This document shows positions 1 through 55,939 of a stretch of DNA of 55,939 nucleotides, one piece after another. Within the stretch, counting starts at the first letter, position 1, and each line of letters begins with the position of its first letter. The stretch covers positions 1 through 55,939 of the forward strand of contig JAJRYV010000034.1 in the NCBI GenBank assembly GCA_024275575.1, in the 5' to 3' direction. Origin of the DNA: a bacterium. GTDB lineage: Bacteria > Zhuqueibacterota > Zhuqueibacteria > Zhuqueibacterales > Geothermadaptataceae. The position numbers were made by a program, and so were the translations under genes. The notes under the pieces are model-generated. The model searched no databases. It saw only the letters and a list, made by a program, of their open reading frames with translations, and had not been told where the DNA came from.

Positions 1-248
1 AAACACAAACCGGAAGAAGGGGCAACAACGGGGGCTGGGGTACCGAAGTTCAATTTAAGTTTGGGGGCTGCCTCGTTGAGGATTGAAACTCCACTTCCCG
101 TTTGTCAAAATGTCTTTGTCCAATCCTGTAAAATTTAAGTTTGGGGGCTGCCTCGTTGAGGATTGAAACATTTTACCTAGGAGATTTTTTCTTCCCATCA
201 TTCCATGATAGATTTAAGTTTGGGGGCTGCCTCGTTGAAATTCAAAAC
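1..248 (+). CRISPR. Leader-distal end of a CRISPR array
   Basis: Two identical 37-nt repeats lie at 53-89 and 133-169, beginning ATTTAAGTTTGGGGG and ending GGATTGAAAC. A third copy at 212-248 matches for about 26 nt and then diverges. Spacers are 43 nt (90-132) and 42 nt (170-211). Bases 1-4 (AAAC) could be the last bases of a further repeat, which would leave a 48-nt spacer at 5-52. The ATTGAAAC-type 3' end is typical of type I and type III repeats and sets the plus orientation. The decayed last copy marks the old, leader-distal end, so leader and cas genes should lie to the left of the window. No cas gene is visible here, so the subtype cannot be assigned. Confidence 0.93.
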
Positions 249-690
249 TGACCGTGCGCGATACTTAAAAACCTTTGCGTATTCTCTGCGTCCCGGCGGC
301 TTTGCGTGCGTTTGTATTTGTCCAACATACGCGCGAAAAGCGCTCCCTGAGCTTGAAAGGGGTGTTTCAGACAAGATGAGAGGATGCGCCCACTGCAGCA
401 GGTTCAGCGGCCGGCTGGTGCGCTGAACAGTTATGTGAGCTTTGATGAGGTTTGAAATCAACGTATTGATTTTACAAATCTTGCAAGGGTCAATATCCAC
501 ATTCCAGAGTAGCCCCGGAAAAACAAGCGTGACACCCGGGATGCTCCGAGATCGCGGCAGGAGAAACGACGATAAACAGATACTGATTTTTATTTACAAT
601 TATAATTTGCGGGGGGTATCCAGTTTACTGGTTCTTGAAGAATAAATCATTCACATTCGGAGTTGGAGCGTGCAATACATATCAACCGAC
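249..690. other. Gene-poor stretch after the CRISPR array
   Basis: I see no convincing gene. Short reading frames here have no start context and one of them runs through a CRISPR repeat. At about 268-318 the sequence reads CTTTGCGT...CTCTGCGT...GGCTTTGCGTG, a low-information phrase that returns at 51286-51310 and is common in non-coding DNA of many environmental genomes. Confidence 0.6.
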
Positions 691-1494
691 TTAATTGACC
701 AATGTAATCAATTTCGTTTCCCTTTGCGAATCAGAGCCAACAACGACAACATATGTTCCACTGGCAACCAATTGATTGAACAGATTCCGTCCGTGCCATT
801 GCGCAACAAATGCTCCGGGAGAAAGCTGCCCAACTTCTTTCTGCCAGACAAGCGCACCACGAATATCATAAACAGATAACCAGACGACGCTTTTTGTGTG
901 GATGAAAATCGGAATTTTTAAAGAAGTATGCTGCAGCGGGATAAAAGGATTGGGGTAGGGACCGGCTAGGTGCAGCGATTTCTCATGCGAAAAAGCAGCC
1001 GAATAACCACTGCCGGCAACGTCGGTTGTCCACAAATCATTTTCACCGGGGCCGATGGAGTCCCCGATAAAAATAATATTTTCAGACGAATCGCCGGCAA
1101 GAGAAAACTCGCCGAGGTTGATGATGCGGGATGTATCGCAGTTTATGATGATGGTTGTCATCTGTTTTATCGCCGTTTCTCTGTTTTCAATTTCCAGTTT
1201 CAGCGTATCCTGCAAGTCGAGATGTTCTGCTGTGAGCCAAAATATACCCAGCTCCTGATAATAGCCGCAACCAAATGAATCGAGCTGATAGCGAGAATTG
1301 CTATCGCTTTGTGTGTAAAAATCAAGATTGAATTGTGCGCGGCCGGCGAATTCATTTTGCTGATTGATAATTTTACCGCAAAAGATGACATATGATTGAG
1401 CCGCAAGTGAAGTGTTGGCGAACATGATGGATAATAGAACGAAGGCCCCTGCTGAAAAAAACCTGATAAGCGCATTCTTGTAATTCATTATCAT
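691..1494 (-). CDS. Secreted protein with C-terminal T9SS/FlgD-like sorting domain
   Basis: A 267-residue exported protein. The N-terminus has a charged start, a hydrophobic stretch (about residues 12-30) and a cleavable-looking ANTSLAAQ site, so it is a signal peptide. The middle 150 residues are not recognised. The C-terminal 85 residues contain GPYPNPF and then a beta-rich module ending in SGTYVVVV...TKLITLVN, which is the layout of type IX secretion / FlgD Ig-like C-terminal domains of the FCB group. These domains direct outer-membrane passage or surface anchoring. An in-frame ATG two codons in (1488) could also be the start. Function of the mature part is unknown. Confidence 0.8.
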   Translation of the reverse strand: MIMNYKNALIRFFSAGAFVLLSIMFANTSLAAQSYVIFCGKIINQQNEFAGRAQFNLDFYTQSDSNSRYQLDSFGCGYYQELGIFWLTAEHLDLQDTLKLEIENRETAIKQMTTIIINCDTSRIINLGEFSLAGDSSENIIFIGDSIGPGENDLWTTDVAGSGYSAAFSHEKSLHLAGPYPNPFIPLQHTSLKIPIFIHTKSVVWLSVYDIRGALVWQKEVGQLSPGAFVAQWHGRNLFNQLVASGTYVVVVGSDSQRETKLITLVN

Positions 1495-1691
1495 CCTGAT
1501 AATTCAGTTGCTATGTTGCCGCGCATTCTTGTAAATTGCGTGCAACCTTTTGGCGGCGTTATCGGCAATTAGTATTCCAAAGGATTGCCTTACCCTGATA
1601 AATAGGTATTTTTGTTGAAATTCTTGCTGCAAATTACACTATTGTTTTCGCAATTGTAAGCATGTAATTAAACTTATCCTTATAATCTCCA

Positions 1692-2924
1692 ATGAATATC
1701 AAAGACAAATTGCGTTTGCTGCACAATGTACCTGTCCGGTCGCACATTAAAAGTGGGCAACAACACTCTGTAGATATTCCCCGGATTGCCGGCGAACTCG
1801 GTGGAGAAGTAACGCATTTCGCCGGCGGCACATTTATCCGGATTCTTAAAAACCACACATTGGCACAAAAACATGGTCTGTGCGGTCTCACCGGCGTGAG
1901 AGAAATACCAGGGAAATCGATTGCGATTCTGGCGAAAAACAAAGTCAGTCCGGATTTTTCCTTTAAAAAGGCGTTATTCATCGATACGGAAACGACCGGG
2001 CTGGCCGGAGGAAGCGGCACCTATGCATTTCTCGTCGGCATCGGTTACTTTGCTGAAAATGTATTCACCACCGAACAACTTTTTCTGCCGGAATTATGTT
2101 CGGAACTCAGCCTGCTTTCATACCTCGAAGCAAAACTGGCGAAACACAGCGGTCTGGTTTCCTTCAACGGCAAATCGTATGACATTCCCCTGCTTACAAC
2201 CCGCTTTATTCAAAACCGGGTTCGCTCACTGATCGATTTACAGCCGAATTTTGATGTGCTGCACGCCGCACGCCGGGTTTGGAAAAATGATTTCGGTAAT
2301 TGCACCTTGCTGACACTCGAAGAAAAGCTTCTGCAGATTGAGCGCAAGGGCGATGTGCCGGGTGAGGAAATTCCGCAAATCTATATCGACTATTTGAGAT
2401 CGAAAAAAACCGGGGCAGTCGCCAGGGTCGCTTACCACAACCGCATGGATATTTTATCGATGGCCGCCGTAATTCAACAATTATATAACCTGTTAATTGA
2501 CCCACAAAAAAGACCTGTGGTCTCGCCGGCGCAGGAACAACGGCTCGCATCTTTGCTGCAGATGACAAATGAAATTGATGCCGCTGCTTTTCGCTACGAG
2601 AATTTGCTCAAAAATCCACATTTAACAACGGATGAAAAAATCGACACCCTGCACAGCCTTGCCCTGCTGCATAAAAAGCATAAAAACCGGGAGTCGGCGG
2701 AAAAATGCTGGCTGCAGATCATCGAGCACCTCCGCTTTTCCATACCGGCTGCCATTGAACTGGCTAAATATTATGAACATAAAATGAAAAATATCCCGGC
2801 AGCACTCGAATTGACCCAACGGTGTTTATCGGTTTTAAATTTGAGAGAAAAAATGGGCCATTCGTGTGATGAAGACTTTACACAAGCGCTCACCAACAGG
2901 CTGCTTCGCCTGCAAAAAAAATAA
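1692..2924 (+). CDS. YprB-type RNase H-like exonuclease with TPR-like tail
   Basis: A 410-residue cytosolic protein. Residues 97-120 read IDTETTGLAGGSGT followed by a hydrophobic strand, which is the first DxE motif of DEDD 3'-5' exonucleases. SFNGKSYDIPLL (about 157-168) is the second motif and AYHNRMDILSM (about 248-258) is the third, with the His/Asp pair. This is the RNase_H_2 / YprB_ribonuclease arrangement. The last 140 residues are helical with TPR-like repeats, as in B. subtilis YprB. The substrate of this family is not firmly established; a role in nucleic-acid trimming is inferred. The gene is alone on its strand, and its ribosome-binding site is weak. Confidence 0.85.
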   Translation: MNIKDKLRLLHNVPVRSHIKSGQQHSVDIPRIAGELGGEVTHFAGGTFIRILKNHTLAQKHGLCGLTGVREIPGKSIAILAKNKVSPDFSFKKALFIDTETTGLAGGSGTYAFLVGIGYFAENVFTTEQLFLPELCSELSLLSYLEAKLAKHSGLVSFNGKSYDIPLLTTRFIQNRVRSLIDLQPNFDVLHAARRVWKNDFGNCTLLTLEEKLLQIERKGDVPGEEIPQIYIDYLRSKKTGAVARVAYHNRMDILSMAAVIQQLYNLLIDPQKRPVVSPAQEQRLASLLQMTNEIDAAAFRYENLLKNPHLTTDEKIDTLHSLALLHKKHKNRESAEKCWLQIIEHLRFSIPAAIELAKYYEHKMKNIPAALELTQRCLSVLNLREKMGHSCDEDFTQALTNRLLRLQKK

Positions 2925-2951
2925 CCCGGACCAATCAGATCGATCCGGGTT
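2914..2951 (-). terminator. Rho-independent terminator of the 850-residue secreted protein gene
   Basis: Inverted repeat AACCCGGA (2923-2930) and TCCGGGTT (2944-2951). Read on the minus strand, the 8-bp hairpin is followed by a run of eight T (complement of 2914-2921). It sits just past the stop at 3008 and overlaps the stop codon of the convergent plus-strand exonuclease gene. Confidence 0.8.
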
Positions 2952-3007
2952 AATAAAGGCTACAAGTTCTTTCCGACGGAAAATTCCAGCCGGTGATACA
3001 ACTTTCC

Positions 3008-5560
3008 TTATTTGGTCAGCATCATTTTATGTTGTAAAACGGTGTTGCCGGTCACAAGTTTATAGATATAAATACCTGAAGGCACCTGCATTCCATGCTG
3101 GTTTCTGGCATCCCAGGTGACGGCATGATAACCGGCAGCGAAATCTTTCGCAACCAGCGTGCGAACTTTTCTGCCGAGCACATCGAAAATTGCGAGTGTG
3201 ACAAAAGCTTTTTGCGGCACGGCAAACATGATGCGTGTCGATGGATTAAACGGGTTGGGATAGTTTTGTTTAAGCTCGAAAGACTCGGGCATACCGGCAA
3301 ATTCATCATCGACACCGGTTACGGTTGCTTTCACTGCTTCGGAAAGAGTGGCATTGCCGGCATCATCGAGCAGTTCGACGATGTAATAGCTGTTGCCATC
3401 GCCGGCTGGATCGAAAAAGACATTGGCCTTTACGGTGCCTAACAAAGAGTTTTGATCTGGTGAAAAATCAGCAGTCAATCCACGGTAGATACGTGCTGCT
3501 GCGAGGTCAGGTGTATTGTCGAGCAGCCAGGCGACTGTTACACCAGTGTCTTCCAAACGTGCAGCTATGCCGGCGAAACGCGGGAAAATATTATCGACGG
3601 AATAACCGCTATCAGGCATGCTGAACCAGTTGTCTGGCGACCAGGCCGACTGTGCCGAGACGCGGAAAAACGTCCAGCCAGGATGATTTGCCGTGGAGTC
3701 GTACAGGGTTGGTGCAACATAGGAATAATGCGGCTGCCGGACGGCAGGAATGGTGACGATAAAATCCCAGATCCAGTTACCTGCGCCATCAAAAATACGG
3801 TCGCCGACGCCGGCGCCTTTAGCGAGTGCATCCTGCAGATTAGCGACTCTCGGGATCTTTTTGCCCTGATATTCGATGAAGTTGCCGCCAGTGCCGCCAT
3901 CAGAATTGATATGCGGGCCGCGGCGCCACAGATGGTATGAGCCGATTTCTTCGCCCCAGAAATTACCGAACTCATCCGTAAAATCTCCGGCACTGGCACG
4001 GAAAGTTACACGCACTTGCTTGCCCTGATCGCCACGGATATCGCGGATGGAGACAATTTCGGGATCCGACGGTGGCGCCTCACGGCGAATCAGAAAGTAA
4101 TTGACCGTATCATTTCCGGCGGAAACCATACGCATGGGATCGCCGTCAACCATCAAATCAGGCGGAAATGTTCCTTGATCGAGCCAGACTTCCCAGGGGT
4201 CTGATTGCGAACTCACCTGCAGCCAGAAAAAACCACCCGGATCGGTCCAGGCGTCAGTCCAGCCGCCATCAGCAGATTTGGCTTCAACACGGGCACATTC
4301 GAGCGGCCCTTCGTCGACAATCCAAACCTGGCCGGCGATAAAAGAATCAAGTTCGAACAGTTGAAAATCAACCGTAACGGTGTCATTTTCAAAAACTTCG
4401 ATCCACTGTGGTTCAGGGTGCAGGAACTGACCGTATAAGTTTCCCACACCGACAAAGTAGCGTCCGGGCAATACGTCGATAACGTAAGTACCGCTCAAAA
4501 CCGTCGTGCTCAATTCAGGGCCAATGCCAACATCACTCCACAAAAAAACTTCGACTTCCAGGGGATTGCCGAAGTAATCGAGCAATGGTGCACCATTGCG
4601 GCCGGTAACGGTTCCGACGACCTGAGAATTGGTAGGCATGTATTCAAAATTGACGTCAGCAGGCGGATTTTGCATAAAAAAATCAACCGGTGGAGGTGGG
4701 AAATAGCCATTCAAAACGTGGAATTCATCGAATGTGCCAATCATCCATCCCTGGCCGCCCATGGGATCATTGGGGATAGGAATGGAAAATTCACCGTTTT
4801 CATCGGTGAGTGTGGCGAAAAACATATTATCTTCGCCTTCAGGATCGCCACCACCACCAGGATCATTCCAGCACATCGGGCCATTAGTGCCGTCATCATT
4901 CTGCTGGGCGCCGAAAATCTCTTTGCCCTTTTTCTGAATCAGGGTTTCAATTTCTTTCTGTTTTATTGGTTTGTTGACTTTGCCAAGCCCGAAACTGCCA
5001 CCAGGGCCGCCAGGACCGCCTGTGGAATCGCCGTTTGTATCCCAAAAAACCGGATGGGCAAAGACGAAAATATTTGCCGTGCTATCCGGCACACTCACGC
5101 TTCCGCTAACGACCGTGTTGGAAGGTTTATGTTCTTGTAATAAAAAAGCCGTTGCCGAGGCGCCGCTTTCCTGTGTGAATACGAAAATAAACTGTGCCGG
5201 GGCAATTTCGAAAAATTTGTCGATGAAAATCGTGAGCTGGCCGTTGCGGATGCCGTCGTCATCATTAAACCCACCATCAACAAAAAAATCTTCCTCCCCT
5301 TGAGAATGGAAAATCAGAAAATCGGCCGCAGATGCAATGCCGTCATTATCGGCATCGAGAAACACCGCAACAGTGAAGGCAGTGTCACTGCCGGAAAAAG
5401 TATAGAGCAATTCCAGGGAATCGCCTACGGTGGCAATGTGCGTTGTTTCACCATTAATCGTCAGCGTTTGCGCGCTTGCGATTCCTGAGCCAAACAGAAT
5501 GACCAACAGGCAAAAAAGTAGCCTGCCCCCAACAGATTTGGTAGAAAAAAACTGGTTCAT
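3008..5560 (-). CDS. Large secreted multidomain protein with T9SS sorting domain
   Basis: An 850-residue exported protein. The signal peptide (about residues 1-30) ends SGIASAQ, and AAAGGAGA sits 6 nt before the start codon. Residues about 160-420 look like carboxypeptidase-regulatory-like beta-sandwich modules (phrases such as VVGTVTGRNGAPL and VLPGRYFVGVGN). A GPGGPGGS-rich linker lies near residue 185. The region about 660-760 looks like a fibronectin-III-type module, with ARIYRG and YYIVELLDDAG. The C-terminus (about 765-850) is a canonical sorting domain: FELKQNYPNPFNPST, then DVLGRKVRTL, then SGIYIYKL. It should be secreted and surface-attached or released. No catalytic motif is visible; an adhesive or polymer-binding role is only a guess. 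Confidence 0.88.
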   Translation of the reverse strand: MNQFFSTKSVGGRLLFCLLVILFGSGIASAQTLTINGETTHIATVGDSLELLYTFSGSDTAFTVAVFLDADNDGIASAADFLIFHSQGEEDFFVDGGFNDDDGIRNGQLTIFIDKFFEIAPAQFIFVFTQESGASATAFLLQEHKPSNTVVSGSVSVPDSTANIFVFAHPVFWDTNGDSTGGPGGPGGSFGLGKVNKPIKQKEIETLIQKKGKEIFGAQQNDDGTNGPMCWNDPGGGGDPEGEDNMFFATLTDENGEFSIPIPNDPMGGQGWMIGTFDEFHVLNGYFPPPPVDFFMQNPPADVNFEYMPTNSQVVGTVTGRNGAPLLDYFGNPLEVEVFLWSDVGIGPELSTTVLSGTYVIDVLPGRYFVGVGNLYGQFLHPEPQWIEVFENDTVTVDFQLFELDSFIAGQVWIVDEGPLECARVEAKSADGGWTDAWTDPGGFFWLQVSSQSDPWEVWLDQGTFPPDLMVDGDPMRMVSAGNDTVNYFLIRREAPPSDPEIVSIRDIRGDQGKQVRVTFRASAGDFTDEFGNFWGEEIGSYHLWRRGPHINSDGGTGGNFIEYQGKKIPRVANLQDALAKGAGVGDRIFDGAGNWIWDFIVTIPAVRQPHYSYVAPTLYDSTANHPGWTFFRVSAQSAWSPDNWFSMPDSGYSVDNIFPRFAGIAARLEDTGVTVAWLLDNTPDLAAARIYRGLTADFSPDQNSLLGTVKANVFFDPAGDGNSYYIVELLDDAGNATLSEAVKATVTGVDDEFAGMPESFELKQNYPNPFNPSTRIMFAVPQKAFVTLAIFDVLGRKVRTLVAKDFAAGYHAVTWDARNQHGMQVPSGIYIYKLVTGNTVLQHKMMLTK

Positions 5561-5891
5561 GTAGCTCTCCTTTGTACGATACGATTAAAAATATTGCCCG
5601 GGGAATTAGGATATCACGGGCTGCACATTTATTGATTATCGCTCGGGTAAAGTCAGAACTAAACTTGAAACTTGTGATATTTTCGTGAACTTATCGAGGG
5701 GATGATAACAGTACAAAGTATTGTTTTAACGGGATTTATAGAACGAGTTTTACGAATGGTTCAATTTGATTCAAAAAATGACAATCCGTGGGGCGTTTTT
5801 CAGCCTGATTTCAGGTATTATCCGGGTTTATAACCGGGGAGCAGCGGGATTTTGCTGCATAAGAAAACACCGCTGCCTCCGGTTATTTCTT
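5561..5891. other. Intergenic region with a hairpin
   Basis: No gene is visible. An imperfect inverted repeat at 5832-5847 and 5870-5884 (AACCGG and GCAGCGG arms) forms a long GC-rich hairpin directly downstream of the SH3/parvulin gene on the minus strand. It lacks a clear T-run on that strand but probably serves as a transcript end. The rest is the leader of the 850-residue protein gene. Confidence 0.5.
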
Positions 5892-6443
5892 TCACTTGAT
5901 TCTTTTGAAAATATGAAACCGCCCCTGCAGGCTTACAACCCCGGAAACCTGTCCGGGTTTGAGTGCCATAATCGGTTTTTCGAAAGCCGGTGCAAAATCA
6001 CCGGGATAAAATTCGCCGATGTCACCGCCGCGCGCGCCTGAAAGTTTATCCTCTGATTTTTCTTTAGCCAGCTTGGCAAAATCATCGCCGGCGCGAATTT
6101 GGCCAAGAATAGTTTCTGCAGTCGCTTTGTCGGTCACCACGATCATCGAGGCCTGCAGGGCATTGCCTTTCAGCCTGTTGAATTCACCGGTGACGACGGA
6201 TTTGGGCAGCCAGCCGGTGATAGCAATTATTATCCAATCCTGTTGCTCTTCGATGACAACCATCGGCGTCCCCTTGATAATTTGTGTCAGGATTTTACCC
6301 GAGCTCCCAGGCTGCATTGCAATTGGACTGCGATCTTTTAAAAGGTAGACCACTTTTCCTTTAAAAAATGTTTCCCCGGCAAATGCGATAATCGTGCCGG
6401 CTAAAAAAATACCACTCAGCAACCCCCATAAATACTTTTTCAT
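5892..6443 (-). CDS. Exported SH3-like / parvulin peptidyl-prolyl isomerase fusion
   Basis: About 183 residues from the ATG at 6443, chosen because GGAGG stands 8 nt upstream; an ATG nine codons earlier has no such site. The start MKKYLWGLLSGIF is a signal peptide or membrane anchor. Next comes a small SH3-like beta domain (about 25-85: KGKVVYLLKD, WLPKSVVTG). The C-terminal 95 residues are a PpiC/parvulin domain: QIRAGDDFAKLAKEKSED, GGDIGEFYPGDFAPAFEKPIMAL, LKPGQVSGVV, GRFHIFKR. Parvulins isomerise prolyl bonds and act as periplasmic foldases. It lies 32 bp past the M14 peptidase gene on the same strand, so the two may share a transcript. The SH3-parvulin combination is unusual. Confidence 0.85.
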   Translation of the reverse strand: MKKYLWGLLSGIFLAGTIIAFAGETFFKGKVVYLLKDRSPIAMQPGSSGKILTQIIKGTPMVVIEEQQDWIIIAITGWLPKSVVTGEFNRLKGNALQASMIVVTDKATAETILGQIRAGDDFAKLAKEKSEDKLSGARGGDIGEFYPGDFAPAFEKPIMALKPGQVSGVVSLQGRFHIFKRIK

Positions 6444-6475
6444 CCTTCCAACCTCCAACGGCGGTTTCATCTTTT

Positions 6476-7807
6476 TTAATGGGTCGCATCGGTTTGAGTG
6501 TTTTCTTCGCGCATTAAAAAGATGGTTAATTCGGTTATTTCATCTTCTCGAACTTCGATGTCCGACATATATTGCGGGCTGTAACCATCGGCCAGCACCA
6601 GCAGATTGTAATTGCCCGGAAGCAGTAGGCGCTCGAAGCGGCCGAACTTCGGCTCCGACCGCCTTTCAGCCATAAAACTCACTTCGAACCCTTTGACAAG
6701 CACGCGGGCGACCACCGGATTTCCGTTCCGATAATCCACGACATGACCACGAATTCCGGTGTGCAGGACATTGTTCAGAAAAAACATAACACTTTTCAAA
6801 GTTTGATGCAAAACTTTATTTACTTCTTTTTCATCAGGGAAATATTCAGTTCCAAGCTCAAAAGTAAAATCCGCAGCATGCAAACTGCCGTGCATCCAGT
6901 TTGAACTCTGCCCGGCGAGGCCGTCGAGCATACCGATATCATAAGTATCACGGTCATTTTCTTTCTCCAGCATAGCGGCAATATTTTTTGCCCACATGTA
7001 GAGCAAATCCTGCTCAGGTGAAGTGTAGTAATTTCCCCAGGGGAACAAAATCAGTTCGCCATAACTGTGAAACGTCGCCCCGGCGATGACATTTTCACGC
7101 TTTGCCAGGTTTTACATCGTCTGTACTTCAGACTCCGAAGCCGGCGATTGCCCACGGTAGTACCAGCTTGAAGGCGAACTCTCCCCACCCTGCTTCCAAT
7201 TATAATTATAATTGCGATTGAGATCGACACCCAGGCTCATATTTCGTTCATTGGCGTAATAATTACGGATATTTTTTCGCCACCAGGGAAAGACCGGCGT
7301 TTTTTCAAACATGTACTCATAACCATCGGGGTTGACGACGGGCACGACCCAGATGCTCAGGTTATCGATCAATTCTTTGACCAGTGGATCATGTTGGTAG
7401 CTCATGGCCATTTCGCCTATAAAATGAAGCAAAAATAACCCGCCGATGGCCTCCCGCGCGTGATGTAAACTGGAAAACAACAGTGCTGGTTCGTCTTCAG
7501 TTCGTGCGGCATTATCGCTGAGTTTAATGGCAAAAATGGGCTGTGCTTTGGTTGAGCTCATACCGATTTGTTCTTTCTTTAACAACTCGGGGAAGGCCTG
7601 TTGCAGCGAATCCATCTCGCGGTAAATGGTCTTGAGATCGGGATAGAATTGCGGGATTTTTTTATTATCTTGATTTTTTTTCTTTAGTGAGGGTTTGAGG
7701 TTTGGGGGAGCAGCAACGAGCATTTGCGCCAGACAAACAACTGAAAAAAAAGAGATACAAAGCAAATATCGAAAGCGAAACAAACTGAGAGTGAATGGAC
7801 GAATCAT
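6476..7807 (-). pseudogene. M14 zinc carboxypeptidase interrupted by one in-frame TAA
   Basis: Read straight through, 444 codons give a complete secreted M14 metallocarboxypeptidase with one stop at codon 232 (7114-7112). The first part has a signal peptide, the zinc motif HARE (His116, Glu119), VNPDGYEY and the substrate-binding DLNRNY. After the stop the same frame continues as NLAKRENVIAGATFHSYGE, which carries the third zinc ligand (His247), then FTFELG with the catalytic Glu317, then a carboxypeptidase-regulatory-like beta-sandwich. Neither half alone has all zinc ligands plus the catalytic Glu. A single base change (for example AAA to TAA) would explain it. It could be a recent nonsense mutation or a sequence error. 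The start has only a weak ribosome-binding site. Confidence 0.85.
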
Positions 7808-7890
7808 AATTAATGGGCACCTTTCTGATGAACAGCTCCGCGGCAGTCGACCGATTAAAGGCGAAAATTTACAGGTTGTATATCATACAT

Positions 7891-7912
7891 AAAAAAACCG
7901 GCGAGTGGTTTT
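7891..7912 (-). terminator. Terminator of the prkA-yhbH-spoVR operon
   Basis: Read on the minus strand, AAAACC and GGTTTT arms enclose a short loop and run into seven T. It lies about 25 bp beyond the spoVR stop codon. The stem is short, so strength is uncertain. Confidence 0.55.
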
Positions 7913-7935
7913 CTAACTGGAAAAAATGATTGTGC

Positions 7936-9426
7936 TCATCCGATATTTTTCATCGTGTGCTCCTGACCATCAAAGGTGAATCTAACTTCTTTGCCGCCCA
8001 GAATTGATTCGAGATTGACCGGTCGGCTCCAGATTGTAAATATATTTTTCAGCGTATCTTTTGCCTCTTCTACGTTCAAATCGATGCCTTCATGGCGATG
8101 GCTCAGCAATAGCTCTCCACGATTGAGATAATTGCCGTCTTCGACAAAAATAAACGGCTGCCCCCAATTGGTCAAACCCTGTAACAATTTATGTTTTACT
8201 GCCCTGAAATCGCGTTCGGAGATTTCGAAATGGCCTTTGGAAGCGTTGTGTTCATAAGTAAAAAGAAGGTGTTCGCTGACAAATTCGGGCGTGAGAAAAG
8301 CATCGATAAACATGACATCGTTGTACATTTTGCGGACCTCGAAAATTTTTTGCCGCCCGAGGCCGAGTTTTTTATCCCATTGTTTTTTCTCGAGGTAATC
8401 ATCACATTCATCGTAATCTTTGCCAAATTTTCCTTTATTCCAGCGGTCTTCGATATCTCTTAACAGCTCGACACCGAGGCGGTAGGGGTTCAATTGCCCG
8501 GGGCTTGCTGCAACCGTACCCGAATGGTGATCGGCATAATCGATAATTTCCGCATCAGAGAGCACTTTTGTGGTCATGATTTTAGAATGCCAATAGGTTG
8601 CCCAGCCCTCATTCATGATTTTCGTCTGCCCTTGCGGGGCGAAATAATAGGCTTCATCGCGAATAATGGATAAAATATCGTATTGCCACTGTTCCAGCGG
8701 GGCATAATGCAGCAGAAATGCAAGCACGTCCTGCTGCGGTTCAGCAGGTATTTTTTTCTCCGCCTGCTCTTTCTTTTCCTGCCATTCCAGGCGTTTTTGT
8801 TCGAGCAATTCCGGCGGATTGATGTAGCGTTCCAGGTATTCTTTATCACTGTGAAAACGAAAACGTTCACCGTTGCCGTTTTTTTTCGCTGTCCCGGTTG
8901 CTTCACTTATCGGCACCGGCTGTTTAAAAACGGAATGCGGGTCTATCAGGTTTTCAATGGACAGACAGGCGTCGATAAAATCTTCCACATTTTCCGCGCC
9001 ATAGCGATCGATATGCCGTTCGATCCGTGTCGCATGATTAGCCATGTTATCGATCATCTTGCGGTTGGTTTTGGAGAAAAACATATTGTTTTTAAAAAAA
9101 TCGCAGTGGCCATACACATGAGCCATCACCAGTTTTTGATCGACCATCTGATTGCTTTTCATCAGATAAGCGTAGCAGGGGTCGTTGTTGATCACCATCT
9201 CATAAATTTTTGAAAGGCCGTAAGCGTAGCTTTTTGAAAGCTCTTCATATTGCATACCGAAACGCCAGTGCGGATAGCGGATGGGAAAACCGCCATAACT
9301 GGCGATATAATTGATCTGTTCGTAAGTGATCAGTTCAAAGATCATTTCAAAAAAATCAAGACCGTAATCACGGGCATAGCCCTGAATTTCGTTGATCCAT
9401 TTTCGGTAATTTGCGGGCAAATTCAT
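7936..9426 (-). CDS. SpoVR/YcgB family protein
   Basis: A 496-residue cytosolic protein matching the SpoVR family along its whole length. Marker segments are YRKWINEIQGYARDYGLDFF at the N-terminus, HVYGHCDFFKNN near residue 108, NEGWATYWHSKIM near 287 and the C-terminal GIDLNVEEAKDTLKNI. B. subtilis SpoVR affects spore cortex, but the family is common in non-sporulating bacteria, where it travels with prkA and yhbH. Its biochemical role is not known. The conserved His/Glu pattern (HVYGH, NEGWATYWH) suggests a metal site, which is inference. It starts 3 bp after the yhbH stop and is the last gene of the operon. Confidence 0.95.
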   Translation of the reverse strand: MNLPANYRKWINEIQGYARDYGLDFFEMIFELITYEQINYIASYGGFPIRYPHWRFGMQYEELSKSYAYGLSKIYEMVINNDPCYAYLMKSNQMVDQKLVMAHVYGHCDFFKNNMFFSKTNRKMIDNMANHATRIERHIDRYGAENVEDFIDACLSIENLIDPHSVFKQPVPISEATGTAKKNGNGERFRFHSDKEYLERYINPPELLEQKRLEWQEKKEQAEKKIPAEPQQDVLAFLLHYAPLEQWQYDILSIIRDEAYYFAPQGQTKIMNEGWATYWHSKIMTTKVLSDAEIIDYADHHSGTVAASPGQLNPYRLGVELLRDIEDRWNKGKFGKDYDECDDYLEKKQWDKKLGLGRQKIFEVRKMYNDVMFIDAFLTPEFVSEHLLFTYEHNASKGHFEISERDFRAVKHKLLQGLTNWGQPFIFVEDGNYLNRGELLLSHRHEGIDLNVEEAKDTLKNIFTIWSRPVNLESILGGKEVRFTFDGQEHTMKNIG

Positions 9427-9429
9427 CTG

Positions 9430-10533
9430 TTATTTCCCTTTACCAAGAAATTCCCGAATCGAATTATAAATAGCCTCTTTATCCGCTATTTCCGAAAGCA
9501 CGAGTTTTTCATCTTGTGGAAATTTATTACGCAAATCTTTGATAAACTGGCCACTGCCGTAGGGGCTCTCAACCTGCCCGTAACAGAATAAATTGGCGGC
9601 CGGCAGAAGATACTTCTCCATCAGGCCGAAACATTCATTGGTATCTGTTTCGCCCCAGTTATCACCATCAGAAAAATGAAAGAGATAAATGTTCCACTCA
9701 TCGATAGAAAATTCGCGCTCGAGCATTTCCGTAACCAATTTGTAAGCGGAAGAAATAATGGTGCCGCCGCTTTCACGGGTTGAATAAAATGTTTCTTTAT
9801 CCACCAGCCGTGCCACCGCATCGTGAATGATATATCGGGTTTCGATGTTTTTATACTGCCGTTGCAGCCAGGTATCGATCCAGAAAGATTCGAGGCGTAC
9901 GATTTCTTTCTGCTCCTCCCCCATCGAGCCCGAAACATCCATCATGTAAACGATCAGCGCTTTAGCAACAGGCACTTGCTTGACTTTCCAAGTTCGATAA
10001 CGGCGGTCTTCCCGTACCGGAACGATTATCGGATTTTTCGGATTGTAATTCCCGGCGGCAATATGCCGGCGTAAGGCTCGTTTGAAAGTATGTTTGAAAT
10101 GGCGCAGCGATTCCGGGCCGGATTGGCTTATGCCGGTATAAACCCGTTTGTCGCTGTCGATATTTTTTTGCCCTTTGGGTTGAATGTTCGGTAGTTCCAG
10201 TTCTTCCGCCAGCATATCCGCCAGCTCATCGAGGGAGACGTCCACTTCGAGAATGTGTTGCCCTGGGGCTGATCCGGCTTTCCCGCTTCCCGTTTCATCA
10301 CCCTGGCCGACCGGTGTGCCTTTTTCGCCTTCCCCTTGCCCGACACCGCCGCCCTGCCGTGGGTCATGCCGAAATTTGGGAACATTCACCTGATGGATGG
10401 GGATGGAAACAAAATCTTTCCCCTTTTTGCCGATCATTTCTCCACGGGTGATATACTTTTTCAGATTCTTTTTAACGCGGCCGCGCACGATATTGCGAAA
10501 CCGCGCCTGGTCTTTTTCAATGCGTTTTGACAT
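9430..10533 (-). CDS. DUF444 family protein (YeaH/YhbH), VWA-like
   Basis: A 367-residue cytosolic protein of the YeaH/YhbH family. The N-terminal 60 residues are basic, followed by a Gly-rich linker (about 60-90), and the C-terminal half is a von Willebrand A-like domain whose metal-ion site reads DVSGSMG at 199-205. Later strands include [12 protein letters not shown] and [10 protein letters not shown]. In E. coli and B. subtilis it is co-transcribed with the PrkA kinase and is linked to stress and stationary-phase responses. Here it lies between prkA (25 bp upstream) and spoVR (3 bp downstream), the standard order. An ATPase-VWA partnership, as in MoxR/VWA pairs, is inferred. Confidence 0.95.
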
Positions 10534-10558
10534 GTCAATCCCGATTATTTAAACGCCA

Positions 10559-12634
10559 TCACGAATTCCCTGTATTTTTCACATCACCACGGGCAAAAAT
10601 GCTCGCTACATAATTGAGCACATCGGTAGCGCTCTCATCGTTGTAGCCATAATATTTGATCATCCGCGATTTCACCACATCAATTTTTTCCTGCGTTTCC
10701 TTGTCGACGACGTTGGAAATAAGGGTTGTCAGTTTGATGGAATCCTTCTGATCTTCGAATAATTTGAGTTCCAGTGCTTTTTGCAGACGTTCATTGGAGC
10801 GGTAATCAAAAGTTTTGCCTTCCAGCGCCAGCGCACCGATATAGTTCATGATTTCACGACGAAAATCTTCCTTGCGGCTCTCGGGGATTTCGATTTTCAT
10901 TTCGATGGAACGCATCAGCATTTCATCCGGTTCTTCATCCACACCGGTGTAGGTATTTTTCACTTTTTGTTTCTGCGTGTAGGCCTTGATATTGTCGATA
11001 TAATTACCACACAGGCGTTTCAACGCATCTTCATCGGCAGCGATCGCCCGCTGCACCTCGTTTTTCACGATATCGGTGTATTCATCTTTGACGATAGAAA
11101 GCAGCTCCCGATAGCGTTTGCGCTGATCTTCATTGCGGATCAGGCTATGGTTTTTTAAACCATTTTCCAGCTCGTTCAAAACCATGAATGGATTGATGGA
11201 ACGGCGCGTGGTTTCGTTCACCAGCGCGTTGGATATCTTATCCTGAATATAACGCGGCGAGATGCCCTCCATGCCTTCGCGCAGAGATTCGGAGCGCAAT
11301 TCCTTGATATTATCGCGGGTAAATCCGGGCAGGGATTTGCCGTTGTACAGTTTCAATTTCTGTAGTACGGATAATTTGGCTTTTTTCGGTTCTTCGAGAC
11401 GGGTTAAAATCGCCCACATCGCAGCCATTTCGATAGTATGCGGTGCGATATGCATGCCGCGCACTTTTTTCTCATAAAAATCTTTTCGATAGATTTTAAT
11501 TTCATCATCGAGGCGGGTGATGTAGGGAATATCGATTTTCACCGTGCGATCTCGCAAGGCTTCCATAAATTCATTCGATTGTAACTTCTTGTATTCGGGT
11601 TCGTTCGTATGCCCGATGATCACTTCGTCGATATCGGTCTGAGCGAATTTTTTCGGTTTTATTTTGTGTTCCTGCGAGGCGCTGAGCAGATCATATAAAA
11701 AGGCGACATCGAGTTTCAAAACCTCGATAAACTCGATGATGCCGCGATTGGCGATATTGAACTCACCGTCAAAATTGAAGGCGCGGGGGTCGGAATCCGA
11801 ACCATACAAGGCGATTTTGCGGTAATTGATGTCACCGGTGAGTTCGGTTGAATCCTGATTTTTCTCATCCTTCGGCTGAAACGTGCCAATACCGACGCGA
11901 TCTTTTTCAGACAAGACCAGCCGGGTAACTTTAATTTTGGGTAAAATCCTCCTCCAGTCGCCATCGAACTGCTTCAAATATTCACGGAAAGTCTGGCGGC
12001 AAAAAGGACAGAGTTCGGAATAAATGGTCACCGGAATATCTTCATTTTTTTTGAATAACACTTTGATAAAACTGTCGCGGTGATATTCCGGGATCAAATG
12101 CAAGGGGTCTTCGTGCATCGGGCAACTCACCCATTCGTCTTCCCCCTGTTCATTTTTTGCTTGCCACTGAAATGTGTAAAGCGCACCCGCATCGGTGCGG
12201 GAATAGTACTCCATGCCTTTTTTCAACAGGCGTACGATGGTGCTCTTGGAGGAGCCGACCGGGCCATGCAGTAAAAAAACCCGCTTTTCCGTGCCGTATT
12301 GCTGCGCCGCCGACTTAAACAAGTTGACGATTTTCATCAGTTGACGATCGAGACCGTAAACGGCATCTTTGCCGTTATCGATGGGGTCATCAAAAAACTT
12401 ATAGCGGATTATTTTTTCCCGGTCTTCTTCATATTCACGTGTACCGTATGATAATATCATCTCATAAATCCGCTCAAATGCGGAGCGTGTGATTTTTGGA
12501 TCATCTTTGACGAGTTGAAGATAGTCTTCAAAACTGCCTTCCCAGGTCAAAGCACGATAAGTATCAACGTTACTGCTCGAGCCGACAATGCTCTCTACGC
12601 TTAGTTTGGTTTTAACCTGATTGGTATTCGCCAT
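10559..12634 (-). CDS. PrkA-type serine protein kinase / AAA+ protein
   Basis: A 691-residue protein of the PrkA family, slightly longer than E. coli YeaG (about 640). The N-terminal AAA+ module has Walker [10 protein letters not shown] at 124-132, and the CPFCRQ segment near residue 210 plus the upstream CPMHEDPLH are family hallmarks. The C-terminal part is the PrkA-specific kinase-like region, including [18 protein letters not shown]. PrkA proteins are reported to phosphorylate Ser residues and to act in nitrogen-starvation, stationary-phase or sporulation responses. GGAGG lies 8 nt before the ATG. It is the first gene of the prkA-yhbH-spoVR operon. Confidence 0.96.
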
Positions 12635-13057
12635 GATATGCCTCCATTAAACCACAAATTTAAAGATTGATTTTGCCTTTGAATGCAGTCCAATACTATC
12701 ATCGGCATGCAGGACAAAGCCATGCATGAATTCATTATAAAATACAGTATTATTCTTTTAAATTAAAACAACATGCGCAAAGTTACTAAAATTAAACACC
12801 TGCCAAAAACTGCGAATTTAATCAGCAACTCTGCTTTTAGCAGACTTTCAAACCACAAAGTTAAGCGGATTGAGAAACGGTGTATTGGGCATGCAAAAAT
12901 ATAAACAATCGCCCTATCGCGATAATTCCTTGCAATCGATTTAACGTCGGTTAAAATGTGTTGTTCATACAAACTCATTTTTAATTCTTTTTTCATTGAC
13001 AATAATCTCTTATTTTTGTAAAAGTTGTGATAGTCACACCACCAACAGGGGCGGAAT
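12635..13057. other. Divergent intergenic region between prkA and comM
   Basis: AT-rich, with no gene I can support. A minus-strand frame across 12763-13074 has no family likeness and its 5' end runs into comM, so I treat it as chance. A 10-bp palindrome ATGAATTCAT lies near 12724. The region must hold both divergent promoters; only the comM one is readable. Confidence 0.5.
12996..13024 (+). promoter_or_regulatory. Sigma-70 promoter of comM
   Basis: Perfect -35 box TTGACA at 12996-13001, a 17-nt spacer, then TAAAAG at 13019-13024 as -10. It lies 33 bp before the comM ATG, leaving a short leader with a GGGGCGGA ribosome-binding site. Confidence 0.5.
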
Positions 13058-14599
13058 ATGTTATCCAAAATCAAAAGTGCTGCAGTACTCGGTATCGACG
13101 CTTATATCGTCACGGTTGAAACCCATCTCGAAGGTCAACTTCCATCCATTTTAACTGTCGGTTTGCCCGAGGGTGCGGTCAGGGAATCGAAAGAACGTAT
13201 TTGGGCGGCGATCAAAAACAGCGATCTGCATTTCCCCCAAAAACGGGTCACCATCAATCTAGCGCCGGCGGATATTAAAAAGGAAGGAACGGGTTTCGAC
13301 CTGCCCATGGCCATCGGCATTCTTACCGCCGGCGGGCAAATTTCCCGCAACAAAATCAAAGACTACCTCATCATCGGCGAACTCTCCCTCGATGGCAGTC
13401 TGCAGCCGGTACACGGGGTTTTGCCGATCGCAATAATCGCTAAAAAGAAAAAAATTCGCGGCTTGATTTTGCCACCCGCCAATGCTCGTGAGGCCGCTAT
13501 TGTTGATAATATTGAGGTCATTCCGGTACAAAACCTGACGCAGGCTGTACAATTCCTCAACCACCAGTGTAGCATTGAACCTTTTCGTCTGGACAGTCAT
13601 GACTTGTTTTCCGTTTCCCTGCATAGCCAACTCGATTTCAAGGATGTTAAAGGCCAGGAGAGCACCAAACGTTCACTGGAAATTGCTGCCGCCGGCGGAC
13701 ATAACATCATCATGATCGGACCGCCCGGTTCAGGCAAAACCATGCTTGCAAAACGCTTTGCTACCATTCTGCCGGATATGACTTTGGACGAAGCCCTGGA
13801 AACGACGAAAATCCACTCTGTCGCTGGTTTATTGCCGGCAGATTCCGCTTTGATCGCCACACGACCATTTCGCTCACCGCACCACACCATCAGCGACGCC
13901 GGGCTCATCGGCGGCGGCAAAATCCCCAAACCCGGCGAAGTCAGCCTGTCGCATCACGGCGTACTCTTCCTTGACGAGATGCCGGAATTCAAAAAAAATG
14001 TGCTCGAAGTGCTGCGCCAGCCGATGGAAGACGGCACCGTCACCATCTCACGGGCGATTCTTTCACTCACCTATCCGGCAAAATTTTTGCTCATCACTGC
14101 GATGAACCCCTGCCCATGCGGTTATTTAAACGATCCGAAACACGAATGCTCATGCACAGCGCCACAAGTGCAACGTTATCTCGCAAGAATCAGCGGCCCC
14201 TTGCTGGACCGCATCGACATTCACGTGGAAGTTCCGGCGGTAAAATACAAGGAATTAGCGTCGACACTGCATGGCGAAACCTCGGCAGAGATTCGCGTGC
14301 GCGTTATGCAGGCACGGGAGCGCCAACAGCAGCGTTACAAAGATTTAAAACATGTTTTCTGCAATGCACATATGGGGCCGCGGGAAATCCGCAGCTTCTG
14401 TAAAATAGATAACGAAAGCCAGGAACTGCTGCGGGTCGCTATCAACAAGCTGGGATTCTCCGCCCGCGCTTACGACCGCATTCTCAAAGTTGGCCGCACC
14501 ATTGCTGATCTGGCAGCGAATGAGAATATTCAGCCCGATCATATCAGCGAAGCAATCCAATATCGAAGTCTTGACAGAAACTTTAGTTTTGTTGGATAA
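13058..14599 (+). CDS. ComM/YifB family Mg-chelatase-like AAA+ ATPase
   Basis: A 513-residue cytosolic ATPase. The N-terminal ChlI-like domain (about 1-180) has the typical LPSILTVGLPEGAVRESKER. Walker A is GPPGSGKTMLAKR near residue 222, Walker B is VLFLDEMPEF near 305, and TAMNPCPCG with a second Cys pair (HECSCT) near 350 is the zinc-like insertion seen in YifB. The C-terminal lid carries SARAYDRILKVGRTIADL. In Vibrio and Haemophilus ComM is a hexameric helicase that drives branch migration during natural transformation. The gene is monocistronic with its own TTGACA promoter. Confidence 0.96.
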   Translation: MLSKIKSAAVLGIDAYIVTVETHLEGQLPSILTVGLPEGAVRESKERIWAAIKNSDLHFPQKRVTINLAPADIKKEGTGFDLPMAIGILTAGGQISRNKIKDYLIIGELSLDGSLQPVHGVLPIAIIAKKKKIRGLILPPANAREAAIVDNIEVIPVQNLTQAVQFLNHQCSIEPFRLDSHDLFSVSLHSQLDFKDVKGQESTKRSLEIAAAGGHNIIMIGPPGSGKTMLAKRFATILPDMTLDEALETTKIHSVAGLLPADSALIATRPFRSPHHTISDAGLIGGGKIPKPGEVSLSHHGVLFLDEMPEFKKNVLEVLRQPMEDGTVTISRAILSLTYPAKFLLITAMNPCPCGYLNDPKHECSCTAPQVQRYLARISGPLLDRIDIHVEVPAVKYKELASTLHGETSAEIRVRVMQARERQQQRYKDLKHVFCNAHMGPREIRSFCKIDNESQELLRVAINKLGFSARAYDRILKVGRTIADLAANENIQPDHISEAIQYRSLDRNFSFVG

Positions 14600-14683
14600 A
14601 AAATTTTATTATAATAGTAGACCAGGCAGGACGCTGCGGTAATTCACATCACCTGTTCATCTTGCTTTATGAGGATAACGAAA

Positions 14684-15028
14684 ATGCAAGACTTTATCAC
14701 CTCCATTCCCATCATGTTCAGCCTGATTCTCATTCTGGCAACGCTGTTTATTTTACAGATATGGGCTATCGTTCGGGTAAAAATGATGCTCAAGCGGGTT
14801 GCAGAAATCCATGAATGGGTACAGGCCGGTAAATTGGGCACTTCGACATATTTTTCACGTTACCGGCAACCAGCAAAAACCTGCAAAAACTGCCGTTTCC
14901 GCTCCACCTATCTCGCACAGGAAGAGGATGTGCAGTTTATTTACTATTGCAAAAAAAATGATATCGAAACTTCACTGAAAAATTCATGCCTGCAGTTTCA
15001 GGTCGACCCTGAAATTATCAAGTCCTGA
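14684..15028 (+). CDS. Small membrane protein with a four-Cys cytosolic domain
   Basis: About 114 residues. I prefer the ATG at 14684 because GAGG is 9 nt upstream; an ATG 15 bases earlier overlaps that site. One hydrophobic helix (about residues 5-27) is followed by a basic amphipathic stretch. A small domain then holds CKNC, a third Cys in YYCKKN and a fourth in NSCLQF, a possible zinc site. No family is recognised. The gene ends 3 bp before the STAS gene, and the pair is probably co-translated, so this protein may be the membrane partner of the STAS switch. That link is inference from position only. Confidence 0.7.
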   Translation: MQDFITSIPIMFSLILILATLFILQIWAIVRVKMMLKRVAEIHEWVQAGKLGTSTYFSRYRQPAKTCKNCRFRSTYLAQEEDVQFIYYCKKNDIETSLKNSCLQFQVDPEIIKS

Positions 15029-15031
15029 CCC

Positions 15032-15382
15032 ATGCTGCAAAAAGATAAAATTTTATCGATTGAAAAGAAAAACGATGCCTCTGTCGTGTCGCTACATGAA
15101 AAACGCATCTACATGCAATTCACCGATCAATTCCGGCAGGAGATGAACGCCTTGTTGAAGACAGAGCAAGGCCATATCATCATCAATTTCTCAGGGGTAA
15201 ACATGATTAACAGCCTAGCGATTGGTATACTGATATCAACGGCCAACGAGTTGAAAACACGAAAAAGACAACTGATTATCGTAGGATTGAACAAACAAAT
15301 AGAAGAATTATTTTCCAGGATGAGGCTGGATAAGATTTTTATGATCCGGGAAAATATAACGAAAGGTTTGGCTGCACTTTAA
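15032..15382 (+). CDS. STAS-domain protein (anti-sigma-factor antagonist-like)
   Basis: A 116-residue single STAS domain. The core strand-helix reads IIINFSGVNMINSLAIGILI, in the place where SpoIIAA-type antagonists have DLSGV...DSSGLG. The Ser that is phosphorylated in SpoIIAA (second Ser of DSSG) is Leu here, while the preceding Ser is kept. Such proteins bind anti-sigma kinases or take part in stressosome and lipid-transport complexes. No anti-sigma kinase is adjacent. It is the second gene of a two-gene unit with the four-Cys membrane protein. Its stop codon abuts the end of the minus-strand structured RNA. Confidence 0.85.
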   Translation: MLQKDKILSIEKKNDASVVSLHEKRIYMQFTDQFRQEMNALLKTEQGHIIINFSGVNMINSLAIGILISTANELKTRKRQLIIVGLNKQIEELFSRMRLDKIFMIRENITKGLAAL

Positions 15383-15573
15383 AAAAAATGCCCTGCATCT
15401 GCAAAGAGTAACAAAGGACCGAATCGGACAAAATGGGCACCGCCTACTCGCTTCTCACTTCCTTCAAATTCCTGAGAATTAAGGCCTGTAATACACGGGA
15501 TAGAGCTAAGCTCCCAACTTATAGGTGTTGGTCTTTATTCTGCTTCGCAAGATGATGCAGGGATTTTTTTGCT
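15383..15573 (-). ncRNA. Structured RNA of about 190 nt, 6S-like
   Basis: The minus strand has a strong sigma-70 promoter (15580-15607) and ends in a T-run (complement of 15381-15388). The ends of the RNA pair with each other: CCCTGCATC near the 5' end and GATGCAGGG just before the T-run. Inside this, TGCGAAG pairs with CTTTGCA and AAAGACC with GGTCCTTT (one bulge). A large open middle follows, with a small hairpin GGGAGCTTAGCTCTATCCC on the 5' side, and a terminal hairpin of CCTT-AATTC and GGAATT-GAAGG. Length and layout (closing stem, central bubble, terminal stem) fit 6S RNA, which holds sigma-70 RNA polymerase in stationary phase. The 6S name rests on architecture only; a different small RNA is possible. 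Confidence 0.6.
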
Positions 15574-15579
15574 GCTTTT

Positions 15580-15607
15580 AATATACCAAATTGAGTTATA
15601 ATGTCAA
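15580..15607 (-). promoter_or_regulatory. Promoter of the 6S-like RNA
   Basis: On the minus strand, TTGACA (15607-15602), a 16-nt spacer and TATATT (15585-15580). Transcription should start near 15573. This is among the best sigma-70 matches in the window and fixes the strand of the structured RNA. Confidence 0.7.
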
Positions 15608-15853
15608 GCCTTTGTTCACTCACTCAATCGGCTCGTTGCGAAACATCTTTATTAAAAAGAGCAGGTTATCAGTCATATTAAATTTAGTAAAGATTCTGAC
15701 ATTGAACTCATCCGGGCACGGCAGTTGGGCCAGGCCGAAAATTGAAATAAAATTAACCCGAAACTGAAATATTTCAAGCATTAAACGATATTGTTTCGTA
15801 TTTTATACAAGATTTTAACTTCCCAAAATACTGTCCGATTAGCGGAGTTTGCC

Positions 15854-17158
15854 GTGTTAAACAGAATTAAACACTTTGCCCTGCTGATTATCTGTGTTTT
15901 CAACTCACCTGCCGGCGAAGCTGTAGAAAATTCAGTGCTGGTTGCAACCATCGATGGCGCCATCAATCCTGTTTCTGCAGAATATATTATACGCGCCGTC
16001 GACCACGCCGAAGACGAGAAATTTCAAGCGCTTATTCTACAGATTGATACCCCGGGCGGCCTACTTGAATCCACCAGACAGATCACGAAAAAATTTCTTG
16101 CCGCAAAAATCCCCATCATCGTTTACGTTTCTCCCAGCGGCGGGCGGGCGGCCTCAGCCGGTGTTTTTATCAGCTATGCGGCACACCTCGTCGCTATGGC
16201 ACCTTCGACAAATATCGGCGCCGCGCATCCGGTGACATTGCAGGGTGGCGCCGATTCAAGCCAAACTGCGATGATGGAAAAAATCACCAACGACGCTGTT
16301 GCCCAGATAAAGGGGCTGGCCGACAAACGTGGTCGCAATGCCGAATGGGCGGAAAAAGCCGTGCGGGAAAGCGTTTCGATTACTGCATCGGAAGCCTTGA
16401 AATTGAACGTCGCAGATCTGATCTCACCAAACATCGACAGTTTGCTGATTCAAATTGATGCGAAAAAAATCAAAATTAAAGAGCAGGAAGTGACCCTGAA
16501 CACGCAAGGTGCGGAACTCGTTTACTACGAAATGACCTGGCGCGATCGCATTCTCGATATGGTTACCAATCCCAATATCGCCTACTTTTTTCTGATGATT
16601 GCCATGTGGGGCATTTTTTTCGAGCTTTCCAATCCCGGTTCCATTTTTCCGGGTGTCGTCGGCGCCATTTCACTGCTGATATTTCTTTATGCAACACAAA
16701 CCTTGCCGGTGAACTACGCCGGCCTGTTGCTCATCATCCTGGCGATTGTTCTCTTTATTCTCGAAGTAAAAATCGTTAGTTTTGGATTACTGACCCTGGG
16801 AGGAATTATCGCTATGGCGCTCGGATCACTCATGCTTTTCGAATCGCCGGACAGCATTATGGCGCCGGTATTTGGGGTCAGTTTGTCACTGGTTATGACG
16901 TTTTCTGTTATCACCGCCATCGTTTTTATCTCGGCGCTCACGCTGGCTTTTAAAGCACGGCGACGCCAGGTTTCCACAGGCAAAGAAGGTCTGGTGGGAG
17001 AAAAAGGTATAACGCGCAGCACCGTGTTTAAAACCGGCAAAGTCCGGGTGCACGGCGAAATCTGGAATGCATATGCCGATCAGGAGATTGCGGAAGGGGC
17101 TGATATCATCGTTACCGCTGTTGAAGGCCTGAAAATAAAGATCAAAGAAGTTTCATAA
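15854..17158 (+). CDS. NfeD family membrane serine protease
   Basis: About 434 residues from the GTG at 15854, preceded by GCGGAG; an upstream TTG at 15791 would add 21 residues ahead of the signal sequence and lacks a ribosome-binding site. After the export signal comes a ClpP-like protease domain: IDTPGG, PSGGRAASAG with the nucleophilic Ser, then GAAHPV. Several membrane helices follow (about 250-380, including FFLMIAMWGIFFELSNPG), and the C-terminus is the NfeD OB-fold (GLVGEKGITRS...VHGEIWNAYAD). In Pyrococcus, the homologue 1510-N cleaves the C-terminus of the slipin encoded next door. Here too a slipin follows 77 bp downstream, so the pair is a membrane quality-control unit. Confidence 0.93.
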   Translation: MLNRIKHFALLIICVFNSPAGEAVENSVLVATIDGAINPVSAEYIIRAVDHAEDEKFQALILQIDTPGGLLESTRQITKKFLAAKIPIIVYVSPSGGRAASAGVFISYAAHLVAMAPSTNIGAAHPVTLQGGADSSQTAMMEKITNDAVAQIKGLADKRGRNAEWAEKAVRESVSITASEALKLNVADLISPNIDSLLIQIDAKKIKIKEQEVTLNTQGAELVYYEMTWRDRILDMVTNPNIAYFFLMIAMWGIFFELSNPGSIFPGVVGAISLLIFLYATQTLPVNYAGLLLIILAIVLFILEVKIVSFGLLTLGGIIAMALGSLMLFESPDSIMAPVFGVSLSLVMTFSVITAIVFISALTLAFKARRRQVSTGKEGLVGEKGITRSTVFKTGKVRVHGEIWNAYADQEIAEGADIIVTAVEGLKIKIKEVS

Positions 17159-17235
17159 AAGCACTATTCGTTGCCTATTGAAGTCCTTAGTTAAAATAAA
17201 CATCAAAACTTTATGACCATCAGGAGGAGCCGATT

Positions 17236-17976
17236 ATGTCGTCATTAGTATTTACAATTTTTATCGTTATTTTCCTGCTCGGCAGCATGCTGAAAATTCT
17301 GCGCGAATATGAAAGAGCGGTTATCTTCCGGCTGGGCCGTTTGATCGATACCAAAGGCCCCGGCTTAATCATTCTGATTCCTTTTATCGATCGCATGGTT
17401 CGCGTCAGCCTGCGCACCGTGGCCATGGATGTGCCGCCACAGGATGTCATCACCAAAGACAATGTCTCCATCAAAGTAAATGCGGTGCTCTATTTTCGTG
17501 TCGTTGAACCCGGAAAAGCGATTGTCGATGTTGAGGACTATCTGTTCGCCACCTCACAGCTTGCGCAAACCACGCTGCGCTCCATTCTCGGCCAGGTCGA
17601 ACTCGATGGATTGCTTTCCGAACGTGAAACCATCAACGATGAACTGCAAAAGATCATCGATGACCACACCGATCCGTGGGGCATCAAAGTCTCCCTGGTG
17701 GAGATCAAACACATCGATTTGCCGCAGGAAATGCAGCGTGCCATGGCAAAACAGGCGGAAGCTGAACGTGAACGTCGTGCTAAAGTCATTCATGCCCAGG
17801 GTGAATTCGAGGCCTCTGAGAAACTCTCCGATGCGGCAAAAATTATCGGTCAAAACCCGGCTGCAATTCAATTACGCTTCTTACAAACGCTCACGGAAGT
17901 TGCTGCAGAAAATAACTCCACCACCATCTTTCCCGTACCGATCGAACTGTTCAAACGCTTTTTCGATTCGAAATAG
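17236..17976 (+). CDS. Slipin (stomatin-like SPFH/band-7 protein)
   Basis: A 246-residue membrane protein. One N-terminal helix (about 2-17) anchors it, and the SPFH domain follows: [59 protein letters not shown] in segments across residues 25-90. The C-terminal part is a helical coiled-coil ([24 protein letters not shown]) ending in [26 protein letters not shown]. Slipins form membrane scaffolds and are substrates of the paired NfeD protease. AGGAGG precedes the ATG by 8 nt. It is the last gene of the nfeD-slipin unit. Confidence 0.95.
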
Positions 17977-17985
17977 TCTTTCAGT

Positions 17986-18018
17986 TGTGAGGTACAGCTC
18001 GCAGGTTTGTGCCTCACA
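17986..18018. terminator. Hairpin between convergent genes
   Basis: TGTGAGGTACA (17986-17996) pairs with TGTGCCTCACA (18008-18018) over 11 bp with one G-T pair. It lies between the stop codons of the slipin gene and the convergent kinase gene and overlaps the latter by a few bases. There is no T-run on either side, so its role as terminator is inferred from place and shape. Confidence 0.45.
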
Positions 18019-19117
18019 GTCCGGCCACATCGCGAATAATTTCCTGCATATTTTTAAATTGCATTTCCATGCTGCGCAGGAGTTGTAGTTGTGCCCGGGC
18101 ACGCTGCAAATTGTGGCTTTTGTGATGAACTTTGTAGTAATTGTCGCCATCGATGAAATCGGTGAGAAAGCGCAAGGCCATGATAAAAGTGAGCAATTTC
18201 GCAGAAAAAGCGAGATGTTCTATTTCGCACAAATTGAGAAATGGGCGCATTTCTTCTAAAAATCCGCCGGCATAAGCAGCAAAAAATTCAATATCTAACC
18301 CCACATTTTCAAGATCGGCGTCATCCTCTTCACCGCAGTTGCAGGCTGTGCGAATACCGTCGCCGAAATCGTAATGCACGTAACCGGGCATCACCGTATC
18401 GAGATCGATGACGCACAGGGTTTTATTATTTTCATCGAACAAGATATTATTGATTTTTGTATCGTTGTGTGTCAGGCGCAAGGGGATTTCCCCGGCAGCA
18501 GCAAGATGCAAAATGAGCGGCATTTCCGCAGCCCGCTGCTCTATCGCTGTGATTTCCTTTTGCACCGAGCTGACCCTGCCTGCAGGATTGGCGGCAATCA
18601 CCTGCCGAAACCTGACAAGCCGTTTTTTGACATTATGAAAATGGGGAATCGTTTCGTGAAGCAAATCGGCGGGCAGATCGACTAATAACTGCTGAAAATG
18701 ACCAAAGGCCTTGCCCGCCTGCCAGGCTTTCTCACAATTGTCAACGCGGTCGAAACTGCGGCTGTTCGCAATAAAAACGCAAGCGCGCCAATAATTCCCG
18801 TACACATCCTGATAATAAAGTTTACCGTTTTTTGCAGGTAAAAATTTCAGATATCGCCGTTCGACGTCCGCATTCGGAGTTTGGCTAATTTTTTTTTGAA
18901 TATGCCCGGTAACAATTTCAATATTTCGCATCATCTGGGGAATGTTTTTAAAAACCCGGTGATTGATGCGCTGTAGGAGGTAATTATTTTTTTCACCCGC
19001 TGCAGATCGCAGAAAAAAGGTGTCGTTGATATGCCCCGACCCGTAGGGCCGGACTGCGCTCGATATTGCGCGCAACGAAAACTGACCTGTTATGGTTTGA
19101 AAATCGTATTCCGGCAT
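18014..19117 (-). CDS. Phosphotransferase-family sugar kinase (N-acetylhexosamine 1-kinase-like)
   Basis: About 367 residues from the ATG at 19117, chosen because GAGGAC lies 6 nt upstream and because a longer frame would overlap the preceding gene by 140 bp. The APH-fold marks are clear: GSGHINDTFFL near the N-terminus (nucleotide loop), LTHNDTKINNILFD (catalytic Asp and metal-binding Asn) and CVIDLDTVMPG (metal-binding Asp). The full-length pattern is that of NahK/mucin-desulfatase-type kinases, which phosphorylate GlcNAc or GalNAc at O1. It starts 8 bp after a nucleotidyltransferase gene, so the two could convert an amino sugar to its UDP form. The exact substrate cannot be read from sequence. 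Confidence 0.85.
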   Translation of the reverse strand: MPEYDFQTITGQFSLRAISSAVRPYGSGHINDTFFLRSAAGEKNNYLLQRINHRVFKNIPQMMRNIEIVTGHIQKKISQTPNADVERRYLKFLPAKNGKLYYQDVYGNYWRACVFIANSRSFDRVDNCEKAWQAGKAFGHFQQLLVDLPADLLHETIPHFHNVKKRLVRFRQVIAANPAGRVSSVQKEITAIEQRAAEMPLILHLAAAGEIPLRLTHNDTKINNILFDENNKTLCVIDLDTVMPGYVHYDFGDGIRTACNCGEEDDADLENVGLDIEFFAAYAGGFLEEMRPFLNLCEIEHLAFSAKLLTFIMALRFLTDFIDGDNYYKVHHKSHNLQRARAQLQLLRSMEMQFKNMQEIIRDVAGL

Positions 19118-19124
19118 AGGGTCC

Positions 19125-20030
19125 TCAGCACTGCCACAGGTTGTCGGGATATTTTCCTTGTGCAACAAGACGGCGCAGTCGTTTTCTGGCCAGCGGTTTG
19201 TCTTTTCGATAGGTAATACCAAACCATTGTTCATCATTGTGCAAAAGTGTCGATTTGATTTCACCGGCTTTGAGCATATTATTCACAGCCTGCGGCAAAT
19301 AGAATTCAGCCGTCGGATCGGCCCCGGCATTCTGCAAAAAAGCTGAAAAATGACGCTGAAAAATATCGAAAATATCGGCGGTGAATCCCATCAGATTCAT
19401 CGAGACGACTGATTCTGCAGGCAATTTTGTTAATCGGCCCTCAGCATCTGCGAAAAAAATGCCTTCAGTTTTTTTGTAGATTTTCGTCATCTCAACGATG
19501 CCTTTCAATCTGTTGCCCTGTGTTTCGCAAATCCCCCGTGAAACAGCACCATTTTCTGATAAAGTATTGCCCAATTTATACCCTACCAGGCAACAATGCG
19601 GCGATTTTAAAATGGGCGCAGTGAGAAAATCGAAGATGATTTTAAACGATGTGGCGCCATAAAAATCATCTGCATTGATCACCGCGAAAGGCTCGTTTAT
19701 TTTATCGGCAGCAACCCAAACGGCGTGGCCGGTTCCCCAGGGTCTCTGACGCCCCGCGGGAATGGCGACACCCGGCGGCACGATGTCGATTTCCTGCAAT
19801 ACATAATCAATTTTAATTTTAGCGGAGAATTTATCGACAAAAACTTCTTTGAATTCCTGTTCAATACTTTTTCGAATGATGAAGACAACTTTTTCAAACC
19901 CGGCTTTGATGGCGTCAAAAACAGAGTAATCGATGATCGTTTCGCCGCAGGGCCCGAATTGATCGATTTGTTTCAGGCTGCCATAGCGGGAGCCCAGGCC
20001 GGCAGCAAGAATTAAAAGACTTGGTTTCAT
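19125..20030 (-). CDS. Sugar nucleotidyltransferase
   Basis: About 301 residues from the ATG at 20030, which has GGAG 12 nt upstream; an ATG seven codons earlier has no ribosome-binding site. The N-terminus LLILAAGLGSRYGSLKQID is the nucleotide-binding signature of NTP_transferase enzymes, and AVINADDFYGATSF near residue 120 is the metal-binding segment. Later VSMNLMGFTADIF and AEFYLPQAVNNML match the family commonly found beside NahK-like kinases. It should join a sugar 1-phosphate to a nucleotide, probably the product of the kinase encoded 8 bp downstream. Donor nucleotide and sugar are not determined. Confidence 0.88.
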   Translation of the reverse strand: MKPSLLILAAGLGSRYGSLKQIDQFGPCGETIIDYSVFDAIKAGFEKVVFIIRKSIEQEFKEVFVDKFSAKIKIDYVLQEIDIVPPGVAIPAGRQRPWGTGHAVWVAADKINEPFAVINADDFYGATSFKIIFDFLTAPILKSPHCCLVGYKLGNTLSENGAVSRGICETQGNRLKGIVEMTKIYKKTEGIFFADAEGRLTKLPAESVVSMNLMGFTADIFDIFQRHFSAFLQNAGADPTAEFYLPQAVNNMLKAGEIKSTLLHNDEQWFGITYRKDKPLARKRLRRLVAQGKYPDNLWQC

Positions 20031-20208
20031 TTCTCGGGTCAACTCCTTCATCAGTTTTGGTTTTAGAAGTCATAAAATACGAATTGTGAAATTCAGTTTC
20101 ACCAAATTTTAATTTTTTGGAAAATATTTAAAATATAGGTTTGCATAAATAGATGGTTTATTTAACTTACAAGCACCATTTTCAAATTTATTAAAAGGAG
20201 AAAACAGG

Positions 20209-21135
20209 ATGAAGAAAATCACCTCACTATTTAAAATTCTCTTTTTCACTTTTCTGGCTTTGCAGCTTGTAAATGTGACGGCCGGAGAAAAAGGCGGCAA
20301 GAAAAAACGCATTGCTGTGTTTGAATTTCAGGACAAAACCGACCACCGGGTGCTCTGGTGGACCGGTCAGGGACCGGGACGCGGCATGGCGGATATGCTC
20401 ATCACCGAGCTTGTCAAAAGCGGCAAGTATACGGTGATTGAACGTACAGCGCTGGACAAAATCATGGCCGAACAAAAACTCGGCATGAGCGGACTGGTGA
20501 CGCCGCAAACAGCGGCACAGGCCGGTAAACTGCTCGGCGTGGAAATCGCCGTGATCGGTACAGTGACGGAGTTCGGCCATTCGAAAAGTAATGTCGGCGG
20601 TACGGCAAAAGGCATTGGCCTGGGCGTCAGCTCACAGAAAGTGACGGTGGCGATTGATGTCCGGCTCATCAACACGACAACCGGAGAAATATTGTCGGCT
20701 GAGAATGTTCGGCGTGAGAAAAAGAAACGCGGCCTGAGCTTTCGTAAACAGGGGCTGAGTTTCAACAACCGCAATAAATTCGACCAGTCGCTCATCGGTA
20801 AAGCTACGCGCCAGGCGGTCGAAGATATCATTAAACTCATCGATACAAAATCGGCAGAGATAGTGTGGGAAGGCAAGATTGTCAAAGCCGGCAGCAGCAC
20901 GATTATCATCAACGCAGGCGATGCCAATGGCATCAAAGTCGGTGATATTTTAACCGTCTATCGCATGGGCGAAGAGTTGATCGATCCTGACACCGGTTTA
21001 TCTCTTGGCGCCGAGGAAGAAGTCGTGGGCAAAATTAAAGTGACCGACAACAGTATCGGCAAGGGCAAAGCATCGAAGTGTTCTATTGTTTCGGGTAGTG
21101 GATACACCCGTGGGGATATCGTGCGTGAGAAGTAA
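20209..21135 (+). CDS. CsgG-like secreted protein with FlgT-like C-terminal domain
   Basis: A 308-residue exported protein. The signal peptide (about 1-26) ends in VNVTAGE and has no lipobox Cys, unlike E. coli CsgG. Residues about 33-190 are a CsgG/penicillin-binding-lipoprotein-B fold: RIAVFEFQDKT, GMADMLITELVKSGKYTVIERT, LLGVEIAVIGTVTEF, KVTVAIDVRLINTTTGEIL. The last 90 residues resemble the FlgT C-terminal beta-barrel (GKIVKAGSSTIIINAGDANGIKVGDILTVYR in parts). AAAAGGAG precedes the ATG. CsgG-fold proteins form or support outer-membrane complexes; without a lipid anchor this one may be periplasmic. It appears monocistronic. Confidence 0.88.
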   Translation: MKKITSLFKILFFTFLALQLVNVTAGEKGGKKKRIAVFEFQDKTDHRVLWWTGQGPGRGMADMLITELVKSGKYTVIERTALDKIMAEQKLGMSGLVTPQTAAQAGKLLGVEIAVIGTVTEFGHSKSNVGGTAKGIGLGVSSQKVTVAIDVRLINTTTGEILSAENVRREKKKRGLSFRKQGLSFNNRNKFDQSLIGKATRQAVEDIIKLIDTKSAEIVWEGKIVKAGSSTIIINAGDANGIKVGDILTVYRMGEELIDPDTGLSLGAEEEVVGKIKVTDNSIGKGKASKCSIVSGSGYTRGDIVREK

Positions 21136-21222
21136 GTGCTGTCGGCATTACTGACATTTGAATTTTATCCAGCGGCGTCGCTCCGTGGCTATATAATGTC
21201 CATCCGGAAACGCCGTTTTTTT

Positions 21223-21308
21223 CGTCATTCCCGAATGATTTTATCGGGAATCCATGCCTGGTTGAGGCTAATAAAATGGATTCCGCTTAAAAGCATGACG
21301 GAATGACG
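21223..21308. repeat. Palindromic dispersed-type element
   Basis: Outer arms CGTCATTCC (21223-21231) and GGAATGACG (21300-21308), with inner GGGAATCC- and GGATTCCG-type arms. This CATTCCCG...GGAATGACG layout is a known class of short palindromic intergenic repeat found in many bacteria. Only one copy is in the window. Confidence 0.6.
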
Positions 21309-21581
21309 TTTGCCTGGGTGGACACTATTTGGCCAACCGTTAAACCGGTAGGCTAACGCAATTCAACCCTGATAGAGCAGGCTGAAACTTGAGCGTCTTC
21401 AGGCGGGTTTTCAAAAAGTAGCCGCAGGCTTCAGCCTGTGAGGGGACTGGCCGGAACAACAATATCCTATTAAAACTGCTTCATTCTTCTTCATACTTAA
21501 GTTCATTTGACCGATTATCCATAAAGATTATTATTTCAAATTATATTCTTTCAATTCAAATAAAATAATCAGGTCAACCTT
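21309..21581. other. Intergenic region upstream of the chemoreceptor
   Basis: No gene. At 21419-21441 GCCGCAGGCTTCAGCCTGTG is a short inverted repeat (CAGGCT/AGCCTG), and a related GCAGGCTGAAAC lies at 21377-21388. The last 100 bases are AT-rich and should hold the chemoreceptor promoter. Confidence 0.4.
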
Positions 21582-23972
21582 ATGCTTACCAAGCTCAAGT
21601 TACAGCACAAGATTATTTTTTATCTAGTTAGTTTCGGGATGATCCCTGCCGCCATCATGGCGCTCGTCATCAGAAGTGAACTTGAAAATGTGACCAACTC
21701 TCTTGGTCAGAACTACAATAATATAGCAGTTTCAATTTGTGATACAATAGATCGAAATCTATTTGAAAGATACGGAGATGTGCAGGCGTTTGCAATGAAT
21801 GCAATCGTCAGAGATTCTTCTTTCTGGTACAAAAAAGATGAAACAACTAATGCAATTATCCGGGCAATGAATAAATATGTTGACCTTTATGACCTTTATA
21901 ATCTGATGTTACTCGTCGATCTGAATGGCCAGACAATCGCAGTCAATTCGCGAGATAACAAGGGACACCCGATTAATACCTCCGCTTTATATACTGCCAA
22001 CCATAAAAATACAGCCTGGTTCAAAAAAGTGATCAATAAAGAATATATGAAAAATTCAGATGGATCATTTTCTGGTACAGTGGTTCAGGATGTGCATATC
22101 GACGAAAGAATAAAGGATATTTATGGCAATGACGGTCTGACTCTGGGATTCAGTGCGCCTGTTTACGATGATAATGGAGAGATCATCGCCATTTGGAATA
22201 ACCGGGCTGATTTTTCTTTTGTTGAGGAAATTATTCAGGCAGAATATCTGAAAATGGTGAAAAGAGGACTTGCCGGGGCGGAGATCACTCTTCTTGATAA
22301 AAAAGGGATGATTCTTATTGATTATGATCCTCAATTGCAGGGGCAAAAAATAGTTACACATGATATGGATGATATTTTATTAAAGTTCAATTTGGCGCAA
22401 AGCGGCGTAAAGGCGGCCCAAAATGCTGTCAACGGTGAATCCGGGTTCAATATTTCAATGCATGCACGCAAGCAGGTTGAACAAATTGCCGGCTATAGTC
22501 AATCGAAAGGAGCATTGGGTTTTTCAGGTCTCAAGTGGGCGATACTCGTGCGTGTCCCGGTAAAGGAGGCGTTAGCGAGTTCCATTATTTTACGAAAGAT
22601 AGTCAATACTATTCTGCTTATTTCTGCCGGAACGCTGATGCTTATGGCCTGGTTCGTGGGCAAGTCTATCGTTTCGCCAATTTTGATGTTGAAAAACGCT
22701 TCGCAAAAGGTTGCACAGGGTGATACAGAAATCTCGGTTGATATTTCATCGAGGGATGAGCTGGGTGAGCTGGCGCATTCATTTAATGCGATGGTCGAGA
22801 AAATAAGTTCATCTATGAAAGAAATTGAACACCAATCGCAAGCGGCCAGTCAGGCGGCTATTAAAGCAGAGGCGGCGCGGGAAAACACGGAAGAGCAACA
22901 GAATTATCTCACTCAAAATATTGAAATAATTCTGAGCGAAATGGATAAGTTTAAACATGGTGACTTGACCGTTCGTGTTCCGGAAAGTGTTGCTGGGGAA
23001 ATCGGCCGTCTTTTTACCGGTTTTAACAGCGCTGTTGAGAATATTTATAAAATGGTGACCGAGGTTAAACATGCCATTTCCGCTACTGCTGCCGCGAGTG
23101 ATGAAATTTTTAGTGCGACTGACGATCTTTCCAACTCGGCGCAGGAGCAGAATCAGCAATCACTCGAAATATCCACTGCAGTTGAAGAAATGAGCTCAAC
23201 CATTGCTGAAACGACACAAAATACAAGCAGAGCTGCAGAAGTAGCAAAGAAATCGGGGGGGCAAGCCAAACAGGGCGGAGCAGTCGTCGTCGAGACGATC
23301 AATAGCATGAGTAAAATATCCGATGTGGTAACGGATGCGGCAGAAATGGTTGAATCTCTCGGGAACAGCAGCAAGCAAATTGGCGAAATTGTTCAGGTTA
23401 TCGATGAGATTGCAGACCAGACCAATTTGCTGGCGTTAAATGCTGCAATCGAAGCGGCGCGAGCGGGCGAACAGGGCCGCGGGTTCGCTGTTGTTGCCGA
23501 CGAAGTGCGAAAACTGGCAGAACGCACATCGACGGCAACGAAAGAAATTGCCAGCATGATCAAACAAATTCAGCAGGAAACAAATGGTGCTGTTGAATCG
23601 ATGCAAAATGCGACAGTCGAAACAGAAAACGGCAAAAAAATGGTCGATAAAGCCGGTGATACACTCGAAGAAATCATTGCCAACTCCAATGAGGTTATCG
23701 ATAATATCATTTTGGTTGCAACGGCCAGCGAGGAACAAACACAAACAGCCGAAGAAATCAGTAAAAATCTGGCACGCGCAACCAAAGTGATACAAGACTC
23801 GTCTGCCGCCACTGCTCAAATCGCCAGGACGGCAGAATCAATGAATAACAATATGCAGACAGTCTTGAATTTAATAAACAATTTTAAAGTAGATGATGAG
23901 GAAACTGAAATAACAGATGCTGTTCAGTACCAAGCGCTACCAGCCGGGGAAGAAATGCAGTTTATTGATTAA
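21582..23972 (+). CDS. Methyl-accepting chemotaxis protein with periplasmic Cache-type sensor
   Basis: A 796-residue inner-membrane receptor. Helix TM1 spans about 12-32, and the large periplasmic domain (about 35-335) has the features of a double-Cache fold ([50 protein letters not shown]). TM2 is at about 340-362. A HAMP follows ([20 protein letters not shown]) and a second HAMP-like segment near 450-500. The C-terminal signalling domain contains the conserved hairpin tip [21 protein letters not shown] and [18 protein letters not shown]. It would report a small extracellular ligand to CheA/CheW. No other chemotaxis gene is nearby. A bidirectional terminator follows. Confidence 0.96.
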
Positions 23973-24013
23973 AATAATCCGGGAAAGTCTCGGGGGAGAA
24001 AAAAATATTAAAA

Positions 24014-24048
24014 AAAAAGGTTGGCAATAAAAAAATTCCAACCTTTTT
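24014..24048. terminator. Bidirectional terminator
   Basis: AAAAAGGTTGG (24014-24024) and CCAACCTTTTT (24038-24048) form a perfect 11-bp stem with A- and T-runs on both flanks. It lies between the convergent chemoreceptor and GDSL lipoprotein genes and can end transcripts from both sides. Confidence 0.85.
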
Positions 24049-24079
24049 AAATATCAGGCCAAACCAAAAGCAGCTTGGG

Positions 24080-25519
24080 TTAAAATATCGCCTGTACTTG
24101 CCGGGCGGCTTTCAATGAAATCTTCGAGACACGTTTGCCGACATATTGGCCGCCATAATCCGCCGCAACATTCAATGGCGGCACGGTCAGCTCCAGCATA
24201 CCGTTAATCGTCTGAATAAACAGATTGGCAACGATGGCATAACCGGCATCGTTGGGATGCACACCGTCGAGGCTGAAAGCCGTATTTGCCGGATCGAGCA
24301 GGACGAATTTGCCGGACATGCCTTCGAGTCCGGTTGAATTCAGAGCGCTGAGAGCCGCATTCATATCAACAACCGGCGCCTGAAATTGCTGTGCCAGCGT
24401 AGCGATGGTCGCATTAAAGCCTTCCACCGCAGCTTTGATGGCAACGCCTTCGTCAACAGTCAGAGTAACCGAACCGGGTAATGGCTGGCCGGTGGGGTTC
24501 AGGCCAGCGGCAATCATGCCGAGATGCAAGGCCGAGGCCTGTTGCGCTGGCAATCCCATTCCCGCCAGTGCAAGAGAATCCGGTACGCCCAGCCCGGTTT
24601 GATAAAGGGACAGCGCCGGTAATGTCAGATGTTCAACGCTGGTTTCAGCCGTTAGCAGAGGCAGGTATAAAACACCATCTGTCGGATCAAAATCAACCGG
24701 CTGGAACGTTGCATCGACAACCACCGGAACCGGCGAAGTAATTCCCAGCGCCGGGATTGTCCGAAAGATGATATCCATTGTATTAACAAATGGAATGTCG
24801 GTAACATAGGGAATATTGGCCAGAATAAGCGCCGCATGGGTTTTGCTGCGAATTTCCGTCAGCAGGGTTGTGTAATCTGTCGTGAACTGACCCTGATCCG
24901 TCAATTTGGTCAAATCGCCGCCTGCGGTTGCCGCGCCGAGTGCATCATTATTGCCAATCCACAGGATGATCAGTGTTGGATTGAGCATGATAGCTTGCTG
25001 TACTTGAGTTGTATTGCCGAAATTCGGATTACGCAGAACCATGTCAAAAAATGAATTGGTTCCGCTGTTTGAGGTGGCCGCATTCGTGGCAGCAAGTACG
25101 TCATGCAAGGTTGCGCCCGGTACACCGAGATTATCATATGGTCGGGATAAAAGTGCATTTTTCAGCAAAGTCAACGGGTTAACTGTCAGTGCATCGGAAA
25201 CCAAGGCACCGTTTTCCAGGCGCAGCGGTGTCTGTCCCGGTGTGCTGCCGATACCCGGTTCAGCGATCAAAGGCTGTTGAAAATCAGTTTTGCCGAGCTG
25301 CTGTGCAATAAGTGCGGGATAGCTGCTCACCTGTGCTGTTTCCACCATGCCTGCAGATTGAAAACCGGCTGTCAAGCTGTTACCGATTGCCACGAATTTG
25401 CTGGTTGCCAACTCGCCTCTCGTGACCTTGAGCTGAGGCTGATCCGGTGTGGCTAAATCACAACCGGAATATAGGATGACGCTCGATAGAAGCAGAGCGA
25501 TAAGTAAAAGTCTTTTCAT
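24080..25519 (-). CDS. SGNH/GDSL-family lipoprotein esterase
   Basis: A 479-residue outer-membrane-type lipoprotein. The lipobox is LYSGC with Cys20. Block I reads FVAIGNSLTAG with the nucleophile Ser48, a GNSL variant of GDSL. WIGNNDALG (about 190) is block III, and DGVHPNDAGYAIVAN near residue 418 supplies the catalytic Asp/His pair. The family hydrolyses ester bonds of lipids or acylated sugars. The gene stands directly upstream of, and on the opposite side of a shared terminator from, the chemoreceptor. It lies 51 bp downstream of a FadL-type porin gene on the same strand, so a lipid-related role and co-transcription are plausible. Confidence 0.9.
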   Translation of the reverse strand: MKRLLLIALLLSSVILYSGCDLATPDQPQLKVTRGELATSKFVAIGNSLTAGFQSAGMVETAQVSSYPALIAQQLGKTDFQQPLIAEPGIGSTPGQTPLRLENGALVSDALTVNPLTLLKNALLSRPYDNLGVPGATLHDVLAATNAATSNSGTNSFFDMVLRNPNFGNTTQVQQAIMLNPTLIILWIGNNDALGAATAGGDLTKLTDQGQFTTDYTTLLTEIRSKTHAALILANIPYVTDIPFVNTMDIIFRTIPALGITSPVPVVVDATFQPVDFDPTDGVLYLPLLTAETSVEHLTLPALSLYQTGLGVPDSLALAGMGLPAQQASALHLGMIAAGLNPTGQPLPGSVTLTVDEGVAIKAAVEGFNATIATLAQQFQAPVVDMNAALSALNSTGLEGMSGKFVLLDPANTAFSLDGVHPNDAGYAIVANLFIQTINGMLELTVPPLNVAADYGGQYVGKRVSKISLKAARQVQAIF

Positions 25520-25570
25520 ATTTATCTCCGTTTTTATTGTAGTCGTACTGAATTCCTACAAATGATTAAA

Positions 25571-26869
25571 TCAGAAATTCACACCAAAGCTGGCCCAGAA
25601 CAAATTGGCGACGGAAACATAAGTTCCATCGAAGCCATAATGGTTTTTGCCGACGCCATTTTCAACAGTGCTGCGCTCACCGATATTGACGAACATATAA
25701 CCGGCGTCGAAGATGAAACGGTCGTTGTGATAGCCAAATCCAACAGCAATGTCATAACGATCATCATCAGGCAGCAGCGGGCTAACCGATTCGATGGGTT
25801 GCGGTGTTTTATCATAAATATAACCGGCGCGCAGATCCCATTTTTCGTTCAGCGAGTATTCCGAGCCGATACGAATTTGCCAGGCATCATTGTAGTTAAA
25901 TGGAATGGTCTGATCGAGAGCGTCACCATTTTCGAAATCGAGGGTGAGTTCGTCAAAGACCGACCATTTAAACCACATGTAATCTGCTTCGATGTTTATT
26001 TTTTCTGTGAATTGATAGTTGGCGCCGACAGAAAAGAAAGCGGGATAATCGAGGCTGGTGTTGACTTTTTGATCCTGTAAAACAGCGCCGGCGATTGCGG
26101 CTGCCTGGGGTACGGATAGATCATTGAACAGGGTGAAATTTGCATTGCCACCGTTAAAATTATTGGTGATTGTATGACGATACATGAAACCCAGTCCCAG
26201 CTTGTCTTTCTGATATTGCATCGAAAGGCTGAAACCATAGGCCAGGTCCGAGGTGCCGTCGAGTTCGACGTCGCCAACCTCATAACCCATGGAACCTTCG
26301 CTATCGAAAATATTAACATTGCGAATCAGATTGATGCTTGAAAGCACAAAATCGGCGCCAATACCGATGCTGAAATTGGGTGTCACTTTATATGCTACGA
26401 CCGGGGAAATATAAAATGAGGTGATCAGCGATTTTTTAGAGATTGCATTTCCGGGGAAATTATCCTCATGGTCGATACCGAGGCCGAACGGGTTCGTTAC
26501 ACTAATTCCGGCAGCGAAGTTTTCACCCAGTTTGTGGGCATAGTGAATACCGATGGGATTAAAAAAAGAATCCTTGTTGTAATAAACCGTGTCATTAAAA
26601 ATAGGCGCGGCGCCGATAAAATTTCCTTTGGGAAAAATCAGGGTAACCCCGCCATAGAACTGGTTGCTTTTCAGAAAAACCATACCTGCAGGATTATAAA
26701 ATACTGTTGAGGCATCGGCAGATTGTGCAACGATCGCACCGGCAAGCGCGGATGCGCGTCCGCCGAATTCATACAGATTAAACCCTCCTGCCCGTACAGT
26801 ATTATTTTGCAATAATAAACCTGCAATAAGCATTGATCCAACAAACAACCGTTTTAGATTGTTTTTCAT
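25571..26869 (-). CDS. FadL/OmpP1-type outer-membrane transporter
   Basis: A 432-residue outer-membrane beta-barrel. The signal peptide (about 1-27) is followed by GGFNLYEFGGRASALAGAIVAQSADASTVFYNPAGM in segments, the N-terminal hatch pattern of FadL, including the NPAGM motif. The rest alternates polar and hydrophobic residues and ends in an aromatic-rich strand with WASFGVNF, as expected for the last barrel strand. FadL imports long-chain fatty acids and other hydrophobic compounds. GGAGGG precedes the start. It is divergent from the TetR/FadR-type regulator, and beta-oxidation genes follow on the other side, which supports a fatty-acid role. Confidence 0.93.
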   Translation of the reverse strand: MKNNLKRLFVGSMLIAGLLLQNNTVRAGGFNLYEFGGRASALAGAIVAQSADASTVFYNPAGMVFLKSNQFYGGVTLIFPKGNFIGAAPIFNDTVYYNKDSFFNPIGIHYAHKLGENFAAGISVTNPFGLGIDHEDNFPGNAISKKSLITSFYISPVVAYKVTPNFSIGIGADFVLSSINLIRNVNIFDSEGSMGYEVGDVELDGTSDLAYGFSLSMQYQKDKLGLGFMYRHTITNNFNGGNANFTLFNDLSVPQAAAIAGAVLQDQKVNTSLDYPAFFSVGANYQFTEKINIEADYMWFKWSVFDELTLDFENGDALDQTIPFNYNDAWQIRIGSEYSLNEKWDLRAGYIYDKTPQPIESVSPLLPDDDRYDIAVGFGYHNDRFIFDAGYMFVNIGERSTVENGVGKNHYGFDGTYVSVANLFWASFGVNF

Positions 26870-27286
26870 AAAACCCTCCGGCTTTAATGAGTAGTGATTA
26901 AATTCAGACAGCTTCTCACAAAGAATTGTTGAGAGGGTGAGAAACTATCACGTTCTGATATTTATAATTGGGAAACAATACAGTGACAGAAAACTGAAAT
27001 AAAATTTGTGGTTTTGTTGAAATTCAGTGAAAACATGCGCAAACTCAGCTCAAAACATCGAGAACTGTTTAACGTAATGTAAAAACTATTAATTGTCAAC
27101 AAATAAAAACCGAAGCATGACTGATCGGGGAAAGACTTTTCGTTTTCTTCGCCGAAAACGATATTTTGAACCTGTTTTTAGCATATGCAAATGCCAACTC
27201 CGGTAGAAATTCTACCCTTTATAGCTCCGGTTGAAGAATGAATAAAATTCAGTTATGTTGATGACCAATATTTAAACATTTCCTTC
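26870..27286. other. Divergent regulatory region of the fatty-acid locus
   Basis: AT-rich, with no gene. It holds the leader of the FadL-type gene and leads to the regulator promoter. I found no second copy of the TGAATGA-N4-TCATTCA operator on the FadL side. Confidence 0.5.
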
Positions 27287-27315
27287 TTGACCATTTCGAA
27301 TTCTCTTTATATATT
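27287..27315 (+). promoter_or_regulatory. Promoter of the TetR/FadR-type regulator
   Basis: TTGACC (27287-27292), a 17-nt spacer and TATATT (27310-27315). The start of transcription should be near 27322, inside the operator that follows. Confidence 0.65.
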
Positions 27316-27318
27316 AAG

Positions 27319-27336
27319 TGAATGAACGATCATTCA
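27319..27336. promoter_or_regulatory. Perfect inverted-repeat operator, FadR-like
   Basis: TGAATGA (27319-27325), ACGA, TCATTCA (27330-27336): two exact 7-bp half-sites around 4 bp. The site begins 3 bp after the -10 box and covers the predicted transcription start, so binding would block the promoter. Its form resembles the boxes of B. subtilis FadR, a TetR-family repressor released by long-chain acyl-CoA. The adjacent gene encodes such a regulator, so autoregulation is the simple reading. Confidence 0.75.
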
Positions 27337-27379
27337 TTTTAATAAAACTTTACTTTCCTCACAAAAATCAAACAACTGT

Positions 27380-27988
27380 ATGAAAAACTCAACCATTGCC
27401 GATCGTCGGGCGGAAAAACGTGACCGGATTCTCAAATCCGCGGCCAAAACCTTTGCCTCCAAAGGATTTTACCACGCGAAAATCTCGCAAATTGCCCGTG
27501 ATGCCGGTGTGGCCGACGGCACCATCTATCTTGATTTCAAAAACAAAGATGAAATCCTAATCACTGTTTTCGAAGAAAGCGTCGGGCGGATTATTGCCGA
27601 TTTCCGACAGCAACTCGCGAAATTATCATCACCCGTCGAAAAGCTTAAAAAATTTGCTTATCTGCATTTGCAGCTTATTGAAACACAGCCGGATGTTGCG
27701 GCGGTAGTACAGCTCGAACTGCGCCAGAGTAATAAATTTATCAAAGAATACGCCGGCTCCAGTATCGCAGATTATCTCAATCTCATCAGTGAAATTCTCG
27801 AAGACGGACAAAAACAAAACCTCATCCGCGATGACATTCACCTCGGCGTGGCAAAAAGAGTTTTATTCGGCGCCCTCGATGAATTTTCAACTGTGATGAT
27901 TCTGGCAAAAACGCAGAAATATGACTTGGCCGAAAGCGCCAGACAAATCGCCGAGATATTCGTTTCCGGTATGAAAAAAACACCCTGA
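27380..27988 (+). CDS. TetR/AcrR-family regulator, FadR-like
   Basis: A 202-residue DNA-binding repressor. The N-terminal helix-turn-helix reads RILKSAAKTFASKGF, then KISQIARDAGVADGTIYLDFKNKDEIL, the classic TetR_N pattern. The C-terminal ligand-binding part (DYLNLISEILEDGQKQNLIRDD, RVLFGALDEFST) matches the YsiA/FadR-type domain that senses acyl-CoA. A perfect palindromic operator lies 43 bp upstream over its own promoter. It is placed between a FadL porin (divergent) and beta-oxidation genes (same direction), so it is probably the local fatty-acid regulator. The effector is inferred. Confidence 0.9.
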   Translation: MKNSTIADRRAEKRDRILKSAAKTFASKGFYHAKISQIARDAGVADGTIYLDFKNKDEILITVFEESVGRIIADFRQQLAKLSSPVEKLKKFAYLHLQLIETQPDVAAVVQLELRQSNKFIKEYAGSSIADYLNLISEILEDGQKQNLIRDDIHLGVAKRVLFGALDEFSTVMILAKTQKYDLAESARQIAEIFVSGMKKTP

Positions 27989-28109
27989 TAACCTGCAACG
28001 CTGCCTGATCGGTGGAATTGAACCCGCTTACCCTTTGTTTCAGTCAGTGCGCCAGGTCCTCAATACTTGTATTAAAATGAAACAAAAAATAAAATGATTT
28101 ACCGAAGCG

Positions 28110-28162
28110 TCAAATAAGAATCATCGTTTAAGACCTCGTGCGTCACGATCGTTCTTATTTGA
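28110..28162. promoter_or_regulatory. Long hairpin before the thiolase gene
   Basis: Arms 28110-28127 and 28145-28162 pair at 16 of 18 positions, starting with the perfect 11-bp TCAAATAAGAA / TTCTTATTTGA. The loop is 17 nt. It lies 40 bp before the thiolase start. With no long T-run it is a weak terminator candidate; it may be a processing or attenuation hairpin between regulator and enzyme genes, or an operator of another factor. Confidence 0.5.
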
Positions 28163-28201
28163 TATTTAATTTTCACCCAAAAGCGAGTAAAGGACGCCAC
28201 T

Positions 28202-29488
28202 ATGCGAGATGTCGTAATTGTTGATGGATTGCGAACCCCTTACGTCAAAGCGGGAACTCTGTTTAACGATTTATCGGCCCAGGAAATGGGACGTATCGTC
28301 TTATCCGAGCTTGTAACACGAACAGGCATCGATCCGCAGCTTATCGATGAAGTTATTTTCGGCAATATCGCCCAGCCCCCGGAGGCGGCAAATATTGCCC
28401 GCGTTATCGCACTGATGGCCAAGTTGCCACTAAAAACACCGGCACACACTGTTGGCCGCAACTGCGCTTCCGGCATGGAATCCATCGCCAATGCCTTCCT
28501 GAAAATCAAATCCGGGGAAGCCGATATCATCGCTGCCGGGGGAACTGAATCCATGAGCAACATTCCCCTGCTCTACCCCAAAAGCTACGCCAACGTTTTA
28601 GGGCAAGTGATGCGCGCCAAATCTGCCGCACAAAAGCTGGCGGCATTTTCCCGGATTCGGGCGAAACATTTCAAACCCATCATCGGTCTACAGGTCGGCT
28701 TAACAGATCCCATCTGCAATTTAAACATGGGTGAGACCGCCGAGGTTTTGGCCAAGGAATATTCCATAACCCGCGAGCAACAGGATGAATTTGCCGTAAT
28801 CAGTCACCAGCGCGCCACTCAGGCTACAGACCTGGGCAAGATGGGCGAAGAAATCATTCCGGTGTATCCGCCGCCGAAATACAAAATTCCGGTCGATGAA
28901 GATAACGGCATCCGCAAAAACCAATCGATGGAAACACTGGCCAAACTGCGACCGTTCTTCGACAAAACCTACGGTTCGGTCACTGCGGGAAACAGCAGCC
29001 AAATTACCGACGGCGGCGCCTGTTTACTTATCATGAGCGCGGAGCGGGCTCAGGAATTGGGCTATGAAGCCCTGGGTTTTATTCGCAGCTACGCAGTTGC
29101 CGGTCTGGAACCGAAACGCATGGGGCTGGGCCCGGCCCTGGCGACACCGATCGCCCTGAAAAAAGCCGGTATCGCTTTTTCCGAAATCGAACTCATCGAA
29201 ATGAATGAGGCTTTTGCAGCGCAGATCATCGCCAATGAAGTTGCTTTTCGCGATACAAAAATCGCCAAAGAACGTCTGGGGCTGGAACAGGCAACCGGAG
29301 AAATCGACCGTGAAAAGCTCAATGTCAACGGCGGCGCTATCGCCCTGGGACATCCGGTTGGTAGCAGCGGCACGAGACTGGTGCTCACTTTGTTGAAAGA
29401 AATGAAACGCCGTGATTTAAATCTCGGTTTGGCGACGCTCTGCATTGGCGGCGGCCAGGGCGCAGCGATAGTCGTCGAACGGCGGTAA
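28202..29488 (+). CDS. Acetyl-CoA acyltransferase (3-ketoacyl-CoA thiolase, FadI-like)
   Basis: A 428-residue thiolase. The acyl-accepting Cys88 is in GRNCASGMES; the second catalytic triad members are His384 in GHPVGSSGT and Cys414 in CIGGGQG. The length and segment AAFSRIRAKHFKP point to the FadI rather than the FadA subgroup. It cleaves 3-ketoacyl-CoA with CoA to release acetyl-CoA in the last step of beta-oxidation. AAAGGA precedes the ATG. It lies 35 bp upstream of the multifunctional alpha subunit, the same fadI-fadJ order as in E. coli, and the two probably form a complex. Confidence 0.94.
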   Translation: MRDVVIVDGLRTPYVKAGTLFNDLSAQEMGRIVLSELVTRTGIDPQLIDEVIFGNIAQPPEAANIARVIALMAKLPLKTPAHTVGRNCASGMESIANAFLKIKSGEADIIAAGGTESMSNIPLLYPKSYANVLGQVMRAKSAAQKLAAFSRIRAKHFKPIIGLQVGLTDPICNLNMGETAEVLAKEYSITREQQDEFAVISHQRATQATDLGKMGEEIIPVYPPPKYKIPVDEDNGIRKNQSMETLAKLRPFFDKTYGSVTAGNSSQITDGGACLLIMSAERAQELGYEALGFIRSYAVAGLEPKRMGLGPALATPIALKKAGIAFSEIELIEMNEAFAAQIIANEVAFRDTKIAKERLGLEQATGEIDREKLNVNGGAIALGHPVGSSGTRLVLTLLKEMKRRDLNLGLATLCIGGGQGAAIVVERR

Positions 29489-29523
29489 AATCAAAAAAAG
29501 GATTTAAAATTTCAGAGGAAAAA

Positions 29524-31905
29524 ATGGCTGAAGAGAAAAAGAAAAACAAGAGAAAAGTAGAGCCCAAAGCGGAAAGCAAGAAAGCCGTTACAGGTTCAAA
29601 AAAAGCCACGCCGGCTGCAAAATCGTCGAAAGCAGCGGCGCCGGTTAAAAAAACTGCGGCAAAAGCTGTGAGCAAGTCACAGGTAAAAACAAAGCCACTG
29701 GTTGTTGAAAAAAAAGTCGAGCCAGCAGCAACCAAAACTGCAAAAAAAATTGCGCAAAGTCATTTTAAATTATCGGAAAAAGATGGCATCGGTTTGCTGC
29801 TGTTTGATATGGCCGGCAAATCAGTCAATATTTTTAATGAGGAAGTTTTGCGCGAGCTGGAAAAAATCTGCGATGAACTCGTCTCCAATACCAGCATGCG
29901 CGCCCTTGTTCTCACCAGCGCCAAAAAAACCAATTTCATCGCCGGCGCCGATATCAGCGGGATAAAAACCATCACCGATCCCAAAGAAGGTGAGCTGATC
30001 GGCAAAGAAGGGCAGCGGATCTTCGGCAAATTCAGCTACCTGCCGATGCCGACTTTTGCTTTCATCAACGGCACCTGCATGGGCGGTGGCACCGAACTTT
30101 CTCTTGCTGCCGATTACCGCATCGGATTGAACGCGTCGCATGTTAAAATCGGCCTGCCGGAAGTCATGCTCGGCATCCTGCCCGGCTGGGGCGGCACCCA
30201 ACGCCTGCCGCGCTTGATCGGCATCCAGAAAGCGCTTGATTATATCCTCACCGGCCGCCGTGTTGCGGCGAAAAAAGCTTATCGCGACGGCATCCTCGAC
30301 CAGCTCATACCGGCGGAAATTCCGGAAGCAGAAATTCTACCGGCTGTTTTTAAGTTCGTCAACAATACCCTGACAGCGGCTGGAAAAGCCCGGATCGCCA
30401 AAAAGCGGAAACGCAGCCAAAACTTGCAAACCATGCTTTTGGAGAAAAATCCGCTGGGCCGCAAAGTGCTTTTTGATCAGGCACGCAAAACGGTGCTGAA
30501 AACTTCCAAAGGCCACTACCCTGCTCCCTTACGTGCACTGGAAGCCGTGCAACAGGGTATGGCTGCATCACTTTCGGAGGGCCTGGCAATCGAGGCCAGG
30601 TTTTTAGGTGAATTGGTGGTCACACCGGTCAGTAAAAATCTGGTGAAAGTTTTTCTGCTCACCGAAGAGCTCAAAAAAGATAATGGCGCACCGGGTTTCA
30701 AAGGTGAAGCGCAAAAATTCGACCGTGTCGGCGTGCTCGGCGCCGGGGTTATGGGCGGCGGCATCGCACAACTACTGGCAGCGAAAAATCATCCAGTTCG
30801 CATGAAAGATATCAACTTGCCGGGCATCGCCAAAGGCATGGAACAGGCTTCGAAAGTTTTTTCCGGTCTGGTGAAAAAACGTCGCATGAAATCGAATGAA
30901 ATGGCGGAAAAAATGGGCCTCATTTCCGGCACAACGGACTATTCCGGTTTCCACAATGTCGATCTGGTCATCGAAGCGATCATCGAAAAACTCGACATTA
31001 AAAAAGCAGTTTTCACTGAGGTCGATAAAATCGTACCGGAAAATACGATCATCGCTTCAAACACTTCGTCACTTCCGGTAACAGAAATGGCCAAAGCAAC
31101 CGGAAGACCGGAAAAGGTCGCCGGGATGCATTTTTTTAATCCGGTGCACCGCATGCCATTGGTGGAAATCATTCGCGCCGAACAAAGCAGCGACGCAACG
31201 ATTGTCAGCCTGGTGGAATTTTCGCGGGCGCTCGGGAAAACACCCATCGTCGTCAAAGACAGCCCGGGATTTTTGGTCAACCGGATTCTGGCGCCATACA
31301 TGAATGAAGCGGCGATGTTGCTCGAAGAAGGCCAGAAAATCGATTTTATCGACAAAGCCATGGTTAAATTCGGCATGCCCATGGGTCCGCTGGAGCTCTA
31401 TGACGAAGTCGGCATCGACGTGGCGCACAAAGTTGCCGGCATACTGCAGGCTGCTTTTGGTGATCGCATGCCGGCCTCGGCAGTGGTTGAAAAAATGTTC
31501 GCAGCCGGTCGCTTCGGTAAAAAATCTGGCGCCGGTTTTTATAAATACAACAACCGGAAGAAAGAAGTCGACCCCGAAACTTACAAAACTCTCGTCGGTC
31601 TGTTCAGTGAAGCCGCAGCAATGCCGGAGATTGAAATTCAGGAGCGTTGTATTTTAACGATGATTAACGAAGCCGCACGCTGTCTCGAGGAAGACATCGT
31701 TAGCTGTGCCCGCAATGTCGATATCGGAATGATTTTCGGCACCGGTTTTCCACCTTTCCGCGGCGGGTTGCTGACTTACGCCGACGATTTGGGCGCCGCA
31801 ACCGTTCTGCAAAAGCTGCAACATTATGCAGAAAAATGCGGACCGCGATTTGAACCGGCACCGTTGATTTCTGAATTAGCGCAAAAGGATGGATCTTTCT
31901 ATTGA
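29524..31905 (+). CDS. Fatty-acid oxidation alpha subunit (enoyl-CoA hydratase / 3-hydroxyacyl-CoA dehydrogenase)
   Basis: A 793-residue bifunctional enzyme. The first 75 or so residues are almost only Lys, Ala, Ser, Thr, Val, Pro and Glu, an unstructured tail not found on FadB/FadJ. The hydratase/isomerase domain follows (about 80-290), with [12 protein letters not shown] (oxyanion hole) and [17 protein letters not shown]. The NAD-binding domain starts at about residue 400 with [29 protein letters not shown] carries the catalytic His, and [11 protein letters not shown] lies in the C-terminal helical domain. It performs hydration and NAD-dependent oxidation in beta-oxidation. AGAGGA precedes the ATG, and a strong terminator follows. 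Confidence 0.95.
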
Positions 31906-31910
31906 TGATA

Positions 31911-31944
31911 AAAAAAGCCCTGGCGCAAAGCAGGGCTTTTTTTT
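31911..31944 (+). terminator. Rho-independent terminator after the alpha-subunit gene
   Basis: AGCCCTG (31916-31922) and CAGGGCT (31931-31937) form a 7-bp stem flanked by six A and by eight T. It closes the thiolase-alpha-subunit transcript before the acyl-CoA dehydrogenase gene. Confidence 0.85.
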
Positions 31945-32021
31945 ATGAATTGGATTCATGTAATTGCAAAACTTAAAATAATCGAAATTTTGTTTTATCA
32001 TTTAAAACAATTGAGGGTTAT

Positions 32022-33758
32022 ATGAAAAATGAAAAAACTGAGAGTTTCCTGAAATCGCTTTTTGCCGGGGAGATCAAACAGGAAATCATCTTCCCATTTC
32101 CGCAGCAGGATGCGGAAGAGCAGGAAAACCTGCAGATGATTTTACAAGCGTGGCAGGAATTTGCCCGCGACCATGTCGACGCCGTAGAAATCGATAAAAA
32201 CGCCGAAATCCCCGAAGTCGTCATGCAGGGCATGCGGGAAATCGGCCTCTTTGGCCTGCCGGTATCCGACGAATATGACGGCGCCGGGGTTTCAAAAACC
32301 TCCTATTGCCGGGTGTTCGAAGAAATCTGTCGCTATGAAGCCGGCATCGCGGTGATGTTCGGCGCCCACGCAAGCATCGGCACTAACGGCATCGTCTTGT
32401 TCGGCACCGAAAAACAGAAAGCCGAATATTTACCAAAACTGGCTTCGGGTGAATATATCGCCGCTTTTGCCCTCACCGAACCCAACGCCGGCTCAGACGC
32501 TGCCGGTATTCAAACCAAAGCCGTGCTCAATGAAAAGAAAACCGCATTCATTCTCAACGGCTCGAAAATCTGGATCAGCAACGGCGGCATCGCCAGCATC
32601 GCCACGGTATTTGCCAAAACGGTAGTTCACCGGGAAGGCGAGGACAAAGAAAAAATCACTGCATTCATCGTCGATCTGAATTCTCCCGGCGTTTCACGCG
32701 GCAAACCGGAGCATAAATTGGGCATCCGCGGCTCCAATACGACCAGCCTGAATTTCGACAACGTACTCGTGCCCGTGGAAAACGTGCTCGGCCCGATGGG
32801 CAAAGGTTTTCTCGTGGCGATGGAAACTTTGAACACCGGTCGTCTCGGGCTCGCTGCCGGCTGCATCGGCGGTATGAAAGAGTTGCTGCGCGAAGCCACT
32901 GAACATGCAAAATCACGTGAACAGTTCAATAAGTCACTTGACCAATTTGAACTCATCAAAGACAAAATTGCCCGTATTGCCTCAGATATTTATGCGACTG
33001 AATCGATCGTTTATCTCACCACCGGTTTGCACGACAAAGGTGGCGTCGATGTCTCGCTCGAATCGGCAATTTGCAAAATTTTCGGTTCGGAAGCGGTGTG
33101 GAATACAGCAGATGAGGTATTGCAAATCGCCGGTGGTTTGGGCTATTCTGCAGAATATCCCTATGAACGCTACCTGCGAGATGCGCGCATCCACCGTATT
33201 TTTGAAGGCACCAATGAAATTTTGCGCATGTTTGTCGCACTCTCGGGCATTCAGGGGCCGGGTGAATATTTGAAAAATGTCGGCAAAGCATTGCGCAACC
33301 CCATCAAAGGTTTCGGCTTGCTCACCGGTTTTGCTGCCCATAAAGTTAAAGACAGCATTAGCATGGATCACCTGAAAGATGTTTGTCCTGATCTGAAAAG
33401 CGAAGCTGAACAGTTCGACAAGCTCGCCGCCCGGCTGGCAGCGATCACGGAAAAAGTGTTGATGAAATACGGCAAGAAAATCATTCTCAAACAATTTATT
33501 CTGCAGCGCATTGCCAATATGGCTATCAATCTCTTCGGCATGGCAGCGGTGATCTCGCGGGTGGATACACGGGTGAAACAGGACAAATCGATTGAGCACG
33601 ATCTGCCGCTGGCCAAATTGTTTTGCAATATGGCGGCTTCGCGGGTGCGCCGTGAAGCGCGCTACATCAACAGAAACCACGACAAGCAGCGGGCACAAAT
33701 TTCTACAATGATTTGCGAAAACAATAAATATCCAATCGAGATGCTGCTGGAAAAATAA
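32022..33758 (+). CDS. Acyl-CoA dehydrogenase, long form (VLCAD-like)
   Basis: A 578-residue flavoenzyme, longer than the usual 380-390 because of an extra C-terminal helical region (about 430-578), as in VLCAD/ACAD9-type enzymes. FALTEPNAGSDAAG and KIWISNGGIA are the family FAD/substrate signatures, and the catalytic Glu is in IFEGTNEIL near residue 399. It oxidises acyl-CoA to trans-2-enoyl-CoA and passes electrons to ETF, encoded 1.1 kb downstream. It has its own leader after the preceding terminator. In the family, the extra domain helps membrane association; that is inferred here. Confidence 0.94.
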   Translation: MKNEKTESFLKSLFAGEIKQEIIFPFPQQDAEEQENLQMILQAWQEFARDHVDAVEIDKNAEIPEVVMQGMREIGLFGLPVSDEYDGAGVSKTSYCRVFEEICRYEAGIAVMFGAHASIGTNGIVLFGTEKQKAEYLPKLASGEYIAAFALTEPNAGSDAAGIQTKAVLNEKKTAFILNGSKIWISNGGIASIATVFAKTVVHREGEDKEKITAFIVDLNSPGVSRGKPEHKLGIRGSNTTSLNFDNVLVPVENVLGPMGKGFLVAMETLNTGRLGLAAGCIGGMKELLREATEHAKSREQFNKSLDQFELIKDKIARIASDIYATESIVYLTTGLHDKGGVDVSLESAICKIFGSEAVWNTADEVLQIAGGLGYSAEYPYERYLRDARIHRIFEGTNEILRMFVALSGIQGPGEYLKNVGKALRNPIKGFGLLTGFAAHKVKDSISMDHLKDVCPDLKSEAEQFDKLAARLAAITEKVLMKYGKKIILKQFILQRIANMAINLFGMAAVISRVDTRVKQDKSIEHDLPLAKLFCNMAASRVRREARYINRNHDKQRAQISTMICENNKYPIEMLLEK

Positions 33759-33796
33759 CAAAGTGATATTATCACTCACGAGAGAGGGGAATGCTA

Positions 33797-34508
33797 ATGC
33801 AAGTGGCAGGAACGAAAGTTATATTTCTAGTTGTGATTTCAAGTTGCTTTTTTCAACTGCGCTGTTCCTTTGTTCTGCCTGTGATTATGGCGGATAAAAA
33901 TGAAGGTATGCAACCGACAGTCCCTGTTAAAGATGCCAGAATTTTCAAAAAGAATAAACCGTCTTTTAAACTGAGGCTAAGCAAAAGTGACGATCATGTT
34001 GTCGAAGGCGAATTCATCGGCTTGTTCAAATATGAGCAAACAGCATACAATCAGCTATACTCCGCTTTTTAACGGTACGAGATCAAACCCGTCTTTGTCG
34101 GCAATCGGTGATGAGCTTTATGTCATTTTCAATTCGGGGAAACCCCGCTCCGGGTGGTTTCTCGGTTTTGATTTTTATCAAATTTGTCTGAGCGAGGCGG
34201 ATGAAAACATGGTTGCGATAGACATTAAAAAAATCAAAACCATACGCTGGAAAGATGAAATGATGACAAAGTAGGGTTTGCAATCATTATTTAACCTTAA
34301 AAATCCGCGGTTGCCGTTTTTTTCTTATGTTGCTCTTAAAGTCGATGGAACACCGATCGTGATCTCGTTGAACGAAATTTCTACCATCGAAAAAATAAAC
34401 CAAAAGGTTAATATTTTGGGGTATTTTATTCTTGGTCTGATCGGTGATTTATTTGGATCAGTGATGATTTTCGCTTACATGTGGAGCCGGGAAAGCGGTT
34501 TTGGCTAG
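33797..34508 (+). pseudogene. Decayed small secreted/membrane protein gene
   Basis: Three reading-frame pieces form one broken gene. Piece one starts at the ATG 33797 (GAGGGGA 6 nt upstream) with a signal sequence ending SSCFFQLRC, possibly a lipobox, and runs to TAA at 34070-34072. The next piece is shifted in frame (about 34106-34112) and contains DELYVIFNSGKPRSGWFLGFD and IKKIKTIRWKDE. It meets TAG at 34272-34274, after which the same frame continues as SLFNLKNPRLPFFSYVALK and a membrane helix (LGYFILGLIGDLFGSVMIF) to 34508. At least two stops and one frameshift make sequence error unlikely as the whole cause. The family is not recognised. Confidence 0.75.
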
Positions 34509-34576
34509 CATGGCTTGTGATAAAATCACATACATAGTAATAAAGAAATGTATCTGTTCGGCCTCACTCTCGATAA

Positions 34577-34663
34577 ATAGAGCGAAAACGTCTCGCTGAG
34601 CGTAACGCACGTGCCACCTGGCGAGGACACGCCTTCGATGCTCAGGGCATCGCTTCGCTCTAT
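34577..34663. repeat. Structured 87-nt intergenic element
   Basis: Perfect 10-bp outer arms ATAGAGCGAA (34577-34586) and TTCGCTCTAT (34654-34663). Inside, CTGAGC (34596-34601) pairs with GCTCAG (34640-34645), and GATGCTCAGGGCATC is a competing small hairpin. It lies in the 363-bp gap upstream of etfB. It could be a miniature palindromic element or an RNA leader structure; it has no known family that I can name. Confidence 0.5.
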
Positions 34664-34871
34664 GTTCAATAATTTTGCGGGTTATACAAATACAAAGAAA
34701 GTCAAAAATCCAATTTTAAAATCTTGAATTCAATTCATAAAAACTTTAGATTTACCGCTGGTTTAGCCACATCCGGCAAATTTAGTGGATTGCTGTAAAA
34801 GTGAGAATAACAACTAAAAAATCAAACTAAATCTAATCCATAATTATTTTTGAGTCGTGGAGGACCACTAC

Positions 34872-35645
34872 GTGAAAATAGCAATTTTACTCAAACAGGT
34901 TCCGGTGAAAGATGCCATGCTGGAGCTCAATGACAGCGGCAACTGGATCGAAGAAGATGACGTGCAATTTGAAATCAATGATAGCGATCATTATGGACTG
35001 GCGGAAGCGCTGAATATCGCCAAAGAAAATGAAGGCGAAGTCACCGTCGTCACCATGGGGCCGGATCGCGTTAAAGATTCCATCAAACAGGCGCTGGCTA
35101 AAGGCGCACACCGCGCCATTCACATCGACGACGAGGAAGTGAGCAGCAGCGATCCATTGACTTGCGCCAAAATCATCGCAGCAGCGATAAAAGATGAAAA
35201 TTTCGATTTGATTCTTTCTGGCCTGCAAAGCGATGATCTCGGTTTTGGACAAACCGGTGTGCTCGTCGCGGAAATTCTCGGCATGCCCCATGCGACGCTG
35301 GTCGTTGAAACTGAAATTCTTGACGGTAAAATCAAAGTCAAGCGGGAGCTCGAAGGCGGCTGGTTCCAGAATGTTGAGCTACCCCTGCCGGCCATGTTAT
35401 CCATTCAGTCGGGTTTGACCGATATCCCCTACGCCACCATTAAAGGTATCATGATGGCGAAGAAAAAACCGGTTGCCGAAGTCGAAGCCGATGATCTCGG
35501 TGTTGAACTCGATGGCGGCGCATTCAAACTTGAAAAAATTTATACTCCTGTAAAATCAAAAGAAACCACCGTGTTTGAGGGAGATGCCGATACCATCGTT
35601 GCACAGCTCATCGACAAATTGAAAAATGAAGCTAAAGTACTTTGA
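34872..35645 (+). CDS. Electron transfer flavoprotein, beta subunit
   Basis: About 257 residues from the GTG at 34872, which gives the usual family start VKIAILLKQVPVKD and has GGAGG 8 nt upstream; a GTG at 34857 lies inside that site. Family features are EALNIAKENEGEVTVVTMGPD, LILSGLQSDDLGFGQTG and the ETF-beta signature VKRELEGGWFQNVELPLPA. With the alpha subunit it takes electrons from acyl-CoA dehydrogenases and hands them to a quinone reductase. The alpha-subunit gene follows after 63 bp. No ETF-quinone oxidoreductase gene is in the window. Confidence 0.94.
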   Translation: MKIAILLKQVPVKDAMLELNDSGNWIEEDDVQFEINDSDHYGLAEALNIAKENEGEVTVVTMGPDRVKDSIKQALAKGAHRAIHIDDEEVSSSDPLTCAKIIAAAIKDENFDLILSGLQSDDLGFGQTGVLVAEILGMPHATLVVETEILDGKIKVKRELEGGWFQNVELPLPAMLSIQSGLTDIPYATIKGIMMAKKKPVAEVEADDLGVELDGGAFKLEKIYTPVKSKETTVFEGDADTIVAQLIDKLKNEAKVL

Positions 35646-35708
35646 TGGGTGAAGATAAAAAGCACATATTCAAGCTAAAATCGAACAAAACATACAGGAG
35701 ATAAAAAA

Positions 35709-36689
35709 ATGTCACAAGGTATTTTAGTTATCATCGAACATACTGATGCGAAAGTCAATCGCATCTCTCTCGAGGCCCTCACCGGGGCGCAAAAATTGGG
35801 TGCAGAAATGGGGCAGTCAGTTTTTGCCGCTGTTCTCGCCGACGATTGCAGTGCGATGACAGGCGAACTCAGCAGCAAAAAGCTGGATAAAATTTATGCG
35901 CTTTCCAATCCGCTGCTCGCAGATTATACACCGGACGGTTACACGATCGCATTGCAGCAGCTCATCGAAAAAACAGACCCGGCCGTGGTCATTGTCGGGT
36001 ACAGCTATCAGGCGCGGGATTATGCCGCAAAACTAGCGCTGCGCTGCGGCGGCGCCATGATGAGCGACTGTATTGCCATACAAGCTGATAGCGGCAATAT
36101 CACGCTGACACGCCAGGTTTTTGCCGGAAAATTCAACGCCGATTATTCGTTCTCCGGCGATGGCTGCTGTTTTATCTCATTGCAAGCGGCAGCATACAAT
36201 GCCGATGAGCTGGAAGCCGGCACTGCTGCGGTCGAAGGTTTTGCCGTTAATCTGGACAGCAGAGAAATTCGCACGACGGTGCTGGAGAGCTTCGAAGGCA
36301 CGAAAAAGGACGTCGATCTCGCGGCTTCAGATATCATCGTCGCCATTGGGCGCGGGCTCAAGGAAGAAGAAAACCTGGAAATTGCCGAAGCTCTGGCTTC
36401 AGCGATGGGTGCGGATATCGGCGCTTCCCGCCCCGTCTGTGATGATGGCTGGGTCGGCGCCGACAGACAAGTGGGTTCATCTGGTCAGACAGTTTCACCG
36501 AAACTATATCTCAGTCTCGGTATTTCAGGCGCGATTCAGCATGTCGTCGGCATGAAAAGCTCGAAATACATCGTTGCGATCAATAAAGACCCGCATGCCC
36601 CGATTTTCGATATTGCAGATGTCGCGGTTGTGGGAGATTTATTTGAAATTGTGCCCAAATTGACGGAAGCTGTGAAAGCGGCAAAATAA
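35709..36689 (+). CDS. Electron transfer flavoprotein, alpha subunit
   Basis: A 326-residue FAD-binding protein. The N-terminal half is the Rossmann-like ETF domain with YALSNPLLADYTPDGYTIAL. The C-terminal FAD domain has GRGLKEEENLEIAEALASAM, GASRPVCDDGWVGADRQVGSSGQTVSPKLYL and the final SKYIVAINKDPHAPIFDIADVAVVGD, each part a family hallmark. It pairs with the beta subunit encoded upstream and serves the acyl-CoA dehydrogenases of this locus. AGGAG precedes the ATG by 9 nt, and a strong terminator ends the unit. Confidence 0.96.
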   Translation: MSQGILVIIEHTDAKVNRISLEALTGAQKLGAEMGQSVFAAVLADDCSAMTGELSSKKLDKIYALSNPLLADYTPDGYTIALQQLIEKTDPAVVIVGYSYQARDYAAKLALRCGGAMMSDCIAIQADSGNITLTRQVFAGKFNADYSFSGDGCCFISLQAAAYNADELEAGTAAVEGFAVNLDSREIRTTVLESFEGTKKDVDLAASDIIVAIGRGLKEEENLEIAEALASAMGADIGASRPVCDDGWVGADRQVGSSGQTVSPKLYLSLGISGAIQHVVGMKSSKYIVAINKDPHAPIFDIADVAVVGDLFEIVPKLTEAVKAAK

Positions 36690-36696
36690 TATGAAA

Positions 36697-36734
36697 AGCC
36701 CTGCATAATCTTTACTTCCGCAGGGCTTTTTTTT
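36697..36734 (+). terminator. Rho-independent terminator after etfA
   Basis: AGCCCTGC and GCAGGGCT arms (36697-36704 and 36720-36727) with a 15-nt loop and an eight-T run. It closes the etfBA transcript in front of a convergent decayed gene. Confidence 0.85.
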
Positions 36735-36739
36735 ATGCT

Positions 36740-37836
36740 CTATCTATCAATACTTTGATAATGTAGAAACAAATCATCCAGTTTGATATCCTCGATAATA
36801 TCGAGAACGAATTTATCGAAGTCGTGCATATTGCGCGTTTCAAAAAGCCCCAGCAAACCCAAATCATCATCATATTCAATCCGCACATAAATGACATTTT
36901 CAAAATCTACCTCACCCAGATCAAGGGAGCTGTCTGTTGAGCTAATTTTAAAACTCGCAACCTTCTTATTGCTGGCTGCGAGCAAGCGTTTGGTATAGGG
37001 CAGAAGCTTACGATGAATATCTTCCTCACCCAGACTTTCGGCATAACAAACCAGCTCGTCTGTCGCATTGCGATAAAGAAAGCCACCCTTGTCAAATTTT
37101 AAAATTTTGCTGATCGCTTCGAGTATTTTTGTACAGACGCTACGATAATCCATGCCCTTTTTGGTGAACATACTTTTGCGAATTTGCGGCGTGGTCTCAT
37201 CATCGATCACTTTTTCGAGATAAAAAGACAACAGCAGGCGTTCTCTGTGGATAACCGACTGAATGGCATCGTCCAGTTTCCAGTCTTCAATTTTCTTCAG
37301 CATGTAGTTATCGATGAGTTCACGTGGATTAAAAATGCGATAAATTTATAAAGCTGAGAATCGATTTTTTCTCCCAGGCTATCGGGGTAAATCGAGTGCG
37401 GATGCACCGATAAAATAGGGTCTCTCAAGTAGATGATACCACCTTTGGCATTGGGAAAGAATCTCTCCTGACAAAAAGTTTTCAAAATTTTCCGACCAAA
37501 CTCACCAATTTGCTCAAGCAGAAGTTTCGGAGTGTACAGATTGCCGTAAGGCTTGAGTTTTTTGGGATCATCGGCTTCGATTAAATACTCACAGGCACGA
37601 TCGATTTCACCCATCAGATAACCATCAGTTCGACCGAGAATGCGGTATCGCGACCAGTAAAAACTGCCGCCGGCCAGCCCGGCGGCGCCAATAGAGGTGA
37701 TGATGACTTCCCACAGGTTGGGAAATTCGGCTAATGGTGTAAATTGCTGCAGTGCGAAGAAACCATAACAGCCAAAACCAATCGTAAATAAAACCCCGAT
37801 GCGCAAGATAAAAAATAATCGCACATTATTAAACAC
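36740..37836 (-). pseudogene. Frameshifted membrane protein with GAF-like C-terminal region
   Basis: The first part starts at a GTG (37836) with AGGAG 8 nt upstream. It has two membrane helices (about residues 7-28 and 40-57) and then GRTDGYLMGEIDRACEYLIEADD, and it ends at 37297. The rest (from 37303 down) is in another frame. Reading that frame backwards across the junction gives IYRIFNPRELIDNYMLKKIEDW, which joins smoothly, so one base was probably lost or gained near 37340-37350. The C-terminal 140 residues look like a GAF-type sensor fold (FDKGGFLYRNATDELVCYAESLG, VIYVRIEYDDDLGLLGLFE). The function is unknown. A sequencing error cannot be excluded. Confidence 0.7.
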
Positions 37837-38046
37837 GGCATCTCTCCTTTTCCTTATATCGTTTTTTCTACAGTTTTACAGTGTTTCAAGCAGTCGGCAG
37901 ACCTGTTCCGGACAACTGATTTGGCAGGTGCATTGGAGGTTGGGTACAATTTTAAATAAAAAAATACAGGCATTGATGAGAAAAGGGAGCCACGCAAACC
38001 CACGAAGCACTGCAGCCAGGGCTGAGCGATTCGGGAGAGAATCTCT

Positions 38047-38310
38047 TCAAGCCTGAACAGTTTTCTTGAAATCCGGATTATGCTGTTGCAAACCGAGCAA
38101 GCCGTCGATCGAAAGGTCTTCATCAACCAATGGTCAATGGCTTCCATAGCCTGAAGGAGAAATCTCAAATTTTAGCTTTTCCATCTCTGAAGCATTAGCC
38201 AATTTCACAGAAATTGACGAAAATTTAAATTTGTGTTCGTGCCCGTCAATTTTGATTCTAAGTTCGTCATCCCAAAATCGGACAGCTTCTATTTTATGAT
38301 ATTTCTTCAT
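38047..38310 (-). pseudogene. DUF2442 family gene with TGA in place of a conserved Trp codon
   Basis: 88 codons on the minus strand, with AAGGA 10 nt before the ATG. It reads MKKYHKIEAVRFWDDELRIK, then SVKLANASEMEKLKFEISPSGYGSH, stop (TGA at 38136-38134, codon 59), then PLVDEDLSIDGLLGLQQHNP to a normal TGA. The family motif is SPSGYGxHWPxxDEDLSxDGLL, so the stop replaces the Trp after His. DUF2442 proteins are small and are often found near toxin-antitoxin-like genes; no DUF4160 partner is visible here. It is either a recent nonsense mutation or a base error. Confidence 0.8.
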
Positions 38311-38487
38311 TTCTTATGTTCCTTCTGAAACCTTGTTTACCTCAGCTAAAAATAGAGCCCTGATCAGTGAAAGTCAAGCAACATCTAACCAGGTGAGGTA
38401 TAGAGCCAGTGTGGAAGCCCTCATAAACGCAGCAAAATATCAGTTAATTGAAACTTGAGAAAATGAGTCAGCAGCCTGAAAGTCGGC

Positions 38488-38829
38488 TCAAAATTGCATT
38501 TCAGGTGGGTCGGGAATCTGGTCGGTGTCAAAATAAACATCACCGTTTTTCACAACGACCTCAAAGGTGGGCAAATCACGACAGGCGGGTGGCTGCAATA
38601 CTTTTCCCGTGATGATGTCAAACAGGGCGCCATGTACCGGGCAGCCGATCACGTCGCCATTGCGGAAGCCTTTGGTCATTTGAATGCGCATGTGTGTACA
38701 GCGGTCTTCAAGGGCATAGACTTTATCTTTCAGCACATACAACGCAATTTTGCGACCTTTGACTTCAAATGAGTAACCCGTTACAGGGATATCCACAGTA
38801 GTCGTAACGAATAGCAGGTCTTTTTGCAC
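38488..38829 (-). CDS. Rieske [2Fe-2S] ferredoxin-type protein
   Basis: A 113-residue soluble protein made of one Rieske domain. The cluster ligands are Cys44 and His46 in CTHM and Cys63 and His66 in CPVHG. The sequence resembles NirD/BphA3-type small Rieske ferredoxins that carry electrons to oxygenases or reductases. It begins 4 bp after the adenosine deaminase stop and is the last gene of a long minus-strand run. No oxygenase is adjacent, so the partner is unknown. Confidence 0.92.
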   Translation of the reverse strand: MQKDLLFVTTTVDIPVTGYSFEVKGRKIALYVLKDKVYALEDRCTHMRIQMTKGFRNGDVIGCPVHGALFDIITGKVLQPPACRDLPTFEVVVKNGDVYFDTDQIPDPPEMQF

Positions 38830-38833
38830 CTGT

Positions 38834-39871
38834 TTAAAACTTTACATGTTTCAGCAGCTCAGCTTTGGCTTGCTGGTAGATTTCAACTTTTTCATCGAAA
38901 GGCAGAAAAACGCTTTTAAAGCCGTTCAAAATGGTTTTGGCGATCTGTGGATAGGTGAGTTTGAACGTCCGCACGGCCGTTAAATATTCATCGGTGATAG
39001 TGACGCCGCTCACCAGTGTGTTATCAGTACACAGACAGACACGCATATTTCGTTCAAGGTAGGTTTTAAACGGATGTTTTTCCAGGTTTTCGACGGTTTT
39101 TGTCTGTACGTTGCTGGTGAGGCAGATTTCCAGCGGAATGCGATGGTCGAGAACGTATTCGAGCAAATCATCATCTTCGATCAGTCGTGTGCCATGGCCG
39201 ATCCGGTGGGCGCCGCAATAATGGATCGCCTGGTGGATGCTTTCCGGGCCGAAAGCCTCGCCAGCATGTAAAGTTGCATTGATATTGTTATTGCGGACGA
39301 GATAAAAAGCCCGCACATGATCTTTTGCCGGATAATTATACTCGGCGCCGGCCAAATCGAAAGCGACGACCCCCCTGCGTTTATATTTCACCGTGAGTTC
39401 GGCCAATTTCAGGGAAGTATCGGGGTCAATGCTGCGGATGCCGCAGATGATGACCCCGGTACGAATATTGAAATGTTTTTCAGCTTCGTGCAAACCGTCG
39501 AGCACAGCGTCGACAATGGGTTCGAGTTTCATACCGCCATTTTGATGCAGAATGGGTGAATAGCGCACTTCCACGTAGCGCACATTTTCTTTAGCATTGT
39601 CTTCAGCCAATTCAAAGGCGACGCGTTTCAGGGATTCGTAATCCTGCATCACGCTGCAGGTGATGTCGAATTTCTCGAGGTATTTCGGCAGGTTATCCAC
39701 CTCGCCGTCAACTGTGAGATAGGTACGCAACTCTTCCACATCAAATGTGGGCAAGGCAATATTATTTTTTTTTGCGATGTCAACTACCGTTTCCGGCCGC
39801 AACGAACCATCGAGATGGATGTGAAGGTCCGTTTTTGGCAGGCCACGAACAAATTCGCGTGTTAGCTCCAT
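38834..39871 (-). CDS. Adenosine deaminase family protein
   Basis: A 345-residue cytosolic metal hydrolase. The N-terminal HIHLDGSLRPET (His17, His19) supplies two zinc ligands. HAGEAFGPESI carries the third His and the catalytic Glu, RIGHGTRL the catalytic His, and SNVQTKTVENLEKHP plus CTDNTLVSG the final Asp ligand. The Asp segment reads CTDNTLVSG, where the common form is NTDDP, a variant seen in some bacterial branches. It should convert adenosine (or a related aminopurine nucleoside) to inosine. It starts 18 bp after ccmF and 4 bp before the Rieske gene. Confidence 0.92.
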   Translation of the reverse strand: MELTREFVRGLPKTDLHIHLDGSLRPETVVDIAKKNNIALPTFDVEELRTYLTVDGEVDNLPKYLEKFDITCSVMQDYESLKRVAFELAEDNAKENVRYVEVRYSPILHQNGGMKLEPIVDAVLDGLHEAEKHFNIRTGVIICGIRSIDPDTSLKLAELTVKYKRRGVVAFDLAGAEYNYPAKDHVRAFYLVRNNNINATLHAGEAFGPESIHQAIHYCGAHRIGHGTRLIEDDDLLEYVLDHRIPLEICLTSNVQTKTVENLEKHPFKTYLERNMRVCLCTDNTLVSGVTITDEYLTAVRTFKLTYPQIAKTILNGFKSVFLPFDEKVEIYQQAKAELLKHVKF

Positions 39872-39889
39872 TTCAAAACCTGATTTAAA

Positions 39890-41887
<1,998 letters not shown>

Positions 41888-41915
41888 TTTTCTTCCTTTC
41901 CGGTCTTCAATATTA

Positions 41916-41943
41916 AAATGTCGTGGAATTCACCACGACATTT
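41916..41943. other. Perfect 11-bp hairpin between ccmE and ccmF
   Basis: AAATGTCGTGG (41916-41926) and CCACGACATTT (41933-41943) with a 6-nt loop. It is intercistronic within a minus-strand run and lacks a long T-run, so partial termination or mRNA stabilisation are both possible. Confidence 0.55.
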
Positions 41944-42015
41944 GATAAAATGCTGACTGATTAATAATTCAACTCCCCCGGGTAATAATTGCTTGAGAAA
42001 CGAACACCAACCAAC

Positions 42016-42423
42016 TCAATTGTATTCGGCCTCATATTTTGATGCACACTTGGTCATAATTTTGGTTGCCGCCATCGTTTCGTTGCCGATATATTTTCCT
42101 TCGATCAACACATCCTGATCCTCCTTGAAGGTATCGGGCAAGATGCCTTCATAGGTTACGGTGAGTTTCTGATCCGGAACCTGAATATCACGAATGACGA
42201 AAGTTACAGAAATCTTTGCATCGTTTTTCACAACAGAGCCTGGAATGACCCGTCCGCCAACGCGATAGCCACGGTTGGTTAATTCGCTTGCATTCTGGTC
42301 GATGACTTCTTTAACTGTATAATTATAGACCATCGTGTCGGAATCAAAACCGCCGATGAGCAATAGACACATAGCCAGTACAATGACGGCTAATCCAATA
42401 TAAAGTTTTTTATTTTTTACCAT
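42016..42423 (-). CDS. Cytochrome c-type heme chaperone CcmE, CxxxY variant
   Basis: A 135-residue membrane-anchored protein: one helix (about 7-25), then an OB-fold with YRVGGRVIPGSVV and LTVTYEGILPDTFKEDQDVLIEGKY. Near the C-terminus the heme-binding motif reads CASKY (Cys126, Tyr130). Proteobacterial CcmE has HxxxY and links heme through His; the Cys form is known from some archaea and sulfate reducers and is associated with a variant system that lacks CcmH. It passes heme to CcmF, encoded next. It lies 23 bp after rny on the same strand. Confidence 0.93.
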   Translation of the reverse strand: MVKNKKLYIGLAVIVLAMCLLLIGGFDSDTMVYNYTVKEVIDQNASELTNRGYRVGGRVIPGSVVKNDAKISVTFVIRDIQVPDQKLTVTYEGILPDTFKEDQDVLIEGKYIGNETMAATKIMTKCASKYEAEYN

Positions 42424-42446
42424 TTAAACCTCCGATCGATGTATGA

Positions 42447-43991
42447 TTAAGCGTAAGCAACTGCCTTGGTTTCCCGAATAACTGTAATTTTTACCTGCCC
42501 CGGATAATTGAGTTCATTTTGTATTTTTTTTGCGATATCACGTGAAAGCAAATCTGCCTGTGCATCGGTGATCGCCTCGGGTTGAACCATCACGCGCACT
42601 TCGCGGCCGGCGGAAATAGCAAATGATTTTTCAACGCCGTCAAAGGAATCCGCCAATTCCTCCAGGCTTTCGATGCGGCGCACATAACCTTCCAACGTAT
42701 CACGCCGGGCACCGGGTCGGCTGCCGCTGATGCCGTCAGCCGCCGCGACAAGTACGGAATACAGATTATCAGCAGGCACGTCTTCGTGATGCGAAACGAT
42801 GGCGTTGAGCACGTGTATATTTTCATGATAATTCGAACAAAGCTCATAGCCAAGTTGTGTATGTGTGCCTTCCTGACTCTGGCTCACCGCTTTGCCGATA
42901 TCATGCATCAACCCGGCACGGCGGGCAATTTTTGTATCCAGGCCAAGCTCGGAAGCCATGGCGCCGCACAGCAACGCTACTTCCTTACTGTGCATCAACA
43001 CGTTCTGCCCATAACTCGTGCGAAAATAAAGCCGGCCCAGAACACGAATCAAATCAGGATGGATTTTGCCGATCCCGACCGAAGCAACGACCTCGTTGCC
43101 GGCGCGCCAGATCGTTTTTTCAATCTCTGTTTCTGCATGTGCCAGCAAGTCTTCAATGCGCTGCGGATGAATTTTACCGTTGCCGATCAGTTTTTCCAGC
43201 GCTACACGGGCGATTTCCCGCTTTACCGGATCGAAGCAGGAAAGCACAACGGCTTCCGGCGTATCATCGACGATGAGCTTTACACCGGAAAGCTGCTCGA
43301 AGGACTTGATATTACGTCCGTCCTTGCCGATGATCCTGCCCTTGACATCCTCGCTGGGAAGCGAAACAACAGCAACCGCGGTTTCAGAGGCATATTCTAC
43401 AGCCGAGTTTTCGATGGCGTAGGTGATGATTTTTTTCGCCTCACGATAAGCCTTCGCTTTGGCGTCGTCGACGAGGTTTTTATAAATTTCAGCCGCTTCC
43501 TGCTTGTATTCGCGTTTCAGATTTTCCAGCAGTTTATCTTTTGCTTCTGCCAGAGAAAATGAAGTTACGCGGCTCAACTCTTCGTTTTGCTTTTTGATGA
43601 TGCGTGTTAATTCATGCTCTTTCGAACGCAACGCATCACGCTGCGAAGCAATCTCCTGGGTTTTCTGCACAACCGTGTTTTCACGCTGTTTCAAAGCTTC
43701 GTCTTTACGGTTGAATTCCTTCATGCGCACATTTAACTTATTTTCAGTATCATCCATGGATGCGGCTTTGGCCTTCAGCTCATTTTCCTGCTTGTCCCGA
43801 ATTTTGAACCATTCTTCTTTTTCCCGCAGGATGATTTTGTGCTTCTCGCGTTCAGCGGATTTTCGCGCGCCCTTGAGTATATCATCGGCAGTTTGTCTCG
43901 CGGTTTTCATGCGGATTTGCAACACGAGGAAAGCCGTCAAAAAACCGATGATCAGGCCGCCAAGTCCCATATAAATACTAATATTTTCCAT
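42447..43991 (-). CDS. Ribonuclease Y
   Basis: A 514-residue membrane-anchored endoribonuclease. The N-terminal helix (about 5-25) is followed by a long coiled-coil (about 30-190). The KH domain carries GRIIGKDGRNIKSFEQLSGV near residue 215, and the HD domain carries LMHDIGKAV near 365 plus HHEDVPADNLYSVLVAAADG. It starts bulk mRNA decay in many bacteria that lack RNase E. It is located between a small hypothetical gene and ccmE in a long minus-strand run. Length and layout match the family throughout. Confidence 0.97.
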   Translation of the reverse strand: MENISIYMGLGGLIIGFLTAFLVLQIRMKTARQTADDILKGARKSAEREKHKIILREKEEWFKIRDKQENELKAKAASMDDTENKLNVRMKEFNRKDEALKQRENTVVQKTQEIASQRDALRSKEHELTRIIKKQNEELSRVTSFSLAEAKDKLLENLKREYKQEAAEIYKNLVDDAKAKAYREAKKIITYAIENSAVEYASETAVAVVSLPSEDVKGRIIGKDGRNIKSFEQLSGVKLIVDDTPEAVVLSCFDPVKREIARVALEKLIGNGKIHPQRIEDLLAHAETEIEKTIWRAGNEVVASVGIGKIHPDLIRVLGRLYFRTSYGQNVLMHSKEVALLCGAMASELGLDTKIARRAGLMHDIGKAVSQSQEGTHTQLGYELCSNYHENIHVLNAIVSHHEDVPADNLYSVLVAAADGISGSRPGARRDTLEGYVRRIESLEELADSFDGVEKSFAISAGREVRVMVQPEAITDAQADLLSRDIAKKIQNELNYPGQVKITVIRETKAVAYA

Positions 43992-44059
43992 GATGATCTA
44001 TTTTCTCTCATTTTCCGGGTCGGAGTAAATCCCTACTCAGATAAAGCCCTGTTGTAACA

Positions 44060-44455
44060 TCAGGTTCTGGATTCCGCCTGATTAAAATATTTCATAATCT
44101 GGCGGGCGATAATATCGAGATTCGCTTTGATTTTTTTTCCGGCACATTCCGGATTCGACCAGATGCATTCCACACCTTTACAATAATCAATTCGTAAATC
44201 GCAGCCCTGCATCTTCTGATATTTGGCAGAGGAAACCATTTTTTTTGTCACCTCATCCCGACGAAATTCGTGAGATTGGGTGCGGCTGTGAATGGCCAGC
44301 ATTGTATCCCAGAGAAAATCATGCGTCTCGACCAGTTCCGCCGTATTTAATGTCTCAAAAAAAGGTAACAATGATTGCCGGTTGATCAAACGAATGATGA
44401 TCTCCAGTTTCTGCCCGAAATATAAACCTTTTTTCTTCTGATCCACCTCTACCAT
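44060..44455 (-). CDS. Hypothetical Cys-containing protein
   Basis: A 131-residue soluble protein I do not recognise. It is mostly helical. Residues about 83-105 hold four Cys within 22 residues (GCDLRIDYCKGVECIWSNPEC), a possible metal site. AAAGGA lies 11 nt before the ATG. It stands 69 bp upstream of rny on the same strand and 110 bp after an acyl-CoA dehydrogenase gene. Synteny with rny is the only hint of a role. It seems to be a real gene because of its start signal and balanced composition. Confidence 0.65.
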   Translation of the reverse strand: MVEVDQKKKGLYFGQKLEIIIRLINRQSLLPFFETLNTAELVETHDFLWDTMLAIHSRTQSHEFRRDEVTKKMVSSAKYQKMQGCDLRIDYCKGVECIWSNPECAGKKIKANLDIIARQIMKYFNQAESRT

Positions 44456-44564
44456 TCTATAAAATCCTTTTATAAATGTAGGGATATTTAAACGATATTA
44501 AAATGACTAAATTTAAAACTTTCTTTTCCAATTCAAAAAAAATTAATTATTTCCGGCTATTTAA

Positions 44565-45731
44565 TTACTGGAACGCGCTAATGCCGGTTACAGCTTGCCC
44601 AAGTACCAGTGTATGAATTTCATGCGTCCCTTCATAAGTTTTAACCGTCTCGAGATTAGCGGCATGGCGCATGCATACATAATCATCCATGATGCCGTTG
44701 GCACCCAGTATTTCCCGGCTTGTGCGGGCGATCTTCAACGCCTGATAACAATTGTTACGTTTCGCAAGGCTCACCTGAGCATGGTGCAATTTACCGGCGT
44801 CTTTCAAACGCCCGAGTTGAACGAGCAGCAATTGCATTTTAGTGATCTCCGTCAGCATTTCAGCAAATTTGTGTTGAGTCAATTGAAATCCGGCAACAGG
44901 TTTATCGAACATAATTCGTCCTTTGGCATATTCCAGCGATTCGTGAAAACAGGCGAGCGCCGCACCCATCACCCCCCAGGCAATGCCGTAGCGTGCCTGC
45001 GTCAGACATGAGAGTGGTGATTTCAAACCATTGGATTTCGGCAGCAATGCATCCTCGGGAATGAGACAATCGTCGAGTAATATCTCAGAAGTATCCGAAG
45101 CACGCAGGGACAATTTGCCGTGCATCGGTTTCGTAGCATAACCCGGCGTTCCTTTTTCGATAAGAAAACCGCGCACAACGCCATCGAGTTTTGCCCAGAC
45201 AATAGCGACATCGGCCAGGGAAGCATTGGTGATCCACATTTTGCGGCCATTCAATTTATAACCACCGTCCACTTTTTCTGCACGTGTGATCATACCGCCA
45301 GGGTCCGAGCCGTAATCCGGTTCTGTCAGCCCGAAACAACCGATAAACTCACCGGCAGCGAGTTTCGGTAGATATTTTTGCTTTTGCTCATCGGAGCCAA
45401 AGGTATAAATCGGATACATCACCAGGGCGCCCTGGACGCTGACAAAACTGCGGATACCGCTATCGCAGTACTCCAATTCGGTCATGATTAAACCGTACGC
45501 GACATTATTCAGACCTGCGCAATTATAACCCTGCAAAGTTGAGCCGAGCAACCCCAGATCGCCAAACGGCCTGATCAATTGTTGCGGGAACTCTCCATTA
45601 CGATAATAATCGCGAATAATCGGCTGCACTTCATTGCTGACAAACTCACGCACACTCTCCCTGACCTGCTGTTCTTCATCGGACAACAAACTGTTAAAAT
45701 CGAGAAAATCGTACACGTTTGGCGTTTGCAA
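44565..45731 (-). CDS. Acyl-CoA dehydrogenase, glutaryl-CoA dehydrogenase-like
   Basis: A 388-residue flavoenzyme of standard length. CFGLTEPDYGSDPGGM and KMWITNASLADVAIVWAK are the family signatures, LRASDTSEILLDDC is the substrate-loop region, and the catalytic Glu is in TYEGTHEIHTLVLG near residue 374. The pattern LTEPDYGSDPG and ASDTSEI with a final THEIH is that of glutaryl-CoA dehydrogenases, which oxidise and decarboxylate glutaryl-CoA to crotonyl-CoA. Electrons would go to ETF. It follows miaB by 47 bp. Substrate identity is inferred from family resemblance. Confidence 0.9.
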   Translation of the reverse strand: MQTPNVYDFLDFNSLLSDEEQQVRESVREFVSNEVQPIIRDYYRNGEFPQQLIRPFGDLGLLGSTLQGYNCAGLNNVAYGLIMTELEYCDSGIRSFVSVQGALVMYPIYTFGSDEQKQKYLPKLAAGEFIGCFGLTEPDYGSDPGGMITRAEKVDGGYKLNGRKMWITNASLADVAIVWAKLDGVVRGFLIEKGTPGYATKPMHGKLSLRASDTSEILLDDCLIPEDALLPKSNGLKSPLSCLTQARYGIAWGVMGAALACFHESLEYAKGRIMFDKPVAGFQLTQHKFAEMLTEITKMQLLLVQLGRLKDAGKLHHAQVSLAKRNNCYQALKIARTSREILGANGIMDDYVCMRHAANLETVKTYEGTHEIHTLVLGQAVTGISAFQ

Positions 45732-45778
45732 TTTTTACCTCAATTTAAAATGAAAATCCGTTTCCAGCGCGATCGTCC

Positions 45779-47125
45779 TCAGCGCGATAACGATAGAATA
45801 TTCGATGATTTTGGCACGACATTCACGGCGCGCCCGATCAACGTATTGGTCGTTGCGCTGGTGATTTCAACAGTAACGAAATCACCTGGGTTTTTTCCTG
45901 TTGCGGCGAAAACCACGCCTTTATTTTGGTCGGTTCTGCCCAGCCACTCATTTGCATCTTTCTTGCTCCGGTGCTCGATGAGCACTTCCACTTTTTTGCC
46001 GATTTCAGTCTGGTTGATCTCTTTGGAAATTTGCCGCTGCAAATCGTTTAGCCGTACGATGCGTTCAGTTTTTGCCGCTTCGGGCACATCATCGGCAAAT
46101 TTGCGGGAAGCGATGGTATTTTTACGCTCACTATATTTAAAAATAAAAGCGGAATCAAAACGAACTTTTTCCATAACGTCGAAAGTGTCTTCAAAATCAG
46201 CATCGCTTTCTCCGGAAAAACCGACGATGATATCGGTCGTCAGCGCAACACCAGGAATAATCATGCGAATTTCATCGACCAAATCATAAAATTCTTCCTT
46301 CGTATAGGTACGATTCATGCGTTTCAGCACAGTATTATTACCGGCTTGCAACGGCAGATGAATCTGCTTGCACAAGCTCGGATTTTCTGCGATAACATGC
46401 AACAATTTTCGCGGGAAATCTTTAGGGTGTGGAGAAGTAAAACGGATGCGCGGGATATTGCTTTTCGTCGCCAGGGTGTGCATAAGATCGGCAAAATCAT
46501 CATCACCGGAATGGTACGAATTCACGTTCTGGCCGAGGATGGTAACCTGTTTAAATCCTTCACTTTCGATTCTGTACGCCTCATTGAGCACGCTTTCAAC
46601 ACTGCGGCTGCGTTCCCGGCCGCGCGTATAGGGCACGACGCAAAACGTACAGAAGTTATCGCAGCCGCGCATGATAGCAACCCAGGCGTTGATGCCGGCA
46701 ATTCTTTTCGGGGTAATATCTGCATAGGTTTCGAACTCCGAAAGGGCAAAATCAAAACCGTGATTATTATTTTCATAAACGGCTGTCAGCAGATTGGGCA
46801 ATTTTTTGTAGCTATCCGGCCCGGCGACTACGTCCACCGTCGGTGACCGCTCAGCCAGAGTTTTGCGCAGGCTTTGCGCCATGCAGCCGAGCACACCGAC
46901 GACTTCGATTTCGCCCCGCTTTTTCATGCCTTTGAGTTCGTCGAGGCGATGGTAAATTTTCTGATGCGCATTTTCCCGCACCGCGCAGGTGTTCATCAAA
47001 ACAATCTGTGCCAAATCGATCGAGGGAACGAATTGATATTGACTGGCAGTCAGAATTGAACGAACGAGCTCGGAATCATATTCATTCATCTGGCAACCAT
47101 AGGTTTCAAGATATATATTTTTCAT
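45779..47125 (-). CDS. tRNA-2-methylthio-N6-dimethylallyladenosine synthase MiaB
   Basis: A 448-residue radical-SAM methylthiotransferase. The N-terminal UPF0004 domain has Cys11, Cys47 and Cys81, ligands of the auxiliary [4Fe-4S] cluster. The radical SAM motif is CDNFCTFC (Cys155, 159, 162), followed by VVPYTRGRERSRS. The C-terminus carries a TRAM domain. It adds a methylthio group to i6A37 of tRNAs that read UNN codons. CAVRENAHQKIYHRL after the second Cys is MiaB-specific. It starts 2 bp after the stop of mtaB, so the two paralogues are translationally coupled. Confidence 0.97.
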   Translation of the reverse strand: MKNIYLETYGCQMNEYDSELVRSILTASQYQFVPSIDLAQIVLMNTCAVRENAHQKIYHRLDELKGMKKRGEIEVVGVLGCMAQSLRKTLAERSPTVDVVAGPDSYKKLPNLLTAVYENNNHGFDFALSEFETYADITPKRIAGINAWVAIMRGCDNFCTFCVVPYTRGRERSRSVESVLNEAYRIESEGFKQVTILGQNVNSYHSGDDDFADLMHTLATKSNIPRIRFTSPHPKDFPRKLLHVIAENPSLCKQIHLPLQAGNNTVLKRMNRTYTKEEFYDLVDEIRMIIPGVALTTDIIVGFSGESDADFEDTFDVMEKVRFDSAFIFKYSERKNTIASRKFADDVPEAAKTERIVRLNDLQRQISKEINQTEIGKKVEVLIEHRSKKDANEWLGRTDQNKGVVFAATGKNPGDFVTVEITSATTNTLIGRAVNVVPKSSNILSLSR

Positions 47126-47127
47126 TA

Positions 47128-48495
47128 TTATTGGCTCATTTCCGCTGTGTTTTCACAGGTCGTCTTCGTTGCTTCGGCAAATGCCTTATTCGCATCATTT
47201 TTCACAATACCGACGGCAAACCCGTCGCATACATCGTTAATTTCAACCTGAACCAGTTCGTTTCGCTGCAATTTTTGGCCATTTTCGATACGCACTTTAA
47301 CATAATTGTCTGAATAACCGAGCCATGTGGCGGCACCATCCATTTCTTCAGTTAATACACGCAAGGTTTTGCCGACAAACCTGCGGTAAAAAGCATCTTT
47401 TTTCTGTTCGGAAATATCATGTAAAATCCGACTGCGTTCTTTTTTAATTTTCGTCTCAACACGGCCTTTGATATGCGCAGTCGCCGTGCCTTTTCTATCG
47501 GAATAATTAAAAATGTGCGCATAAACGAGTGGCGAATCCTGCATTATTACGCAGGATTGTGTGAAGTCATCCTCCGTTTCCGTCGGGAACCCGACGATCA
47601 GATCCGTCGCCAGCATTATCTGTGGAACTTTTGCCGCGCCATCTTCAATGAAGCTGCGAAATTCGCTGCTGTTGTAATGCCGCTTCATGGCCAGGAGCAC
47701 AGCGTCGGAACCGCTTTGCAACGGCAAGTGCAGGTGCGGGCAAAGCTTGTCGTTTTCCGCCATCAGCTCAAAGACTTCACTGGTCAGCGTCGCCGGCTCG
47801 ATGCTGCTGATGCGCAGCCGTTCCAGCGCCGGAATCTGCAGCAGCATTTTCACCACATCGATAAAGAATTTATTCTCAAAATTATAAGTCCCGATGTTTA
47901 CACCGGTGATGACGATTTCCTTGTAACCGGCGGCGGACAACCGCTGTGCTTCCCGCTGAATATCCTCAAATCTCCGGCTGCGGGCACGCCCGCGAGCAAA
48001 TGGCACGACGCAGAAACTGCACATGAAATTGCAGCCGTCTTGAATTTTTAGATTAGCACGTGTGGTTGGGAGTTCGGTGCCGGTGGCTTCGATGGTAAAA
48101 GGTTTGCGGGACATTTTGTTGAGTACGACGACCGGTTCGGGGCGTTTTGCCGGTTCATCGATGTATTGCAGCACTTTCATTTTGTCCTGCGAACCGATGA
48201 TCAAATCGATCCCAGGAATTTTTTTGAGGGATTCAGCAGCCGTTTGCGAATAGCAGCCGACGACGGCGATAAACGTGTCTGCATTGCGCCGCAATACCTG
48301 CCGCACCAATCGCCGGCAGCGGGCGTCGGCCTGCTCGGTGACGGTACAGGAATTGATCACGCAGATATCAGCATGTTTGTTGATATCGGTGATTTCAAAA
48401 TCTGCGGCGCGAAATGTCGTGCTGATGAGGGCGGTTTCAGCCTGGTTGAGGCGACAACCGAATGTATAAAATGAAGCTCTCAGACCTGTTTTCAA
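47128..48495 (-). CDS. tRNA t6A37 methylthiotransferase MtaB
   Basis: A 455-residue radical-SAM methylthiotransferase, paralogue of the adjacent MiaB. N-terminal Cys14, Cys50 and Cys81 bind the auxiliary cluster; the SAM motif is CNFMCSFC (Cys155, 159, 162). TFGCRLNQAET and CTVTEQADARCRRLVRQ are typical of the MtaB/YqeV subgroup. It converts t6A37 to ms2t6A37 in tRNAs reading ANN codons. The C-terminal TRAM-like region is present. It is the first gene of the mtaB-miaB pair; a hairpin lies 47 bp upstream. Confidence 0.95.
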   Translation of the reverse strand: MKTGLRASFYTFGCRLNQAETALISTTFRAADFEITDINKHADICVINSCTVTEQADARCRRLVRQVLRRNADTFIAVVGCYSQTAAESLKKIPGIDLIIGSQDKMKVLQYIDEPAKRPEPVVVLNKMSRKPFTIEATGTELPTTRANLKIQDGCNFMCSFCVVPFARGRARSRRFEDIQREAQRLSAAGYKEIVITGVNIGTYNFENKFFIDVVKMLLQIPALERLRISSIEPATLTSEVFELMAENDKLCPHLHLPLQSGSDAVLLAMKRHYNSSEFRSFIEDGAAKVPQIMLATDLIVGFPTETEDDFTQSCVIMQDSPLVYAHIFNYSDRKGTATAHIKGRVETKIKKERSRILHDISEQKKDAFYRRFVGKTLRVLTEEMDGAATWLGYSDNYVKVRIENGQKLQRNELVQVEINDVCDGFAVGIVKNDANKAFAEATKTTCENTAEMSQ

Positions 48496-48541
48496 CTGTA
48501 TATTTTCTTTTAAAAAAAGTCAAATGAATGCAGATAAAAAG

Positions 48542-48563
48542 AAAGTGGCCATGCAGCCACTCG
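48542..48563 (-). terminator. Hairpin upstream of mtaB
   Basis: AGTGGC and GCCACT arms (48544-48549, 48556-48561) followed on the minus strand by TTTCTTTTT. It lies 145 bp downstream of the GAF-like gene and probably ends that transcript. Confidence 0.5.
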
Positions 48564-48707
48564 TTTTGTAATATAGTCAATATATTGATTTCTGTCAAGA
48601 GGGAGGTTGTGTTAAGGCAGGTAAAAATGGCAAAAACAATCAACAGTTAAGGTGTTAATTTTCCAACATATAAAAGCAAACACAAAAGCGGCGTCAGCAT
48701 TCAGCCG

Positions 48708-49190
48708 TTACGTGACCGGGGCTACTGAAAAAACGGTTGGGTGAAAATATTGGGATAATTCCTTTGCGCATTCTTTCAGTAGCCGCACCTCGGCCGGGGC
48801 AAAATAAGCACCGATATTTTTTTCAGCATGTAAAAAACCGACGACGTTTTCTTCACAGCGGATGGGGATTAAAAATTCCGGCCGCGCTTTGTATGCTGAG
48901 CTCACACTTCTGTTTTTTTTGTATTTGCTTGGAACGATGGTGACCTGCTTTTTCACGTTCGCAGAAAGGATGTGAATCTTTTTCTGTTCATAAGGCGCAT
49001 GAGTATTCTTGCGATTTGTGATCATGATTGCATCATCGAGTTCATCGCCGGTGCGACGAAAAATAGATAAACACGAGAGATCGTTTATCGCCACGAGATA
49101 CCCGGCGATTTCATCCAGTTTCACAAACAGCCCGGAACTTGAACTCAATATTTCTTTTATTTTTGTCAAATGCTTCTCTACAAACGCCAC
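48708..49190 (-). CDS. GAF-like domain protein
   Basis: About 160 residues from the GTG at 49190, which has GAGG 7-8 nt upstream; TTG codons up to 49229 could extend it. The N-terminal 25 residues are helical. The middle has CLSIFRRTGDELDDAIMITN and the strand ARPEFLIPIRCEENVVGFLHAE, followed by YFAPAEVRLLKECAKELSQYF, the strand-helix ending of GAF sensor domains. No output domain is attached. It may bind a small ligand or act as a partner to a separate kinase or regulator. It is monocistronic. Confidence 0.65.
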   Translation of the reverse strand: MAFVEKHLTKIKEILSSSSGLFVKLDEIAGYLVAINDLSCLSIFRRTGDELDDAIMITNRKNTHAPYEQKKIHILSANVKKQVTIVPSKYKKNRSVSSAYKARPEFLIPIRCEENVVGFLHAEKNIGAYFAPAEVRLLKECAKELSQYFHPTVFSVAPVT

Positions 49191-49416
49191 TACCTCGCCT
49201 CTCCCACTCCAGTTCCAATTTAACAACAATTATCAGTGAAAATTCGTTTTGCTTTATCAAAAAATTACTTAATAAATTACCTCCGAAAGCGGGTAGTTTG
49301 CAGAAGAGTAATTTATTTATTTACAAAATACTGTTCTCTTTATACATGCAACACGATGTGTAAATTCATTGGTTACTTGTTGTTCTGCTGTGCTGCTTCA
49401 CAACCGCCAAAAAGTG

Positions 49417-50343
49417 TTATCCATCGAGAAAGCGTTCCGCATCGAGTGCTGCCTGACATCCCATTCCGGCCGCCGTTACTGCCTGGCGATAAACAGTATC
49501 CACAACATCACCGGCAGCAAAAACACCGGCAACGCTGGTCATCGTGCGCTCTTTATTGATGATATACCCGGCTTCGTCCATTTCCAATTGTCCGACGAAT
49601 AAATCAGTATTCGGTTGATGTCCTATGGCAATAAAAACACCGGTAACAGGCAATTCGCTAAAAGCGCCGGTTTTGACATTTTTCAGGGTAAGGCCGGTCA
49701 CCTCTTTTTTCTCCACGTCATGAATTTGTTCGATGACCGAATTCCATGCCACTTCGATTTTTGGATTCGCCAAGGCGCGTTCCCGCATGATTTTGGAACC
49801 GCGGAATTCATCCCGCCGGTGAATTATGGTTACCTTTGAGGCGAACCTGGTGAGGAAGTTGGCTTCTTCAAGAGCGGAATCGCCACCGCCGACCACGGCA
49901 ATTTCCTGATCGCGATAGAAAAATCCGTCGCAGGTTGCGCATGCTGAAACGCCATGCCCCATCAACGTGCTTTCGTCATCCCGCCCGAGCAGCCTGGCTG
50001 AGGCGCCGGTGGAAATAATAATCGTTTTACTCTGATATTCTTCATCATTGACCCAAACCCGAAAGGGACGTTGTGAAAAATCCACTTTGCCGACAACATC
50101 AAAGATAACTTTGGCATTAAAGCGTTCCACCTGTTTGCGCATATCATCCATCAGTTGCGGGCCCTGAATTCCTTCGGGAAATCCGGGAAAATTTTCTACT
50201 TCGGTTGTGATCGTGAGCTGGCCGCCCGGCTGCGGACCGGCAAAAATGATCGGGTTCAAATCAGCGCGTGCAGCATAAATACCGGCCGTATACCCGGCAG
50301 GACCGGACCCGACAATGATGACGTCATGTACAGAATTTGACAT
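49417..50343 (-). CDS. Thioredoxin reductase
   Basis: A 308-residue cytosolic flavoenzyme. GSGPAGYTAGIYAARA is the FAD-binding loop, CATCDG (Cys135, Cys138) the redox-active disulfide, VVGGGDSALEEANFL the NADPH-binding loop and GVFAAGDVVDTVYRQAVTAAG the C-terminal FAD motif. It reduces thioredoxin with NADPH. Length is standard. The start has no strong ribosome-binding site apart from AAGGAGTC 9 nt upstream. It is transcribed alone, with a short structured transcript and a secreted protein gene upstream on the same strand. Confidence 0.97.
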   Translation of the reverse strand: MSNSVHDVIIVGSGPAGYTAGIYAARADLNPIIFAGPQPGGQLTITTEVENFPGFPEGIQGPQLMDDMRKQVERFNAKVIFDVVGKVDFSQRPFRVWVNDEEYQSKTIIISTGASARLLGRDDESTLMGHGVSACATCDGFFYRDQEIAVVGGGDSALEEANFLTRFASKVTIIHRRDEFRGSKIMRERALANPKIEVAWNSVIEQIHDVEKKEVTGLTLKNVKTGAFSELPVTGVFIAIGHQPNTDLFVGQLEMDEAGYIINKERTMTSVAGVFAAGDVVDTVYRQAVTAAGMGCQAALDAERFLDG

Positions 50344-50519
50344 TTCAAAGACTCCTTTTTATTTTTAAAATACAGAGGGTAATTTTGAGATTTAATAAAA
50401 AAAACGATAACACAGGCCATGTGGTTATTTATTTCAATTTCCCCGGCGAATCGTTGCGTTTCGGTGAAAAAGAATGGTATAATTCACAGCCGTCAAATGC
50501 AAGAAAAATAGCGGTTCAT

Positions 50520-50549
50520 AAAAAAAGCCCGAACTCATAGAGTTCGGGC
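50520..50549 (-). terminator. Strong terminator of the short transcript
   Basis: Perfect 10-bp stem GCCCGAACTC / GAGTTCGGGC (50527-50536, 50540-50549) with a 3-nt loop, followed on the minus strand by seven T. It ends the short structured transcript and any read-through from the secreted protein gene. Confidence 0.88.
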
Positions 50550-50640
50550 CCAGGGGACGATAACCTTAATACTACTTACTATCTATGCGCTGAGCTGCGC
50601 TTCCTTCGCACCAGAACATAGTTAAACATCCTTTTTTAAC
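50520..50640 (-). ncRNA. Candidate short transcript with a 15-codon reading frame
   Basis: About 110-120 nt between a possible promoter and a strong terminator. On the minus strand TTGATA (50665-50660), 17 nt, then TGC-TAGTTA (50645-50637); the -10 is weak. AAGGA then stands 9 nt before an ATG at 50619. That frame reads MFWCEGSAAQRIDSK and stops at TAG (50574-50572), followed at once by further stops. The terminator stem comes 20 nt later. It may be a small peptide gene, a leader-type RNA or the 3' end of the upstream gene. No family is recognised. Confidence 0.45.
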
Positions 50641-50682
50641 TAGCATTTTCAGTTTGCAATATCAAGATCGAAGAAAAAGTTT

Positions 50683-51081
50683 TCATGCACACCGGCGTTT
50701 TTTCTTAAGCCGGGCTTTATAGCGTAACCGCCTGCTTTCACGGTCGAGATTTTTGAGCATTCTTTCGAGTTGCTTTTTTTCTTTCCGTAGGTTACTTAAA
50801 CTTTTTTCGACATCTTTTTTGTTTACTAAACTTGTTTTCTGCTTATTTTGAGGTCTTTTCGCATAAATCCGTCCGAGCTCGATTGTTTCATCTGCCTGCA
50901 TTTTTTGGGATTGGTAGATTGAAAGCGGCCAGCCATCAGCATTTCTTGTTTTAGCCGATTGACTGCTCTGCGCCAAAACCGGACCGGCACCGAGAAAAAA
51001 CAGCATAACCGGTAGCAACCAGGTTTTTCGTGCCTGTGAAAATGGAGAACACTTTGTCGATTGGAGAGTTGAATTTCCCAT
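50683..51081 (-). CDS. Hypothetical exported basic protein
   Basis: About 132 residues from the ATG at 51081 (GAGAG 9 nt upstream). The N-terminus is long and polar, then a hydrophobic helix LLPVMLFFLGAGPVLAQ ends in a signal-peptidase site. The mature part is polar. The last 50 residues are very basic and form a coiled-coil-like helix (VEKSLSNLRKEKKQLERML, then LDRESRRLRYKARLKKKRR). No family is recognised. A periplasmic or surface role with an anionic partner would fit the charge, which is only a guess. Confidence 0.6.
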   Translation of the reverse strand: MGNSTLQSTKCSPFSQARKTWLLPVMLFFLGAGPVLAQSSQSAKTRNADGWPLSIYQSQKMQADETIELGRIYAKRPQNKQKTSLVNKKDVEKSLSNLRKEKKQLERMLKNLDRESRRLRYKARLKKKRRCA

Positions 51082-51376
51082 GCCGTTGACTCTCAAGTTA
51101 TCCGAACTGTCTATTCACCTTGAGAATCGGCATTTCCACCTGAGAAACTGGATTATGACAATAAAATAATAGGAAAATACTTAAAAAATTTACACGAAAT
51201 TTGATTTTCTGTCAGCAACTTGATAGTCTCGACGAATCCGCCATCAATCCGGCAAATTTCATTTGCTGCTTAGCTGTGTTTTTCTTTGCGTACTTTGTGG
51301 CTTTGCGTGAAACAAATGATTTTAGATCGGTGATCAATTAAAAAACGGAGGACATTCAGCTTTTTCGATATTTGTC
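51082..51376. other. Intergenic region before tRNA-Ala
   Basis: No gene. The phrase TTTCTTTGCGTACTTTGTGGCTTTGCGTG at 51286-51310 (given here in parts: CTTTGCGTACTTTG, GGCTTTGCGTG) resembles the one at 268-318. Confidence 0.4.
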
Positions 51377-51405
51377 TTGACTTTTTAATAATTTATTCCG
51401 ATTAT
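51377..51405 (+). promoter_or_regulatory. Promoter of tRNA-Ala
   Basis: TTGACT (51377-51382), a 17-nt spacer and GATTAT (51400-51405), 15 bp before the tRNA. Confidence 0.55.
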
Positions 51406-51419
51406 TTGCACTCGAAAAC

Positions 51420-51492
51420 GGGGCTGTAGCTCAGTTGGGAGAGCGCATGACTGGCAGTCATGAGGTCGTCGGTTCGATCCCGGTCAGCTCCA
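51420..51492 (+). tRNA. tRNA-Ala (GGC)
   Basis: Complete 73-nt cloverleaf: acceptor GGGGCTG / CAGCTCC, D-arm GCTC...GAGC, anticodon stem CATGA/TCATG with loop CTGGCAG (anticodon GGC), T-arm with GTTCGATC. Discriminator A; CCA is not encoded. A terminator follows 8 bp later, so it is a single-gene transcript. Confidence 0.97.
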
Positions 51493-51499
51493 CAGCTTA

Positions 51500-51534
51500 A
51501 AAAAGGATACTGTTACACTGTATCCTTTTTTTTT
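51500..51534 (+). terminator. Terminator of tRNA-Ala
   Basis: AAAAAGGATA (51500-51509) and TATCCTTTTT (51521-51530) form a 10-bp stem that runs into T. Confidence 0.88.
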
Positions 51535-51595
51535 GCAATTCTATCTTTGTTCTGCCGAAACACCCGCCTGCAGAAAACATGATTTATACTTATCA

Positions 51596-52363
51596 TCATA
51601 CATATATCTCATGCACATCCGTCGCTTCCAACTCCAGCAAAAAAGTTGCAATTTCATTGGTGATCACTTCAAAATAAGCGGCACCCTTCTCTGCCGTTGC
51701 CTGCCGGGGATCACCCACGCCGGTATCTTCTGTAACCTGCGTCCACTGCCGTGGCGCCCATGCCCATTTTTCCCGTAACCCATTAATTTTAAATTGCTTC
51801 GCACTGCCATCCCCGGCCTCGGTCAGCGGCAAAACCAACTCCGGAAAGAGATGCAACATCAGACTGGTCTCCATTTCGTCAGCATGGTCGCCATCCACTG
51901 CAAACAATGCCTCTTTTGCTGATACCATAAACCAGTTAACCTGGCACAGAAAAATGTTTGTTTTCACCTGCGCCTCCCGGATGATATTTTTAAAATCATT
52001 GCCGCCGTGACCGTTTAAAACCACTAATTTTTTAATGCCATGCGGTGCCAGACTTTCCACCACATCCACGAAAACTGCGGCGTGGGTTGTCGGGTTCATA
52101 TTGATGGTCAGTGGAATATCCAACTGTTGTGTATTGACACCAAAAGGAATGGCGGGCAAAATGATTGGTTTTGCGCCCTTTTCCCAGGCGAGATGAGCGC
52201 TCTCTGCGGCAATTGCTTCAGTTTCGAAAATATCCGTTCCATACGGCAAATGATAATTATGTGCTTCAGTCGCTCCCCAGGGTAAAACAGCGACTTCAAA
52301 GGTGGTTTCTTTTACAGTTTTCCAGTTCGTTTCCTTTAAAATATGTGGCCGTTGCGTTTTCAT
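51596..52363 (-). CDS. Creatininase-family amidohydrolase
   Basis: A 255-residue cytosolic metal hydrolase of the creatininase / MftE / FAPy-deformylase family. Metal-ligand segments are LPWGATEAHNYHLPYGTDIF (Glu and two His/Asp), VLNGHGGNDF and DGDHADEMETSLML. Members cleave cyclic or formyl amides (creatinine, formamidopyrimidines) or trim peptide cofactors. Nothing nearby fixes the substrate. A cytosolic single-domain enzyme of standard length; the gene stands alone. Confidence 0.92.
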   Translation of the reverse strand: MKTQRPHILKETNWKTVKETTFEVAVLPWGATEAHNYHLPYGTDIFETEAIAAESAHLAWEKGAKPIILPAIPFGVNTQQLDIPLTINMNPTTHAAVFVDVVESLAPHGIKKLVVLNGHGGNDFKNIIREAQVKTNIFLCQVNWFMVSAKEALFAVDGDHADEMETSLMLHLFPELVLPLTEAGDGSAKQFKINGLREKWAWAPRQWTQVTEDTGVGDPRQATAEKGAAYFEVITNEIATFLLELEATDVHEIYV

Positions 52364-52506
52364 ATTCTCTCCATTGTCTAATAATATCTATTGCAGAATT
52401 GCTCAACGAAAGATAATAAAAACAAGGTAAATTGTAGAGATTTATTTAAAAAGGCTGGAAATCAGATCAGGGTGATATTTGCCCCGGGATGGATTGGACA
52501 TAAAAA

Positions 52507-52531
52507 GAGGATAACGATCAGATCGTATCCT
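52507..52531 (-). terminator. Terminator of the small zinc-finger-like gene
   Basis: AGGATA(A)CGAT and ATCGTATCCT arms around CAG, followed on the minus strand by CTCTTTTTATG. It lies 65 bp after the stop at 52597. Confidence 0.65.
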
Positions 52532-52596
52532 TTCAGTCGTAAATTTCAGTAATGAGGAACCGGGCAATTCATTGAAAAAACCTGGGAACCGGCAAA

Positions 52597-52803
52597 TCAG
52601 GTTACAGCCTCAGTAGATTCAGCCATTTCAACGTGCAATAGCCCGAGTTTGATAAAACTCAGCATATTTTTCCCGCATCCATTTGCACATTGATATTCGT
52701 GAAACAACATGTCGGTATCATCGCTGTCGTGCACGGTAAATTTCTTTACGCCGCCACATGCTTCACACGTAATGATAAATTCATTGTAGTGGATATCTTC
52801 CAT
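52597..52803 (-). CDS. Small protein with CxxC...CxxxC pattern
   Basis: 68 residues from the ATG at 52803, which has GGAG 6 nt upstream. CEACGG near residue 13 and CANGCG near 39 form a likely zinc ribbon (Cys pairs CxxC and CxxxC). It is acidic, with no membrane segment. No family is recognised. It is divergent from the CgeB-like glycosyltransferase gene and has its own terminator. Confidence 0.65.
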   Translation of the reverse strand: MEDIHYNEFIITCEACGGVKKFTVHDSDDTDMLFHEYQCANGCGKNMLSFIKLGLLHVEMAESTEAVT

Positions 52804-52927
52804 TATCAGCTCCAAATACGATTATCAAATGCATTGTGCATCTTCCCATTTCCCACTTAAACTATACAACAATAACCACCGGTTTGCATGTTTTTTTTTC
52901 GAAAACTACATCTTATTTGCAATAACT

Positions 52928-54700
52928 ATGTTTTTACCGGATTTTTTTTTCAATGCCGATAATGCCGGTAAAAAACATTCAGGCAATTATCTTCTCCTCA
53001 TGTGTAGAAAAAACGCAGCAGCCCTTGCACTGACACATTCTCCACCGGCTATATATACAGAGCTGACTTTGCAGAATAATCTTGCAGCGTTATATCCGGT
53101 GGCTCCGTTGCTGGTCAACCGTATCTGCCTACCGACAGCTTCACAGCATATTTTCTTCAACGAACAAGGACAACTTTTTTATCGGCTGCAACGCAATCTT
53201 TTTCCTTTTAATTTACAGCTTTCCAACAATATCATTGCCGCTCTTTCTGAAAAAAGCCATATTGAAACGTTGGCCGTTTTCGGAGTTTTTGATGGTGAAG
53301 CAATGAAAAAACTGCTCACAGAAGGTCGTTGCAAACGCCTCATTTTATGGGAACGTGATCCCTGGCTACTGCGCCTGTTGCTCATGCGTTATGACTTCGT
53401 TGCAGAAATAGTTGGCGGTAAAATCCGCTTTCACCTCGGCATCGATTTACTCAAACTGCGACAACAAAACCAAATCAAATGGCTATTCAACCCGTTTTCG
53501 GAAAAACTTTATCACTGGGAAAAAAAGCTGGTTGAACGCGAAAAAATCGCAAATAGAGCCCTGGTTTGCACCGGTGGTTTATTTATTGATGATATTTGTG
53601 AAACGCTGCATGATTGCGATTATGCCATTTATCAAATCGACGTGCAGGCACTGGCGGTGGAAGAAATTCAATTGGCGCTGGAGAGTTTTCAACCGGATTT
53701 TGTTTTCAGCGTCAATTATCTCAACGGACTGGCGGAATTGTGCCACGCAGCACAGGTTCCACTTTTTATCTGGGAGATCGATCCGGCAACCGATGCGGTC
53801 ATGATAACCGGGGCCGCGGCCGAAAGCAGCGCTATTTTCACTTATAATCAGGTCAATGTGCAAAAACATCAATCGACCGGATTTCGTATTGCGCGCTATT
53901 TGCCCCTCGCAGCAAACCCGCAAAAGCGTTGTTTTCAGAAAAAAACTGAAAAAAAATACAGCGCAAAAGTTTCATTCGTCGGCACCAGCATGCTTGAACA
54001 GGCACAAAAGAGCAAACAGGCATTTATCGACATTTATAATTCGTGCGTGAATACAGATGCGCCCGGATTAAAACAGGCCGAAGAAATCGTTGCAGCCTGT
54101 CTCGATTTTCAGCGGCAGGATTTCACGAAATTTCTCATCCCTGCCGCCCTGGGAAAATATGCCCCGGATTTTCATGCTCTCTGCCAATCGAATGCTTTCA
54201 GCGCCGACCCGGTCACGCTTCTTGCCGAAAGCGCCGCGGCGGAAAAACGCATGAATTACCTGATCGGGTTGGCCTGTTGCGGTTTAAAAATCTGGGGCGA
54301 TAGTGGCTGGGAATTATTGGAGAATTACGGCGTAAAATATATGGGAACAGCCGGTCATTTCTATGAACTAAATCACATTTACTCCGCTTCGGCGATCAAT
54401 CTCGACATCAGCCGTATTTATCAAATGGAAATCATCACCATGCGCGTTTTTGATATCCTGGCTTGCGGCGGATTTCTGCTCACTGAGGACAATGCGGCTT
54501 TGCGGGAAATCTTCACCCCGGGCAAACATCTCGATACCTACCAAAGCAGCTCGGAACTCATTGAAAAAACAGCCTATTACCTGGCACATCCACAGGCGGC
54601 GCGTAAAATAGCATTAGCCGGCCAAAAACTGGTGCATGACAAACATAAAATTTCCGATCGCATAAACGAAATCTTCAAATCTGCAGCGGCGTTTGTATAG
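52928..54700 (+). CDS. CgeB-like glycosyltransferase
   Basis: About 590 residues from the ATG at 52928; codons back to 52829 are low in information and probably not translated, though no clear ribosome-binding site separates the two. The N-terminal 220 residues are of an uncertain fold with IETLAVFGVFDGEAMKKLL. A central DUF3880-like part (DYAIYQIDVQALAVEEIQLAL, FQPDFVFSVNYLNGLAEL, VPLFIWEIDP) leads to a GT4/CgeB-type domain ending GVKYMGTAGHFYELNHIYSASAINLDIS, MRVFDILACGGFLLTEDNAALREIF. CgeB-type enzymes glycosylate surface or flagellar proteins. Partner genes are not visible. It is followed by the tRNA cluster. Confidence 0.85.
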   Translation: MFLPDFFFNADNAGKKHSGNYLLLMCRKNAAALALTHSPPAIYTELTLQNNLAALYPVAPLLVNRICLPTASQHIFFNEQGQLFYRLQRNLFPFNLQLSNNIIAALSEKSHIETLAVFGVFDGEAMKKLLTEGRCKRLILWERDPWLLRLLLMRYDFVAEIVGGKIRFHLGIDLLKLRQQNQIKWLFNPFSEKLYHWEKKLVEREKIANRALVCTGGLFIDDICETLHDCDYAIYQIDVQALAVEEIQLALESFQPDFVFSVNYLNGLAELCHAAQVPLFIWEIDPATDAVMITGAAAESSAIFTYNQVNVQKHQSTGFRIARYLPLAANPQKRCFQKKTEKKYSAKVSFVGTSMLEQAQKSKQAFIDIYNSCVNTDAPGLKQAEEIVAACLDFQRQDFTKFLIPAALGKYAPDFHALCQSNAFSADPVTLLAESAAAEKRMNYLIGLACCGLKIWGDSGWELLENYGVKYMGTAGHFYELNHIYSASAINLDISRIYQMEIITMRVFDILACGGFLLTEDNAALREIFTPGKHLDTYQSSSELIEKTAYYLAHPQAARKIALAGQKLVHDKHKISDRINEIFKSAAAFV

Positions 54701-54743
54701 AATCATTGTTTTACAAATTGACAACTTCTTTTCGAAAAACCGC

Positions 54744-54772
54744 TTGCGTTGATATTCAAAAAAGTTTATCTT
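54744..54772 (+). promoter_or_regulatory. Probable promoter of the tRNA cluster
   Basis: TTGCGT (54744-54749), a 17-nt spacer and TATCTT (54767-54772), 18 bp before the first tRNA. An overlapping TTGATA at 54749 is an alternative -35. Confidence 0.4.
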
Positions 54773-54790
54773 TACAACTCTTAAAAATAA

Positions 54791-54862
54791 GCGAGAGTAG
54801 TTCAGTGGTAGAACACCACCTTGCCAAGGTGGGGGTCGCGAGTTCGAATCTCGTCTCTCGCT
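54791..54862 (+). tRNA. tRNA-Gly (GCC), copy 1
   Basis: 72-nt cloverleaf: acceptor GCGAGAG / CTCTCGC, anticodon stem CCACC/GGTGG with loop TTGCCAA (anticodon GCC), T-loop TTCGAATC, discriminator T. It is identical to the copy at 55071-55142. Confidence 0.97.
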
Positions 54863-54868
54863 CTTTTC

Positions 54869-54941
54869 GGCGGCGTAGCCAAGTGGTTAAGGCAGAGGTT
54901 TGCAAAACCTCCATTCATCGGTTCGACTCCGATCGCCGCCT
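54869..54941 (+). tRNA. tRNA-Cys (GCA)
   Basis: 73-nt cloverleaf: acceptor GGCGGCG / CGCCGCC, anticodon stem GAGGT/ACCTC with loop TTGCAAA (anticodon GCA), discriminator T as expected for tRNA-Cys. Six bp after tRNA-Gly. Confidence 0.97.
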
Positions 54942-54950
54942 CACTAATGC

Positions 54951-55036
54951 GCCGGGGTGGCGAAATTGGTAGACGCAAGGGACTTAAAATCCCTCGGGCA
55001 GTTATGTCCGTGCCGGTTCGAGTCCGGCCCTCGGTA
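54951..55036 (+). tRNA. tRNA-Leu (TAA)
   Basis: 86-nt class II tRNA: acceptor GCCGGGG / CCTCGGT, anticodon stem AGGGA/TCCCT with loop CTTAAAA (anticodon TAA), a long variable arm GGGCAGTTATGTCC, T-loop GTTCGAGTC and discriminator A. Confidence 0.97.
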
Positions 55037-55070
55037 CATTTTTTCCACCACCGGTTTCGCAACATCATCA

Positions 55071-55142
55071 GCGAGAGTAGTTCAGTGGTAGAACACCACC
55101 TTGCCAAGGTGGGGGTCGCGAGTTCGAATCTCGTCTCTCGCT
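55071..55142 (+). tRNA. tRNA-Gly (GCC), copy 2
   Basis: Exact repeat of the 72-nt tRNA-Gly at 54791-54862, 34 bp after tRNA-Leu. It ends the Gly-Cys-Leu-Gly cluster. Confidence 0.97.
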
Positions 55143-55832
55143 CTTTGTCTTCCTGCCAATAATTACAATTTCCATTCATCAGGTGACTTGAACATAAATT
55201 TAACGAACCAAAACGGATATTTTTTTAATCCGTGAAAATCCGTTCAACCTGTCAGGTCAGTGTCCTTCTATGCTTTCAAAATTCAACGCCGGAAAACGAT
55301 GAATAAACTGGTGAAAATAGCCATCTATTCAAGTTTTGCACTTCGCTAAAACACTGTTTTTTGGTACTCAGTTTTCAGAGAAAAGTCAATATAAATTCGT
55401 AAATAATCAAATAATAAGGAGTTATTCCATTTCGAATTGTTTTGCCATGAGATTAACGTCTACTATTAATTTCGGCCTTTTGACGCGTCGCGGAAAAGTC
55501 GAAAAGAATTTCAGCCACAGATTTCCACAGATCAAACACCGGTTTTTAAGTAAAAGAAAAGAATCCATGTTTGATCTATCTCAATTTGTAGCTAACATTT
55601 TTGGGCGGGAGAATTCTCTATTGGGTTCAATTCTTCTATTAAAGTCTGTTTGACTGCCGGTTTACTGAAAAGCAACTAAACGCTTATATTTTTTTAAAAT
55701 TATTCCGTTATATTACGTCATAAACGGGGATCATTCATAGACTTTAAACTCAATTCAAGGTTTGAAAGTCATGATAAAGACAAAATACGTATTTTTCAAG
55801 TCAAGTCCAGAATTATGTGTAAATTCCATCCT
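55143..55832. other. Gene-poor end of the window
   Basis: No gene I can support. Reading frames here have no start signal or family likeness. Phrases such as ATCCGTGAAAATCCGTTCAACC (given in parts: AATCCGTGAAAATCC, GTTCAACCTG) near 55230 and CCACAGATTTCCACAGAT near 55514 are low-information, frequently repeated non-coding text. Confidence 0.5.
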
Positions 55833-55896
55833 AATAATTATTTTTTCAATCAAGCTCATGTAAGCAGGGAAGAGTTTGATTGAAAAAGTAATTATT
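55833..55896. repeat. Long AT-rich inverted repeat
   Basis: Arms of 21 nt at 55833-55853 and 55876-55896 pair at 20 of 21 positions (outer AATAATTA / TAATTATT, inner TTCAATCAA / TTGATTGAA) around a 22-nt loop. It lies near the right edge, so its gene context is cut off. Confidence 0.6.
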
Positions 55897-55939
55897 CAAG
55901 CTTGTTATCAAACATGAGATATCTTTTTCCAGTTATCCA

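Follow-up and report, generated by a model that had tools for sequence, protein, structure and literature searches.

The minus strand of this Zhuqueibacterota (KSB1) contig almost certainly encodes the single 6S RNA (ssrS-type) gene of the genome. 6S RNA belongs to a small group of RNAs whose regulatory target is RNA polymerase itself; it mimics an open promoter and shuts down the polymerase when cells stop growing. In the window, by which we mean the whole stretch of 55,939 nucleotides analyzed, the predicted gene and transcript occupy positions 15384–15573 on the minus strand, with the start placed ~7 nt past the −10 element and the end at a T-run. The gene is assigned to 6S RNA by orthology, the score of the general 6S model (RF00013) itself not being reached; the support for this assignment, indirect but strong, comes from comparison of sequences. 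Orthology to accepted RF00013 members is seen in DNA homologues, in RF00013 matches in relatives, in a match to a covariance model of the phylum (R1) and in gene order. This is a known kind of RNA and an ordinary gene, in a lineage that is poorly covered by the standard RNA library. An earlier reading, made from the sequence alone, had proposed a 6S RNA here, and it is supported by the relatives' RF00013 matches and by the R1 match at 119 bits.

Orthology to the 6S RNA family

RF00013 gave no match in the window at its gathering score, and none on a 501-base stretch even at E ≤ 10. Over the whole genome it returned nothing of substance; one match on another contig (C80, 13 bits over 38 nt) was rejected as noise. 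6S-Flavo (RF01685), a lineage-specific form of 6S RNA with its own Rfam family (PMC2864571), is like the present RNA in being such a form, but a search of this genome at E ≤ 10 did not find it. The sequence-only reading had anticipated that the RNA would be hard to find by sequence, and the failure of the Rfam 6S model on the window and the genome-wide silence of 6S-Flavo bear this out. The window copy does not reach the curated RF00013 cut-off. This reflects the reach of the model, since 19 of the 60 relatives pass at the same orthologous locus, and the cut-off marks what the model can detect, not a property of the RNA's biology.

Homologues of the window RNA were found at the DNA level in 39 of the 60 related genomes, with 91–94% identity within the genus and ~70% over longer alignments in the family and class. 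An independent RF00013 search of the same 60 relatives matched 43 at E ≤ 1, with 19 above the gathering score, orthologues from the window's family and class among them. Wherever both searches match they agree in place and strand, the coinciding loci including those of G003, G005, G032, G046, G017, G028, G044 and G051; on contig C57 of G003 the RF00013 match spans 119754–119933 and the DNA match 119757–119937. The RF00013 scores in relatives lie between 29 and 58 bits, with none for the window's genus. A cmscan of the loci of four relatives placed three above the cut-off. The fourth, that of G003, a member of the window's own family, scores 46.4 bits, which is exactly the cut-off, so the lineage sits near the edge of detection. 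The Rfam alignment of the orthologues is full length (model 1–187), and the blocks paired in it are the conserved ones seen here: GGGAGC opposite GCACCC, and GACC/GAACC opposite a GG(U)UC block. The RNA is like RF00013 members in its length, in forming a rod with an open center, in being a single gene, and in having GGGAGC/GCACCC at the base of the apical arm and GACC/GG(U)UC beside the bubble. It is unlike them in that the window's genus scores below detection.

Could the likeness to 6S RNA be one of shape only? Ms1 is structurally related to 6S RNA yet binds the core of RNA polymerase (PMC9130861), and shape alone cannot tell the two apart. It is nevertheless very unlikely that the window encodes an RNA of this kind, binding core and not holoenzyme and never used as a template. 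Its orthologues attain the RF00013 gathering score, AACACC in the bubble strand is conserved, as is a pyrimidine where the pRNA should start (see below), and Ms1 was described from Actinobacteria. That this is a structured RNA of unrelated function, such as a trans-acting antisense RNA, with the relatives' RF00013 matches coincidental, might be suggested by their modest scores and their absence in the window's genus, but it is improbable in the extreme, because 43 of 60 genomes are matched, with the same orthologous locus and strand wherever the DNA search also gave a match, which is no chance pattern, and the alignment to the model is full length with the same blocks paired.

The covariance model R1 was constructed from 44 sequences, with the window's genus left out. 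It finds the window copy at 15564–15387 on the minus strand, a full-length match (119.3 bits, E = 6.2e-27) that delimits the conserved core of the 6S RNA. Genome-wide there is no second locus, and the sole other match, of 20 bits, is to the complementary strand at this locus. An RNA on the plus strand was rejected as a candidate, given its weaker fold, the lack of a promoter, and a 20-bit R1 match explained by the mirror symmetry of the rod. R1 matches 52 of the 60 relatives; in the phylum as a whole (KSB1/Caldithrix-type MAGs) it finds the RNA in 72 of 82 genomes. A genome with a match almost always has just one. The genomes missed are in part incomplete assemblies; among 49 phylum genomes of good quality, three (G010, G021 and G055) gave no match, reflecting assembly gaps or true loss. 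On E. coli ssrS the model gives 6.8 bits, off register, and the RNA is not recognized. R1 is thus unfit as a general 6S model, and it is RF00013 that connects the present RNA with the model 6S RNAs.

In the KSB1/Caldithrix lineage R1 fills a gap in the detection of 6S RNA. The library scores 6S RNA below its cut-off in most of the genomes tested here and misses some outright, and no paper on 6S RNA in KSB1 or Caldithrix was found among the open-access papers searched. Here 6S RNA is placed in an uncultivated phylum, where its gene is single and conserved. One relative, G037, holds two strong R1 matches, at C97:2041–2228 and C207:6188–6378 (161 and 147 bits); these are a possible paralogue pair of the 6S-1/6S-2 type, or possibly contamination (estimated at 5%). 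B. subtilis also has a 6S-2 paralogue, whereas the window genome has one copy.

Promoter, predicted transcript ends and gene order

On the minus strand a −35 element TTGACA (15602–15607) and a −10 element TATATT (15580–15585), preceded by TG, are separated by a 16-nt spacer, giving 11 of 12 matches. This is the only sigma-70-like site in the interval 15300–15900, and no promoter was found on the plus strand there. A site of this loose class is expected in the interval by chance (a mean of 1.7 in shuffled sequences), so the weight of the promoter rests on its conservation. In all 49 genes with enough flank, TTGAC is found in the 90 nt that precede the homologous RNA. Among relatives, the −10 element is TATATT at loci L003 and L004, and TAAATT at L050, L038 and L014. 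The strong promoter previously proposed is thus present on the minus strand (15607–15580) and conserved in relatives, and the 6S RNA has the appearance of a free-standing gene with its own sigma-70-type promoter. Promoter and fold alone are not decisive, so the weight is carried by the comparison with relatives.

The transcript is presumed to end in an intrinsic terminator tail, the T-run at 15381–15388 (minus), which shares bases with the convergent STAS gene's stop codon. The distance from the expected start near 15573 to this T-run gives the anticipated length of ~190 nt. T-runs occur on both sides of the closing stem of the RNA and on both strands (15381–15388 minus, 15565–15571 plus), and the rod may therefore also terminate the convergent STAS transcript. 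This arrangement, with the STAS gene ending right there, is what would be seen with a plain bidirectional terminator, or with a long untranslated leader lying between the convergent genes, if its conservation were that of a terminator only. Yet a terminator needs no conserved rod of 190 nt, no invariant bubble and no phylum-wide compensatory changes in an apical arm, nor has it any need of its own conserved promoter. We consider this explanation to have almost no likelihood, and retain the 6S RNA gene.

The neighboring genes are all on the plus strand. Convergent with the 6S RNA gene are a STAS-domain gene (PF01740, 15032–15382) and a comM-like Mg-chelatase gene (13058–14599), in the same arrangement in 26 and 37 relatives respectively. 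An NfeD-like gene (15791–17158) is divergent and upstream of the 6S RNA, as in 28 relatives. The counts refer to about 49 loci, and many of these are truncated at a contig end or at the limit of the 1.5 kb flank. The order comM/STAS–6S–nfeD is thus conserved, and it differs from the zapA–ssrS–fau context of E. coli. Between the comM and STAS genes lies a gene for a 119-aa protein (14669–15028) with no Pfam match, which is found beside 6S in nine relatives. Elsewhere in the window there are five tRNA genes (51420–55142), four of them clustered at 54791–55142.

Fold and covariation of the RNA

In its predicted fold the minus strand pairs from one end to the other around a large open center, at −63.8 kcal/mol (z = −2.8), a fold equalled by 1 of 200 shuffled sequences, and trimming to the RNA core gives z = −3.3. 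The plus strand folds less well (z = −1.4). End-to-end folding is found in all relatives among those listed. The choice of the minus strand in the sequence-only reading is upheld by this difference in fold, together with the location of the promoter and the R1 match.

Covariation was counted in a sequence-only alignment of 47 RNAs, over 36 pairs in five helices. Over the 47 sequences 95.3% of the cells are paired. Sixteen pairs, comprising 77 cells, are changed on both sides, compared with 10.0 and 20.6 in shuffled alignments, and none of 500 shuffles attains any of the five measures of covariation. When the structure was slid by 1–3 columns, at most 7 pairs and 28 cells were changed on both sides, with at most 50.0% paired. 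Kinship among the sequences inflates such counts, and the slid controls retain that kinship. MAFFT shifts the P2 helix by one column in sequences with a short P2, so pairing there is understated in the count. Double changes are present in the closing stem, in P2 and in the apical arm. Lack of covariance support had been named beforehand as one finding that would refute the 6S reading, and such support was obtained, with 77 double-changed cells against 20.6; these are the compensatory changes that had been sought in relatives. The RNA is thus a rod within the range of about 160–200 nt expected of 6S RNA, with a closing stem, a central bubble and an apical arm, each of the elements described below lying on the minus strand.

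The closing stem (helix 1) is formed by a 5′ arm CCCUGCAUC (15554–15562) and a 3′ arm GAUGCAGGG (15391–15399), and is seen in both the fold and the alignment; 99.3% of its cells are paired, and three pairs are changed on both sides. In the downstream helix P2 (helix 2 of the alignment) the 5′ arm AAAGACC (15530–15536), which would double as pRNA template, pairs with the 3′ arm GGUCCUUU (15413–15420), the latter being seen in the fold also. Four pairs of P2 are changed on both sides. The 5′ strand of the central bubble, AACACCUAUAAGUU (15516–15529), lacks conserved pairing in the alignment, though it is paired in some single-sequence folds, and its AACACC is strongly conserved. The 3′ strand (15421–15434) may be assigned as the −10-like side by analogy with PMC8876501; it includes a short hairpin CCG-AUU-CGG (15427–15419), the GG of which is common to P2. 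The apical arm (15435–15515) runs from GGGAGC to GGUGCCC and contains helices 3–5, in keeping with the Rfam alignment of the orthologues. It is capped by the hairpin AAUUC-UCAG-GAAUU (15480–15467).

The pairing from end to end and the large open center that had been described therefore correspond to the 36 conserved pairs and to the region, free of conserved pairing, that separates P2 from the apical arm. The terminal hairpin described along with them holds in part. There is an apical hairpin (15480–15467), and a weak hairpin of six pairs precedes the T-run at 15406–15391, but the conserved element at the 3′ end is the closing stem CCCUGC...GCAGGG and not a 3′ hairpin. Within the apical arm, GAGCUUAGCUC at 15503–15513 could form a local hairpin, as could nearly all relatives (GAAC-UUC-GUUC in one). 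This local hairpin, GAGC-UUA-GCUC, is possibly a folding intermediate; we do not claim it as a structural element, as it competes with a better-supported long-range helix.

The putative pRNA template and release

In both E. coli and B. subtilis the polymerase starts pRNA synthesis in the 5′ bubble strand beside P2 (PMC8876501, PMC12005410). By analogy, the predicted template in the window is 15527–15540 (minus), from which a 14-nt pRNA 5′-GUUGGUCUUUAUUC would be made with its start opposite C15527. Among the 47 aligned sequences the start column has C 39 times, U 7 times and A once, in a misaligned row, so that the products would begin with G or A. We judged the start from the alignment column because the regular expression that locates it itself demands a pyrimidine. 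In its sequence, then, the RNA has a pyrimidine start in the 5′ bubble strand beside P2 and a predicted purine-initiated product, as expected of a pRNA template.

The pRNA of B. subtilis 6S-1 is 5′-GUUCGGUCAAAACUA (GUUCGGUC...) (PMC12005410), and the product predicted here resembles it. B. subtilis 6S-1 differs in its central bubble collapse helix, of which an informal look found no conserved sign here; in simulation the 3′ bubble strand of the window's relatives instead adopts an extended hairpin. In E. coli, release involves such an extended 3′ bubble hairpin, formed after P2 is unwound (PMC8876501), and this model fits most of the relatives. The ssrS sequence is too distant for R1 to recognize. 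With the template blocked, refolding in the energy model gave a 3′ bubble hairpin using both GG bases of P2 in 26 of the 47 sequences, compared with 7 of 47 when free. This calculated shift resembles the E. coli mode of release. In the constrained fold of the window RNA the 3′ bubble hairpin has just three pairs. The release modes of E. coli and B. subtilis can now be compared in a deep, separate lineage.

From the established biology of 6S RNA, the RNA would accumulate as growth slows. Mimicking an open promoter, it would bind RNA polymerase that carries the primary sigma factor and would block transcription, the apical arm acting as the −35 side, the 3′ bubble strand as the −10-like side, and P2 and the closing stem as the downstream duplex. 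On the return of nutrients the polymerase would transcribe the short pRNA opposite C15527, unwinding P2 and freeing the GG of its 3′ arm. The freed GG would then pair in the 3′ bubble strand hairpin, leading to release of the polymerase. The hairpin step is the least secure part of this scheme, because the hairpin is short in the window's genus.

The window's genus departs from most of its relatives around the bubble. It has the 7-nt AAAGACC with a bulged C opposite, where most relatives have an 8-nt AAAGAGCC, and AUUUUGUCCGAUUCGG replaces ACCGUGUCAAACACGG in the 3′ bubble strand. Its apical hairpin is also short. It is conceivable, though rather doubtful, that the genus lost the extended 3′ bubble hairpin of most of the class and rebuilt a minimal CCG-AUU-CGG sharing the GG. 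If so, other contacts may be needed for pRNA-driven release in this genus, or the step may proceed in another way.
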